Source: Sipunculus nudus
Taxonomy: Eukaryota; Annelida; Sipuncula; Golfingiida; Sipunculidae
Reading direction: 5' to 3'
DNA length: 64,000 nt
Assembly: GCA_026874595.1 (NCBI GenBank)
Contig: CM049309.1
Coordinates: 19,347,576-19,411,575, forward strand
Every line of letters begins with the position of its first letter. The first letter of the stretch is position 1. The notes under the pieces are model-generated. The model made no database searches. It saw nothing but the letters and a program-made list of their open reading frames with translations, and was not told the DNA's origin. Made by a program: the position numbers and the translations under genes. Positions 1-64,000 of this stretch are shown here, one piece after another.

Positions 1-49
1 GGTGTTGTTGCTCAGGAGATCTTGAACCTCCCCATAAAATCGATACAAC
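1..49 (-). CDS. ABCA exon, partial at window edge
   Basis: Acceptor tatttttcag precedes 49. Taking one base to complete the phase-2 codon, the frame reads LYRFYGEVQDLLSNNT up to the window edge, similar to the ABCA4 segment that follows the NYNNS motif. The exon is open to position 1 and continues outside. Confidence 0.8.
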
Positions 50-3000
50 CTGAAAAATAAATCCACCACAACATTAAGAACCACACTAAATAGTCATATA
101 TCTGACTAATCTGTGTTTACTGGCTGACAGAGCAAACTCGAGTCAATTTTTTAAAAATTTAAAAAAAGTCACATTTTCAACAAATGAAACCAGCATAGTT
201 CATGGCCTGGCCATTACTGATTATTTTTGAAATAAATATTGCAGACACCTCTGTAAGAGAGTGTAACTTGTACTTTTACATTTTGGCATCTGTTAGTGCT
301 ATGCTGAAAAGGTATTGTTTGGAGATGTGTGGTACTTTCCAGTGATGTCATCGAAGATTATATATAGGGACCAAAAGGCAGGCTCTGTGAAACTAAGATT
401 AATGTTCTACTGTCTGTTTTCCTGCTGTTAATAAAACATTACCAAGTAAATCTTAGAAATATTCTTTACTACAAACACAACCTATCCCATACAGGCAAAA
501 AATGCGAAAATCAACACTGTATATGAATTTGCTTTTCATGAAAGGATTATATTTTTAATCTGTTTTTACATTGGTCTTTTATAATCGATAATTTCACTGG
601 ACCTGGAATTCATCTTATGTATATTTTAAAGTATTTTTTTGTACACTTACAGGGAATTATCAAAAGTCTGAATCCTCCCTGCCAACTCATCAGGAGTGGC
701 TGTTTCATGACAGGTGTTATTGGACGTACACAGGACCCCCTGTATGAAGGGCAGGGGGCCTGCTGATGGCATGGCTTTCCCATCAAAGTGACCTAAATAA
801 AAGATAAATATGATAACTGTAATATTTAAATTAAAATAAGCTTACACACAATCCAGTCATGTGGTATAGTGGTGTTTTAGCTGAGGCTTTTTCCACAGGC
901 ATTTAACTTACATTTCAGACATATATATGGATTTTTGTAATGAAAGAAGATGATTTTATGTATACAAAAATAAGTACATACATAGAATAATATCATATTT
1001 TATAAGGGACAGAGCATAAAGGTTTGGTATATAACAGTCTCAGTCAATTACTTACTTAGCACATTATCTACTGGTATGTCAATCAAATATTGTTGTTAAA
1101 TTTAACAAACTGCAAAACTAAACAGTTATACTTATTCAGAATATAACCATAATTTTTCTATACATATAAATATAAATATAAATATACAATTAGAACTAGA
1201 ATACGGGTAGTTGACAAGCAACTATGTGTATCCGCCGAAACCAGATGTGGACGGGTGTAGTGAGGCATGGATTGGGTGGCAAAGGGAAACAGAGAGAGGT
1301 GTGTTGCATATTCTGCAGCCAAAATGTGTATTTAGGTGGCGCCACCCTCACAAAATCCAAAAAAATTATCCAAGTTGTATACAATTGCAAAATTTTAGGC
1401 AGATAAGTCAAACCAGTCCTGAGATATAAGCCTGGATTTCTGCAGCCTGAACTTCAGAGTACGTGGCGCTACCTGCCAAAAAAATCGAGAAAGCTATCCA
1501 AGATGTATATACGTGCAAAATCTTAGGGAGATAAGTCAAACCACTGCCGAGATATGAGTGATTTTTCCCACCAGATGCTTTGCACAAATGGTTGCACGTG
1601 GCACCACTAGTTTTGTGTATGATAAAGAGCTATGTGAGATCTATACACAAGCAAAATTTTAGGTGGATACGTTAAACCAGTCCTGAGATATAAGCCTGGA
1701 TGTCTGCAGCCTTAACATGAAAGTAGGTGGCGCCACCTGCCAAAAAATCGAGAAAGCTATCCAAGATGTATATACTTGCAAAATCTTAGGGAGATAAGTC
1801 ATCCACTGCCGAATTATGAGTGATTTTATCCCATGGCAGACAAACAGACGGAGGCTGTGCAAAAATGTTTGCAGGTGGCGCCACCAGTTTTGTGTATGAG
1901 AAAGAGCTATGTGAGATCTATACACATGCAAAATTTTGGCCAAATCGTTCAAACGGTTCCCGAGATATTGGTGTCAAACCAGTCCTGAGATATAAGCCTG
2001 GATGTCTGCAGCCTGAATGTGAATGTAGGTGGCGCCACCTGTCATAAAATCAAGAAAGCTATCCAGGATGAATACACATGCAAAATTTCAAATGGATAAG
2101 TCCATTCACTGCAGAGATATGAGAGATTTTATCCCAAGGCAGATGAACAGATGGATGCTGTGCAAAAATGGTTGCAGGTGGCTCCACCATTTTTTATGTA
2201 TGTTATAAGGCTATCCAAGGGCTACATTTGTGCAAATTTATTTTACTGATTGGTCAAACGAGTCCGAAGATATGTGGGTTTATGTCTCAACACAGAAGCA
2301 CAGATGATAGCACTGGAGAAAGGAAAGGTCAGAGGTCAACACAAAATATTTTGGCACCACTTCACATGTGAATCAATAATTGTGTAAAATCTGTCCAGTG
2401 GTCTCAAAGTTCTATTCTGGAAACGAACGCGGCAGTAGTGGTGGCAGAACCTGGTCAAAAACATAGTACCGCAAAAACTAATCTACACCTTTACCTTGCT
2501 CTAAAGTACTTGCACAAACTTTAACATATATCACTATTGCTTATTGTTAAGTGAGCTACTCTGTTTAAACATGATGTGCACTGAAATAAATGTGATTATT
2601 CTCCAAGACATTCCTTTTTTTTATCAGTGTTTATAGCCAAGCTGTCAAAACATTAAACCTGTAGCGATTCTACACAGACTGACTGAAAACAGATGCAACT
2701 AGATTACAGGTAGTCGACAAGTGACTATGTGTATCCGCCTAAATCAGAGAGGTACAGGTGAAGTGGTGATAGGATATAGAGGTAATGGGAAAACCTTGTG
2801 TGGTAGATAACATATTACATGAAAGATATAGATTAGTTGGTGTGGTATTGTTATGATGTAAAGGCTGAATTACCTGGAGGGAGGGAGAGAGAGAGCAAGA
2901 GAGAGCAAGCAAGACAGCAAGTGACAAGCGACTACATGTATTTGCCAAAATCAGTATTGCATATAAGCATTTACAAGAAATCTATCCAAGATATACTTTC

Positions 3001-4411
3001 ATGCCAAATTTCAGGTAGATAAGTCATTGCATTGCAGAGATATGCATGATTTTATCCCAAGGCAGACAGACAGATGTACACTGTGCTAAAACTTTTGCAG
3101 GTGGCACCACCAGTTTTTGTTATGATAAAGAGCCACATTTGAACTATAAACATGCAAAATTTTATCCTGATTGGTCAAACAAGTCCTGAGATAACAGCAT
3201 GGATGTCTGCAAAGCAAAGGCATGGGTAGGTGGTGCCAACTGTCATACCAACAAAAAAATCTATCCAAGATGTATACATGCGCAAAATTTCATGTGAATA
3301 AGTCCAACCACTGCAGAAATATGCATGATTTTATCCCAAGGCAGACACAAAGATGGACGCTGTGCAAAAAAACAGTTCCAGGTGCGGCCACAAGTTTTTG
3401 GTATAATAAAGGGCTATGTTAGACCAATACACATGCAAAATATCCGGCTGATATGTCAAACCAGTCCTGTGATATTAGCATGGTTGTCTGGAGCATGAAC
3501 AGGGAGGTAGGTGGCGCCACCTGTCACAAAAACGGAAAAACTATCATAGATGAATAAACATGTAAAATTTTAGCGGTCAAAGAGTTCTGAGATATCAGCA
3601 TGGATGTCTGCACTGCAAACGCATAGGTAGTTGGCGCCACCTGTCATATCAACAACAATGGACCCATGGGTCACATCGCTCAGCTGAATTTTGGAAAATA
3701 TTAGCAAATACAAAATATTCTTATTTCTATTGGTTTATGTATATTAGCATTTCAAAAGCAAAGAGAAAATGGAGCTGCTAAAATTAAACTCTGTAGATTA
3801 CAGAATAATGGACATAAGCTAAAACATATGCACTGTGTAATAAACTAGTGGCCTGAAACCATTTTATGATGTACCAAGGGAAAAATGGGCCAACGGTAAG
3901 TGTTATATAAAAGTTACATTTCATAAACAAAGAATGTATAGAGAAATTAAGTTTCCAATAGTTAAATATATGGCCATATGATTTAAAAATTATTCCCACA
4001 AAGTTTTACCAATATTTCTGATTTTAAAACTTAGTTTAATAGTATTATTCACACCTAGGCCCAGCCAACTTTAAGACAGACAAATGCTACAAAGTATTTA
4101 TATCTTCTTAAATCTAGTAAATTAGCACTTACGTTAGATCATAATATGTTATCACATTTGAATGTTGGAATTCAATTCCTGAACATTTTTATCTTTAAAA
4201 AAATTAAAATTGTCCAAGTCTCAACAAAAAGAATTAATTTAACATTAAAATTATAAGATTCATCTTGTTTATGAGTCCTGTGTTTTGAAGGGGTCAGTGG
4301 GGGAGGAGTCTCTGTTGTTACTGCTGGTTGCTGAAAAATGTGAAATTATTCATCTTGTTTATAGTACAGGTCTGTCAACAGAATTGGGTGTGGTTGGGGG
4401 GGGGGGGGGGG

Positions 4412-4449
<38 letters not shown>

Positions 4450-7400
4450 CCCTGCTGTATTAACTGCAGACAGCCTGAATTAGCTCAACAAAGAGAGAGG
4501 GCTTGCAGGAGTGATGGGATTACATAACAACACCCTGGGCACAGAGAGCTATACAGTATAATACTGAATGACCTACAGTGACCCCTAGTTGGCTGCTTGA
4601 CAATGTAAGGAAAATACAACAAGAGCCTCCACAAAAAATCAATAACTAGCCTAATTTTTTAGCTTTTATTATTAAATTTAAGATTTTAACAGATTAAATC
4701 CTTGTGTGTACATGCTGTGAATATAAAATCCACAGTACATACTGGAAAAAAACGTGCCATGGCCAAAGTTAGGCAAATTTAAGGTACTGATTTTATATTT
4801 ATGCTTATAACTTGAAAAAATTGCAAAATTCAGATCTAATTTTCAATGTACAATTGAGTCTTGATTAAATGAAGTTATATCCCTGTAAAAAAGTCTCTAG
4901 CTTAAAAAATTATTATGTTGAGTGAGTAAATATATTTCCTTATTTTTTTTTTCAAGTTGCATTATGTTTGGGCCCATAAGTTCAACAAATTACGCAAAAC
5001 TGACCTAATTTTTGGAATGTACATAGGAAATGTATGGAAGAATATGCATATTTACTATGATCAAATTCAGATCACAGGTTTTGATATTAGGCATTCCTGA
5101 AGTGTAAAAATTATTTTAATAAAAAAATTGAGGTTTTCCTTAATTTCTCAAAGAAAAAAAGTCACAGAGACCCAGTTTTTGGCTTGGAAGGAGATCTTAG
5201 GGACATCTAACATTATGGCAATTTTTGGATTACCAGGCAAAGTGGTAGTAAACAAAAGTGGGGTCATGATGCTAGAAAATACAAATACATCAAGGCCTCT
5301 AAAAAACTCCAATAGCTAGACTATTTTTTAAGCTTATACTATCAAATTTCAAAATTCATCAGATTAAATCCATATGTAAACTGGCTGTGAAAATTAAATC
5401 AACTGTACTTACAATAAAAAAATGTGCCATGGTCAAAGTTGGGCAAAATTTAAGGTACCATTTTTTTATTTTTGCTAATATTTTAAAAAATTTTAAAGAT
5501 TTTGATCTAATTTTGGGTACAGAATTTAATTTTGATTAATTAAAGTTATATTACTGGAAAAAAAGTCCTTAGCTTTGACATGTTTTGTGTTAAGTGATCA
5601 AATATCTTTCATGATTTTTTACAAAATGCATCATGTTTGAGCCTTTAACTTTTTAAAATTATATAATACAGACCTAATTTCTGGCATGCATATAGGAACT
5701 ATAAAGAGGAATATTTATGGTAAATATGAGGAAAAACAGATGAGTGGTTTCGAAATAAGGCAGTCCTGAAGTGTGAAAATAGGTTTTTAATAAAAAATTG
5801 AGGTTTTTCCTTAATTTCTCAAAGGAACAAAGTCGCAAATATCCAGTTTTCGGCTTGGTAATAGATCTTGGGGACATCTAACATTATGCCGAATTTTGGA
5901 TGCCTAGGTCTTACAATGTTTTGTGACAAGTTCCATTAAGATCTATGAAAACGCCATGAAATATTGTGTTCATCAACATGTAAGCATATGTAAAAACATT
6001 ACCCTCCCTACTTAACTTGCATTACTTGAAGGCCCTGTGATTTGAAGTGATACCTGGCTCAACTAGCCAATGTTATATACACATATATATATATAATAGT
6101 GAGGTTCATCGTAAAGGGACTAGCCATGCTATTCACATGAGTGAATTCTAGTCCAAACTTTTATAATGCAATCCTTAATTTATGTCATGTCCAGGGCTGC
6201 ATAATGCAAGAAACACTTTCTCTCCAATATCTAATTATTATGGTCTGAATGCAAGTTCAGCATTCAAAGGGACCTCAAACTGGAAGTTTTTTTTATCTAC
6301 TTATGTCAGTGCACTCAATTTCCACTCAAAACATACAATAAACCTAGTCTTCTATGTACATAATTTCATTATTTCTCCTTTGTAGACATTATATTCAGTC
6401 TCCCACAGGTAGATTTGTATCAAAATCCGAAATTGCTTAGAATTCCTATTCATAACATGCCATAAATCTAGTCTCCTATGGACATAGTTCTGATATTACT
6501 ACAGGGGACAAAGGAAATTTATACCAAAATGTCATTAGTTCATCACACATTGTGCTTTTTACTTACATTCATGGATGTATTCCTGAAGCCCTCTGGTCTT
6601 CACCAGAGCAAGGATCAGGAAGAGAATAAGAGGCCATATTAACTCCACAGCCACACGGACCTGAAATGTATGACAACATATCAACTCCATAGCCACACGG
6701 ATCTGAAATGTATGACAACATATCAACTCCACAGCCACACGGATCTGAAATGTATGACAACATATTAACTCCACAGCCAAAGGGATCTGAAATGAACGAC
6801 AACATATTAACTCCACAGCCACACAGATCTGAAATGCATGACAATATATTAACTCCACAGCCACACAAATCTGAAATGTATGACAACATACCAACTCCAC
6901 AGCCACATGGATCTGAAATGCATGACAACATATCAACTCCACAGCCACATGGATCTGAAATGCATGACAACATATTAACTCCACAGCCACATGGATCTGA
7001 AATGCATCATCAACCATTTCCTCTTTTTCTCCCCTTACACGGCAATTAACATCTGGTCTTGGACAAACCAGAAGCAAGCAGCTAAAGGGTTTTTTAGAGC
7101 TTGTTTCAGAGATGACATTAACAACATTTTGAAATGTACTTGCAATCTACATCTGTGACATAGATATACCAGTAAAAAAAGAGATATTAACAATATTTGC
7201 AGCAAAATAGTCTCTCCCTCCCAGGACATGGAACTGGGTAGATGGGGTTACACATAAAGTTTTGTATAAATGTCCAAGAATATTGTAGTTCTGTATAAAG
7301 ACCAGGTCAGGTTGAACAGGTTTGTCCAAACCAAGCAACCCCCCCCCCCCCAGCCTACTTCCCTAAACTTATCAATCCCATAGACATACAGACCTGAGAT

Positions 7401-10400
7401 ATGTTTTAATGTTTAGTTGTTGGTTATAAAGAGGCATGATCAACTTTCATTTCATTTCATGAAGAAAGGAAATGACAAGCTACAGTAAAGGTTCATGCTC
7501 AATCCTATTGCTTAGTTGGGCATTATTTTCAATATACTTGCCCTGGGCATGTAGTTAACTAGTATATCATAACTTTGTTATTATTGAATAATCTCCACTT
7601 TACAGGGGCATGAATGTTTTCTATGAGCCTGGAATTGTGCCCTTATGCATCAAATTTCATGGGATATACGTAATTGCACCAAAATCCAAGGCCACAATAA
7701 TTGCTTCTATAGTGAATTATACACTAGATGTATTCATCAGAGAGACCCCATTCAGAACTGTGTTCTGTTAATGCTTAGCCATGCATGAAGACAGTTGAGA
7801 CATTTTTCTTCATATAGGCATCCCCAAGACTAAACAAGCTTGTACCCTTAATATACTTAGAAGGGCCTCCTAGCCTTACTCTGATGTCCCTGGGAGTGCT
7901 TGTTAATACTTTTGTGTCCTTGTGAAAAGTGTCACCGTTATGGACCAATCTTACATAAACACCACCGTTTATCTTAAAATCTGAGGAACTTCACTGCTGT
8001 GTAGAAAATCAAACTGGTGGAGAATTTAATAGATGAGAGATTTCATACACTGAAATACAGGTTATAAGTGCTGGCTCCCAAAGCTTAATTTTTTATATGT
8101 TTTTACAATTTACTGATGAAAACTTAAACTACAGAATGCTGATCATCCATGTAATTTAACATTCCAGAGAGGCCAAAGGTCTTAATGCCATAAACAAAAC
8201 ATTTAAGAAGCTTTATATATAGCTGAGTACATTCTTGTGTAAGACCCTAATTTTTTATCACATCTGAACATTTATATTCATGATTATAAATTTGTGATTC
8301 AAAACATGAGGACAAGATCAGAACACTAAGATTAATTCAGAATGATTAATGTGATGTCCCCGAGAATGTTTGTTAACTACTCTGTCATGCTGAAGGGTCC
8401 CCTGATTTATAAGTCTTACATAGGGACCAATGTTGTAAACATATGTGCCCTAAATGAACTAATTTTGTTTGTCTATCTGAACATGAAAAGAAGTGTGCTT
8501 TTCTGTTAATAATGCTTAAATCAATAAAAATATACATCTATGTCCAGGGAAAAATGAGAATCTGGGAAGATCCAGATTCTTCCTGGGAAAAATGGGAATT
8601 GCCATTCTTCCCAGGGAAAATGAAATCAAGAGATGATATGAAATGATATCTGTCCTTTCTAGGGAAAATCAGAATTCTCATTGTTCCTGGGAAAAATGAG
8701 GATTCCAGTCTCCTCAGGGAGAATTGAGAATTCTCCTTTTTTTCCTGGGGGAAACTGGAATTCAGTTTTGAAATTCAGACCTAGGAAAAATGAGAATTCT
8801 CATTTATCCTGGGAAAAACAGGAATCGTTTTTGGAAACTTTTAACTATTTTCATTTTTTTTTTCATTTTTTAGGTTAACTACTTCTCTGAAAGAGAAACT
8901 TTGATTATCTCACTTTCACATTAATTGTGAACTGCTTGAGTAGTTAATAAAATAAATAAACACTCATATAAAACAGAATTATGTGAATAAAAAATGAAGC
9001 ATACAATTGCAAGTTGGGGATAAGTCTTATAAATATTAAAAGTTTCTTCATTTTTTGTATTATTATTATAATAATTAGCTAGGACAGTTTCTGGAGATGA
9101 AGTTTACAAAGAATAAATAGTTGGGGAAAATGAGAATTCCCATTCTTCCTGGGAAAAACCAGAATTCTCAAAATGTTCCAGGAAAATGAGAATTCTCATT
9201 TTTTCCAGGATGAATTGGAATTCCAATACCCCCGGGAAGATTCTGGATCTTCCGGATTCTCATTCTTCCCTTAACATATAGAGTGATCACTGAACATGCT
9301 CAAGAAAGATAGTCCTGATGTTTCTGCTCCACTTCATATGTTTAGACAACATACTGCAGATTGACCCAAATTGCTCACAAATCAACAAACAGATAAACAA
9401 GACATAATTCATAAAAAAATCTGCTGACATATTGACAATGAATCACAGGCAGAGCTTTTTAATGGGAAATAGGTAACAAGCGTCAAAACACACCATGAAT
9501 GTACATGTATTATTAGTTAATATTCAAAAGTATAATTACTAGTCCTATTCCAAAATTACAAGTCTACAGCTCTTATCTTTATTAAAGAATTTTTTTTTAT
9601 AGATCTTCAAACTAAAAATGAAGGGTGACTGCACTCAGCTTAGCAAAATTTGGATGACTCAAGGATTTGTTTTGTCAACAATTCTCCAGACAAACCCTTC
9701 CAAAAAGTACAGGTAAATATTATTTCAATGATATATTGTTTGTGGAAGGTCTACAGCTCCTACATAACTAAACATAACCTGGCAATACTGCACAATAAAC
9801 ATTAGATCTGTGACACTCCTCTGATCATCATAGTTCATTACACTGGGTGATAGTTTCAGTGAGGCCATGCAAAAATAATATAGCAACTGGTATCATATTC
9901 ACAGATAAAAATGTTTGTGAATTATACTTTGTATTGTGCAAGGGTCATATTTTTGTGATCAATAGCTATTATAATAGTGATTATTTAATATTCCACCAGA
10001 GAAACCCAGAGAACTGTTTTTGCAGACACAATTATTTTTTTTGTGTTTGGCCTAACCTGTGTACAACACAGCATATACCCCTGTGTATTTGGTTGTGTTC
10101 AAAGTGTTCCCTGGGACATTTACAAAACGCAGTGTCAAACAACATAAGCTTTCTTTAATGGCTCAATAACAATATTGGTACACTGGCTGGGAAGCTCAGC
10201 TATTATTGATGTGATATGAAATACTTTCAGAACACTTATTTATTCTTGAACCTGTATTTATCGAAAGAGTCTAAATCTTCAAGACTGTCATGACACTCAC
10301 AAGAATTTGGATTTTATATTTAAAATACAATGAATGTCAATTTTTTAACAACCTAAAAAAAATACAAATCGCCACAAGTTTAAATTTGGGATGAATATGT

Positions 10401-10701
10401 TGAATTTTACTTTAAACAGGATCATGTGATTGATCTTGCCTGTGGCATTATAATAAGGTATACAGAAAAGAAGTTATTTATTATGTATACAGAATTCCTT
10501 TATTGAAAAATTTCAAGAATTCATAATTATAAGTACTGCATATTTATCAAGCATTTTAATAGACAAATGTTCCCAGCTATAAGAATGCTACTGATGATTA
10601 CGATATATAAACATACCGGCTGTCTTTTTCTTAGTGTGAAGTTTTTCCATAACAGCAGTTTAAGCTGGGTACCAAACCCCATTGTCAAAACTCCGACCAA
10701 T
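1..10701 (-). CDS. ABCA1-like: ABCA-subfamily ABC transporter (ABCA1/ABCA4-like), 5' part of gene, four exons, 3' part outside window
   Basis: Family knowledge: full-length ABCA proteins are polytopic membrane transporters that export or flip lipids using two ATP-binding cassettes; only the extreme N terminus lies here. Seen: coding exons on the minus strand at 10617-10682 (coding part of 10617-10701), 6567-6660, 651-792 and 1-49. Joining them keeps phase (0, 1, 2). The product starts MGFGTQLKLLLWKNFTLRKR, the typical ABCA cytosolic start, then VAVELIWPLILFLILALVKT, the first membrane helix, then ECHFDGKAMPSAGPLP, matching the conserved CHFPNKAMPSAG-type extracellular motif of ABCA1/ABCA4. 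The last piece, LYRFYGEVQDLL, resembles the following ABCA4 segment. The cassettes and the second membrane domain must lie left of position 1. Which ABCA paralogue this is cannot be settled from about 100 residues. Introns are 3.96 kb, 5.77 kb and 0.6 kb and full of repeats. Confidence 0.9.
50..650. other. ABCA intron, no recognisable feature
   Basis: AT-rich intron sequence between the exons at 1-49 and 651-792. I see no repeat or RNA gene in it. Confidence 0.6.
651..792 (-). CDS. ABCA exon encoding KAMPSAG extracellular motif
   Basis: The 142-bp exon has acceptor tttatttag before 792 and donor gtaagt at 650-645. It enters in phase 1, completing a TGT Cys codon, and leaves in phase 2. It encodes CHFDGKAMPSAGPLPFIQG followed by a segment with two further Cys (VLCTSNNTC), the start of the first large extracellular domain of ABCA proteins, and ends near QTFDNSL. 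Confidence 0.92.
793..1195. other. ABCA intron, AT-rich
   Basis: AT-rich sequence without recognisable content, ending in short TATAAA-type tracts just before the mobile element at 1196. Confidence 0.5.
1196..2490 (+). mobile_element. Rolling-circle-like non-autonomous element, family P, 3' end lost
   Basis: Starts CTAGAATACGGGTAGTTGAC after AA. A 5' hairpin (GTAGTTGACAAGCAACTA) and GTATCCGCC follow, as in the full copy at 51771-52944. The interior is made of recurring blocks with the palindrome GGTGGCGCCACC at 1335, 1726, 1874 and 2028, each near phrases such as cgagatatgagtgattttatccc. The right part (gaaacgaacgcggcag, then catagtaccgcaaaaac) aligns with the end of the full copy, but the terminal hairpin is degraded. 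No protein is encoded. Confidence 0.75.
2697..3650 (+). mobile_element. Rolling-circle-like element, family P, second copy, truncated
   Basis: Begins CTAGATTACAGGTAGTCGAC with a 5' hairpin (GTAGTCGACAAGTGACTA) and GTATCCGCC. A second terminus-like piece (gtgacaagcgactac) at 2920-2940 suggests one copy inside or beside another. The interior carries the same blocks as the first copy, with GGTGGCGCCACC at 3510. It stops where the family Q element starts near 3657. Confidence 0.65.
3657..5930 (+). mobile_element. Family Q element (GGACCCATGGGTCAC 5' end), 3' truncated
   Basis: The left end has the palindromic ggacccatgggtcac, then cgctcagctgaa. The same start occurs near 34998, 37848 and 50217. 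Internal blocks recur, for example gtgccatgg.caaagtt.ggcaaa at 4756 and 5436 and again near 39189 and 40547. The copy breaks off near cctaggtcttac, just before the position of the 3' hairpin seen at 41098-41126. It lies in the ABCA intron. Confidence 0.65.
4396..4447. repeat. Poly-G then (AG)n microsatellite
   Basis: About 19 G followed by about 16 AG units, inside the family Q element. A related G-rich tract is at the matching place in the copy near 35625-35659. Confidence 0.95.
5931..6566. other. ABCA intron, mostly unique AT-rich DNA
   Basis: Contains a short TA run near 6070-6095. Around 6350-6490 are weakly repeated phrases (gtctcctatggacata, tagtcttctatgtacat). I see no gene. Confidence 0.5.
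6567..6660 (-). CDS. ABCA exon encoding first transmembrane helix
   Basis: The 94-bp exon lies between acceptor catttcag (ag at 6662-6661) and donor gtaagt (6566-6561). It enters in phase 0 and leaves in phase 1. It encodes VRVAVELIWPLILFLILALVKTRGLQEYIHE, a hydrophobic helix matching the ABCA1 first membrane segment (the WPLFIFLIL-type motif). The exon is directly preceded by eight tandem copies of its own 5' border, all in the same open frame, so alternative acceptor use upstream would lengthen the protein in 14-residue steps. Confidence 0.92.
6661..6996 (-). repeat. 42-bp minisatellite built from the ABCA intron/exon junction (8 units)
   Basis: Eight contiguous 42-bp units at 6661-6702, 6703-6744 and so on to 6955-6996. 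On the minus strand each unit reads ATC..GTGGCTGTGGAGTT.ATATG followed by ..TGTCAT.CATTTCAG. The first 26 or so bases copy the 5' end of the adjoining exon (6567-6660) and the last 16 or so copy the intron end with its TTTCAG acceptor. The period is a multiple of three and no unit has a stop in the exon frame; each would code for I.VAVELICCH.FQ. Units differ by a few substitutions, so the array is not brand new. Confidence 0.95.
6997..8545. other. ABCA intron, no gene seen
   Basis: A poly-C tract at 7339-7351 is the only simple repeat. The rest is AT-rich, with the open frames expected by chance. Confidence 0.5.
8546..9272. mobile_element. Foldback-type element with EcoRI-palindrome-rich inverted arms
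   Basis: The left end reads agggaaaaatgagaatctgg, then gaagatccagattcttcc. The right end, reversed, reads agggaagaatgagaatccgg, then aagatccagaatcttccc. Both arms consist of short subrepeats of the type GGGAAAAATGAGAATTCTCAT around GAGAATTCTC palindromes (clusters 8546-8880 and 9120-9272), with about 240 bp of plain AT-rich DNA between. No coding capacity. Lies in the first ABCA coding intron. Confidence 0.75.
9273..10610. other. ABCA intron, no recognised content
   Basis: AT-rich. A 103-codon open frame at 9847-10158 has no family resemblance and is taken as chance. Confidence 0.5.
10617..10701 (-). CDS. ABCA exon with start codon (coding 10617-10682)
   Basis: The acceptor is tcattttgcag before 10701 and the donor is gtatgt at 10616-10611. 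There are 19 nt of 5' untranslated sequence, then ATG at 10682-10680, then 22 codons ending on a complete codon (phase 0). The start is chosen because MGFGTQLKLLLWKNFTLRKRQP aligns from its first residue with the N terminus of ABCA1-type proteins. The acceptor implies at least one upstream non-coding exon, which I could not locate. Confidence 0.9.
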
Positions 10702-11138
10702 CTGCAAAATGATAACATGCCATTAGTCACTGGAATAACAAATTTTACACGGCACAGATATAATAAAATAAATCTTAATGATAATGTTATAAAATTTACT
10801 AAATTACACATTACATCCCATTTTGACAGTTCAATTATATAAAGGGAAAGCGGTCAACTCTCATTAATGTGTAACAGGAAGTAGTTTACAAATAATGACT
10901 AATATTAACATTTTCAATAATTCTGACAAGGGGGTTCTGTTTTCACTTGTGTTTGTTGGGTTGTCTGTTATCAGGTAAACTTAGTGGGTCCAGAATATTA
11001 TTATCCCTTAGAATCTGGACTCTTCCTCCATATTTACAATACCAAATCCATCCTCATCAGGGTCAGAATGATTTAAATCCAGTGATTTAATAATTAGCCA
11101 TTGATCTGCTTGTCAGCTATTAATGTGTATAAATATAA

Positions 11139-11141
<3 letters not shown>
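10702..11141. other. Upstream of ABCA start exon
   Basis: Starts with the polypyrimidine/acceptor of the ABCA start exon. Otherwise unique AT-rich DNA. Confidence 0.5.

Positions 11142-11177
<36 letters not shown>
11142..11177. repeat. (TA)n microsatellite
   Basis: Uninterrupted TA dinucleotide run of about 36 bp. Confidence 0.95.
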
Positions 11178-11181
<4 letters not shown>

Positions 11182-11377
11182 TGTTTATTAGGGTGTAACA
11201 AATAATGAAGAATCTATGCACTGAATCACAAGCCTTTGATAAAATTGTAATCAAATATTAACCTCAGAATCGATTCATTTCAATTCTTATTATTTTGTAT
11301 GTACCATCTGAAAGCCCTCTGTGAGCTCTCAAATTCAGCAGAGCAGTTTGCGATTAATCAAGGTTGGGGGGTGTCAG

Positions 11378-11480
11378 TCGTAATGAGCGCGGTCGGGATG
11401 GGTGCGCAGTTCCTTGGCGTGGTCTGGTTGGGCGTGGTCGAACTAGGCATGCCGATTTATATAAAACGAGATTGGTGCTG
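11378..11480 (+). repeat. Left arm of GC-rich inverted repeat
   Basis: Runs from gtcgtaatgagcgcggtc to acgagattggtgctg. Its inverted, about 85 percent matching partner is at 12302-12405. It is much richer in G and CpG than its surroundings. The open frames it creates are compositional by-products. Confidence 0.8.
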
Positions 11481-11879
11481 CTGGGCATGGACGCGCACCC
11501 AGTTACCTGTAGTGTTGGCTTCCGAGTGAGCAGGTTTTATTCTTTTGATGTACTTCTACAGGTACCTTGGTTGCTTAAATCAACAAATGTTGTTTGGTAT
11601 TGAAATCGTTTATTATGAAACAAAAATATTGTTATTTTCTATGATAAATGTCCAGCAACAAGAATTAGATGTATAAATATAGCGTTCAAGATCAATTTTT
11701 TTTTTCGTCCAAACCTGTGAATTTATAAAAAAAATTTTTTATTTATTTTTTTAAAGATTTTTTTGGTGGAGGAAACCGCCTCCATTTTTTAATGCTTTGC
11801 TTAACTAAGTACATGTACATCTGCAAAGTTTAATTCAAGTTTCGGACTACATGACAGGGGCTTGTATCCGATATTTCCA

Positions 11880-12146
11880 AGCGTCAACCAGGTTCAGTAT
11901 ACCACTCCTGCGGGCCCTAGTTGTGTGTCATCCCCATGACTGGGCCATAACACATAGGATCCCCTAAAGGCGCACTCGTTAGTGAGTATAACAAGACTGA
12001 TTAGGCACAGTCTCCCCATTTAGCCTGCAGAGCGTTCACCCTGGGTAGGGGCCGACTGTGAAAAATCTCACCGCCTCGGCTGAGATTCGAACTCACGATC
12101 TCCCGGCTGAGAGTCCTGCGCTCTACCCCTGAGCCACAGAAGCTGG
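11880..12146 (-). mobile_element. tRNA-derived SINE
   Basis: On the minus strand the head has a pol III A box (TGGCTCAGGGGTAGAGC, 12136-12120) and, about 35 bp on, a B box (GAGTTCGAATC, 12094-12084), in tRNA-like spacing. A tRNA-unrelated body follows (cggcccctacccagggtgaa and on), ending in the conserved tract near 11880-11940. Not a functional tRNA: the arms do not pair fully. It sits between the two GC-rich inverted arms. Confidence 0.8.
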
Positions 12147-12301
12147 TTAACCTGGGAATGTTGTTATTTTGTATATATACCGTTCATTGCAATGCATTCA
12201 CGTGCGGCTCATGAAAAACCCACTTTTCATCAAGCAAATGTTAAAATATAACAATATTGAGGGAATAAGTAATATTCAAGTTTCATAAGGGCCGTAGCGT
12301 C

Positions 12302-12405
12302 CAGCACCAATCTCGCTTTGTATAAACTGGCACGCCCAGCCCGACCACGCCAATCCCAACCACGCCCAGGAACCGCGCGCCCATCCAGACCGCGCTCATT
12401 ACGAC
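12302..12405 (-). repeat. Right arm of GC-rich inverted repeat
   Basis: Inverted partner of 11378-11480: ccagcaccaatctcgctttg through accgcgctcattacgac. The arms are about 820 bp apart. Confidence 0.8.
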
Positions 12406-14829
12406 CATAATCAGTTGGGGCACCAAACCTACAATAAATATTCTCCAGTGGACCACTCCACTTGCACAGAAACATTTATGGAAGCAACAAACAGAGGGAG
12501 AGCAACATTGCTTTTATTTTTTAGAAGGTCGGAAATTTACCTCATTTAGTAAGAATTGAATCGTGAAACAAACTGAAGGTAAAGAATTGAAAACTGAATT
12601 GATTCTAAGGGCCCCTTACAATTCACATGCCTACTGTTTATGCGCCCTATGAATTATAGACACCTGAGGCAAGTGATATTCAGAACATTACACTTAAAGG
12701 CCGCAAACCTCCCTGACATTGGTACCTCTCTATTATGAACAAAAACTGAGGAGGTTCTGATGTAAATATATAAAACAGTTTAACACATATATTTCATGGA
12801 CTTTGGACAAACCTGGGAAACTGTAAGAATTAAATTTGTGACCACTTACTGAGAGCATAAATAAGATTGGTGCAAGAGAACTATATCAAGAGGTTGTTAA
12901 GGGACCAACGGTATGAAAGTAAACAACACACTTGGACTAGTATATCATTTCTTTTATTCAATTCAAGTGCAGCACATGACAAGTCCAATGCACATGTGTG
13001 TAAATAACACTAATAAACTAAGACAGGCCTGACGGCAATGAACTGGAAGATCACAAAGTGTTGCCAATGTGTATTCCTCTTATGTGACACAGGTTTTGGC
13101 CAGTACTGAATGATTAATTTTGGTTTATTATTCAATGTGATCTAAATAAACTGAGGTTAAATCATGACTGGTTTCTAAGGGACCACTACCCTCCTAATGT
13201 TCAAATGTAATTAAAATCAATCATTTTCACATATTTACACATCAAACAATATCCTAGCTGAGAGGTTTTTCAAATGTCTTTGTCCTGAATTGATGCATGC
13301 TAAATTTAAATTTTTTTCTTACCTTGGGTAGATAATCTACAAGTTTAATTTTTTTAAATCTATAACTGTTATTGAAAATTACTACAAGAAAATTTGATAA
13401 AAAGAAAAAAGGTCTTTGACAGGGAATCAGGGAAAAGCACATAAAGTTTGGTCATAATATTTCCATATTATGTATTTGTTATGCATTATCCTGGGGTAAT
13501 TTTTTATATAAATCATTATAAATGAATTCTTGAATTATATTGCACTCAGAGAGGGCATGCTTCTGCCACGACAAAAAAAAAATCTGGTATTGTGAGACAA
13601 CAGACGTTTTGTCTATAACAGTCTAATGTTGTCTGTATTTTCAAGTCTGCTTTCAGATTACAGTTTTTACATGACCTTTACCTCCCTGTGGTCTCTTTCA
13701 CTTGACATACATATTGTAATGAAGAATATGATCTGGTGACAATATTCTAGGAGGGTCTCTACTGACTCACAGGTGTTCCACTTTGTCACCCGTCATACCA
13801 AGTTAGTGACAGGACTCCGGTTCAACAATGTTTGTAATCCCCGACTCATGACAGTGCACATGTATAAAGTATTTACTGCAATGGCGGTTTAAATTTATAA
13901 GCCTGATAACAGTATCTTTGTACTGTTCTGTTAATACTGGGTACACATGCAAAAGGAAGACCTCTACCATGACTTTCAGGTTTCATTTTAAGGACGTATT
14001 GAGCCTATTCTGATATCTGGTGTCTAATTAACTACAGATAATCCTGTGGACTTTTCATAGAGATAGGCCAAAAAACACCAACCCCACCACACAGAGACTG
14101 TTAGTTCTGTTTATATTCATGTGTTTAGTATATGTGACTACAGGAAACTAAGAAATGTATATAGTAGGACTTGATTCTTGCCGCAAGGAACAGACTTGAG
14201 CCATAATATGAGGGCCTCAGACCTGTGGGTTCCCCTGAAATTTCAAATTCTGCAAAGACTTCATCTGACACTATAAAGCACTATTCTGCTCCACCCATGA
14301 CAGACCATGCAGTTTCAAATGACAAGTGTTGTTTTGTTTTTCTAACAAAGGGCATATTTATACACAAGGCATGCTACAAATTACAATTATTATTTATTGA
14401 TGAATAATATACTAGAAACATATTACTTGTATACATGAGCATTAGATCTAAGTTATAGGTACATCATATCTAGAAGAGTTAAATGACATAGCTGAAACAT
14501 AGCTACCATGATTCTAGAACAAACAGAGCAAAAAGGGGCATTCCAATATCTGACATCCATTAATTAGAAATAATCCCTCAAAACATCCATCTGACCGCAC
14601 ACACGCTTTTTGTTTGTTTATATCTATGTTTATAACATGTGTAGGGCACCAAAATAACAAACACATTCAACAAGGACATCTGGCAGCAAGTCAGACAAAC
14701 TAGACATTTTTACATCTACCGGTAGTGACCTTTAAACTTCTGCGCATATCATTATGCAAACAACCCCCTTAGGTTACATGGTTTTCCTGTTTGTCAGCAT
14801 GGGAAGATGTACCGTGGTTACTTACAGCT
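12406..14829. other. Intergenic or ABCA 5' region, no gene seen
   Basis: Unique-looking AT-rich DNA with only chance open frames on either strand. No simple repeat worth naming. Confidence 0.5.
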
Positions 14830-14990
14830 TGTAGATGAACAAGATCATCATCATACATCCATCACAGAGGCCTTATTAGAACCATTCTTAGCTGGAATTC
14901 ATTAATAATTATATATGCATGGAGTAAGCCAGAAAGAACATAAATTCTACTAACAAGGCTGATGAATAGCTAGCTTTAAGAAATGTTTGT
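14830..14990. repeat. Dispersed repeat, copy 1 of 3
   Basis: The pattern catacatc.atcacagagg, then a ttctt-rich link, then atgcatgg.gtaagc and acataaattcta, recurs at about 15600-15790 and 34015-34150 with many substitutions. An old interspersed family of unknown type. Confidence 0.5.
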
Positions 14991-15599
14991 ATAATCTAGC
15001 TAACAGACAAACAACAGGGGTGAAAACTTCCTAAACAAACTCTTATATCTATAAGCAGGGTGGTGTGTAGGGATGAATTGATAAAGCAGAGTGATACTCT
15101 ATTGTGGTTATTACATTGATTCTATGTACATCAGTGTAGGCACTTCTTACACTAAACACATTAAACTCTATTCCTTAACCCCTATCTTTTGCTTTTTCCT
15201 CTCTCCAAGAACTCTCATTCCAGCTGCTTAACTTCCTCCCATTCTTGACTTATATCTTGCAATAATTTTTTACCTTAACTAACCAGGAATTGAGACCAAA
15301 ATATTAACCAATGATATTACATGACCACAAAGTCATAATCTCTTTATTTCTATTGGTGTCTCCTTCTCTGAACAACTCTCCTAATCAGTGCTAGGGTTAA
15401 TTAGATGCCAGACATCTTCAAAGCTAATCTCACAATTAACCAACTCACTGCACTTGGAAACCCCTCAGTTGTTCCAATAAGTCAGCATATGTTTGATAAT
15501 TGATACCTTCCGAGAATCTTGACTTTGACCATTGCTTCCATTAAAGCATTATTAAATATTAATTCTATTTACTAAACATGCACATTTCCTTAAGTAATC

Positions 15600-15790
15600 T
15601 TGTACATAAACACATTCAAAAAGCAACCTTACTGAACAACCTACAGTACAGTCCTCTGTCATACATTTATCACAGGAGCTTTATGGGAAATTTTCTTTAC
15701 AGAATTAACTACAGTTTATAAATAATAATATGTATGCACAGTAAGCAAAGAATCACATAAACACTACAGAAAAGCAAGTGATTAAAGGGA
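15600..15790. repeat. Dispersed repeat, copy 2 of 3
   Basis: Shares cttgtacataaacac, atttatcacagg and agtaagcaaagaatcacata with the copy at 34015-34150. Confidence 0.55.
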
Positions 15791-15879
15791 CATAATCTGG
15801 AACTAAATTATGCCTATTCTTTCACACTATCAGTTCAGTATAAATATATACAGTCTCATTTCCTTGCATACGGCTGTTT

Positions 15880-16235
15880 AACACCATGTTATGGCTTTGC
15901 TTATTGGTAAACACAGTCTGTTTACCATAACAAGGCCCCTTGACCAGAGGTCCGATTAAGAGGGGGAAAACGCAGTTTTTCAGCCAGCAGAAACATGTAT
16001 TACATTTTTTGGGCTAAGTCAGTCAGGTCATCTCCTGATTGAAATGTGTTTTTGCTCATTGATGCACACTGCCCCACACACTGTGTTTATGTTGACACCT
16101 GTCATCGTGCCTGGTCCACTGTTCTTAACATTCGTTAGCAGGAGAAAGCAAATGGTTTACGGCAAAATTTTGGCAGGTACAGATTTATTTTTAAGGGAAG
16201 AAGTTATTTTTCATGTTAGGTGATTGGGCCCCTTT
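15880..16235 (+). repeat. Interspersed repeat, about 300 bp, copy 1
   Basis: Common blocks with 21470-21780 include gaaacatgtattacattttt, tttatgttgacacctgt, aggagaaagc and ttttggcaggtac, ending gggcccctttaa in both. Orientation is the same. The two are about 70-80 percent alike by eye. Class unknown, no coding frame. Confidence 0.75.
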
Positions 16236-17971
16236 AACTAGCTTTAAAAATACAAGTGTTGTTCACTGATTTAACTGTGTCTGCTGTTAGTGTGACACCT
16301 ATAAGATTGACTCCACCTCTACACAGACTACAATGTTTCCATTTGGCATTATGATTAAGAATACTCAGAAAACAATTTTTTTAAAATTTATACTGAACTT
16401 TTTTTTTTGAAGACAGTACATGTAATATAGAAAGTATAAATATGTAGTTTTAAACTGTCACAAAAACAACTTCATTTTTCCAAATGTATGAAAATATATG
16501 CTTTTGTTGGTCTATCAGTGAAAAGTATGAAATTAATAATGGTTTGATATGAACAAATACAAATATTGTAATGCCACAAAATTTCTCAATTCATAACTCA
16601 ATATAGACACTACCATAAGTAAATTATTATAATTTTTTACATTATCATCATTATATCATTAACTTACAATAACACATTTTCTAAAATATAAAAATCAACA
16701 GAAGTAAATAAAAAAATTAAGATTAATTACTTTTGATCTTTCTATTATTTCATAATAAGTTGAGTGATTGAACAAAACTAACTCTGATAACAACAGCCAC
16801 ACAAACCCTGAATACATACATGAATTTTTATCTTTGAAAAGTCAACATCTCTATAAATTTACACATGCCACTCCAGACCGTATGATACAATTCATGTTAT
16901 TTTGCTGATTTTTTACACAATCCTGATTTAAGCCAAGGCGCAGATTCAGATGGGGGGGAGGGGTGTCAAAATCTTTACATGATACTTTTAAGTAGTGTGC
17001 CAATTAATTGATTAAATGGATGATTGGTCGTTTTCTTCCAAAATTGATTAAATCAATTGCAGTTTTTCATAATCAATTAAAAATGATTATGTATGCACAG
17101 GCAAAGAAACTAATCTTGTCAGAGATGTACAATAAAAAAGTAATGAACAGCATCAAAACAGAATATTGCGCCGGGAACAATTGTCCGAGCCCAAGTCAAC
17201 CTTGGATGCAGTTGGTTTGATGGTTTCATTATGAAACCGATGTACATGTGAGACTATTTGCTGGAGTCAATATTTTATGTAATACTACACAGCAGATTTC
17301 AAGGTAATATAGAAAGTATATAATATAATCGATTAATAATTGATCATCAGTCGTTTTTATTTTTCAATCATCGATTATGACTTCAAAACAAATTCCTTCC
17401 ACCAATACCTATGTGACATATGTATTAGCTTGTTTAAACACACCAGTGTTGACAAACGAAAAAACAAATATGTCACCTAAGGCAGTAGGCTGCATATGTG
17501 CAGAATATGAAAGGAAATTACCAGTAGTTGAAATAACCCTTTGGCCCTGGCAAATCTCTCATTCATCTGACTTGCAGGCAAATGTCCTTGTTGAATGTGT
17601 TAGGATTACTTTGGTAAAACCCAAAATGTTATAAATATGTGAATATAAACATAATGAACAGCCTTTGTGTGCAGGAATCAGCTTTTTCTAGTGTAATTTA
17701 ACAAAATATTCAGGGATTATATTTAGTTAATACACTTCAGACATCAAGGCCAATTTAAAATTCTGATAACATAATTACCTTTTCATAATTTGATGAGTGC
17801 TCAAAGTGGGGCATTAATTTAGGGTTATACAAGTTACTAAGCTGTGGGACCCTTATAATTTACATTCATTGAGTCCTGTTTTCAAGACAATTTTATAAGC
17901 TGTGTTATGTATAGCACAATCATATATAACAGAATGATAAACTAGTTGATCTACCTGCATGAATTATTATC
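16236..17971. other. Intergenic, AT-rich
   Basis: Chance open frames only. A short inverted pair of aatcaattaa-like tracts near 17000-17090 and 17325-17385 suggests a degraded palindromic element. Confidence 0.4.
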
Positions 17972-18417
17972 AGGGTTGGGGTCAAATATGTTTTGTATTT
18001 ATATTTGTATTTATGTTGTGCAAAATGGTAATATTTGTATTTGTATTTGATCTCAATATTTGATGTACTGGATCAAATACTGAACAAATACATATGTATA
18101 AATACATATTCATATCTGCCATAATTTAAAAAATTTAACTTCCACCTAACTTCTGAACAAACCAAAATAAAGCATCAACTCAAGCGTTTCATTTTTCCCT
18201 TAGACATTATGAATAATAATGATGCTGGAAATTAATAAATATTCTGTATTACCTACATTTGCATATTTGTAATTGTATTTGTTTTTGATGTTCTGTATTT
18301 GCATTTATCCTCAGTCACTCGTATTGGTATTTGTATTTGGAGGAGACCAGCTATTGTATTTATATTTGTATTTGTATTTGTATTTGACACCATGTATTTG
18401 ACCCAAACCCTGATTAT
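17972..18417. mobile_element. MITE-like element with TTTGTATTTA-rich interior
   Basis: The left terminus atcagggttggggtcaaata and the right terminus, reversed, atcagggtttgggtcaaata form inverted repeats of about 20 bp. The interior is dominated by imperfect TATTTG/TATTTGTATT tracts on both sides of a short centre. No coding frame. Confidence 0.7.
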
Positions 18418-19555
18418 CACATAACTGAACATTGTATTTATCTATAAAGATCAACCTTGATTTAGTATATCACCAATAATCATCAGGAAAATGACAAGTT
18501 TGAAGAATAATTAAAATGAAACTTTAGTCTGTTCTGCCAACAGGAGCCCAATAAAATTTTAATTCAAAATTTAGAAATGATTCTGTGTAATTCAAATTTT
18601 ACAATACAGTTTGATTGCAAAATGGGTGGGGTGGGGAAAAAGGCAATTAATTTTTTAGGATATTTATGACACCAGACAACAAAAGAAGCAGCTATTTAAT
18701 GTAGTTCTTTGTGCATGTGACCAGTAACATGGGTGCAATTTGTCCAATCACAGCCACATTTTGTATGTACATAGATTGCACCTTGATACAGTCTTTGCAG
18801 TATCTTCATATTATATATTCCTGTATTATTAAAGGATGAGTGATTTTTTCCTTGGAAAGTGTTTCCCTTTTCTGGGTCTGTCATAATTATTTTGTATTGA
18901 ATAATACCCAGATGCCCCAAGTTGCATGTTGAAACAGATTGAAACTTGGAGACCAAATGCTGCCTGTATAATCATGACTGGTATCTCAGAAATTGTGTTT
19001 ACAAAGCCCGTCAGCTGTATTAAAACAATTCTGTTCAACATACACACTTGAATTTAATGTACTGCTTAGGATTGTGCACTTAGTATTATAAACTGTCAAA
19101 GCTGGTTTTTCCACTTTTACACGTTAATCTTGACAGGGCCTCTTACAGCCCCCATCCCCCAAACTTATTTATTTAAAAAAAAAGGCAATGTTATGCTTCT
19201 ACTTTGTTCTTACTCCTCACTAGAGCCATATCGGCCCTCTAGTCATTATGACCACATTTCTGACTGTCAGAGTGCCTTTACATCTAGGTCTGAGGAATGC
19301 ATTATAAGGCCCCATGAGGATTCAAATATTTTTGTCATTTTTAACAATGTCTCATGGCTACCCGTACACTGTCAATTGACATAAACCACACTAATTGTTG
19401 AAATTTTTAGTGTACATTCTAACAACACCAAACATGAGCGAGAAAAGTTCCATTTTAACTCAGCATACTGGTAAACCCCTCTACATGTTTGTTGAATTTC
19501 TTGACCCATGAACACAGGCCTGGCTCGCACAGGTTACTGGACGCAGCCAACCTGT
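18418..19555. other. Intergenic, no gene recognised
   Basis: Overlapping 60-86 codon open frames around 18700-19380 show no family resemblance. Confidence 0.4.
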
Positions 19556-19735
19556 TTGCGATACAGGTAATGACTCGTTACCATACAGAGATTTAGAGAC
19601 AGCGTTTCTATTAAGGTTGTGAGTTCACATGCATTCTCTTGTGTTAATTCATCATTCATAGCATAATGTTAAGATTATGGGCTGTTAACCACAATATGAA
19701 TGCAACATAATGGAAGACAACTGTGATGCATTCCT
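19556..19735 (+). repeat. Interspersed repeat (inverted relative at 29150-29310)
   Basis: Shares cgttaccata.agat, gttaattcatcatt, taatgttaagattatggg and aatgcaacat with the reverse complement of 29150-29310. Class unknown. Confidence 0.7.
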
Positions 19736-21344
19736 AATATTGCTTGTATCACTACTCAAGTAGGCTTACCAGCCCAATTATCATTGCCTTTACAGAGCTG
19801 GGTTGTCATGACTACTTCCACACAGGCAGGGTGTCAGGCTGTGCATGCACTCCAACCTGGGCTGGTATCTGCTTTGCTGGCAATGGATAAAGTTTAAATG
19901 TAATAATAGGTTGATGGCGCTGAAACACAGAGGGAGTAATATTGGACCTATTGTTTAATAAAAGTACCCTACCCCTTACCTTCAGTGCTCATGTCATATA
20001 ATATTTCACTGAACATCAACACAGCCTAAGTCAAACTGTAGTCAGTACTTCGAGTTGTAGAAGTGACATTTGTGACAGCTGCTTCACGAATAAATAATGT
20101 GCCGACCCCAGTGAATGATATAATTGACTGGCCAAATTAGTGAACCGGCCACTGGGTCCATGCAATGGCCAAGAACTGAACACTGAAACTGTCTAGATGT
20201 GAAAACAATATGTGATATAAGTATAGTGAATGTACAAAACTAACTTACTTTGGCTGTTGATGTTTTCCACTGTGCTGTCTATAATGTTATTCCTTGAAAG
20301 CGTTTAATAAAACCGCTGTATCATTCCGTCCTCCAGCTCAGCGGGCCTTGCAGTGTTGACAAGTACACTCACACTCCAAAACATGCGACTTGAGGTCGCA
20401 TTGGCCCTATTAATATTCATTAAAGGTCATGAACCCTAGAAAACCGGGTTAATCTCAGTATCATTAATACTCTGTTATTTATTTATTTTCATATATCTGG
20501 TATAATCTTAAATTCTCAGATACAAAAGTGCTGGTGAAGTATTTTGCTTAAGATTTGATCAATGATTTAATAAGTCAGGAGTCCAATTTTATACTAATGA
20601 CAGGCGAAACCATTTACAGAAAACATGGATGTCGGATGCCAAGCCCGGACGTAGAGCTCGGAAGCCGACAAACAGAATAGAAGAATCACTGTGTAGTATT
20701 AAAATTTAATTATAACAATAAAACTTTGTGTTATATTTACAGTAAAAGTAAAATTACGACATCTCTATATTCTTTGACTTAATTATATGCATGATACTCA
20801 AGCCCTTCAGGCCTTCACAAATATATTTTCAAAACGTAGATATTTTTTTTTCATTTGACACACTTCCCCAGATGTGAACGTTTTCAAATTGAAATGAATA
20901 AAATTAACACGTTCTTTGTTTAAAGAATACTTAAACAACGGATTTATAAAAAATTACTTTCTCCAATTATTTTATGCTGTACGAAATCAATGTGCTATTC
21001 ATTGCATGGCATTATTCATATTCTTAATGAATACTGCAACGATCCTGTCATTTTCACTTTTATTATATTTCAACAAATAAGTCAAACATTAAAGCGAACA
21101 ATTTCCGTTGAGTGCTTCATGTATCATCATGGAATTATATGAACACTTATATTTTACTCATTCAGTTGTATTTTGTTATATACAAGCTGTAATAAAAAAG
21201 TAACAATGCTTTCAAAAATTATACATAAAATATGGGTAAATATATTAAGAACAATAAAGATATCTATTGATGTTCGATTTCAAAATATATATTTCGTAAG
21301 CCCGGAGTATCTCCTAGATATTTTACAAAGATTTAACAAATAAT
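19736..21344. other. Intergenic, slightly higher CpG
   Basis: No coding feature. From about 20240 the CpG content is a little higher than in the surrounding DNA, which would suit a flanking regulatory zone of ABCA, but no specific motif supports this. Confidence 0.35.
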
Positions 21345-21435
21345 TAATAATATAATATAATTAAATATAATATAATATAAAATAATATAAGATAAGATAA
21401 CATAATATTATATAATATAATATAATACAATATTA
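21345..21435. repeat. TAATATAA-type AT repeat
   Basis: Imperfect TATAA/TAATA pentamer run of about 90 bp. Confidence 0.85.
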
Positions 21436-21469
21436 TATACACAATCAAAGTGTGTATGTTTTCCATAAC

Positions 21470-21780
21470 AAATCCGAGTGACCGGAGATCCGATTGTGAG
21501 CAGCAACTCGCGTTGTTACAGCCAATGGGAACATGTATTACATTTTTTGGGTCAGGACCTCTCCTGTTTGACATGTGTTGTGGCTACGCGATCCACAGTT
21601 CCCTATGCGCCGTATTTATGTTGACACCTGTGATCGGTCAACTGTTTTTAACACTCGTTAACAGGAGAAAGCGAACGTTTTCAAGGCAATATTTTGGCAG
21701 GTACCGATTTATTTAAAAGGAAAAGGCTATTTTCGTGTTAATTCAACATGCTTTATAGGTGAATGGGCCCCTTTAAAAGA
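21470..21780 (+). repeat. Interspersed repeat, about 300 bp, copy 2
   Basis: Direct-orientation relative of 15880-16235. It keeps more CpG, so it may be the younger copy. Confidence 0.75.
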
Positions 21781-22847
21781 TGCATTCTAAATGGTACGAA
21801 GTGTTAAGTAGCATTCATGAAGGATCAGACCCAGAAACATCAGTCTTCGTTACTTCTATCAATATTATAAACTTACCACAGGTTGTCACAGGCAGGGATC
21901 ATTATATACTTTGAAATTTTTACCTTTCCAACCGAAAGGCATTAATACAGGTTTACCTTTCCACGAATAAAATTGCCTCTCCGCTAAAGATGCATCCTCC
22001 CATCATAACAACTTTCAGTCACACTTCGCTCAATGTAAACCCGATTCTGCCATCGCACATGCCATCCTTCTTAGACACTTGCATGCAAAAAGACCTGAGG
22101 TTTTCAATAGTAACAAAGTTTTATCAGAAACACGATTGTGCAGGAAAACAGAGAAGATGATGGTCTACATGCCGGAAAGTATATAAGAAATTATAGAACC
22201 TATTTAAAGAAATATAGGAAATTTAAGGGGTCGGTGGAAGACAAGCTATAAAATATTTCGTTTTTGTCATGTCTGTTTCTACTCTTCAGTTTCTAATATG
22301 GAAAGGGTCTAGCTGTTCACCTTTCCATCGGATTGTGACAAAATGAAAAATGCCTCCGTGCACGTGTTTGCCTGTCTGAGACAGGCGTAAAGGCGTTATT
22401 ACGACCCCTGCTATTTTTTATGGATGATACAGATATATTCAAAGATATCATTTCTAATTAGGACTGCGATACATGTAAAAAGTAATTGAAGATAAAGACA
22501 TTAGTATTGTAGTTAATTAATTGTCCTTTTCAAGTGCACGAGCAGCAAAATAAACGATCCATTTTAATCGTGAGATCAAGTAGGTTTAATGGAATTACTT
22601 GAATTATTATATAATTAACAACGCCATGAAATTAACAAAAACGTTCATCAATAAATGTGGTAATCAATACTGAAGCAAATCAATACTGTTTAACTATAAG
22701 GCTAAATAAAATATTCTAGCTGTTACACACGGACTGACAAAAAATGTTTAAATATCAATGGTAAATACACAGCAAACTCTATACTGACATAATTTGTATA
22801 AAATTTTACAAAATGCTAGCGTTAATTTTTCATTTATTATATGAATC

Positions 22848-22914
22848 TGACGTCAAGTCAATGAACGATATAAAAGACGCAATAGACACGCCCCCTGTTT
22901 TCACCCGGAGACCT
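22848..22914 (+). promoter_or_regulatory. Candidate core promoter: CRE palindrome plus TATA box
   Basis: A full TGACGTCA at 22848-22855 is followed 13 bp later by TATAAAAG at 22869-22876. A start site would be expected near 22900, and a donor-like GTGAGT lies at 22915-22920. Orientation and position would suit a rightward transcript whose first intron ends at the acceptor before the FBXO28 start exon (28397). This link is inference; no transcript data are available. Confidence 0.35.
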
Positions 22915-23229
22915 GTGAGTTAAAGCGCTATTTCTCGTTTGTTCTACGGTACTCCTGCTTCTTTCATACAACAATCGCATCCAAATGACATTGCCTTTGA
23001 GAAAAAAATAGTAATTTGAAAGAATATTTCCGGATAGTTGAAGTATTGACCATTTTAATTGAACTTATCATAACATGTCTTATGTAATGTAGTCGGTGGC
23101 AAAAGCTCTGTGAGCTTATGTTGTATTTGTTGTCCATAGAAAACCGATAAAACTTATATATATATATATCTTATCTTATCTTACTTATCTTATCTTAACT
23201 TATGAGAAAATTGCTTAAACATTGCATGC

Positions 23230-23345
23230 CGTCTTGTGATTGGCTGTATCTCCGTTCCCAGTGACTCCTTGGGCCAGTTTGTCTCGTCCCTCGACTATCG
23301 CTATGTGAGCATTCGAACACGCCGTTATGCGCATGTTTTTTTTTT
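23230..23345. promoter_or_regulatory. Candidate regulatory zone: CCAAT and NRF1-like sites
   Basis: An inverted CCAAT (ATTGG at 23239-23243) and ATGCGCATG at 23327-23335 lie in a stretch with more CpG than elsewhere in the window. Such sites are common in housekeeping promoters. They fall between the divergent ABCA and FBXO28 genes. Suggestive only. Confidence 0.3.
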
Positions 23346-24840
23346 ATTATTTTTGAATGCGCAGAACATGTAATTGACTTTCGTTGCTTCTAATAATTCT
23401 TAAATTCACAGCTAGTATATCAGTTCAACAGTGGGGGTGCTTGCACGAACGTAGACCATGGGGCTTATAATGAATTGTCAAGATAAGCGGCGAACCGGAT
23501 TACAATAAAAGATCACGGCCGGGACAATATAGGGTAGGGCAATAATGTTCGAGGACAGCTTAGCCAACGATCTTTAATGTCCGAGTGCTCACTCCTTCCC
23601 TTTAAACCTTCATGGTGGGATCAATCAGGAGAACCCAATTATATTAACACATGCTGATGAAGAAACTTTCAACTGTTATGTGAAGCACTATAATCAGCCC
23701 ACACCTAGAGTGCGCCAACCCGCGGTTTCGCCAGCCTAGTATTTAAACCTATAACTGAAATTGAAAATATCAAAAGAAGGGCATAAAGATTAATAGACAA
23801 GATAATAAATATTAATATGGGGAAAGACTAAAAAAACTAAACATACTTACTTCGGAATACACGTATGTGAGGAGATATGAATGAACTGTACCAAATATTT
23901 ACAAACAAGTATGATCAGAAAGTATTAGGTTTCATCATATTGAACCAGAAAAGGACCTGTCAGTGCTTGTAAATACAATATATTTTTATAACTGGATTTA
24001 TAAAACGGTTAGCGACTCCAATTATATTGATTTAATACTCGTGTGAACATGTTTATACACATTAATACGCCATTTACACTAAAATACACATATATGTTTA
24101 ATTCCTCCGTGTTTGTATATCACGGCAGCCGAAATAAACGTCAAACTTGGCATTCGACATCCGACATCTGGGTTTTAGTTTGTACTTCTTGCAGTCACTG
24201 TATTCGGGCCAGAATTATGAAACAAGAAGAAATTGCCAAAGCCTATATTTTAAAGTTCTTTTTTCTTGTCAAAATTACAAACAATGCGGGGAACGATTTT
24301 ACATAGAAATTTATAATGTTAAGTTGTACAAAAATTTATATTTATATTTACAGGTTATTAGTATAGGACAAACCTTTAACACTGTTCCGTGTTAAACAAT
24401 TTACTCTAATTCTTATACTTGCCAGAAGATGACGCTCAGCAGTTTGTTTACGTAACCTCCCTGCAAGTGCGGGTACGTCATTACTTCAAGGTAGATTTAT
24501 GCTAATTAAAAAATAAAAAAAATGGATTAACCACAACAGTTTAAAATCAGAGCTTTGCAACAAAACTGTTCAGAAGGTTTTATAATCAGGCATTGATGAT
24601 TTTGTATTTATTTCTCACCTTTATCTTGCCATCATTAATCGACTGGAATGCCATCTGGTGGCAAAATTACAGTTTGACATATGTCAAAGTAACGTGAGGA
24701 TGTGACCACAGAGACCAAGAAACCAAAACACTGTGGAACAGATCGCCATTTTACAGAGTATCCTTACTTCTTATTTTGATATTTCTTTTGCATCCCAAGA
24801 TATTTCGAAAAACAGAGATCGTGTTATTAATATGGCAGGC
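23346..24840. other. Intergenic, no gene recognised
   Basis: Open frames at 24043-24395 show no family signal. A gccattttacag tract near 24747 could be a start region or a splice acceptor, but is not decidable. Confidence 0.35.
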
Positions 24841-25845
24841 CTTATTTCCACTCCCCCTGGGGCAGTGGTAATAAGGGATGCTTATTTCCACTCCCCCTCA
24901 TCATAATAAAGGCTGGTGCAGTGTATAAATATTCTGGGAAGTATAAGAATTTTTCTTCTTAAAAGAATTTTTGCGAATGTGCCTAATAGTTTATTTATAC
25001 ACTATAATATTGAGTCATTATAGGTTCATCTATACAGCCTATATACTTTCACATTTGTGCCCTCAAAAAGGTTTCAGTTTTTACATTGTAATGCATTTCA
25101 AAGTGAAATTGTTACTGTATTATACATAAATTTAAAACATATACATGATCTGCTAGGATAAAACTTGCTGTTAAATTACCAGGTACATTCAAATTTCTGG
25201 TCAGATTTTTAAAGACAAATGATACTTGTCTGCAAATAGTTAAATTTTGTCAACAAGTTTGGTTTCATAATTTTAAAGGTTTATATATATTAGGCATTGG
25301 AACAAGCTTGCAGTAGCTTAAATAGGGTGGGAAATGTTTTGAAAACACTTGTTTCCTGGCTTTGTCCTTATCAGTTGATGGTTAGCACCTCATCAGTAGG
25401 GCCAGTCTAGAGTCTGTGTCTCCATATGCCCAGACTAAGTGTTGTCATCTCTTGGCTTAGTGCACAGGTAAAGCTTAAACAGTTGCACAGGACCATACAC
25501 TCTGGTTCACAACTTCATGAATTTATCTGACCACTAACTGATTTTATCCAAAACAATTTCAATCGCTTGACTTCGATGTCAGAATAAGTGAACTTTGTCT
25601 AAAAGAAACATAGGATCCAGACATATTGTAGTAATTAAAGACTGTTGTCACCAGTGTTGATCATTACAGGTAGGACAAATAACCAACTTCTGTTACATTC
25701 TATACATCCCACAGGGCTGATGAAAGTGAATTTCTTAATTTGCAAATATTTAACTTTTCTATTATATATAGGGTGTGGAAATAAGTATTCCTTATTTAAA
25801 CTTCCAGGGGGAGTGGAAATAAGCATCCCTTATTTCCACTCCCCC
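24841..25845. mobile_element. Foldback element with 40-bp self-palindromic inverted ends
   Basis: Arms at 24859-24898 and 25806-25845 are inverted copies with about two differences. Each arm is itself an interrupted palindrome (AGTGGAAATAAG, 5-nt spacer, CTTATTTCCACT; one mismatch in the left arm). Partial extra copies of the arm lie outside on the left (24841-24858) and inside on the right (25771-25805). The 0.9-kb centre is AT-rich without coding capacity. Confidence 0.75.
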
Positions 25846-25937
25846 ACGGAGCACTTCCTTTTAAAATTGTCAAGTAAAATCCATATTTTCCTGTGTGTCA
25901 ATGGGAACGTCAGTGAAGTGGTATTTTACTTGTGACG

Positions 25938-25956
25938 TTATGTGTGTGTGTGTGTG
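25938..25956. repeat. (TG)n microsatellite
   Basis: About nine TG units followed by a G-rich run. Confidence 0.85.
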
Positions 25957-26209
25957 TGGGGAGGGGGGCAAGGCTGAAAATACATACGGATAATACTCAC
26001 TGAGTACTTGAGACCAAACTTCGGACTTTTATAACTTGTATGTGTATATATTCATGATTATTACTGCAAACTTTCAGGCAAACTTAAAATATACGTACTC
26101 ATTCTGACATTACTGCATGCATGAACTCTTACTAAATAATAAATAGGTCGATATTATGCTTTCACTTTTTTCCTGTAATCTACCTGTTATTAAATAATTA
26201 AGCCTATTT

Positions 26210-26435
26210 ATCATAGCCATGTGCCCTTTGCCAGCAAAATGGATACCAACCCAGCAAGGACTGCCAAGAGCAAGTGGTTGTGCATTTCGCTTTTGATTCA
26301 AAGACACTACACTGGCCTGGCAACTTGCGGTGCTCAGGGCCCTGTGCCAGCAGGGTGTGGGGCCTTTCTTTGTCAGTCTTTGGCCTGTGCACACAGGTGG
26401 CCATGCCTGTGTGCTGTCAATCAAAGCAAAATTTA
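26210..26435. other. GC-richer block of unknown nature
   Basis: More GC-rich than its flanks and open in several frames on both strands (26110-26459), but the translations have no recognisable family. May be part of a mobile element; no second copy seen in the window. Confidence 0.35.
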
Positions 26436-26441
26436 ACAACA

Positions 26442-26729
26442 TTAGGCCATAAAAAATAAAAGGTATGGTTCTCAGGCATGGCCCGCATCAATTTATACCC
26501 CTGCGTCGAAAGTTTATATTTTGATTTTTTATCTTTCAAAAAGTTAAATAATACAAGTTATGTAGTGATTTAACCTGTTTAGCCAATAAATTTGTTATTT
26601 TCATGCTTTTCCCTGATCATATGACCTTTTATCGAAACATTCAAAAAAAGGTCAAAAATAAAATACCACCCGCCCACATTGATTTCTGAAAAAAGTGCTT
26701 GAGAACCATACCTTTTTTTTTGGTCTTAG
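26442..26729 (+). mobile_element. MITE with AAAGGTATGGTTCTCA inverted ends, copy A
   Basis: Left end ttaggccat..aaaggtatggttctcaggca; right end gcttgagaaccatacctttt..ggtctta. The interior (tttcatgcttttccctgatcat and others) matches the reverse complement of copy B at 26823-27167. Copy A is somewhat shorter, so it carries an internal deletion. Confidence 0.85.
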
Positions 26730-26822
26730 TTCTTGGTGACCCCCGCTGGACTTTGTATCTGTTTTGCCGGCAATTTATAGTAGTCTTCTTGTCATATAAG
26801 GCTGATGAACAAAGTGGAACCG

Positions 26823-27167
26823 TAAGGCCAAAATAAAAAAAAGGTATGGTTCTCAGGCACTTTTTTTCAGGAATCAATGCGGGCGGGCGCTTTTTTTATT
26901 TTAAATTTTTTGGTATGTTTCGTTAAAAATGTCAAATGATAAGGGAAAAGCATGAAAATAACAGTTTAATTTTGCTAAATAAGTAAAAGCACTACAAAAC
27001 AAAGGAAATTGTATGGTTTTATCTTCGTGAAAGAAATGTCGGAGGGGCAGCAGCTCAAAATTGGAAAGTTTTTATTGAAAATCAAAATAAAAATTTTTGA
27101 TGCGGGGGTTTAAAATTGATGCGGGCGGTGCCTGAGAACCATACCTTTAATTTTTTTTGGCCTAATC
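26823..27167 (-). mobile_element. MITE with AAAGGTATGGTTCTCA inverted ends, copy B
   Basis: Inverted full-length relative of copy A, about 95 bp away. Ends ggccaaaataaa..aggtatggttctcaggca and tgcctgagaaccatacctt..ttggcctaa. The pair together could fold into a long hairpin. Confidence 0.85.
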
Positions 27168-27282
27168 ACCTATTATTTAATAAGACAAGTACGGTGATAC
27201 CAGCCAAGCAAGGAATTCAAAAACTCATCAATGCTTTGAAAGAGTAGACACATTAAAAAAAGAGTAACTACCCTGCCCTTTG

Positions 27283-27402
27283 ATCTGTTAAAAGTAGCAT
27301 AAACCATATTCCCCATTTTAAATGCCTCTGTTAAACTCAAGCCAACTCTGTTAAAAGTAGCATAAACCATATTCCCCATTTTAAGTGCCTCTGTTAAACT
27401 CA
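27283..27402. repeat. Direct tandem duplication, about 57 bp
   Basis: ctgttaaaagtagcataaac..attccccattttaa.tgcctctgttaaactcaa occurs twice in a row with one difference in the shared block. Confidence 0.9.
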
Positions 27403-27404
27403 AA

Positions 27405-27598
27405 AAAACACCAATGTTTATTACTCAAAAGTCCATCAATGTTTATTACTTAAAAACCCATTAATGTTTATCACTCAATAACCCATCAATGTTAATTACT
27501 CAAAAACCCATCAATTTTTATTACTCAAAAACCAATGTTTATTATTAAAAAACCAATCAGTGTTTATTTCTCAAAACCCATCAATGTTTATTACCCAA
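27405..27598. repeat. Tandem array of about 25-bp units
   Basis: Seven or eight units of the type caatgtttattactcaaaaa with cccat links and a few length changes. Confidence 0.9.
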
Positions 27599-27637
27599 CG
27601 TGAAGAGTCTGTGGGCTTTTCTCTTGATGTTCCTGAA

Positions 27638-27639
<2 letters not shown>

Positions 27640-27671
<32 letters not shown>
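27640..27671. repeat. (TA)n microsatellite
   Basis: TA run of about 32 bp, followed by further AT-rich tracts. Confidence 0.95.
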
Positions 27672-27674
<3 letters not shown>

Positions 27675-28397
27675 AATAAATATATATATTTTTTTTTATA
27701 TACCTTGAGCTATATTCTGCTATTCATGAACTTACCTGGTAGTTTTCATGTTCCCTTACTTGCTTTTTTACTTTCATACTTTTCACACATATTTAGTTTG
27801 GTCATGAATAAATACTTCAAAACAGCTTTTTCTTGAAATTTAAAATACACACCACAAACATTCATAATGTTAAGAAACATTATTTGTTAAGAACCACATC
27901 ATTGATAAAAATGTGTCATGTTCAAGCCTCAGAATTTTACAAGGGTAAAAATTTCACAAATAGACCAACCCCGAATTACAACCACTTTTCTCAGTCCCCA
28001 TTAGGTAGTTGTAATTGTGGGTTCTACTTTGCAACTAGCAAACCAAATACATGGATGCAGTTCCATTATTGAATGGTATGAATCAGGATTCAGAAGGAAG
28101 GAGTGATCAGTAGTTTTCACATTTATTGGTAATTGAATGAGCAGCATCCAAACTACATCCAGCACAGACGTGGGAAATGTAAAATTCTCGCTTTAACCCA
28201 TGATTTCTCAGAATGGTTTGAGAAAAATGATGACACAGTGTTTTTACATTACAGATATTATCTTACTAAGTTTTCTTTGTATTTTGTATGGTTTTCAACA
28301 GTTTCTGCATAGATTAGTTTCTTAAGATATTTTAAATATTTAGAACTGACAAAGTATGTTGAGTCACAGATGTTGACTGGCTTTTTGCACTTCACAG
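27672..28397. other. FBXO28 upstream region or 5' intron
   Basis: No gene seen. An acceptor-like ctttttgcacttcacag ends at 28397, 14 nt before the FBXO28 ATG. Confidence 0.45.
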
Positions 28398-28411
28398 CTG
28401 TTACCTAAGAA

Positions 28412-28606
28412 ATGGAGGGAAGGAAAAGAGGGTTGACCCTGGATGACTGTGAGACACCTAGTAAAATAGCAAAAGGGGAAGAAGGGTCTGCATTTCCAGG
28501 GCCTCAGACCTGTCCAAAGCCACTGAAGATTGAAAGTCTTCCCACAGAACTATTAGAGAACATATTACAGTATTCCACTTACACACAGCTCACCAAAATC
28601 AGACTG
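28412..28606 (+). CDS. FBXO28: FBXO28 exon 1 (start, F-box first half)
   Basis: ATG at 28412 in gaaATGG context; 65 codons to KIRL, then donor gtaagt. It is the first in-frame Met, and the N-terminal 40 residues are low-complexity, as in other FBXO28 proteins. An acceptor-like cacag at 28393-28397 hints that the exon starts at 28398 with a non-coding exon upstream. Confidence 0.92.
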
Positions 28607-31600
28607 GTAAGTGAAATGAGATATCTGCACTACCAAAAATAATTTTCTCGAAAAGATCAATTTTCATGCCTGCTCCCTATAATTTCTTACCAAAAGAAAA
28701 AATATCTTGTTGCAAGAAAAATTTCCTTGGAGTGGTTAAAAAAAATTCTTTGTTGTTATAGAAATGAAAAAACTTCCATATGACAAGATAATTTTTCTTT
28801 CTATCAGAAAAAAGATATGGAAGAAATAATATCTTGGGATTTTTCCAATGATAAGATAGTATATCTTGTCTTAAGAAATTTTATATATATTTTCTTGACT
28901 TTATACATGCTGCCTGTATATCAAGAAACAAAATTTTGAGGATTTCTTGTCATGTGAAAATTTCCTTCAGATAAGAAATATAATCTTTTAAAGAAAATTA
29001 TTTTTATCCGTGTACATATATCCCACATCCACATAGTGCATGTGCTTGCAAATAACAAAATTAAATTTCTTTCTATATAAAAAAAAAAAATGAATACATG
29101 GCTTAGTAGGCATTTATGCTGGGCCCGTTAGCCTAACCTGAGTTGTGACACAAGTCATGCGGAGGAATGCATGGCAGTGGTCTTCAATCATGTTGCATTG
29201 ATATTGTGGTAAACACCCATAATCTTAACATTAGGCTACAAATGATGAATTAACTCAAAAGAATACGAACTGGAATTCCATCTCTATGGTAACAAGTCAT
29301 ATCCTGTGTCGCATACAAAATGGCTGTCATCCAGTAACCTATGTGATTCATGCTTGGTCAGAAATTCAACAAACATGCAAAGGGAGTTAAAAGTATGCGG
29401 AGCTAAAAAAGATATCTTCTCACTCATGGTAGGTGTTATTAGTAAGTATACTAAAAATCCTAATGATTGGTCTGGTTTATGTCAAGTGACAGCGTACTTG
29501 TAGGGCATGAGGCGTTGTAAAAAATGATGAAAATATTTGCGTCCTCTTAGAGCCTTAAACTGTGTTCCTTTTTGAAGGATGTAATGGCACTGACATTCCA
29601 GGATTTCACTGGCCATAGACATTAATGTCAGAGAGCCAGAATGACACTACCAGTAATTAATTCCTAGCCAGCATTTCACATTCCTCTTGTGTGCTGCCAT
29701 TTCTTGCATAGACTGAAACCTTGATGCTGCTAATAGCATGCCTTAATTAAGGGTACATCCCATTCAGTACATTCAGTACTTGACTGTTATGTCTATGTTT
29801 TACTTGGTTTTTAAAGTGATTTCTTACTTCATTAAAGGTGAACAGACAGTTCAAAGAGGCCTCAGACAACCTGTTAAACAGAGGATTTCATCAGACACAG
29901 TTACTGGTCACACAAAGACTGGCGAAACTGAAGGATGAAATGCCCCGGCGGGAGTCAGCAAGACACAAGCACCCCCTGGCGAGAGAATGCGACATCTTCC
30001 GATCAATTAATATTAAACTCTGTCTGCTCCGCATCAACATTTGGAAATATGTTCGTCAGAAGTCCTGTTGCTTCTTCCCAGGCCAGGTTAGATTTTATGT
30101 TTCACACTGTAGAAAAACTGTTTCTATAAATAAAGATGCACTAAATTTGAAACCATTTACTTCTAAACACCTTGTTTTTACTTTCAGTACTTGATAAAAA
30201 ATAAATTGGACTCAAAATAACATCATCAGTGAGTTATAAATAAATTTACTGACAGATTAAACATTTTTAAATCAGGATTAATGTTAACACTTTTTATAAA
30301 TCTGTTAACAGTTTTGCATCATTTGTTGAATATTTAACTTCTGTGCTTTTGGTCAGGTCCAAATTGAAATTACTGGTAGGCAAAAATAAAACCAACCAGT
30401 TAATAACATATGAGATTCTAAGCCATTAAAGCCAATTTTCTTCATTGATTATGGACTGCTACCAAACATATGCAATATTTTGCGCAACATGCAAGTTACA
30501 AAATAAATAAAATGGTTGTCTTACAGATATTGGATGAGATAAGACGCATCCAGCGGTATGTCCAGACCACAAAAGACTTGGATTACGCTTATATTGTCAC
30601 AACTGAACTTAGTGACCTCAGTCACATGGCCATTGATTTCTTCAGAGACCACATTCTGCCCACTCTGGTTAAGAAGGAGAACCACTCGGAGCACGTGTCT
30701 CCAACTGGTACGTAAATTATGTATTGTTCAAATAATCTTTACAGTAATACCTTGATTGACCACCAGCACCATCTAGTGATCATTGTATGAATATAAGAAA
30801 ATTCTTGTAAAGATGTTCATGCAGCTAAAATATTTTATTCCCCTGACCTAATATCAATGTTTTCATCAACAATTCTCATACAGTTTCCAATTCCTGATTT
30901 TTGTGAAAGAGAAATCAGCACAGATATCAGACCTTTGAGAATAGTAAGCCCCATCATTGAAGTAGAGTGGCAAGGAAAAAAAAATGAAGTTATAAATAGT
31001 AATTGATCTTGTATATTACTTGTAATTCAAAGACTGCTATTATAAATTATGTCAGATCTTTCAAATTACATGGCAATATAGTGAAAAAAGATTTCCAGTC
31101 TTTTGATGTTCACTTGGGTTCCTGTCCAATTGTTACAATTTTGCACACATATTATTATATATAATGAAATTATAGAATGACAGATATACTGCATGTATGT
31201 TATAGAATGATGTATATACTGCATGTATGTTATAGAATAATAGATATACTGCATGTATGTTATAGAATGATGGATATATTGCATGTATGTTATTATAGAA
31301 TGATGGATATACTACATGTATGTTAATTTATAGTGTGTTCACGAAAAAGGAACCCTTTTAAAACAGTAAAAATTAGCAAAATTTCAACCTTGTGAATATG
31401 AAGTCAACCCTAGTAGATTTTTTGTTTTGTGCTTTGTAGGAGACCACTACATGAAGTGTCTGTGTGGGAGCTGTAATATGACATTACCTCTAAGTATGAA
31501 GCTGGATCAGAGAGAAGTGGTCACTTCGAAGGCCACCGTACCTCGCATCCGTCACCCTCCGAGCAGAAGCAGACTTCAGAAACGATACAAGCAGTGTCGA

Positions 31601-31825
31601 AGAGACATCTTATCGCTACAAACTTCTCTGAAGCACTGTGTTAAAGTACTGAAGAAACAGTTCAGTAAAACTAAACTGTACGAAAGACATGTCCAGGAGC
31701 AAAACCGACAAATAGAAGTATTGACAAAAGAGCTTGAAGGGTGTAAAGCTGAGATTCGTGAACTGAAGGGCCTCGAGACAAACCAAATAATAACTGGCTC
31801 CAATCTGAAGAAAGATCAGCATTAA
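28412..31825 (+). CDS. FBXO28: F-box only protein 28 (FBXO28) orthologue, complete coding sequence in four exons
   Basis: Family knowledge: FBXO28 is a nuclear F-box protein that joins SKP1 and CUL1 as a substrate adaptor of an SCF ubiquitin ligase. Seen: exons 28412-28606, 29838-30086, 30527-30707 and 31440-31825 join in frame (phases 0, 0, 1) to 336 codons plus stop, near the 368 aa of the human protein. Residues about 41-80 form the F-box (ESLPTELLENILQY, then QLTKIRLVNRQFKE). Next comes the signature MPRRESARHKHPLARECDI, close to the human LPRRESERRNHSLARHADI, then CCFFPGQILDEIRRIQRYV and ISHMA-like SDLSHMAIDFFRDHILP. The last exon encodes a basic, then heptad-rich, coiled coil (RRDILSLQTSLKHCV to LEGCKAEIRELKGLE). 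The N terminus is shorter than in vertebrates, and the human basic tail RKSKRLR is absent. Confidence 0.95.
28622..29013. mobile_element. Palindromic MITE-like element in FBXO28 intron 1
   Basis: The left end aaaaataattttctcgaaaa and the right end, reversed, aaaaataattttctttaaaa are inverted repeats. The interior is rich in AAGAAATTTTC-like inverted short repeats. About 390 bp, no coding frame. Confidence 0.6.
29150..29310 (-). repeat. Interspersed repeat (relative of 19556-19735)
   Basis: Inverted relative of 19556-19735, in FBXO28 intron 1. Borders uncertain. Confidence 0.65.
29838..30086 (+). CDS. FBXO28: FBXO28 exon 2
   Basis: 249 bp, acceptor tcattaaag and donor gttaga. Phase 0 at both ends, 83 codons from VNRQFKEA to CCFFPGQ. 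The exon/exon boundary after PGQ falls exactly where human FBXO28 has PGK followed by VIDEIYR. The donor gttaga is weaker than the others but no alternative keeps the alignment. Confidence 0.92.
30087..30526. other. FBXO28 intron 2
   Basis: Unique AT-rich intron; no embedded feature seen. Confidence 0.6.
30527..30707 (+). CDS. FBXO28: FBXO28 exon 3
   Basis: 181 bp, acceptor ttgtcttacag, donor gtacgt. Enters in phase 0 and leaves in phase 1. Encodes ILDEIRRIQRYVQTTKDLDY and the conserved SHMAIDFFRDHILPTLVKK helix. Confidence 0.93.
31171..31323. repeat. 30-bp tandem array, 5 units, in FBXO28 intron 3
   Basis: Units tatagaatgat.gatatact then gcatgtatgt at 31171, 31201, 31231, 31261 and 31294 (the last preceded by a 3-nt insertion). 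The 30-bp period makes an open frame on the minus strand that is not a gene. Confidence 0.95.
31440..31825 (+). CDS. FBXO28: FBXO28 exon 4 (coiled coil and stop)
   Basis: Acceptor gctttgtag; the first codon is completed to Gly. It runs 128 codons to TAA at 31823-31825. It begins GDHYMKCLCGSCNMT, a Cys-rich piece (CLCGSC) without an obvious counterpart in the vertebrate protein, then a basic linker and a long coiled coil. Confidence 0.92.
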
Positions 31826-34014
31826 TCTCTTAAGACAAGATGGGATGACTCCTACCAGGGCTTAAAATTAGTTCATACCAGGGTTTGAAATTATAGCTGG
31901 AGTCTGCTGGGCAGTTGTTAGAGAGGTCTAACAAAATTTTTTTTAGCATTTGCCCACCTTGACTACCTGTATTATTTATTTTTACTGTATCTGATGAAGG
32001 CTGCATTTTTGCTGATATCACACAAGTAATTATTTGTTGCACAGTGATAGAATAATTTTGTTATCTGCTTAATTTGTATTCGAATGATCCTTTAGGAATT
32101 CAGACATTACAAAACACTAAAATGTGTAGAAAGTTGTTCAATACATTGTTTTTGAACAAATTTATGAAAACAGAATTTTTAAATAAGATTCTAGTAAAAT
32201 AAGTTGGGTGTCCCGTAAATTTTCTACATAGAACCCACTGAAATTTTTCTTTTACCCCGTCTGCATAACGATACTAATCATTTATCGTTTAATGTTTCTA
32301 ATCAGTGTGTGTGTTAACATAAATATGTTCAGTTTAATAATATTCTGTAAAAGAAATATTTTATGGCAATACATCAACAGTACTGAAATGTTTCTCCCAG
32401 TCATACTTAGAGGTAAAGGATCTGAGATTGTAAACTTTTCTGTTATCCAGGCTGATTAAGTTTTGATATAATGTTTATTCAGGTGTCATTCAGGACTCAC
32501 AATACAACGGATGTATGATTTCCAAGCTTATCAGGCCAGAATTTCAGTGTTCATGCAGCTTTTCACAGCTTTGGAAATCTTTGAAATAATTGCATTATTT
32601 GAGGCCTGCTCTGAAGTTTAATGGTCTTTGAGCTGATCAAGTTCAGCTTAAAGGGCCTATTCACATACCAGACATGTCATATAATCTTTAAATATATGAA
32701 TTCCTTTTAAGAATATTATGGTATCTGCCAAAGTCTCTTCTATATCAGTTTTTTACTGCTGTACATGAGAATGAGTACGCTTGTATCAGGCACGACCAGT
32801 GGTTCAAAACGTCAACATAGCATGCATACCATCTGAAGAATCAAGATTTTCAAGCTTCAAATAGTGTTTCTTCTTTCATGTTTCTTCTCTTTGAGAGTTG
32901 TTGTGCATGCGCAAGATCACATAACTGGTTTCACAGTGTTGTTTTTGTTAACGGGTAAATGTGGACTGTGTTTACTCACACACACAACCATTATGCTTAA
33001 AACAGGTGAGTTTGAGATAGCAAGGATGGTTTTTTACTGGAAGACATTTGAGTTCATTTAAACTGAACTTACAGTGTGAGATAATACATATACATGTATT
33101 ATTATTAATGATTATGTACCTTCAGTATATGTGCATCTGGTTATCATATACTATTTAAAAGGTTAATCAATTATTATGCTGTCATATAGAGATCAGTCAG
33201 GCTATTTTGCAAGAAGTGATTACAGGTGTGTTCCAGTTTTTCTGTTGTATTTTATTGTTGATTCTTTTATTATGTTAACTGACTTGTAGTGAGGGGTCTC
33301 TGTGTGTCATGTGCCTCTGTAGATATTCTGTGATATTCTGTATCATGGCTATTATGTAACCGGAGATGCATGTATCCTTTGCCCTGCTCCTGGATTTTGA
33401 TTACTGCAGTTTCCACCAGAGGCATTAATAAATAGCCACCACCTGTCAGAAGTCAATACACACACCCTCACACAAAGACTTGACTGATACACACTTGTAT
33501 ACACTTCAATACACACACCCACACAAGGTCTCGAGAGCTGATCTGGCTTACTTGTTTTTTTTTTAGCTGTTGTGCTGGTTATTACCTGGAAAATAGAATT
33601 ATGTCTGATGTGACATTTCATCAGGTTAACAATATCAGAAAATATGTGTTTACCAGTATTATGACATACATGTATTATGTGAATACATTGATTATAAAGT
33701 AATCAGGAGGTATTCTGGATCACCAAAAAATACAAGTCCATCAAACTGGTAAGCTGGAACAGCTTTCTATTGCATCGAGACATGCACATTCATACCAACA
33801 GACACATACACAGACCATGCAGACATGCACACACAACAGGCAGGCATACCCTTGTATGACAAAAAACAAATGTACACAAGCATGAATGGCCTGATGTGGC
33901 TTACTCTTGTTATGGCCTACCACTAATTTCTGTTGTGAACTACAAATAATTCATCATTTTTCAATTAGACCAATGAATGTATACAGACGTATAAACGTGC
34001 CATGTTTACTAACA
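31826..34014. other. FBXO28 3' UTR and intergenic
   Basis: The stop codon is followed by AT-rich DNA. No AATAAA lies in the first kilobase, so the poly(A) site is not placed. Short CACACA-rich patches at 33460-33520 give spurious Cys/Val-rich minus-strand frames. Confidence 0.45.
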
Positions 34015-34150
34015 ACTTGTACATAAACCAGCTCATACCTCAATCACAGAGATGTTATAAGTGCTTTTCTTTACAGGATTTGCCTGAAGTTCATTGTTAT
34101 ATATGCAGAGTAAGCAAAAAATCACATAAATTCTAAGAAAAGGTAGGGGG
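34015..34150. repeat. Dispersed repeat, copy 3 of 3
   Basis: Related to 14830-14990 and 15600-15790 (cttgtacataaacc, atcacagag, agtaagcaaaaaatcacata). Confidence 0.55.
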
Positions 34151-34994
34151 ATAGTTGGCTTTAAGTTGCATGAAGCCAAAACACACAAACATCTTGCATA
34201 AACACAGACATACATTTGAGTGCATGTTATTTTGTCTCTTTTTGTATAAATTTTTATAATAATTACTGTGGTTGGCTTCATATTTGCTAGGCTAAATTTT
34301 TATGATTTTCACTTTTTCACGAGGGTTGGATTTTCACAATTGTACCATGCAGTAACTTATACAGTGCTCACATCACATTATTTGACGAGGACCAACGAAA
34401 ACAAGTAGAAATTCTTATCTCGATTAGGCAGATAATATGAAAGATTTGATATTATTTATAATATAATTTATTATTAATTATAAGTAACAAAATATAAACT
34501 AGCGTCATTTAATAGTTTAATTTTTATCTGTTTTAAATGACTGTTCACCATTTGTAGATGAGACGTTATTCACAAAAGTTTAATTTTTGTGTTAATTTTT
34601 CTTTTGCGAATATAGCGTATTTGAAATCCTCCTGAACAAAAGACAGCCATAGTATTTATTATTACAAACAGCTTATGTTGTTACATGTACATTCAATTAC
34701 ACTTTTAAGGTTGCCAAACTGTAGTTTGTTGTGTTGAAAAGCATATTTATTCTTGTGGTATCTCTTTTTATCCTGCAGTTTACTTCTGAGCAGTGTTTGA
34801 CAATATGTGATAATTGATCTGTTATTATACTAGAAGTCATACTGAAACACATTTGGCCAAAATGTTAACCATTGTTTGGTGCTTGTCAAGTATTTTCAAG
34901 AAAATAAACATTAATAACTATGACTCATTATTTGTTTTTATTAAGCACACAATGTACCATGGCCACTGGCATCCTGCAAAGTTTAAGGGAAAAA

Positions 34995-35994
34995 CAAGGG
35001 ACCCATGGGTCACATCACTCAGCTGAATTTGGAAAATACTAATTAGTAACTTCAAAATATTTTTATTTCTTTTGGTTTTTCATGTATATTATCATTAGAA
35101 AAGCTATGAGAAAATGGTCTGCTAAAATGAAACTCGGTAAATTATAGAATAATGGACATGAGCTAAACCATTTAATGATGCACCAAGGGAACAAATAGGC
35201 CTACGGTAAGTGTTATATAAAAGTAACATTTCATAAACAAATAATGCATTGATAACAAATACTAAGTTAACAGTGTTATTCACACCTAGGCCCAGCCAAC
35301 TTTAAGAGATATGAATGAAATGCTACAAAGTATTTATATCTTCTTAAATCTTGACAGTTAGCACTTACATTAGATCCCAATATCTTATTACATTTGAAAA
35401 TTAGGATTAAATTCCTGAATTATTTTTCTTTAAAAAATCAAAATTGTCCAAGTCTCATCAAAAAGAATTTATTTAACATTTAAATTATAAGATTCATCTT
35501 GTTTATTAGTCTTGTTCATTGAAGGGGTGGGTGGGGGGAGGGGTCTCCGTTGTTACTGCTCTTTGCTGAAAAAAAGTTAATTTTAAGATTCATCTAGTTC
35601 ATGGTACAGGTCTGTCAACAGAATGGGGTGGGGGTGGGGGTGGGGGGGGGGGGGGGGGAGTTGCCAGAAAAAAAAGTCACCAAAGTGGACTGCATGACTA
35701 TGTAAGGGAATACAACAAGAGCCTCAAAAAAATTTCAATAACTAGCCTTTGTATTACTAAAAAAAGTCCCTACCTTTATCACTTTTGGTCTTAAGTGACC
35801 AAATATCTTTCCTGATTTTTTTACAAAGTCCATTATGTTTGGGCCCATAACTTTTAAATTTAATAATACTGACTTAATTTCTGGCATGTACATAGGAAAT
35901 ATATAGAGGAATATTTATGGTAAATATGAAGAAAACCAGATGAGTGGTTTTGATATTAGGCAGTCCTGAAGTATGAAAATACATTTCTAATAAA
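34995..35994 (+). mobile_element. Family Q element, 3' part replaced by family R element
   Basis: Starts gggacccatgggtcac, then ctcagctgaa near 34998. It follows the copy at 3657 closely (gcacc..gggaa.aaat, cctaggcccagccaacttta, G-rich tract 35625-35659), with an internal deletion. It ends in gtatgaaaatacatttctaa right where the CTAG terminus of family R begins at 35995. Confidence 0.7.
35625..35659. repeat. G-rich microsatellite
   Basis: GGGGT units, then an uninterrupted G run, at the position equivalent to 4396-4447 in the related copy. Confidence 0.9.
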
Positions 35995-37684
35995 CTAGAT
36001 GTGTTGGAATGACACGAATGCCCCCACCTGGGGCAAATTAGAAACATTTCTTAAATTTTGAAATTTTTTTAAGTTCAGGAGGTGTCATATGGTCAAAAGT
36101 AGGTCAACAAGGGCAAAATGCAAACTTGATCTGTTACGGGTCATTATCAAGCAACACACCAAAAATCAGGCCAGTATCTGCAGGCACTATGAAAAAAAGT
36201 CCATACATGTGCATTTTCCATAAAAATTTCTGTCTTTCATGAAATTTTCTATGTTTAGGAGCCGTAAAACAATCAAAAGTAGGTCAACCGGGATGAAATG
36301 CGAACTCGATCTGTAACTGTCATTATCTGCCCACACATAAAAAAATCAGGGTGGTATCTGCAGGCATTGAGGAAAAAAAGTCAGTACATATGCATTTGTT
36401 ATGAAAATTTCTATTTTTCATGAAACTTTCTATGTTCAGGAGCAGTCAAATGGTCAAAAGTAGGTCAACTGAGACAAAACAAGAACTTGATCTGTAACTG
36501 GTCATTATCTGCCTACACACCAAAAATCAGGCCTGTATCTGCAGGCATTGCGAAAAAAAGTGCGTACATGTGCACTTTTTTAATAAAATTGTCTATGTTA
36601 GAGCCCAGTCAAATGGTCAAAAGTAGGTCAACTGGGACAAAACATGAACTCGATCTGTAACTGGTCAATATCTGCCCATACACCAAAAATCAGGCCAATA
36701 TCTGCAGGTATTGCAAAGAAAAGTCTGTACATGTACATTTGTCATGAAAATTTATATTTTTCATGCAATTTTCTATGTTTAGGAGCTGTAAAACAATCAA
36801 AAGTAGGTCAACCGTGACGAAACGCGTTCTCGATCTGTAACTGGTCATTATCTGTCCACACACCAAAAATCAGGCCAAAATCTGCAGGCATTGCAAAAAA
36901 AAGTCCGTACATGTGTATTTGTCATGAAAATTTATATTTTTCATGAAATTTTCTAAGTTAAGGAGCTGTAAAACGTACAAAAGCAGGTCAACTGAGACGA
37001 AACGCGAACTCGATCTGTAACTGGTCATTATCTGCCCACACACCAAAAATCAGGCCAATATCTGCAGGCATTGCGAAAAAAAGTCTGTACATGTGTATTT
37101 GTCATGAAAATTTCTATTTTTTTTATGAAATTTTCTAAGTTAAGGAGCCATTAAACATACAAAAGTAGGTCAACTGGGATGAAATGTGAACTTGATCTGT
37201 AACTGGTCATTATCTGCCCACACACCAAAAATCAGGCCAATATCTGCAGGCATTGCGAAAAAAAGTCCGTACATGTGTATTTGTCATGGAAATTTCTATT
37301 ATTCATGAAATTTTCTAAGTTAAGAAGCCGTAAACAGGTCAAAAGTAGGTAAACCGGGATGAAACGCGAACATGATCTGTAACTGGTCATTATCTGCATA
37401 CACACCAAAAATCAGGCCAATATCTGCAAGCATTGCGAAAAAAAGTCCGTACATGTGTATTTGTCATGAAAATTTCTATTTTTCATGAAATTTTCTAAGT
37501 TTAAGAGCCGTAAAACAGGCAAAAGTAGGTCAACCGGGACAAAACGCAAACTCGATCTGTATCTGTAATCAGGCCAATATCTGCAGGCATTGCGAAAAAA
37601 AGTCCTTACAACTGTTTTTTTCAGAATGACGGAAGGACGGACATGGGTAAAACTATATGCCCCGGCCACTTTGTGGCGGGGGCA
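35995..37684 (+). mobile_element. Rolling-circle-like element, family R, carrying a 180-bp satellite
   Basis: Starts CTAGATGTGTTGGAATGACAC (GTGT..ACAC hairpin), then AATGCCCCCACC, an inverted match to GGCGGGGGCAT at the right end. It ends in the hairpin 37658-37684 (GCCCCGGCCAC TTT GTGGCGGGGGC). Between them are about nine units of roughly 180 bp, recognisable by ccaaaaatcaggccaatatc, tgcaggcattgcgaaaaaaa and gatctgtaactggtcattat, starting near 36176, 36356, 36537, 36701, 36881, 37061, 37243, 37423 and 37580. No protein-coding frame. Confidence 0.85.
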
Positions 37685-37847
37685 TAAAAATCAGAAATTG
37701 CAGGTGGCGCCACCAAAATTGTGCAGCACGTACAGACCATCAGTCCCAATGATCATAGTAAGTTTTGTGAAAATCCACACCATGGTTCCCGAGATATAAG
37801 CTTCTGAGTATTTTTCTATAATCAGCTCTAAAATGTAGAACAAGGGA
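37685..37847 (+). repeat. Conserved tail linked to family R (CAGGTGGCGCCACC block)
   Basis: The block with caggtggcgccaccaaaatt, caatgatcatagtaagtttt and tcccgagatataagcttctg follows family R here and again at 41995-42146, so it travels with or was duplicated with that element. Confidence 0.7.
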
Positions 37848-40800
37848 CCTATGGGTCACGACGCTCAGCTGTTATATATGATAAAAAATATTATTTAGAA
37901 ATGAGGCACATGCTGGTTTTGTGTGGTAATAAATAAAAGCTGTATTATGAGTTGTTGTTGTTTAGCTTATGTATGATTTTGATAGTACCTTTGGAGACAG
38001 GGAAGAGGATTGATTTCATTTATTTTATTAACAAATGGAGTACTACTGTCACACAGATTTTGACTTGGCCATAACTTATAAGCAGAACATATAATATGAG
38101 TTTAACTATTTATTAAAAAAATTACAAATATTGTCCCAAATATAATTTTTTTTTTTAAATAATAAGAGAATCATATGATTTTTTAAAATGAAATATAACT
38201 GATATAATTATTAAAATAATATTAAAGAATATATTCATGAATGCATTCATGAATACATTTTGAAAGTATTTGCACGAGTATTCATATACTTTCATTTTTA
38301 CCTGAATTCCCATTCTTTATGCAAGAAATTTTATAATGGAGTACATAATCATATTCGTATTTAAATACAATTACAAAGTATTTGCACCATGTCTGGTATT
38401 TATTCAGTTTTCACCAAACAATGATGTTGAGAATCCAGAATATACAAAATTCACAAATTTAAATAATGATCAGAAGTACCTGGTTTTATGGCTTTTATTT
38501 ATATTAAAAAAATAACTGTAAAAATTCATTTTGGACTAATTTCACATCAGTGTACACACTAGACACAGTAGGAATCTAGATTAATATTATCAACTGCATC
38601 TTTGTCTATCATTAATTTCCTTCATATAATCCCTAATGATTAGTAATGAATAATATGATTTACTTCTCTTACACACTTTATCATTAAAATTGAACTGAAA
38701 AATGCCATAGGTGACTGCATGGTATTATTTGGAATATGTGACATTCTACCCATCGATACAAGATTCTTATATCATCAGTAACTGCAAGTTAATTTCCTGT
38801 TATTATAAACTTACAAATTCCTTTTATATTTTTCTTTAATTTGTTATTAAAAACCAATAAAAATTTATTAATTTATTGTTTATTGTTATGTTGTTGGTTA
38901 AAACTACTAGATGAGTTGGGTTGGACACCTGGATCAACTGTGGCTGGCCATAAGCTGCCTGGATTCTCGCCTCAAGCGTGCATAATTTGATGAAAGGTCA
39001 ACAAGGTCAACATACAGGTGACTCAAGAGGGGCTGGAGAGAGCCAAAGTCTGACAGGGTCTCATAATAAACATTAATAAAAGCTACAATATTTGGCCAAT
39101 TTCTTTCAGCTTTCTAAACTAAAAAGCTGAAATCCTTATGTGTGCATGATATGAAAATTATATCAACAGTGCTCACGGGAAACAAACGTGCCATGGTCAC
39201 AGTTGGGCAAAATTTAAGGTACTAATTTTATATTTATACTAATAACATAAAATTTGAAAAATTCAGAACTAATTTTGGGTATTCAATTGAATCTTGATTA
39301 AATAATGTTACATCCCTGACAAAAAAATCTCTAGCTTCAGCAATGCCCTTGTTAAGGGAGTAAATATATTTCTTGATTTTTTACAAAGTGCATTATGTTT
39401 GGGCCCATAACTTAAAACAATTACACAATACTGACATCATTCTGGCATGTGCATAGAGAATGAAAAATATGTAAATTATTTATGATTAAAGTCAGATCAG
39501 TGGTTTTGATAATGATACAAAGGTGGGGTTGGGGATGTCCCTACCTGTATCACATATGGTTGCTGATGCGCGTGGCAGACTGTTCCAAGACCAGTTTGAT
39601 GACAGAAGTCTTTATTCAATAGCAAGCGGTCTGGGACAGTCTCTCTCTCTGAGAGAGCGGCCCAGTCTCCCTGACTCTCTGACTCTCAGTGCGCACTACA
39701 GATAGTTTTGTTACAGAGCTTTCACGTGACATATGAGACGTACATATCCATATTTCTGCATTTCGTCATAAAAGCTTAACCTGATTGGTTGACCCAAAGT
39801 AGGTCACAATTACATCAGAGGTGTAAGTGTTCTTCCTAATTTTCGTGAGATCTGATTGGACAAAAGTTCTATGGAAAATCCCAAGTCTGACCTGACATAC
39901 ATCCAGTTATAGACTGACCTGCAAGTCCTATTTACAGACTCGTATAAACATAATCTGCCTGCCTCATCATAGAAACCAATTTAGAGCTAATTTGTGAGAG
40001 TACAATAAGGCTCTACAAACATACTGAATTACCATTAGATACTTGGTCGTCTGATGGACATTAATAATTCTTAGGCTCTGTCTGAATATCGGAACAGACT
40101 GTAACCAAGATTGATTTTCATTTGCCTCTAAAGTAAATTTTAGATGAAATATTGAAATATTCCTTTAAATATATGTCAAGTCATAAATATACCCTTTCTT
40201 ACTCCATAACAATATTAGGCAGTCTTGAAGTAAAAAATGAAGTTTTTCATTAATATCTCCAAGGTATTAAGTCCTAGTGACCAAATTCTTGGCATGGTAG
40301 GGGATTTTGGAGACATCTAACTGTATGCCGAATTTAAGGAACTTAGAGCTGAAGCTGGGGAGCTGAGCTCTTGCAAACTGCATAACACTAGCTTGATGTA
40401 AACAATATGTTACATGGTGCTTGAAAACTTGATTAAAATCTACAGTTTTTGATCAACTGGTTTCAAATTTTTGGTGTTAACAGTTGAAATGCTAACAAAA
40501 ACATGCTGTGAAAATTAAATCCACAGTACTTACAGGAAAAAAACGTGCCATGGTCAAAGTTGGGCAAAATTAAGGTACCAATTTTTTATTTTTATTAATA
40601 TTTTAAAAAATTTAAAATATTTTCATCTAATTTTAGGTATACAATTTAATTTTGATTAATTAAAGTGATATTACTGGAAAAAAGGTCCATAGCTTTAACG
40701 TTTTTTGTGTTAAGTGATCAAATATCTTTCCTGATTTTTTACAAAATGCATTATGTTTGGGCCCATAACTTTTTTAAATTAAATAATACAGACATAATTT

Positions 40801-41130
40801 CTGGCATGTACATAGGAACTATATAGAGGAATATTTATGGTAAATATGAGGAAAAACAGATAAGTGGTTTTGATATTAGGCAGTCCTGAAGTGTGAAAAT
40901 AGGTTTTAAATAAAAAATTGAGGTTTTTCCTTAATTTCTCAAAGGAACGAAGTTGCAAAGACCCAGTTTTCGGCTTGGTAGGAGATCTTGGGGACATCTA
41001 ACATTATGCTGAATTTTGGATTCCTAGGTCTTACGGTTTCAAAACGTGCCACATCTACGGATGGACGGACGGACGACGGACAATGGACCACGACTATAGC
41101 TCAGATGACTTATAGTCAGCTGAGCTAAAA
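37848..41130 (+). mobile_element. Family Q element(s), right end with AGCTCAG hairpin
   Basis: The left end gggacctatgggtcac, then gctcagctg is near 37848. The right end has acggacggacgacggaca, then the hairpin 41098-41126 (AGCTCAGATGAC TTATA GTCAGCTGAGCT). Blocks gtgccatggtca..gttgggcaaaat near 39189 and 40547 show an internal duplication. About 38000-39000 is AT-rich DNA not seen in the other copies, so this may be two fragments. A separate 0.7-kb insertion lies at 39511-40213. Confidence 0.6.
39511..40213. mobile_element. About 0.7-kb insertion inside family Q copy
   Basis: The family Q text cagt.gttttgatattaggcagtc is continuous near 35946 and 40865, but here it is split between gttttgata (to 39511) and atattaggcag (from about 40212). 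The inserted DNA is more GC-rich, with CTCTCTCTGAGAGAG near 39640-39658. A possible TA duplication is too short to prove. No inverted ends seen. Confidence 0.5.
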
Positions 41131-42146
41131 ATGGGTCAAGGTCACCCATCTTCGAACTTGACTGAGATTTTATCGATATACATCTTCACTGATGAAATAA
41201 AATTCCAACCGTGAAGCCGTGAATCCTTTAAGAAAGATCCTGCTCACAAGGTTAAAGTTAACAGACGCGGACGGACGGACGTCAGACGGACAGACAGACG
41301 GACGGCAAGACAGCCCGACGGATGGACAGCTTGGGTGACAACAATAGCCCATCAGCCTATGAGCTGAGGGCTAAAAACAGCTGTACATGTACATTTGTCA
41401 TGAAAATTTATATTTTTCATGAAATTTTCTATGTTTAAGAGCTGTAAAACAATCAAAAGTAGGTCAACTTGGACGACACGCGAACTCAATCTATATCTGG
41501 TCATTATCTACCTACACACCAAAAATCAGGCCAATATCTGCAGGCATTGCGAAAAAAAGTCCGTACATGTGTATTTGTCATGAAAATTTCTATTTTTCAT
41601 AAAATTTTCTAAGTTAAGGAGCCATAAAACATACAAAAATAAATCAACTGGGATGAAATGCCAACTCGATCTGTAACTGGTCATTATCTGCCCACACACC
41701 AAAAATCAGGCCAATATCTGCAGGCATTGCTAAAAAAAGTCTGTACATGTGTATTTGTCATGAAAATTTCTATTTTTCATGAAATTTTCTAAGTTAAGGA
41801 GCCGTAAAACGGTCAAAAGTAGGTCAACTGGGACGAAACGCAAACTCGATCTGTAACTGGTCATTATCTGCATACACACCAAAAATCAGGCCAATAATTG
41901 CAAGCATTGCGAAAAAAAAAAAAACGTACAACTTTTTTTCGGAATGACGGACATGGGTAAAACTATATGCTCCGGCCACTTTGTGGCGGGGGCATAAAAA
42001 TCAGAAATAGCAGGTGGAACCAAAATTGTGCAGCATGTATAGACCATCAGTCCCAATGATCATAGTAAGTTTTGTGAAAATCCACACAATGGTTCCCGAG
42101 ATATAAGCTTCTGAGTATTTTTCTATAATCAGCTCTAAAATGAAGA
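41131..42146 (+). repeat. About 1-kb tandem duplication unit 1 (family S end + 180-bp units + family R end)
   Basis: Begins aatgggtcaaggtcaccc, passes the family S hairpin 41346-41372 (AGCCCATCAGC..GCTGAGGGCT), then about three 180-bp units, the family R hairpin 41968-41994 and the conserved tail. The opening text restarts at about 42147. Confidence 0.8.
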
Positions 42147-42660
42147 AAAATGGGTCAAGGTCACCCATCTTCGAACTTGACTGAGATTTTATCGATAAAC
42201 ATCTTCACTGATGAAATGAAATTCCAACCGTGAATCTGTGAATCCTTTAAGAGAGATCCTGCTCACAAGGTAAAAGTTAACAGACGCGGACGGACGGACG
42301 TCAGACGGATGGACGTCAGACGGACAGACGGCCCAACAGATGGACAGCTTGGGTGATGACAATAGCCCATCAGCCTATGAGCTGAGGGCTAAAAACAGCT
42401 GTACATGTACATTTGTCATGAAAATTTATATTTTTCATGCAATTTTCTATGTTTAGCTGTAAAACAATCAAAAGTAGGTCAACCGTGACGAAACGCATTC
42501 TCGATCTGTAACTGGTCATTATCTGTCCACACACCAAAAATCAGGCCAAAATCTGCAGGCATTGCAAAAAAAAGTCCGTACATGTGTATTTGTCATGAAA
42601 ATTTCTATTTTTCATGAAATTTTCTAAGTTTAGGAGCCGTAAAACAGTCAAAAGTAGGTC
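42147..42660 (+). repeat. Tandem duplication unit 2, partial
   Basis: Same order as unit 1 (ggtcaaggtcaccc, hairpin 42364-42390, 180-bp units), breaking off near aaaagtaggtcc at 42660. Confidence 0.8.
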
Positions 42661-42829
42661 CGCTATCGTCAATGATATAAGTCTCATCCGACTTTACACT
42701 TTGTCTTCCTGGTCTTTCAGGCCTGTTCAGTCTTGTAGCTTTTCTCAGTTCCCTGGGGAGCAGACAACCCAAGCAGCCATGACAGTGTTAGAAGGTTGCT
42801 AGTATTTGTTCTACTTTTGCCGGCCACCC

Positions 42830-42995
42830 ATAACTAGTACCCATTCACTTCTGAGTTGTGAGAGCACACCCTTGTTGTAAAACCTTTGGCTAGATGACTT
42901 AGCGTAGACAAAGGATAGAACAGGATGTGAACCCACAACCTTGTGTTATAATGCCAGTGCCTTATCCATGATGCCACCACGATCCACCAGGCAAT
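42830..42995 (-). mobile_element. tRNA-derived SINE, second type
   Basis: On the minus strand A box TGGCATCATGGATAAGG (42976-42960) and B box GGGTTCACATCC (42934-42923) are in tRNA-like order and spacing. A different tRNA-unrelated body follows from that of the SINE at 11880-12146. Confidence 0.75.
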
Positions 42996-43188
42996 TCAAA
43001 TCTAATTTGAAACAACCTTGAACCTGCAGCATACTGAAGTAAACTTTTTATATGTTTAATAATTTCACTGAAGAACAAAGAAGGGTTGATTCCAGTAAGC
43101 ACACATGTAATTTTGCAAGTAAAGGAACTATATATTATGGTAAAATATTAATGGAATCTGTAATAATTCTGATTAGTAAGGATAGCGT

Positions 43189-43466
43189 CACAAGCTGTCA
43201 TAGAGGAACCAGACGTCATGAATATTGCATAAATACTCTGTCCTCACAAGCTGTCCTAGAGCAACCATACGTCATGAATATTACATAACTACTCTGTCAT
43301 CACAAGCTGTCATAGAGCACCCAAAGGTCATAAATATTACTGAACTACTGTCATTACAAGCTGTCATAGAGCAAACATACATCATGAATATTACATAACT
43401 TCTCTGTTATCACAAGTTGTCCAAGAGCAACCAAGAGTCTCAAATATTACAAAAATACTCTGTCAG
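43189..43466. repeat. About 56-bp tandem array, 5 units
   Basis: Units with cacaagctgtcatagagcaa, then tacgtcatgaatattacata and actctgt; later units diverge. Confidence 0.9.
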
Positions 43467-43689
43467 ATTTGAGGGGTATTCTGAAATCAGGAGGTAGTCA
43501 ATCAGGAAGTCCACAGCAATTTGTTGTAAACATTTATTTTTTCCTTAGAAAATATATACAAATCCAGTATCCACTAATAAACCATAACTGGTTAATATTT
43601 TAAATTTGACTTGTTTGATGGCTGCTGTACATGTCAAACAGCACAAATTGTTAATTTCTTTACATGTTGAGGAATACAACCACATACCG

Positions 43690-44071
43690 CATGATATTCA
43701 ATGGATCTGTATCCTGGCAACACAAATCATAAGCGAGTCATCAACGATCTGTACCCTAAGCAACACAATCAGAAGTGTGTTACCATGGATCTATATCTTT
43801 AGTAACACAAACTTGAAGTGTGTATCTTCACAGATCTGTAGCCATGGCAACACAGATCTGAAGAGTTGCACCATGAATCTACTGGTTCTGCTTCACAGAC
43901 CTGTAACCTTGGCAACACAAGTTCACGACCTTTGAAAAAGTGATTCGTTGTGTGGCACCAAGGATCTGTATGGCCTCTTGAACTGGGTTTGAAGTCTTTG
44001 GAAAAGATATATTTAGTGTGTGAAACAACATTGGTCTGAAGGCTTTGCAATGCAGATTCGCAGTGAGTGGG
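43690..44071. repeat. Degenerate tandem repeat with GGATCTGTA..GGCAACACA, left part
   Basis: About eight degenerate units of 40-50 bp containing accatggatctgta, ttggcaacacaa and gaagtgtgt. The array resumes at 44717-44830, on the other side of the element at 44072-44716. Confidence 0.8.
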
Positions 44072-44716
44072 CACTAGTTTAGCGGCTTACTTGTGTGAAT
44101 TTGCTTCTAGACTGGTACCCAACCACATATTTTAGGTGGCGCCACCGCGTGTCTGTGTATGAGACTTAAAAGTAATGTAAACAAACATTGTCGTGTGCTC
44201 CAGAATCCAAGGATGACACAGGTTGTTTATTGCCAAATTTATAGTTTTACCTGTAACCAATACGTCATTCAAGAATCATTATAATGCAAAAATATATTCA
44301 ATAATAAAATTGGATAAAAAAGTGTATATATATTATATGCTTAGGGCCTCAGGCCTACATATTCAAGTTCATAGCTGATGGTTTGTTTATCATACTTTAT
44401 TATAGGACCTGAGTTGAAAGAAAAGACTGGTCGTACCCAAGTGACACCGGGATGACACGCCGCATGAAACAGAAAAGGAAAGCTAATTGATAATTTTGTC
44501 TAAAATTTACAATATAACCGTTTTATGTGGCAGCAAACTGAAAGGTATGTAAAGTTGAGCCACAACACGTGAAACGGTTAAGAGAGGTCCGCTTGGCGTA
44601 TGTTGTCATGAGCTTATCTCCGGTAATACATTGGAACCAGCTTTTTCTACCTCCTTTAATGGAGAGAGGAAAGAGTCGGTACCAGTCTAGACACTAGTAA
44701 GCCGCTTAACTAGTGT
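44072..44716. mobile_element. TIR element inserted into the tandem array
   Basis: The left end cactagtttagcggcttact and the right end, reversed, cactagttaagcggcttact form inverted repeats. These continue imperfectly through tctagactggtacc on both sides (about 45 bp). The interior is about 550 bp, with GGTGGCGCCACC at 44135. It splits the GGCAACACA array, proving that it inserted later. No coding frame. Confidence 0.8.
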
Positions 44717-44830
44717 CCACCTTTGCAGTGTGCCACCATGGATCTGCAGTCTTGGCAACAAGGGCATCAGTGTGTTACCATGCAGCTGTGGGCTTGGCAA
44801 CATATAGTTTCATAGTGTGGCTCAGTGTTT
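44717..44830. repeat. Degenerate tandem repeat, right part
   Basis: Continuation of 43690-44071 (accatggatctgcagtcttg, gtgtgttaccatgcagctgt). Confidence 0.75.
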
Positions 44831-46745
44831 TTTTTATAGCTACAGTGACTTACCTTTGCAGGCCACAGTCAATGTTACACATTTGATGATCTGAAGAATC
44901 ATTAAGAACATGTAAGTTTTACCCAATTAACAGAGATTTTAACTGATAAAATATTGTTACAGAGGCATAATATTATAGTGTTGCACTTTTGAGAACAATC
45001 TGTTACATCAATGCCCAGCATGTTAACACAAGGAGACTGGATATATACAAATATTTTGGCAATCTGGAGATTTATTAAGTGTATATTTGTTTGGACTTGG
45101 AATGTACACAGCATCTGTGCAGACATGTTCAAGTTTGGTATGATAAATAACAGAATATTAAATTGTAGCAAATGAAAATATTTAACTCAAAATGCATCTG
45201 CAATACCAAGACCTGCACTGGTCAGCATGAGTAAACAACTGTCAAATCATATGTAAAACATCTTTTCCAGTGGTACCAACTCTTTGAGTAAAATTAGCTA
45301 ATGTAATTAGGAATGTAATAACATGCACCATTAAAATATGTTCCTTTTCCAGCTGCTATGATACATTATCTCACGATACCATAAATACTGTAATACCTCC
45401 TTTACAATATTATAACCGATATAATAAATGAAAGGTATACTTAAGTTTAGATACAGAGGCCATATTCAATCTTGTTCTCTATATGATCAAATTTCTCACA
45501 TAATTCTATCGTGTAAGTAATTTCCAAATTGTAAAAATAAAATTTATTTCCATATACTTAGCTGATCAGATGCAGTCACATTTTTGTGTCTCGTATGGTG
45601 CTTTGAAAGATTATTAAATGGCAGGCTTGTTGGGTATTGCCTTTTTTATGGCCTTTGGGCAGCCTTATCAGCCTACGGATCTGAGGGCCAATACTGCCAC
45701 CCTCATGGCAATATGAAACAGGCCAGTTATTAACATATAATCACATACATACGAGTGCACAAGTGTATTGCTGAAGCCCTAGTCCCTGTAAAATGTTGAT
45801 CTACGAGAATTTCTGGGAAGTTGAAGCTTCAATATTCTATAAAATACAGGAACAGGGCTTTGATTTGGGATATGTAATTTGGCTTATTGATTTCATTGTA
45901 CTGGCAAAAGTGTAGAGGGTTATCACAATACTGATCACACTTTTAAATGATAATATTCTATAATAAGGTATTTACTTATACATAAAATAAGGGTTATATA
46001 CTGAATATATATACATTTCAAGTCATTTGTGATTCAGCGGTTCTTGTTAATTAAATTATTGGCACACAAATTTGGAATATCCTCCATAACATTATTCATG
46101 ATGCTGACATCGCCAAGTAAACAATCCAAATTTAAGCTGATAAAATTCAACTTATGACAACATGATTTTCACGCAACCACACTATTCAATATATGTCACT
46201 TACTTTTAAAAAGTATATATATCTCTTCTATATTATGGAATATTAGCATTGTTTATAAAAATTATTCAATATTGTGAAATAAGTATATGAAAAAACCCTC
46301 TAAACTACACTTTTACATTTTACCTTGTTTGAGGAACAGATCAGATGCATAAATAAAAATTTGATAGTTTACAACCATCACACCAGATAGCACTGTCAAT
46401 TCATTGGCTGTAAAAGAATAATTAAATAACATGAGAGAAAAATATGTCGACACAGACATATACAGAAATAGCATAAAATATGGCAGTCATTACGGCTTGA
46501 GTTTTACCTGCAAATTAACTCATTATCACAAAACAATTCATCAGTTCTTAAATGCCGTCGATTTCAGTTCATCACACATTAAAAATAATGTTAGCTAAAA
46601 ATTTTGTTATTATTTTTTTATAAACTATTCACCAATGATGTCATTTTTCCCAACATGGGTTATCTGAAAATTGATTCATAGGAAATAGACATTCAGAATT
46701 TGTTATTTAATTTTACTGTTGAATGTTAAATAATTAGTTTGAAAG

Positions 46746-46749
<4 letters not shown>
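44831..46749. other. Intergenic, AT-rich, no gene seen
   Basis: Near 45640-45720 a ggcctttgggcagcc..gatctgagggccaata tract resembles a degraded 3' hairpin of the rolling-circle-like elements. Otherwise unremarkable. Confidence 0.4.

Positions 46750-46780
<31 letters not shown>
46750..46780. repeat. (TA)n microsatellite
   Basis: TA run of about 31 bp, some 350 bp 3' of the GABPB stop. Confidence 0.95.
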
Positions 46781-46781
<1 letters not shown>

Positions 46782-47130
46782 CTTAATATTTGTATACATT
46801 CCTAGCCCCTGAGCCAGTCAGACCATCGATGGTCTTCATGTTTCCCACTGAAGCCCTCTCTTGGAGTCATTGTCAATGCCTGAATTCCTCGTCATCCTGA
46901 TAATGCATACGGTACCAGTCATCTTATTATGCTTTGCAGGTGTCAGCAATGATATGAACAAGGAATACAAGAGGACCTTTCTTATGGACACCTCTCTATT
47001 CTGGACACTTTAGGCAGTCCTATGAAATTAAGACTCTGAATAACCTCTCGAAAATGACTCTGAGCACCCTGGTAAAACCCAAGGTGCCCCCAGTGCCTGT
47101 GATGGTGAAGTTCTGTTATTGCCTATAAAG

Positions 47131-47408
47131 TCAGTCATCTGTCCCTGTTTTTGTGACAATGTCATTCAACTGTTTTTTGTACTCCTCTGCCTCCTGTTCC
47201 TTCGCTTCCAGCTGTTTTTTATAAACCTCCGCCTGCTTCTGGACTTCTTCAAGCTGCCTTCGCAGCTCATCCTGGTCCCCAGCTTCTTCCAAATCCCCTA
47301 CCTCTGTCATCTCAGTGACCTCTGTGATTTCAGTGACCTCTGACACCTGACCTGTGACATCATCCAAGTGTATCCTCTTCACTGCTGGCTCATCCTCTGT
47401 GGTGGTGA
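47131..47408 (-). CDS. GABPB1: GABPB exon 10 (coiled coil, stop)
   Basis: Enters in phase 1 after acceptor atatcctcag; stop TGA at 47133-47131. Encodes [13 protein letters not shown] (compare human EEPPAKRQCIEI), then a short [14 protein letters not shown] repeat, then the dimerising coil [20 protein letters not shown] and [13 protein letters not shown]. Confidence 0.96.
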
Positions 47409-50400
47409 CTGAGGATATGAAGAAATAAATTTATTGGGCTCATTTAGCGATAGCTAATATGTGAAAAAGTTCATTAGACTCTACTGGAAATAACATCATT
47501 ACACTGTGAAACCTCATGTCAAACTAATTATCCTTAAACAAAAAGGGAGCACTATAAAAGGTGCATAATACACTGGTTGTGTATCTGGTGACCTCTGACC
47601 TCACTGACTTATAATTCTGAATCAAAATCCATCACATTACTTGTTAGTATTGTGGTGACACCACAAAGTAGCCTATTGATCTCTGACCTTATTAAAATGA
47701 ATGAATTTTGCGCATAATCAAACTCTGGTGAGATAATCTATTGTTAAGTAGTTATGGTGAGTTTCGTGAAAATCCATCAAAGCCCAGGAAAGTTATTGCA
47801 GCAACACTAAAAGTTACAGGGGTATACCATAATATGTCGCATCATAGATGGGCGTATAAAAAAACAATAAAACAAACTTACTACACTGCTTGTGCCTCAG
47901 TCCTAACAAGGAAGATTTTAAACAACCAATTTTAAATCATTAACAAATTAAACCCACATCTACAAAACTTCTTCTGTCAGTCCCTTCATCTTTTACAAAA
48001 TGGGTTTTTACTGTACTCACTGGGAAAGAGGAACATAGGGCAATAATAAAGTCCATTCTGTGATATATCAGGAATAGAACTTAGACTTTATAACTGTTGC
48101 ACAGGCTAAAGCATGAATAATGAAAAAAGTATGAAACTGAACTCACTGTCCGCTGAGTCTCCAGCTGCCATGACAACCACTTGACCTTCAGCTGTGGCAG
48201 TAAGGTCACCTTGATCTGCTACGATGGTAATCACTCGCTGCAGAGACAAAAAGTTTAACAGTGATCATGAGCCAAATACTCACCTTAAAACATTCAGCAA
48301 TTGACTCATGGTAAACATAGTTAACAGAAAAGAACTAAGGGTTAAACAATAATTCTTGCCCATTCACTTTAGGTGAGTAAAAACTAGAATGAGTTTATTT
48401 TTGCATTGCAAAAGGAGAGAGATGTCCCCCAAATGTGGAGAAAGAAATATACACTACTCCTAGGTTTTTGGAGATATTTTCTTGGAAATGAAGGTCAAGG
48501 TCACCAGTTTTTTAACTCTTCTGAGATTTTGATGGAAACTATTCAAGTATCATATTTCACCAAAAAAATTAAGTGGTTCAAAAGTTAGAGTGTTCATAAA
48601 AAAATTATATTTCAGCTGATTTGACCTTGAAAGATGAGGGTCAAGGTCACCAGTTTCCTAACACGTCTGAGATTTTGGTAGATTTGGAAGATTTGACCTT
48701 AAAGATGAAGGTCAAGGTCACTTTTTTTTTTTTTAATTTTCTAAGATTTAGGTAGAAACAATTCACGCGTCAATTTTCACCAAAAAATTTCACCAAAAAA
48801 AAAAAAAAAAAAATTAGCAGTTCAAAAGTTATAGCATTCACAAATAATTTCATTAATTCAAAGAACTTGGTGTAAACAATTGTGTTTCAAATTTGAGGGG
48901 AAAATTCAAATGTTATGCGGTTAAAAAATTTCAATTTTGGCATATTTGACCTTGATGGAGAAGGTTAAGGTCACCAGTTTTTTACCTCTTCTGAGATATT
49001 GGCAGAAACAATTAAATTTAAAGAATCATGAAAACATATTGAGTAGTTCAAAAGTTATCCCATTCACAAGAAATATTGATGACAACTGCGGCTGCAGCCT
49101 ACGACAACAGACCAAACTCTATTTGTTTCCCCCATGGGAGGGGAGACATACGGTGAAACCTCTTGTGTCATAGTCGAAGGGACCCTCAGAAAACTTTGAC
49201 AAATCCGAGGTTCGACACAAGCGGGTTTTATTTAGTAATAATTTAACTAAAGTTGCCCAGAAAATTGAGTCTGTAACTTTGACATAAGCAGGGTATTCGA
49301 CTTGAGTGAGTTCGACACAATGAGATTTCAGTGTATATTTCCATGTTGCGTGCCTCATTTAGTGGCCAGAGCAAAATAATGTCTCAGAAAAATAAACGCC
49401 AGCCTTAGATAGACGCTAGTCTTGTTCAGAGGCCTGGTGTCAGAGTAGTTTCCATGTTTGCCGCTAGATGTCTTTTCTTTTCACTATAGTTGGTGCATTT
49501 ACCTGTCAAATTGACCGGAGATTTGTTTTATGAATTTTGGTTTGTGTGTGTTGACAATGTTTAATTCCTCTATAAATCTTTTTTCTCACTAGCATATGTA
49601 TCTCTTTAGATGAGAGACACCAAATATTCCTGATTCGTGTAGTATGATTTAAGCCTTTAACTGATCCTGGTAAATGCTGGACAAACAATGTCAGCAATGA
49701 GAAGGCTAACAATCAGACCAGCTCTATCACTGCTGTTAAGCCGAATCACAAACCTTGCTTTCATATTTTAAGGACATTAAAGTGTGTTTCCAATTGTACC
49801 AAAGCCATGCTTCCAAGATATCTTAAAGTTATAAATAGTATTTTCTTCTTGTCAACAACCGATACATTTGGTGGAATACTCCCACGCAGTAAATGTCACA
49901 GGCAACTTTACACCAGGTTGGAAACATCTGATTACACTGTGTCAAGCTGAATGAGCAAAAAGTCGGGAGGCAAGTGTCACGAAAATGAATGCATGTCTCT
50001 TATCCCTATGGCATCTTAGGATATTTTAACACAATCAGTTTACCAGCAATGTTTTCAATTGCACCCCCAAGTAATGACTGGTAGGATTATTTTTTATGAT
50101 GTGTTGTTTTGTGCTTTTGTCTTCCGAGCCTGTTAATAGATTTTTTTTAAAGAAAAGCTAGCCTTAAATAGGAGCCTGCATTGTTTAGATGCCAGGTCAA
50201 AGCAGGGTCTGAAAACAAGTGACCCATGGGTCATGACACTCAACCAACTGACATGTTGATAATATGTCCTTGCACAGACAATTAAGATAGGTGGCATCAT
50301 TGTTCATGCAAATTAGCTTAAGTTCATCAAGACCCATAAGCACAACAAATTTGATGACAATCCAACCAGCCTTTCCTGGGGAATCTGGCAATTTGTGTGT

Positions 50401-53400
50401 ATTTTGCATTATTTCTGGAGTGCTCAAACATACTCAAAAACCCTGAGAATATAGGTCACAATGACCGAATTTCAGGTTTTTGGGGAGAACTTTTGAGGAA
50501 TTCTCAGGATATCAAGTTAGAAGATTCTGGGCCCAATGGTTATGATTTGTGCCCTACTTTGGTTTTAAATTTTCAGTTCTTATAAGACCCATAGCTAAAA
50601 AAATATGGGTAACAGAGACTATTCTGGGCCCAATGGTTATGATTTGTGCCCTACTTTGGTTTTAAATTTTCAGTGCTTATGAGCCCCATAGCTCAGAAAA
50701 TATGGGTAACAGAGACCTAATTTCACGTTTCCTAGGAGACTTTTCATGGACCTCCTTGGATTTTAAGTTAGAAGATTTCAGGTCCAATGGTTATGATTTG
50801 TGCCCTGCTTGGTATCAAATTTTTAACTATGCTGGGGGGGGGGGGGGGGGTGCTTATAAGCCCCACAGCTCAGAAAATATGGGTAACAGAGACCTAATTT
50901 CAAGTGTCCAAGGATATTTTTCTCAGACCTCCCTTGATGACAAGTAAGAAGATCCTAGGACCAATGGTTAAAATTTGTGCCTTGTTAATGGACGACCACA
51001 CCTTTAAAGGTCTAAAAAATAGAGCAAAAAAGGGTTAAACTTTTAAAAAATCAAGGTGGCGCAACCAGTCTGTAGGATCTTATGAAAGACTCCATGATCA
51101 ATATGCATACAGAGAATCATGGTGATAAATGCATTCATTGTTCAGAAAATGGATCTTTATATCATATTTTTAATTATTCTTGGGGGTATTTCTGAGCCCC
51201 ATAGCATGGAGAATATGGGTAACAGAGACCTAATTTCAGGTTTCACATGAGACTTTTCATGGATCTCCCTGGATGTCAAGTTGGAAGATTCCAGGTCCTG
51301 TGGTTAGGATTTGTGCCCTGTTAACAGATGAACGCATCTTAAGAGGTCTCAAAAATAGAGAAAAAAATTTGTAAAAATAAAAAAATACAGGTGGCGCTAC
51401 CACACTGCAGAAACTGATGAAATATTCCATGATCAATATCCATGCAAAGAGTCATGGTGATCAGTGCAATAGTTGTTCAGATACCTGAGCTTATGTTTCA
51501 AATTTTCCATTTTTCTGGAGGTTACTTCAGAGCTCAAAAGTTCAGAGTTTATGGGTAACAGAGACCACAGAGACTTCATGGGCCTCCCTGCATGTCAAGA
51601 GAGAAGATTCTAGGTCCAGTTGTTACAATTTGTGCCATGTTAACAGATGACCACATCTTAAGAGGTCTAAAAATGAAGAAACAAAATCGTAAAAATCGAA
51701 AAAATACAGGTGGCACCACCAGTCTGCAGAAACTGATGAAACATTCCACGATCAATATCAATGCAAAGAACTAGAATATGGGTAGTCGACAAGCGACTAC
51801 GTGTATCCGCCAAAATCAGAGACGAGTGAAGGGAGGCATGGATTGAGTGGCAAGGGAAAATAGAGTTACATGTGTTACATATTAGAATGGATCTCTGCCA
51901 CATAAACATGATTGTAGGTGGCGCCACCTGTTATTTGAACGAGAATCTATCCAAGATGTATAAATATGCAAAATTTCATGTGGAAAAGTCAAACCACTGC
52001 AGAGATATGAGTGATTTTATCCCACAGCAGACAAACAGATGGACGCTGTGCAAAAATGGCTGCAGGTGGTGCCACCATTTTTGTGTATGTAATAAAGCTA
52101 TCCAAGGGCTACATTTGTGTAAATTTTTTTACCTGATTGGTCAAACAGTTCCTGAGATATGAGCTTAAATGTCTGCAGCATGAACGTGAAGGTAGGTGGC
52201 ACCACCTGTCATAAAATCAAGAAAGCTATCTAGGATGTATACGCATGCCAAATTTCAGGTGAATTAGTCAAACCACTGCAGTGATATGAGTGATTTTAAC
52301 CTAAGGCAGACAAACAGATGGATGCTGTGCAAAAATGGCTGCAGGTGGCGCCACCATTTTTGTGTATGTTATAAAGCTATCCAAGGGCTACATTTGTGTA
52401 ATTTTTTTTTCCTGATCGGTCCAACGGTTCCCGAGATATGAGCTTGGATGTCTGCAGCGTAAACGTGAATGTAGGTGGCGCCACCTGTCATAAAATCAAG
52501 AAAGCTATCTAGGATGTATACGCATGCCGAATTTTAAGTGAATTTGTCAAACCACAACAGAGATATGAGTGATTTTAACCCAAGGTGGGATGAACAGATA
52601 GACACTGCAAACATGGTTGCAGGTGGCACCACCTTTTTTTGTGTATCTTATAAAGCTATCACAGGGCTACATTTGTGTAAAAAATTTTTCCTGATCGGTC
52701 AAACGGTTCCTGAGATATGTGGGTTTATGTGTGGAAACAGACGCACAAATGGAGGCTGGGCAGAGAGGAAAGGTCAGAGGTCAAGGTCACTTGGTTAGGC
52801 ACCAGTTCACATGTGACCCGATAAATTGTGTAAGTTTCGGAAAAATCCGTCCAGTAGTCTCAGAGGAGTTCTCCGGAAACGAACACGGCGGCGGAACCCA
52901 GTCAAAAACATAGTATCCGCAAAACTTTGTTTTGGCGGATACAATCATGGTGATCAATGCAATAGTTATTCAGATACTTGAGTTTTGTATTAAATTTTCC
53001 ATTATTCTTGGGGGTACTTCTGAGCCCCAAAGCTCAAAAGTTTATGGGAAACAGACCTAACTTCAGGTTTCCAAGGAGATTTTTCATGGACCTCCCTGCA
53101 TGTCAAGAGAAAAGATTCTAGGTCCAGTTGTTACTTTTTATGCCCTTTGACAGATGACTGCATCTCAAGGTCTCAAAAATAGAGAAAAAATTCGTAAAAA
53201 TAAAAAAAATACAGGTGGCTCTACCAGTCTGCAGAAACTGATGAAACATTCCATGAGCAATATCCATGCAAAGAATCATGGTTTTCAATGCATTATTTGT
53301 TCAGATACTGGAGCTTTTGTATCAAATTTTCTTTTATTCTGGGGGGTACTTCAGAGCCCCATAGCTCAAAGAATATGGGTAACAGAGACCTAATTCCAGG

Positions 53401-56400
53401 TTTTCAAGGAGATTTTTTTATGGACCTCCCTGGATGTAAAGTTAGAAGATTCCAGGTCCAGAGGTTACAATTTGTGCCCTGTTAACAGACAGACATCCGG
53501 ACGGATGACCGACAAAGGGTGATCGCTATAGCTCAGATGACTTACAGTCAGCTGAGCTAAATAAACACCCAGGTGTCTGATCAAGGAAATACAGTATGTG
53601 ACATCTAACCAGGCAGAAAAGTATCATTAACAGTACGATATCTTACTTTTTACTGCATTATACTCATGCACTGATGTATTTTGAATGCAGTTTTTAATTT
53701 TATCTTTATTTATTATATGTGCCACATTGTTCCCATGAAGCTTACAGGACATTCCTACCTGGTCATCATCTGTTACCACGGTTTCCACCTTGCCATCTAT
53801 CATTTGTCCCGTGGTGTCTATCACCTCCTCGTGCTCCGTGCTGACCACTTCCTCCGTTTCTGATCCGTTCTGCTTGATGTAGTTCAGTGCCAGCTTCCCA
53901 GCCTCTGTGGTAATTAATTGCCATATTAATTTTGAAACATATACTGTGGTTGCCTTTTTGTTTGCAAGGGTTTCATATTGGCAATATTCGCGAAATGAGA
54001 ATTATCGCGAAAATAAAATCTTCGTAAATAAGAGGTCCTATTATTAAAGGCAAATAAATAAAAGTAGATTGTTTTTGTTTGAAGCTTTATTTTTTAAATA
54101 ATATTAGGTCTTTTCAATTGTTTGCTATTTCAAAACAATAAGTTTGTTAAGAAGTTTTCATGCACATTATATTTGATTTGATTAATTTACATAATAAAGG
54201 TTATACTCTATGTATTTTGTATTATGAGATCACACAAAGGAACCCTCGAAAAACATCAAAAGGGTAAAACTTGCAAAATTTAAACCCAATGAATATGAAG
54301 CCAACCACAGTATGTGTAAAGTACTACCTTCATCACAGAGGAAACTTATAAACTGTAAATGTATTTAAAATAGAATAGTTAAACCAGAAGCTAAACATTA
54401 TTTAACTTTGACTAGTAATGAGCCCTACCGAAATCTGGACATCTGGTTATCAACCTTGGTAGAAAGCAGGTCAGGGTTCCTGATATAACTTGATGTTATT
54501 CACTGTTTTCAGTTTAGACTCCCTGTTTCTAAGTTATGCTCAGGCAACCACTGTGACACTCAAGTCACTTAAAACACCAACCAGAGTTATTTCATAAGTT
54601 TCAACCAATCACATTTCATGTATCTAATTGTCTTGCTGCCAGTAGCCAATCAGGTTACTTGACACAACAGGTTGACTTCCTTTAGGGAAAAATGCCCTCA
54701 CTTTTCTCCAATTTAAGTTATTATTCAGTAATATACAAACTTTTCCCTCACTGGGAAAATGGTAAACATTTTCCCCAATTTTTCATAATTTCCAGGGTGG
54801 CCTGGAACTGTAAGTTAACAGACGGAAAACATACCTGTGAGAGACAGCGTCTGACTACCATCCATTGAGGAGGAGAGGATAGTGGGGGCTTCTGACGAAG
54901 AGATCATTGTGATTCCATGCTGCTCCAGCCAACTTAAGGCTTCTGCTGCTGTTGTATCTGAAAATTCAGTGCTATAGCTATACACATACTGTTTTGTACT
55001 GGCTTCAATCTGAAACACCACTTGGGTTTGTGGAGTTTAGATTCACTCTCATCAAGTAGAGCCCATTTGTGTCAAATCTCAGAACCACTTTCAGTCCCTT
55101 TGACTCTGACCCAATAAGGTTTTAAATATATAAATATATATCTCTATCTATATATAGATACACACATATATATAAATGAACTCATCAATGCATCATTTCC
55201 ACCCATCATTTTTTCCCATAGCTTATATAATTTTTACATTGTTATTTAAAGTTTGCATATAAAATGAAAGAGTTACAGACATAAGTCATTGGTTCATTCA
55301 CAAAATAAATATGACAACTAGACACTGTTAATATTATAGTATTTTATATTATGTACTAAATTCAGGTATAAGTACTTACTTTGTAACCAAGATTATTAAA
55401 GTTTGTTTATTTTTGAAAATTTGAAATGCATATATCTATTAAAACTGTGTTATTATGTATATGTTCACATTGATGGAACTTTTGGCCTAAGGCCTCACTT
55501 TTAGGATAAAAAAAATCATTCATTCTACTGCAAATTTTGTGTACACTACATAGCACTTTTCAGGTGTGTAGTGAGCATGAATTTGTGGGTGGTGGAAATG
55601 ATGAACCGATGAATTTGAGGACCATATTACAGCTCTACTGCCACATTTTGAGCACTGAGATCTGGGAACAGTACTCAAAGTCAAACCACGTGTGTATATG
55701 TTATATTTGCAGAGAACAATTATGATTTACATAAATTATTACATAAGCAAATAAGGCCAAACAGTTCTAAGCATGGTTGACTGATGCATAAAGACTGATA
55801 GAGGAAAATGTATGTGCAACACATTAATGTAGTCTTGTGTAATCATTGTGTAACACATAACTGTTCCAATTACATACATATTACACCAAGTTCTTATTAA
55901 TATTGCTGACTGACTTAAAAATATCGCTTTTAAATATTTTTAAACAGAGAGAGCTTGTTTCAGAGGGAAAATAATTATTATGTATGAAACCGTCCCACAT
56001 CAGTGCTCTTTGCTGACTTACTTGTGACTTGTGCAGAACTGAGTGGTCCCGATGCTTCTGCAAGAGCAGCCAACGTGGCCAGCACTGCTGTGCTGTTTTG
56101 GTCTCCTCCTTCTGTTACTGCTGAAAAATACACCATTCTCTGCTTAATAAGGTAAAGGCAGGGTTAATAGTCTCACATCACAATGTAAAACTTATCTGAC
56201 TTGACACTTTGCCTTCTTGGGTCTGTTTATCCATGTAGCCTTTATATAATAATAATAATAATAATATATAAATGAAAAATAATAATAAAAGATAGTATTT
56301 ACATAGAGCCCAAATCTATTGGATAGGCAAAGATATGCACCTGCTAACACACCCACATACAGAGCACAATTATTTTGAGGATTCTTTCTCGTTTTCCTTT

Positions 56401-59400
56401 ACAGGAACATGCTCAGAATAATTTGAGTTCATGGCAGCCGTCAGTTTAGACAACAGAGAATGGGAAGGGGAGAGGGGAGATTTAAAATTTCATTTTTGCT
56501 ATACATGATTTTTCAGCTTCATGAGCATATGTATTATTAAGTTCAGAACTACACACAGCAATGCAGATAGTTTCTGATACTGAATTGTTAAAACACAATG
56601 GTGAACTAGTCTTTAAACACAATGGTGAACTAGTCTTTTATACAGACACAAGGTGGCGCTACCCTAACAGATACATTCACTACTTTAGTTAGCAAATTTT
56701 ATTCATCAGCATTAACTAAATATGGCATGCTGTGCAAGAGTACCTAAATATGGATGTCTTATAGCTTGGCTCACATACATTTGACTCAGTTGTAATACAG
56801 GAAAACACTGTGAGATATGCATACACACATGTAATTTTTTTCATGGCTTTAAAAATTATTGCCAGCAGGAAAAACCGCCTGGCACACCCTACCATCACCA
56901 CCCCATATATTTATTTACATCCCAATTACCCTTAACATGTGCTAGAAAGCAATTTGACCTACCTCCACTTGGCAAAAAGAAGGTTAAGTTATCCCCTATA
57001 ACTACTGGTTTGTAAACAGGATTACATCTGATCTCAATCAAACTATGAATAGGGGTTGGACATGGGCCAAGAAACACTTCATTAAATGATGGTGCACATC
57101 TGATAAAGGGAGCTGGTCCAGGATTGTTTTGCCTTGTTAATAAATAAATTACTACCCAATGTGTATGAGGGCTTTGTAATATAGGAATTTACAATAATCA
57201 TAAAAAATAACAAGCAAATTCAAGGAATTTATGTTCTCTGTTTCTGCCTTCAAGTCGTGGATGATTTTAAAGTCTGTGGTGACTAAGTGCATATTGTTTT
57301 AACCATACTCAACAGATGGCAGCACCTGTCAGTTACTGCAAAACATTCAAGTAATTCATGTCCCCGCTCATGACACCTGTTGGTGATTAGTGACACTAAA
57401 TGTGCTGATTCATCATATCAGCAATGATAGATCCTGTTGTATTATTATCTTATCAGACAGACACACCAAAACCAAACCCATCCAAGGTAAGCATGAGAGC
57501 AATCACTAACCAATATTTGAATGAAATCAGATTAATATTTAGGTAAGTAGTCGCACAGAAACAAAACCTGACAGATGGACAGACAAATGGACACATAGAC
57601 AAACCCATATCAATGTCCACAGTCCTGAGGAAGCAGGGGACAATTAAAATTTGATTCAAATTCATTTAAAACGGAGTGGATCCAGTAGGATTTTTGGCCA
57701 TTAGGGAGGTATGCATCCTACTGATCATTCACTTCATCCCTATTTTTGCATGATAAGAACATGCTGCCAGAACATTGTTTTGCTTACCTGCTGTGGTTTT
57801 TGTCGGGGTTTCACCCCCTGTGTATGTGACTGGCGTTATAGACACGGGAGACACCATGATAGTCCCTGAGGCCGCTGATGACACAACGCTTTCTATCTGG
57901 ATATCCTCAGTCTCTGTTACCTCCTCTATCGTAGTGGCCTCCGGTGCTGTGGGTACCTCGATTTCAGTATCTTGTGCATATGCAAATGGCTGTAAAATGA
58001 CAGGCTGATACATCTCATGGGTGATTGAATATCTGCATCAGTTGGTAAAGCTATAATTATATCAAGACAAATACATACACAAACATGCATGCACAGAGAA
58101 GTTTTAGCACAGGGATCAATGTCTCCAAAATATAAAGCTTTCGTGACTTTTCTGTGTGCTGTTAGAGCAATTATTCTTCAGTTATCTTGTGATACAGTAC
58201 TTCCCTGTACAAGAAGTAATGAAATGAGTCATCCACAATCAGCAACACTTGCAATTTAGAAAAAAAAAGCACTTATTTGTACATTTATGATTATTTCTGT
58301 TTGTTACATACTGTTTTTATTTAACTATACAATACAAAAATGGATGACTGTTTAAGATTTCCAAACAGTAAGAAATTTATAATTTTTTGGAGTTTCAATT
58401 AAAGTGTATTGCTTTTAAGTACTTAAGATTTCAACTTCAATAAGAATTTGAATGATTAAAAACAGTTGCGACCTGTGCTGCATGTAGGTGCACAGAAATG
58501 TCAATGAAATGTACTTCTATCTTTTGCAAATGGACCATGCATATGTAGTATATACATTTGGAAACCTGTTTTAATATGCCATGCAGTAGTTGTAGTCACT
58601 TTGTATACAGGACATGAAACTTAACATTAATCTCCACTCTGACGGCGATACCTCATGCTTACCTCAACATGTGTTTCTGTACCGTTTTGTAGAAGATCTA
58701 CTATGTCTGCCCTGCCATTGAAAACTGCTATTTCTATGGGACTTTTATCAAACTGCAAAATCAAAATTGGTTAAAATCATCAAATACTCTCATGTATAAT
58801 CATCTAATGCACATCTTAATGATGAATAGTTCTGAGCACATTTTGGCTAGAGAAGTTAAAATGCAATTTGAATATAAGTAACACTCAGACTATATTTTCA
58901 TCCCTTTGTCAAATAACACCTGTAAATTTTATACCCCTTATAACTTATGAATTTTCATAAAGATAAAACAAAAATAAATGGTTGTATATTATGTTAATTG
59001 TTTTTAATTTTAATTGCTGTCACATATTCACCCTCTTGAAAGATAACCAAACGAGCAATAAGACTTAAATTACATCACTAGGAGCACAATGCACTCTTGT
59101 GCATTTACTTCACTCTGAAGAAAACTTCATAATGAAGGAATATAATGAATATCACATTAGGACATCCTTACAGGGTTTAAGCTTATGCTCTTAACAACAT
59201 GGCGGCTTGTAATGTTTGAAGTGTTTCTTACCTTATTTTCACAGTTCATGTCTGCACCGTGTTTTACCAGCACCTGTATAACAGCTATGTGTGCTTTTTC
59301 TACAGCCCAGTGTAAAGGTGTCATTTTTAACTGCAAAATAAAAAGTAGGAAATATTAAGGTCCACTCACATGTAATTTTTTTTATATTTAGATGGTAAAT

Positions 59401-62400
59401 GTAGTTTGTTTGTTATATACAATGTACTTTCCTGTGATGCTGAAAACAGTACTTTACAAAACAGTACTTCATAAAACAGTACTTCACAAATCTGTTCATG
59501 CAATGATTTTCACTTGTGTTCACAGGAAACAGCCATTGTCAAATTCTAAACTAGCTATCTGAAATGTCTCAGACGTAGCTTTTTGTTTAGTAATCATTAT
59601 ATTACAATACTAAGACACCCTTACCTTTCACCTGTATTTGTTATTTTTTTTCACCCATGAAAAAGGATTATGCAAAAATGACTGAACCAATAACCATGAA
59701 TCTTTGGGGAGGGCTGGATATTGGCCTAGAATGACCCATTATATTTTGGAGCAAATCTGGATACAGCAGGCTAAACCAGTAGAATGCTTTAGCCTTGGCA
59801 GAGGCATAGACTCTACCAAGTACCCTCTAGTTCACCATTTACAATGATTTTCAAATTAAGTACTGCTTTCTCACAGCCCGATGAAGCTAGGACTATACAG
59901 ATAATCAGGTCTGTATGTTGGAAAGATTGACCACATGGTGGGAAGCGGGGATGGGGCATATATTTAGAACAAACAGCAATACCACATTTTTTCTAGTCAT
60001 ATGTATATCACTTGCAATTTAGAAGATTCTCTGTAATATGACATTCTCAATGGACTGTACTGACAAAATTTGTTTCAAATTTAAATGGGACAGATTTTTT
60101 TTACAGATAGATAACAGCTATGATTTCCAATTTTTCTTAGCTGAATCACAACTCATATGTATATCACTTGCAATTTAGAAGATTCTCTGTAATATGACAT
60201 TCTCAATGGACTGTACTGACAAAATTTGTTTCAAATTTAAATGGGACAGATTTTTTTTACAGCTAGATAACAGCTATGATTTCCAATTTTTCTTAGCTGA
60301 ATCACAACTCATATGTATATCACTTGCAATTTAGAAGACTTTACTGTAATATGACATTCTTAATAAAACTGCATAGTCAAAGGAGAGTCCCTACTACAGG
60401 CTGTAACTTTCAAATCATCCTCAGGTTTTCAATGAGGAGTAATGTTACTTAAATCAGCGGGTTAATCAAGAAACTGGATTGAGATCCTGGAAACTGATAA
60501 AAGGCCATCATACAATCCAATTGGTGCTAAAATCAAATTTAATGTAATTTCCCTGAAACATGGAATCTGAGCTGTTAAATTTATGAATAAGATGTAGTCT
60601 AGCTTCATACAAACACCAGAAACAGGCTTTGACTTTGTGTCTTATTTTTAAAAGGGGGGAGAGTTCAGTCCAGATAAACATTTGCAAGTGTAAGGAACCA
60701 TGTCCTCTAATGATCAGAAGACATGTTTGACCATTTGACCAGTGAACATACCATATCTTTAGCTTCAATGTCAGCACCATTTTTTAGCAGTAGATCGACA
60801 ATTTCAGTATGGCCTTCTTGAGATGCTACATGTAATGGTGTGCGGTCCACTTTGGTTCGTGCATCACGGCTGATCCCAGCACGCAGTAAAACTTCTGCTG
60901 TCAGTAAATGTCCAAACTGTGCTGCAAAATGGAGCGGTGAAGTCCCCAGCTGAAATAAAAGAAAATGTTCTCTTGAGCCTCGTTATACTGAGTAGAATGT
61001 TTCATTATCAATTAATACTTTAACACTAACAGAGATTAATACATTTGGGTTGAGATATATGCAGGATAACTCTATCCTAACCATTTTACATGTATTATCA
61101 CAGTGTTCAATCTTTTGTCAATCATTTTGGTTTAGATCATTTTTGGGGTTATCCTAATTTTAATTCACATCTACGCTAGTACTACCAGAAACCCATAATG
61201 ATAATTTTTTATAAATTTTGTCCTGAAAACAGAAAATGACTGAACTTTGTGTAAGCAAAGTTCTGATTCTGTCAGCATATAACAAGTGACCAACAGGTCA
61301 TGATGCTCAGCTGACCTGTGACAAAGAGAAATTCTATCAACTTAGATTGCTGTCATTTTAGCATGTTTGCAAACTGTGTCTGCAGCAGTTCTGAAGAACA
61401 TACCAAAGGGATTGCCTTCAACTTTCCATGGTGATAGAAACGTGTATATATTGCAATTTCTTTCATTAGTGCATTAAACATAAAAAAAACTGTTTGTTCA
61501 CTCCTATTGTGACATGTCAATCATGAACTAGTTTTATCTGGTATCAGAGATGCCATAGTATCCCCAAACAATTAAGGCATACCCCTAAGCAAAATAGGCC
61601 CCCTTTTTCAGAAGCACTTCTGACACTTGAGAAGGCCAAGGCCACCACAAATGTTTGAACTTGAAGGAGAGAATTCACATATCAAATTTGAACAGAAGGA
61701 AAGAAGTTTTTCAAAAGTTATTGGGTTCACAAAAATCCTATATCGGCATATGTGATCTTGAATGACAAGGTCAAGGTCACAGGTTTTCAAACATGTCATT
61801 TTGGAGATTTTGAAGAAAAAGATGAGCTAATTAAAATGTTATGGGGTTCACTAAAATCCTATATATTTGCAGAATTGACCGTGAAGACCCAGTTCATGGT
61901 CACCTTTCTTCCAACAAATGGCGATACTGGTGGAAATATTTTTTTGTGTCAAATCTGAAGGAAACTGATGCAGAAATAAAAAGTTACAGTTTTCAAACTC
62001 TTGCTAAAACTTATCATCTGACATCTTTTATTTGGATATTCATAAAAATACAACCATCCCCTTGAAAAACAATGTTTTATTTGTTTTTCACCAAACAATG
62101 GAAGTATTTAAGGTCAAGGTCACTCTCATAGTGTAGGTCATGATCTTAATTAGATCAATAGACTTAATCTGATACCTCAAATCTATGCATGTGCAAAATA
62201 TTAATGAAATGTGTCCATTTGTTTTTGACTTATAATGCATAAAGTTCAGTAAAGTGGCAATGATAAAGGTATTTTAAGATGCAAAAACAAGAAAATAATA
62301 CTAGGTGGCACCAGTCTCAAATAAAATACAAAGCTATCCAAGATCTTTGGTCAACTTGATTTTTGGACCAATCAATGCATCCTTTCTTGAGATATTAAAG

Positions 62401-63589
62401 ATTTTGTGTGATTTTCAACAAATATGGAAATATTAAGGGTCAAGGCCACTCTAATAGTAAAGGTCATGATCTTAATTTAAACAGACTTCATCCCATACCT
62501 CAAATCAATGCATATGCATAATATGAAAGAAATCTGTCCATCAGTTTCTGACTAATAAAGCTCACAGTACTGTAAAGTGGCAATGATTGTGGTATTGAAA
62601 ACAAGAAAAGGACAATAGGTAGCTCCCCCATTCTCGTGTACAACACAAAGCTATCCAAAATCTGGGTCAACTTGATTTTTGGACCAATCCATGCAATCTT
62701 TCTTGAGATATTTAAGATTTTGTGTAATTTTTACCAAAAATCAACTTATTCAAGGTCAAGGTCACCCTCCTAGTAGAGGTCATGACCCTATTTTAAAAAG
62801 GCTTTGTTCACTCACCAATATCTATGCACATGTAAAGTTCAGTAAAGATCTGTGGAACATTTTTTGAGTTATCGCCCAGACAAGATTTATGTGTTGCAGC
62901 GGTGGAACCATGCTAAAACCATAGTACCCCAGACAAATTGTCTGGGGATACAATTATAGGTCTGCAAATGTATTACTGGTTTTTAATATGTAAAAAAAAT
63001 TGCAATTGTGTCAGCAACAGTTCTGAAAAACAGGCTGAGATAATTTTCTTGTTATATGTACAAATGATGCACAATGTTTAAATTTTGTGTTTTGCAGTCT
63101 TGAAGTCTTGACTTTCTAAGTGTTTAAAAACAGAAAAATGTGTGTAACTCAAAATATAGGTCACAAAGACCTAACTTTTTGTACAAAAGGAATGACCATG
63201 ATATTTAGTCAGAGGTTTCTAGATTAAATGATTACAATTTATGTGCTGTTCATGAATGGGCCACCAGATGGCTGGTGGTCATCTGATCTATGGACATCTT
63301 GTGTGGCTTTCAAAAATCCATTTTAATATTAATTTGCATGACATTTTTAGTAATGTTATCAGGACTCCTGAAGGAATGGAGATGTGTTTGGTCTGTGACA
63401 CACAGAATGATCTATCAATAGATAATGAGATCTTGAGACCTATGGGATGATAAACCTACCCAGTCAGTGGTGAAGGGGGCCCCATTAGACATCAATGTCC
63501 TCACTTCATCCGTGTCGCCTCGTTTCGCTGCTTCAAGCAAGCTCTTTCCAAGGTCCACCAAGGACATTCTCTAAACCACAATCTGATGT
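47131..63589 (-). CDS. GABPB1: GA-binding protein subunit beta (GABPB), complete coding sequence in ten exons
   Basis: Family knowledge: GABPB pairs with the ETS protein GABPA through ankyrin repeats. It dimerises through a C-terminal coiled coil and activates nuclear genes for mitochondrial and basic functions. Seen: ten exons join without a phase error to 1434 nt, 477 aa plus stop (human GABPB1 is 395 aa). Residues 1-36 start [20 protein letters not shown] as in vertebrates. Ankyrin repeats continue to about residue 155 ([52 protein letters not shown]). The middle has the conserved [16 protein letters not shown] and RVITIVADQ activation-domain motifs. The end is a heptad coil ([20 protein letters not shown] and on). 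The extra length comes mostly from exons 5, 7 and 8. Introns hold many mobile elements. Confidence 0.97.
47409..48146. other. GABPB intron 9
   Basis: AT-rich intron with chance open frames (47741-47935). No embedded element recognised. Confidence 0.5.
48147..48237 (-). CDS. GABPB1: GABPB exon 9 (VITIV activation motif)
   Basis: 91 bp, enters in phase 0 and leaves in phase 1, acceptor tctctgcag, donor gtgagt. [12 protein letters not shown] and [11 protein letters not shown] correspond to human VITIVTDGIQL and GQPIIVTMPDG. The intron upstream is 5.5 kb and holds the nested elements at 50211-53566. Confidence 0.94.
48384..49152 (+). mobile_element. Rolling-circle-like element, family U
   Basis: Starts CTAGAATGAG after AAA, then a 5' hairpin TTTTGCATTGCAAAA, then ATGTCCCCC. 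The interior repeats GGTCAAGGTCACC-type blocks (near 48493, 48650, 48710, 48965) and has a long A run near 48797-48812. It ends in a hairpin TGTTTCCCC (49124-49132) with GGGGAGACA (49140-49148), then TAC. Lies in GABPB intron 8. Confidence 0.7.
49153..50210. other. GABPB intron 8, no gene seen
   Basis: The first 180 bp contain ttcgacacaa..gaaacctcttgtgtcatagtcg-type text with an inverted relative near 49280-49330 (short palindromic element). The rest is unique. Confidence 0.4.
50211..53566 (+). mobile_element. Family Q element, full length with a nested family P element
   Basis: The left end has TGACCCATGGGTCA (perfect palindrome) and gacactcaacc. The right end has acagacatccggacgg, then the hairpin 53530-53558 (AGCTCAGATGAC TTACA GTCAGCTGAGCT). 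The interior is made of about 250-400 bp blocks with tatgggtaacagagacctaa, tggacctccctgga.gt, aagattc.aggtcca and ctgcagaaactgatgaaaca. Element 51771-52944 splits one of these blocks. A poly-G tract sits at 50834-50850. No coding frame. Confidence 0.8.
51771..52944 (+). mobile_element. Rolling-circle-like element, family P, full length
   Basis: It starts CTAGAATATGG, then the 5' hairpin GTAGTCGACAAGCGACTAC and GTATCCGCC (51803-51811). The right end is the hairpin 52913-52942 (GTATCCGCAAAAC TTT GTTTTGGCGGATAC), then AA. GTATCCGCC and the terminal GGCGGATAC are subterminal inverted repeats. The flanks (caaagaa and tcatgg) rejoin to the uninterrupted text seen in sister blocks at 53265-53280, so both ends are exact and no target-site duplication was made. 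The interior has GGTGGCGCCACC at 51917, 52344 and 52474. 1174 bp, no coding frame. Confidence 0.9.
53759..53904 (-). CDS. GABPB1: GABPB exon 8
   Basis: 146 bp, enters in phase 1 and leaves in phase 0, acceptor attaccacag, donor gtagga. Encodes [20 protein letters not shown] and an acidic tract ending [10 protein letters not shown], directly before the RVITIV motif of exon 9. Confidence 0.9.
53905..54834. other. GABPB intron 7
   Basis: Unique AT-rich intron; no embedded feature recognised. Confidence 0.5.
54835..54957 (-). CDS. GABPB1: GABPB exon 7 (phase 1-1 cassette)
   Basis: 123 bp, phase 1 both ends, acceptor gaattttcag, donor gtatgt. Encodes [20 protein letters not shown] followed by a Ser-rich piece. 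No counterpart in human GABPB1 that I can place. As a symmetric exon it could be skipped without frame loss. Its start resembles the start of exon 8. Confidence 0.88.
54958..56021. other. GABPB intron 6
   Basis: Contains a TATATA/TCTATA-rich patch at 55120-55176; otherwise nothing recognised. Confidence 0.5.
56022..56120 (-). CDS. GABPB1: GABPB exon 6 ([12 protein letters not shown] motif)
   Basis: 99 bp, phase 1 both ends, acceptor atttttcag, donor gtaagt. [20 protein letters not shown] is almost identical to the human [18 protein letters not shown] segment, which fixes the exon firmly. Confidence 0.96.
56121..57787. other. GABPB intron 5
   Basis: Holds an (AAT)n run at 56247-56266 and a 22-bp direct repeat (aaacacaatggtgaactagt) at about 56589-56639. 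An isolated AGGTGGCGCTACC is near 56651. No gene. Confidence 0.5.
57788..57989 (-). CDS. GABPB1: GABPB exon 5 (acidic linker; acceptor 57989 or 58004)
   Basis: Two acceptors keep the frame: cctgtcattttacag before 57989 and gagatgtatcag before 58004, the latter adding five residues (PVILQ). The first has the better pyrimidine tract. A third AG further out (ctgatgcag) brings an in-frame stop and is out. Encodes [20 protein letters not shown] and a Thr/Glu/Val-rich stretch; leaves in phase 1 with donor gtaagc. Little sequence conservation with vertebrates here. Confidence 0.85.
57990..58662. other. GABPB intron 4
   Basis: AT-rich intron; nothing recognised apart from the alternative acceptors for exon 5 near its end. 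Confidence 0.5.
58663..58752 (-). CDS. GABPB1: GABPB exon 4 (last ankyrin-like repeat)
   Basis: 90 bp, phase 0 both ends, acceptor ttttgcag, donor gtaagc. [20 protein letters not shown] matches the human [20 protein letters not shown] unit. Confidence 0.94.
58753..59231. other. GABPB intron 3
   Basis: AT-rich intron; nothing recognised. Confidence 0.55.
59232..59330 (-). CDS. GABPB1: GABPB exon 3 (ankyrin repeat)
   Basis: 99 bp, exactly one 33-residue ankyrin unit ([14 protein letters not shown] to CENK), phase 0 both ends, acceptor tattttgcag, donor gtaaga. Confidence 0.96.
59998..60362. repeat. 156-bp tandem duplication in GABPB intron 2
   Basis: A unit starting catatgtatatcacttgcaa begins at 59998, again at 60154 and a third, partial time at 60310. 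The first two units differ at about one position, so the duplication is recent. Confidence 0.95.
60752..60949 (-). CDS. GABPB1: GABPB exon 2 (ankyrin repeats)
   Basis: 198 bp, phase 0 both ends, acceptor ttatttcag, donor gtatgt. Encodes [14 protein letters not shown] and [20 protein letters not shown], ending IEAKDM, matching the human second and third ankyrin units. Confidence 0.96.
61286..61500 (+). mobile_element. 5' fragment of a family Q-like element
   Basis: acaagtgaccaacaggtcat, then gatgctcagctgacctgtga resembles the Q 5' end (hairpin plus CTCAGCTGA). The right border is not visible. Confidence 0.4.
61528..62953 (+). mobile_element. Rolling-circle-like element, family T
   Basis: Starts CTAGTTTTATC after AA; the 5' hairpin is GGTATCAGAGATGCC. 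GTATCCCCAAACAATT at 61558-61573 is an inverted repeat of the right end AATTGTCTGGGGATAC. The 3' hairpin is a 21-bp palindrome at 62927-62947 (CCCCAGACAA A TTGTCTGGGG), followed by ATACAA and T. Interior blocks: aaggtcaaggtcac (61768, 62114, 62753), aagctatccaagatc, tctttcttgagatatt. 1426 bp in GABPB intron 1, no coding frame. Confidence 0.8.
63460..63589 (-). CDS. GABPB1: GABPB exon 1 of the coding sequence (ATG at 63567)
   Basis: Acceptor atttttcag before 63589, 22 nt of leader, then ATG at 63567-63565 and 36 codons to TTDW; donor gtaggt. The N terminus is nearly identical to vertebrate GABPB1, so the start is secure. At least one non-coding exon must lie upstream, outside the window or unrecognised. 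Confidence 0.95.
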
Positions 63590-64000
63590 CTGAAAAATAT
63601 AATGGTTAAAACACAGTCACCTTTTATGATTATGGATACTGATGTAGACATAAGTCATTTAGAAAGTATAAGGAAAATATTTTTCTATTTGATAGGATAT
63701 GTGACACCTCCATCATCTTTGTTGTAATATGACAGTCAACACCATCTGAAATTGAGTGCAAGTCCTAGTCCAGGCCACTCAAATCTGAGTCCAAGTCATT
63801 TGGAAACCTAGTTAAGTCTTAGTCCCCTGCAAATCTCCATGTAAAAAGAAACTTAAAATGGAAAATTGAGGTTATCAAGTGTTAGTTGACACAAATTTCT
63901 TTACTTGAATGTTTGATTACATTTAGATCCCAATGCAGCTTGGTATACGTAATCGTATTTTATATGACAGAACGTATTGTGGTATGCCCACTTTCCATCC
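63590..64000. other. Upstream of GABPB start exon
   Basis: Polypyrimidine/acceptor of the start exon, then unique AT-rich DNA. No promoter motif or upstream exon recognised. Confidence 0.45.

Follow-up and report, generated by a model that had tools for sequence, protein, structure and literature searches.

A 42-bp minisatellite across the boundary between intron 1 and exon 2 in an ABCA1/4/7-type lipid-transporter gene of Sipunculus nudus

Intron 18 of human ABCA7 carries a VNTR with a 25-bp unit, the first two bases of which are the exon 18 donor, in 12 to ~427 copies (PMC5954066). In that report, retention of one unit is described, and skipping of exon 19 rises with array length while unit retention does not. 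The minisatellite of the human interferon-induced gene IFI6 (6-16) supplies multiple splice donors and gives three mRNA species (Turri et al. 1995, as summarized in PMC4526556; reference entry PMC2572611). A potato RdRp gene acquired an intron through a tandem duplication that spanned an intron-exon edge (PMC4974935). In human genes, variable internal tandem repeats located where exons meet introns, with an average unit of 30 bp in four copies, can create splice variants (PMC2812944).

Here, we describe an array that resembles each of these systems in part. With ABCA7 it shares the transporter subfamily of the host gene and a minisatellite that includes a splice site. However, the ABCA7 repeat lies on the donor side, has a frameshifting 25-bp unit, and is intronic from the GT onward, whereas the present array lies on the acceptor side of a different intron and has eight copies of an in-frame 42-bp unit, 26 of its 42 nt being exon derived. 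As in the account of IFI6 in PMC4526556, repeat units offer alternative splice sites at one exon edge, although these are donors in the human gene and acceptors here. The potato duplication likewise reaches from the last part of intron 1 into exon 2, bringing with it a branch site, a pyrimidine tract, and a 3′ splice site; one duplication gave a new intron there (PMC4974935), while eight copies are present here and a new intron is only a candidate. The human boundary repeats are also minisatellites at exon-intron boundaries, but the genes concerned lie in segmental duplications, and the available text of PMC2812944 describes novel introns and coding repeats and no acceptor ladder. Among the matches listed in a literature search of open-licence PMC papers, none was an acceptor-side in-frame repeat array. 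The kind is known, and the present case is its acceptor-side, in-frame, multicopy variant.

The array, its junction, and the host gene

The window, that is, the whole 64,000-nucleotide stretch of S. nudus DNA that was analyzed (GCA_026874595.1, contig CM049309.1), contains a tandem array at 6635-7004 with a period of 42, 8.8 copies, 92% matches, and 0% indels (TRF). With head-to-tail copies, a unit between 10 and 100 bp, and at least a few copies, it is a minisatellite by definition. Splitting the minus strand at TTTCAG sets the unit boundaries and resolves the array into eight full 42-bp units (6996-6661) that directly abut exon 2 (Table 1). Each unit comprises ~16 nt of intron end, including TTTCAG, followed by 26 nt of exon start. 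An earlier note on this DNA had placed eight 42-bp units directly against the exon for the first membrane helix and had read each as a copy of the junction; TRF and the TTTCAG splitting bear out the former, and the splitting bears out the latter. Nine TTTCAG acceptors, all in one frame, result, and they are named here by their first exonic bases: 6996, 6954, 6912, 6870, 6828, 6786, 6744, 6702, and 6660. In sequence, this is an alternative tandem 3′ splice site, i.e., at least two credible acceptors of one intron sharing the same donor. The array is a junction-spanning minisatellite at intron 1/exon 2 of an ABCA1/4/7-type lipid-transporter gene.

Table 1. Features of the array, the adjoining exons and intron, and the upstream repeat (window positions)
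Feature	Start	End	Strand	Remarks
Coding part of ABCA exon 1, starting at ATG (MGFGTQLKLLLWKNFTLRKRQP)	10617	10682	-	donor GTATGT starts 10616
Intron 1	6661	10616	-	3956 nt if proximal acceptor used
Old dispersed repeat, truncated	7009	7312	-	extent is that of the best match; ~300 bp or more
Unit 1 (IHVAVELICCHAFQ)	6955	6996	-	distal acceptor 6997/6996, 2.1 bits; nearest YTNAY TTGAT 14 nt upstream
Unit 2 (IHVAVELICCHAFQ)	6913	6954	-	acceptor 6954, 8.5 bits; branch-site match TTAAT at 21 nt
Unit 3 (IHVAVELVCCHTFQ)	6871	6912	-	acceptor 6912, 8.5 bits; TTGAT at 21 nt
Unit 4 (ICVAVELIYCHAFQ)	6829	6870	-	acceptor 6870, 7.9 bits; YTNAY absent at 12-60 nt
Unit 5 (ICVAVELICCRSFQ)	6787	6828	-	acceptor 6828, 8.6 bits; TTAAT at 21 nt
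Unit 6 (IPLAVELICCHTFQ)	6745	6786	-	acceptor 6786, 11.0 bits, top score of nine; TTAAT at 21 nt
Unit 7 (IRVAVELICCHTFQ)	6703	6744	-	acceptor 6744, 7.7 bits; TTAAT at 21 nt
Unit 8 (IRVAMELICCHTFQ)	6661	6702	-	acceptor 6702, 7.7 bits; TTGAT at 21 nt
Exon 2 (94 nt), VRVAVELIWPLILFLILALVKTRGLQEYIHE(C), first membrane helix	6567	6660	-	acceptor 6660, CAG|GTC, 9.8 bits; donor GTAAGT at 6566

The units vary at 10 of 42 positions, with a mean pairwise identity of 91%. Their second codon is CAT in units 1-3, TGT in units 4-5, and CGT in units 7 and 8 and the exon; such sharing of variants between neighboring units would be the pattern left by local duplication. On the intron side, the most distal acceptor agrees with the units over the last 11 nt only (ATGCATTTCAG). 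When one assembly (1,426,538,692 bases, 153 contigs) was searched with 7100-6561 as the query, the array was covered at one place only, the window's own locus; the search skips simple repeats and common words, so this single-locus result does not amount to proof. The array as a dispersed or multilocus repeat was not supported, 35 of the 36 genome matches falling within 7100-7009 (query positions 1-92). Rarity of the TTTCAG spacing was also rejected: three TTTCAG at 42-nt steps occur 232 times genome-wide (110 forward, 122 reverse), and the reversed control pattern has 84 matches (31 and 53), with overlapping matches counted apart. The special feature of the array is its position on the splice junction, not the 42-nt spacing. 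Other repeats of this genome commonly have TTTCAG spaced 42 nt apart.

The 7100-7009 portion of the query belongs to an old dispersed repeat. Its identity to the 39 other places that were scored, out of 128 candidates, is 70-81%. Fifteen other copies were aligned, and most of them run on past the point where the array starts, indicating that the copy here is cut at the array's outer edge. Its purine-rich end (GGGGAGAAAAAGAGGAAATGG) stands where the branch site and pyrimidine tract of acceptor 6996 would be. Many other copies of the dispersed repeat have G-runs and C-runs.

Exon 1 and exon 2, joined at the proximal acceptor, gave an ungapped alignment to ABCA4 residues 1-54 (E 1.9e-12), and the same 54-residue N-terminal segment also matched ABCA7 and ABCA1. 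The N-terminal segment and first membrane helix are conserved with phase and length kept, as expected of an ABCA1/4/7-type gene. Because it is ungapped, the ABCA4 alignment fixes phase 0 and identifies 6660 as the acceptor that keeps the conserved length; it is the only one of the nine that does so. Exon 3 matched ABCA4 (E 8.5e-10) and was the sole frame of its query with a match to ABCA4, ABCA1, or ABCA7 at E 0.01 or better; the other frames, picked by eye as putative later exons, had no match at E 0.01. A further exon with a Walker A motif (GHNGAGKTTTM) lies ~24.5 kb past the window's low end. Given the N-terminal alignment, the exon 3 match, and the Walker A exon, the host looks like a living ABCA1/4/7-type gene.

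A genome search for paralogues gave eight matches. Two are the gene itself, and another pair corresponds to exons 1 and 2 in a single paralogue on C2, where an intron of identical position and phase has a pyrimidine-rich end (TTCTGTTTTGTGGTTTGTTTTTCAG); no array was present in the sequence examined. The remaining two matches on C2 (16953767 and 53594017) have alignment ranges that extend beyond the junction position. For the copies on C10 and C5, exon 2 was not found with a strict motif in ~10 kb beside each.

Acceptor strength and predicted branch sites

Acceptors were scored against a profile of 26 acceptors of this genome (21 from clathrin heavy chain, 4 from this ABCA gene, and 1 from the C2 paralogue). 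The reference junctions were picked by eye, aided by the clathrin sequence, and three of the four sites from this ABCA gene belong to exons without confirmation by ABCA matching. Candidate rows numbered 24 for clathrin and 11 for ABCA, and three further motifs gave nothing. Rows with unclear exon edges were excluded (clathrin TCDGLAS, VMAVKVIG, and SMEFLMDIV; ABCA GKYHTSP, FEFVGAAKVG, LVTFHQQLRK, and HQEAMDPFL), as were two ABCA rows duplicating a counted junction and the array's own junction. Leave-one-out scores of the reference acceptors ranged from 0.3 to 15.7 bits (n = 26). Against these, eight of the nine array acceptors, all but 6996, are mid-range (7.7-11.0 bits), a level reached by 5 of 199 other intron 1 AGs (median, -4.9). 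Acceptor 6996 is low at 2.1 bits, yet 3 of the 26 real acceptors score lower still. G at +1 is present at 6660 alone among the nine and at 17 of 26 reference acceptors; 7 of the 26 have A. Naive weighting by score gives 19% to 6660 and 44% to 6786, and softer weighting gives 16% and 23%, respectively. We take this weighting as a sign of plausible leakage and nothing more, and the score model, with 26 eye-chosen sites of which 21 come from one gene, does not separate the array sites sharply.

Branch points were predicted as motif matches. YTNAY, as TTAAT or TTGAT, lies exactly 21 nt before the exon at seven of the nine acceptors, and in those seven the match is exon-derived DNA (Leu-Ile codons) of the preceding unit. 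The exon-derived TTGAT of unit 8 (A at 6681) is thus the candidate branch site of the proximal acceptor 6660. Acceptor 6996 has YTNAY matches at 14 and 50 nt. Unit 3 reads TTGGTATG (TTGGT) where the others read TTGATATG, TTAATATG, or TTAATATA, leaving acceptor 6870 without a branch-site match; since YTNAY is also absent at 12-60 nt in 2 of the 26 real acceptors, the missing match need not disable 6870. The earlier note had called the nine acceptors equivalent. This description overstates the case: seven of the eight upstream copies are mid-range, but 6996 is low, 6870 has no branch-site match, and 6660 alone has the +1 G.

At all nine acceptors, the previous AG is 22 nt back. PMC1431707 describes the choice of the first AG that follows the branch point and an AG exclusion zone, and also mentions exceptions. 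Under this first-AG rule, and with the preceding AG only 22 nt away, each acceptor, 6660 included, should use a branch point within or near those 22 nt, which for 6660 would lie inside the array. Even with 6660 as the sole acceptor in use, the array would then probably not be inert, because the sequence outside it lies eight acceptor AGs away.

Reading frame of the units

No stop occurs through all eight units in the exon frame, in which the repeats encode VAVELICCHTFQ-type residues, and use of any acceptor upstream of 6660 would add 14 residues per unit in frame where the first membrane helix begins. An insert of all eight units would comprise 112 residues with a mean hydropathy of 1.28; its best 19-residue window reaches 2.02, versus 2.39 for the helix itself. 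Both the stop-free frame and the in-frame addition, the latter through the phase 0 fixed by the ABCA4 alignment, agree with what the earlier note had put forward. Its further suggestion, that retention of an open frame in eight diverged units is telling, did not hold up. The probability of no stop is 0.60 for 12 mutation events and 0.43 for 20, and a second sense frame likewise has zero stops, so the open frame was rejected as evidence of function; one antisense frame has one stop. Among the distinct differences between units, 10 of 12 are nonsynonymous and 2 of 12 synonymous, where the neutral expectation is ~1/4 synonymous (P for 2 or fewer = 0.38). Neither the synonymous excess nor the improbable absence of stops that would mark a protein-coding repeat under selection was found.

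The sequence CATTTCAG is kept in eight of eight units and at the real junction. As evidence of selection this was set aside: 8 nt would escape all of 12 events with a probability of 0.08, and these 8 nt were singled out post hoc. The constancy of CATTTCAG across the copies is no more than suggestive. Variable sites number 8 of 26 in the exon-derived part and 2 of 16 in the intron-derived part (Fisher P, 0.27).

A match of a 195-codon frame to a galaxin-like repeat (Pfam PF24748) was set aside as chance (E 0.059; 13.7 bits versus a cutoff of 28). In antisense, on the plus strand, a 118-codon open frame with PHGSEMYDNISTPQ-type repeats runs through the array at 6693-7049. Just outside unit 1, an ATG at 7017 followed by GTT GAT GAT GCA TTT CAG (7017-6997) opens the array frame.

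Splice-site choice across the array

The reading we favor, at somewhat better than even, is one of leaky competition: acceptor 6660 would make the normal transporter, some transcripts would use upstream acceptors to give in-frame +14n isoforms, and the branch point of 6660 would lie inside the array. The minisatellite would have arisen when the boundary between intron 1 and exon 2 was duplicated in tandem, the original intron end having been displaced by the dispersed repeat and a deletion, in an order that we infer. Splicing would then be a competition among the array acceptors, in which 6660, the sole CAG|G of the nine and the sole site of conserved length, yields the normal transporter while use of at least one upstream acceptor reaches a detectable level. 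The 14n moderately hydrophobic residues added between the N-terminal segment and helix 1 would be tolerated rather than selected. Because the nearest AG upstream of 6660 is only 22 nt away, the branch point of this proximal acceptor is predicted inside the array. The array would then not be inert, nor would it be a built adaptation; it would be a neutral, slippage-prone substitute for an intron end. Human ABCA7 offers a precedent in its splice-site VNTR, of which one repeat unit is retained in transcripts; the same source also reports that unit retention is unchanged with VNTR length, which counts against (PMC5954066). Owing to its +1 G and to exon definition by the 94-nt exon, 6660 could be used almost exclusively, with no ladder, and the naive scores, by putting most splicing upstream, are hard to square with the conserved length unless the inserts are harmless. 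A bolder reading, which we regard as unlikely, would make the array a self-sufficient ladder of acceptors: exon-derived branch points would alternate with intron-derived AGs, each 42-bp slippage would add a complete 3′ splice site and a 14-residue step, array length would tune the transporter N terminus and isoform mix between individuals, and the gene would depend on its own repeat for splicing.

Close behind leaky competition stands the main rival, a serious contender that nevertheless falls well short of an even chance, in which only 6660 is used and the upstream copies are silent decoys in a neutral array, the last unit possibly being lent as a branch site. The +1 G of 6660, a base shared with 17 of the 26 reference acceptors, fits this reading, as do the conserved ABCA length and the absence of coding constraint in the unit substitutions (2 of 12 synonymous; P for 2 or fewer = 0.38). 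It is harder to reconcile with seven of eight upstream copies that are mid-range and nearly identical to 6660, one of which, 6786, scores above it, or with the use in transcripts of a repeat-unit splice site of ABCA7 (PMC5954066). Quite improbable, by our estimate, is a new intron, whereby an upstream acceptor opens a short exon ending at the GGTATGT of unit 3 (GT at 6891), and this donor then joins 6660 or some other acceptor farther downstream, leaving in-frame inserts of 7 codons (21 nt) or longer, as in intron gain by junction duplication. Between 7010 and 6600, GGTA(A/T)G, GTATGT, or GTAAGT is matched only in unit 3, the GTATGT of this unit is the same hexamer as in the real exon 1 donor, the 21 nucleotides at 6912-6892 are in frame (IHVAVEL), and the potato junction duplication is described as giving a new intron via a cryptic GTAAG donor (PMC4974935). 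Yet a 21-nt exon is very short, and the putative donor depends on one substitution in one unit. Transcription could instead start from a promoter in the adjoining dispersed repeat, with an unspliced 5′ end whose translation begins at the 7017 ATG and reads across the array and on into exon 2 (MVDDAFQ, then eight units); the segment 7017-6997 shares the frame of the array and of exon 2, but the product would be without the conserved N-terminal segment, and we give this route very little credence. Least probable of all is an assembly artifact in the copy number or in the whole array: one assembly was used and no second haplotype copy was found in the genome match search, but a stuttered assembly would hardly make diverged units (mean identity, 91%) with variants ordered along the array.

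The first-AG rule, branch-point strength, and exon definition are factors in models of 3′ splice-site choice. To our knowledge, such models have mostly been tested with few competing sites in minigenes. This locus presents a native gene with nine near-identical in-frame acceptors at fixed 42-nt steps, in which any choice could be read as mRNA length and in which the acceptors differ by few natural substitutions, including one branch-site loss, one +1 G, and one stronger tract. Use of more than one acceptor would show a way in which slippage extends the coding sequence stepwise at the edge of an exon; use of a single one would show how strongly one base or exon definition decides.

Tandem repeats abound in the window (47 TRF rows). 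Arrays of 180-bp units with a ATTTTTCATGAAAATTTAT-like palindrome lie at 36059-37565 and 41383-41918, and further arrays lie at 43188-43465 (56/110-bp units), 51888-52719 (279 bp), 59997-60364 (156 bp), and 62085-62804 (316 bp).
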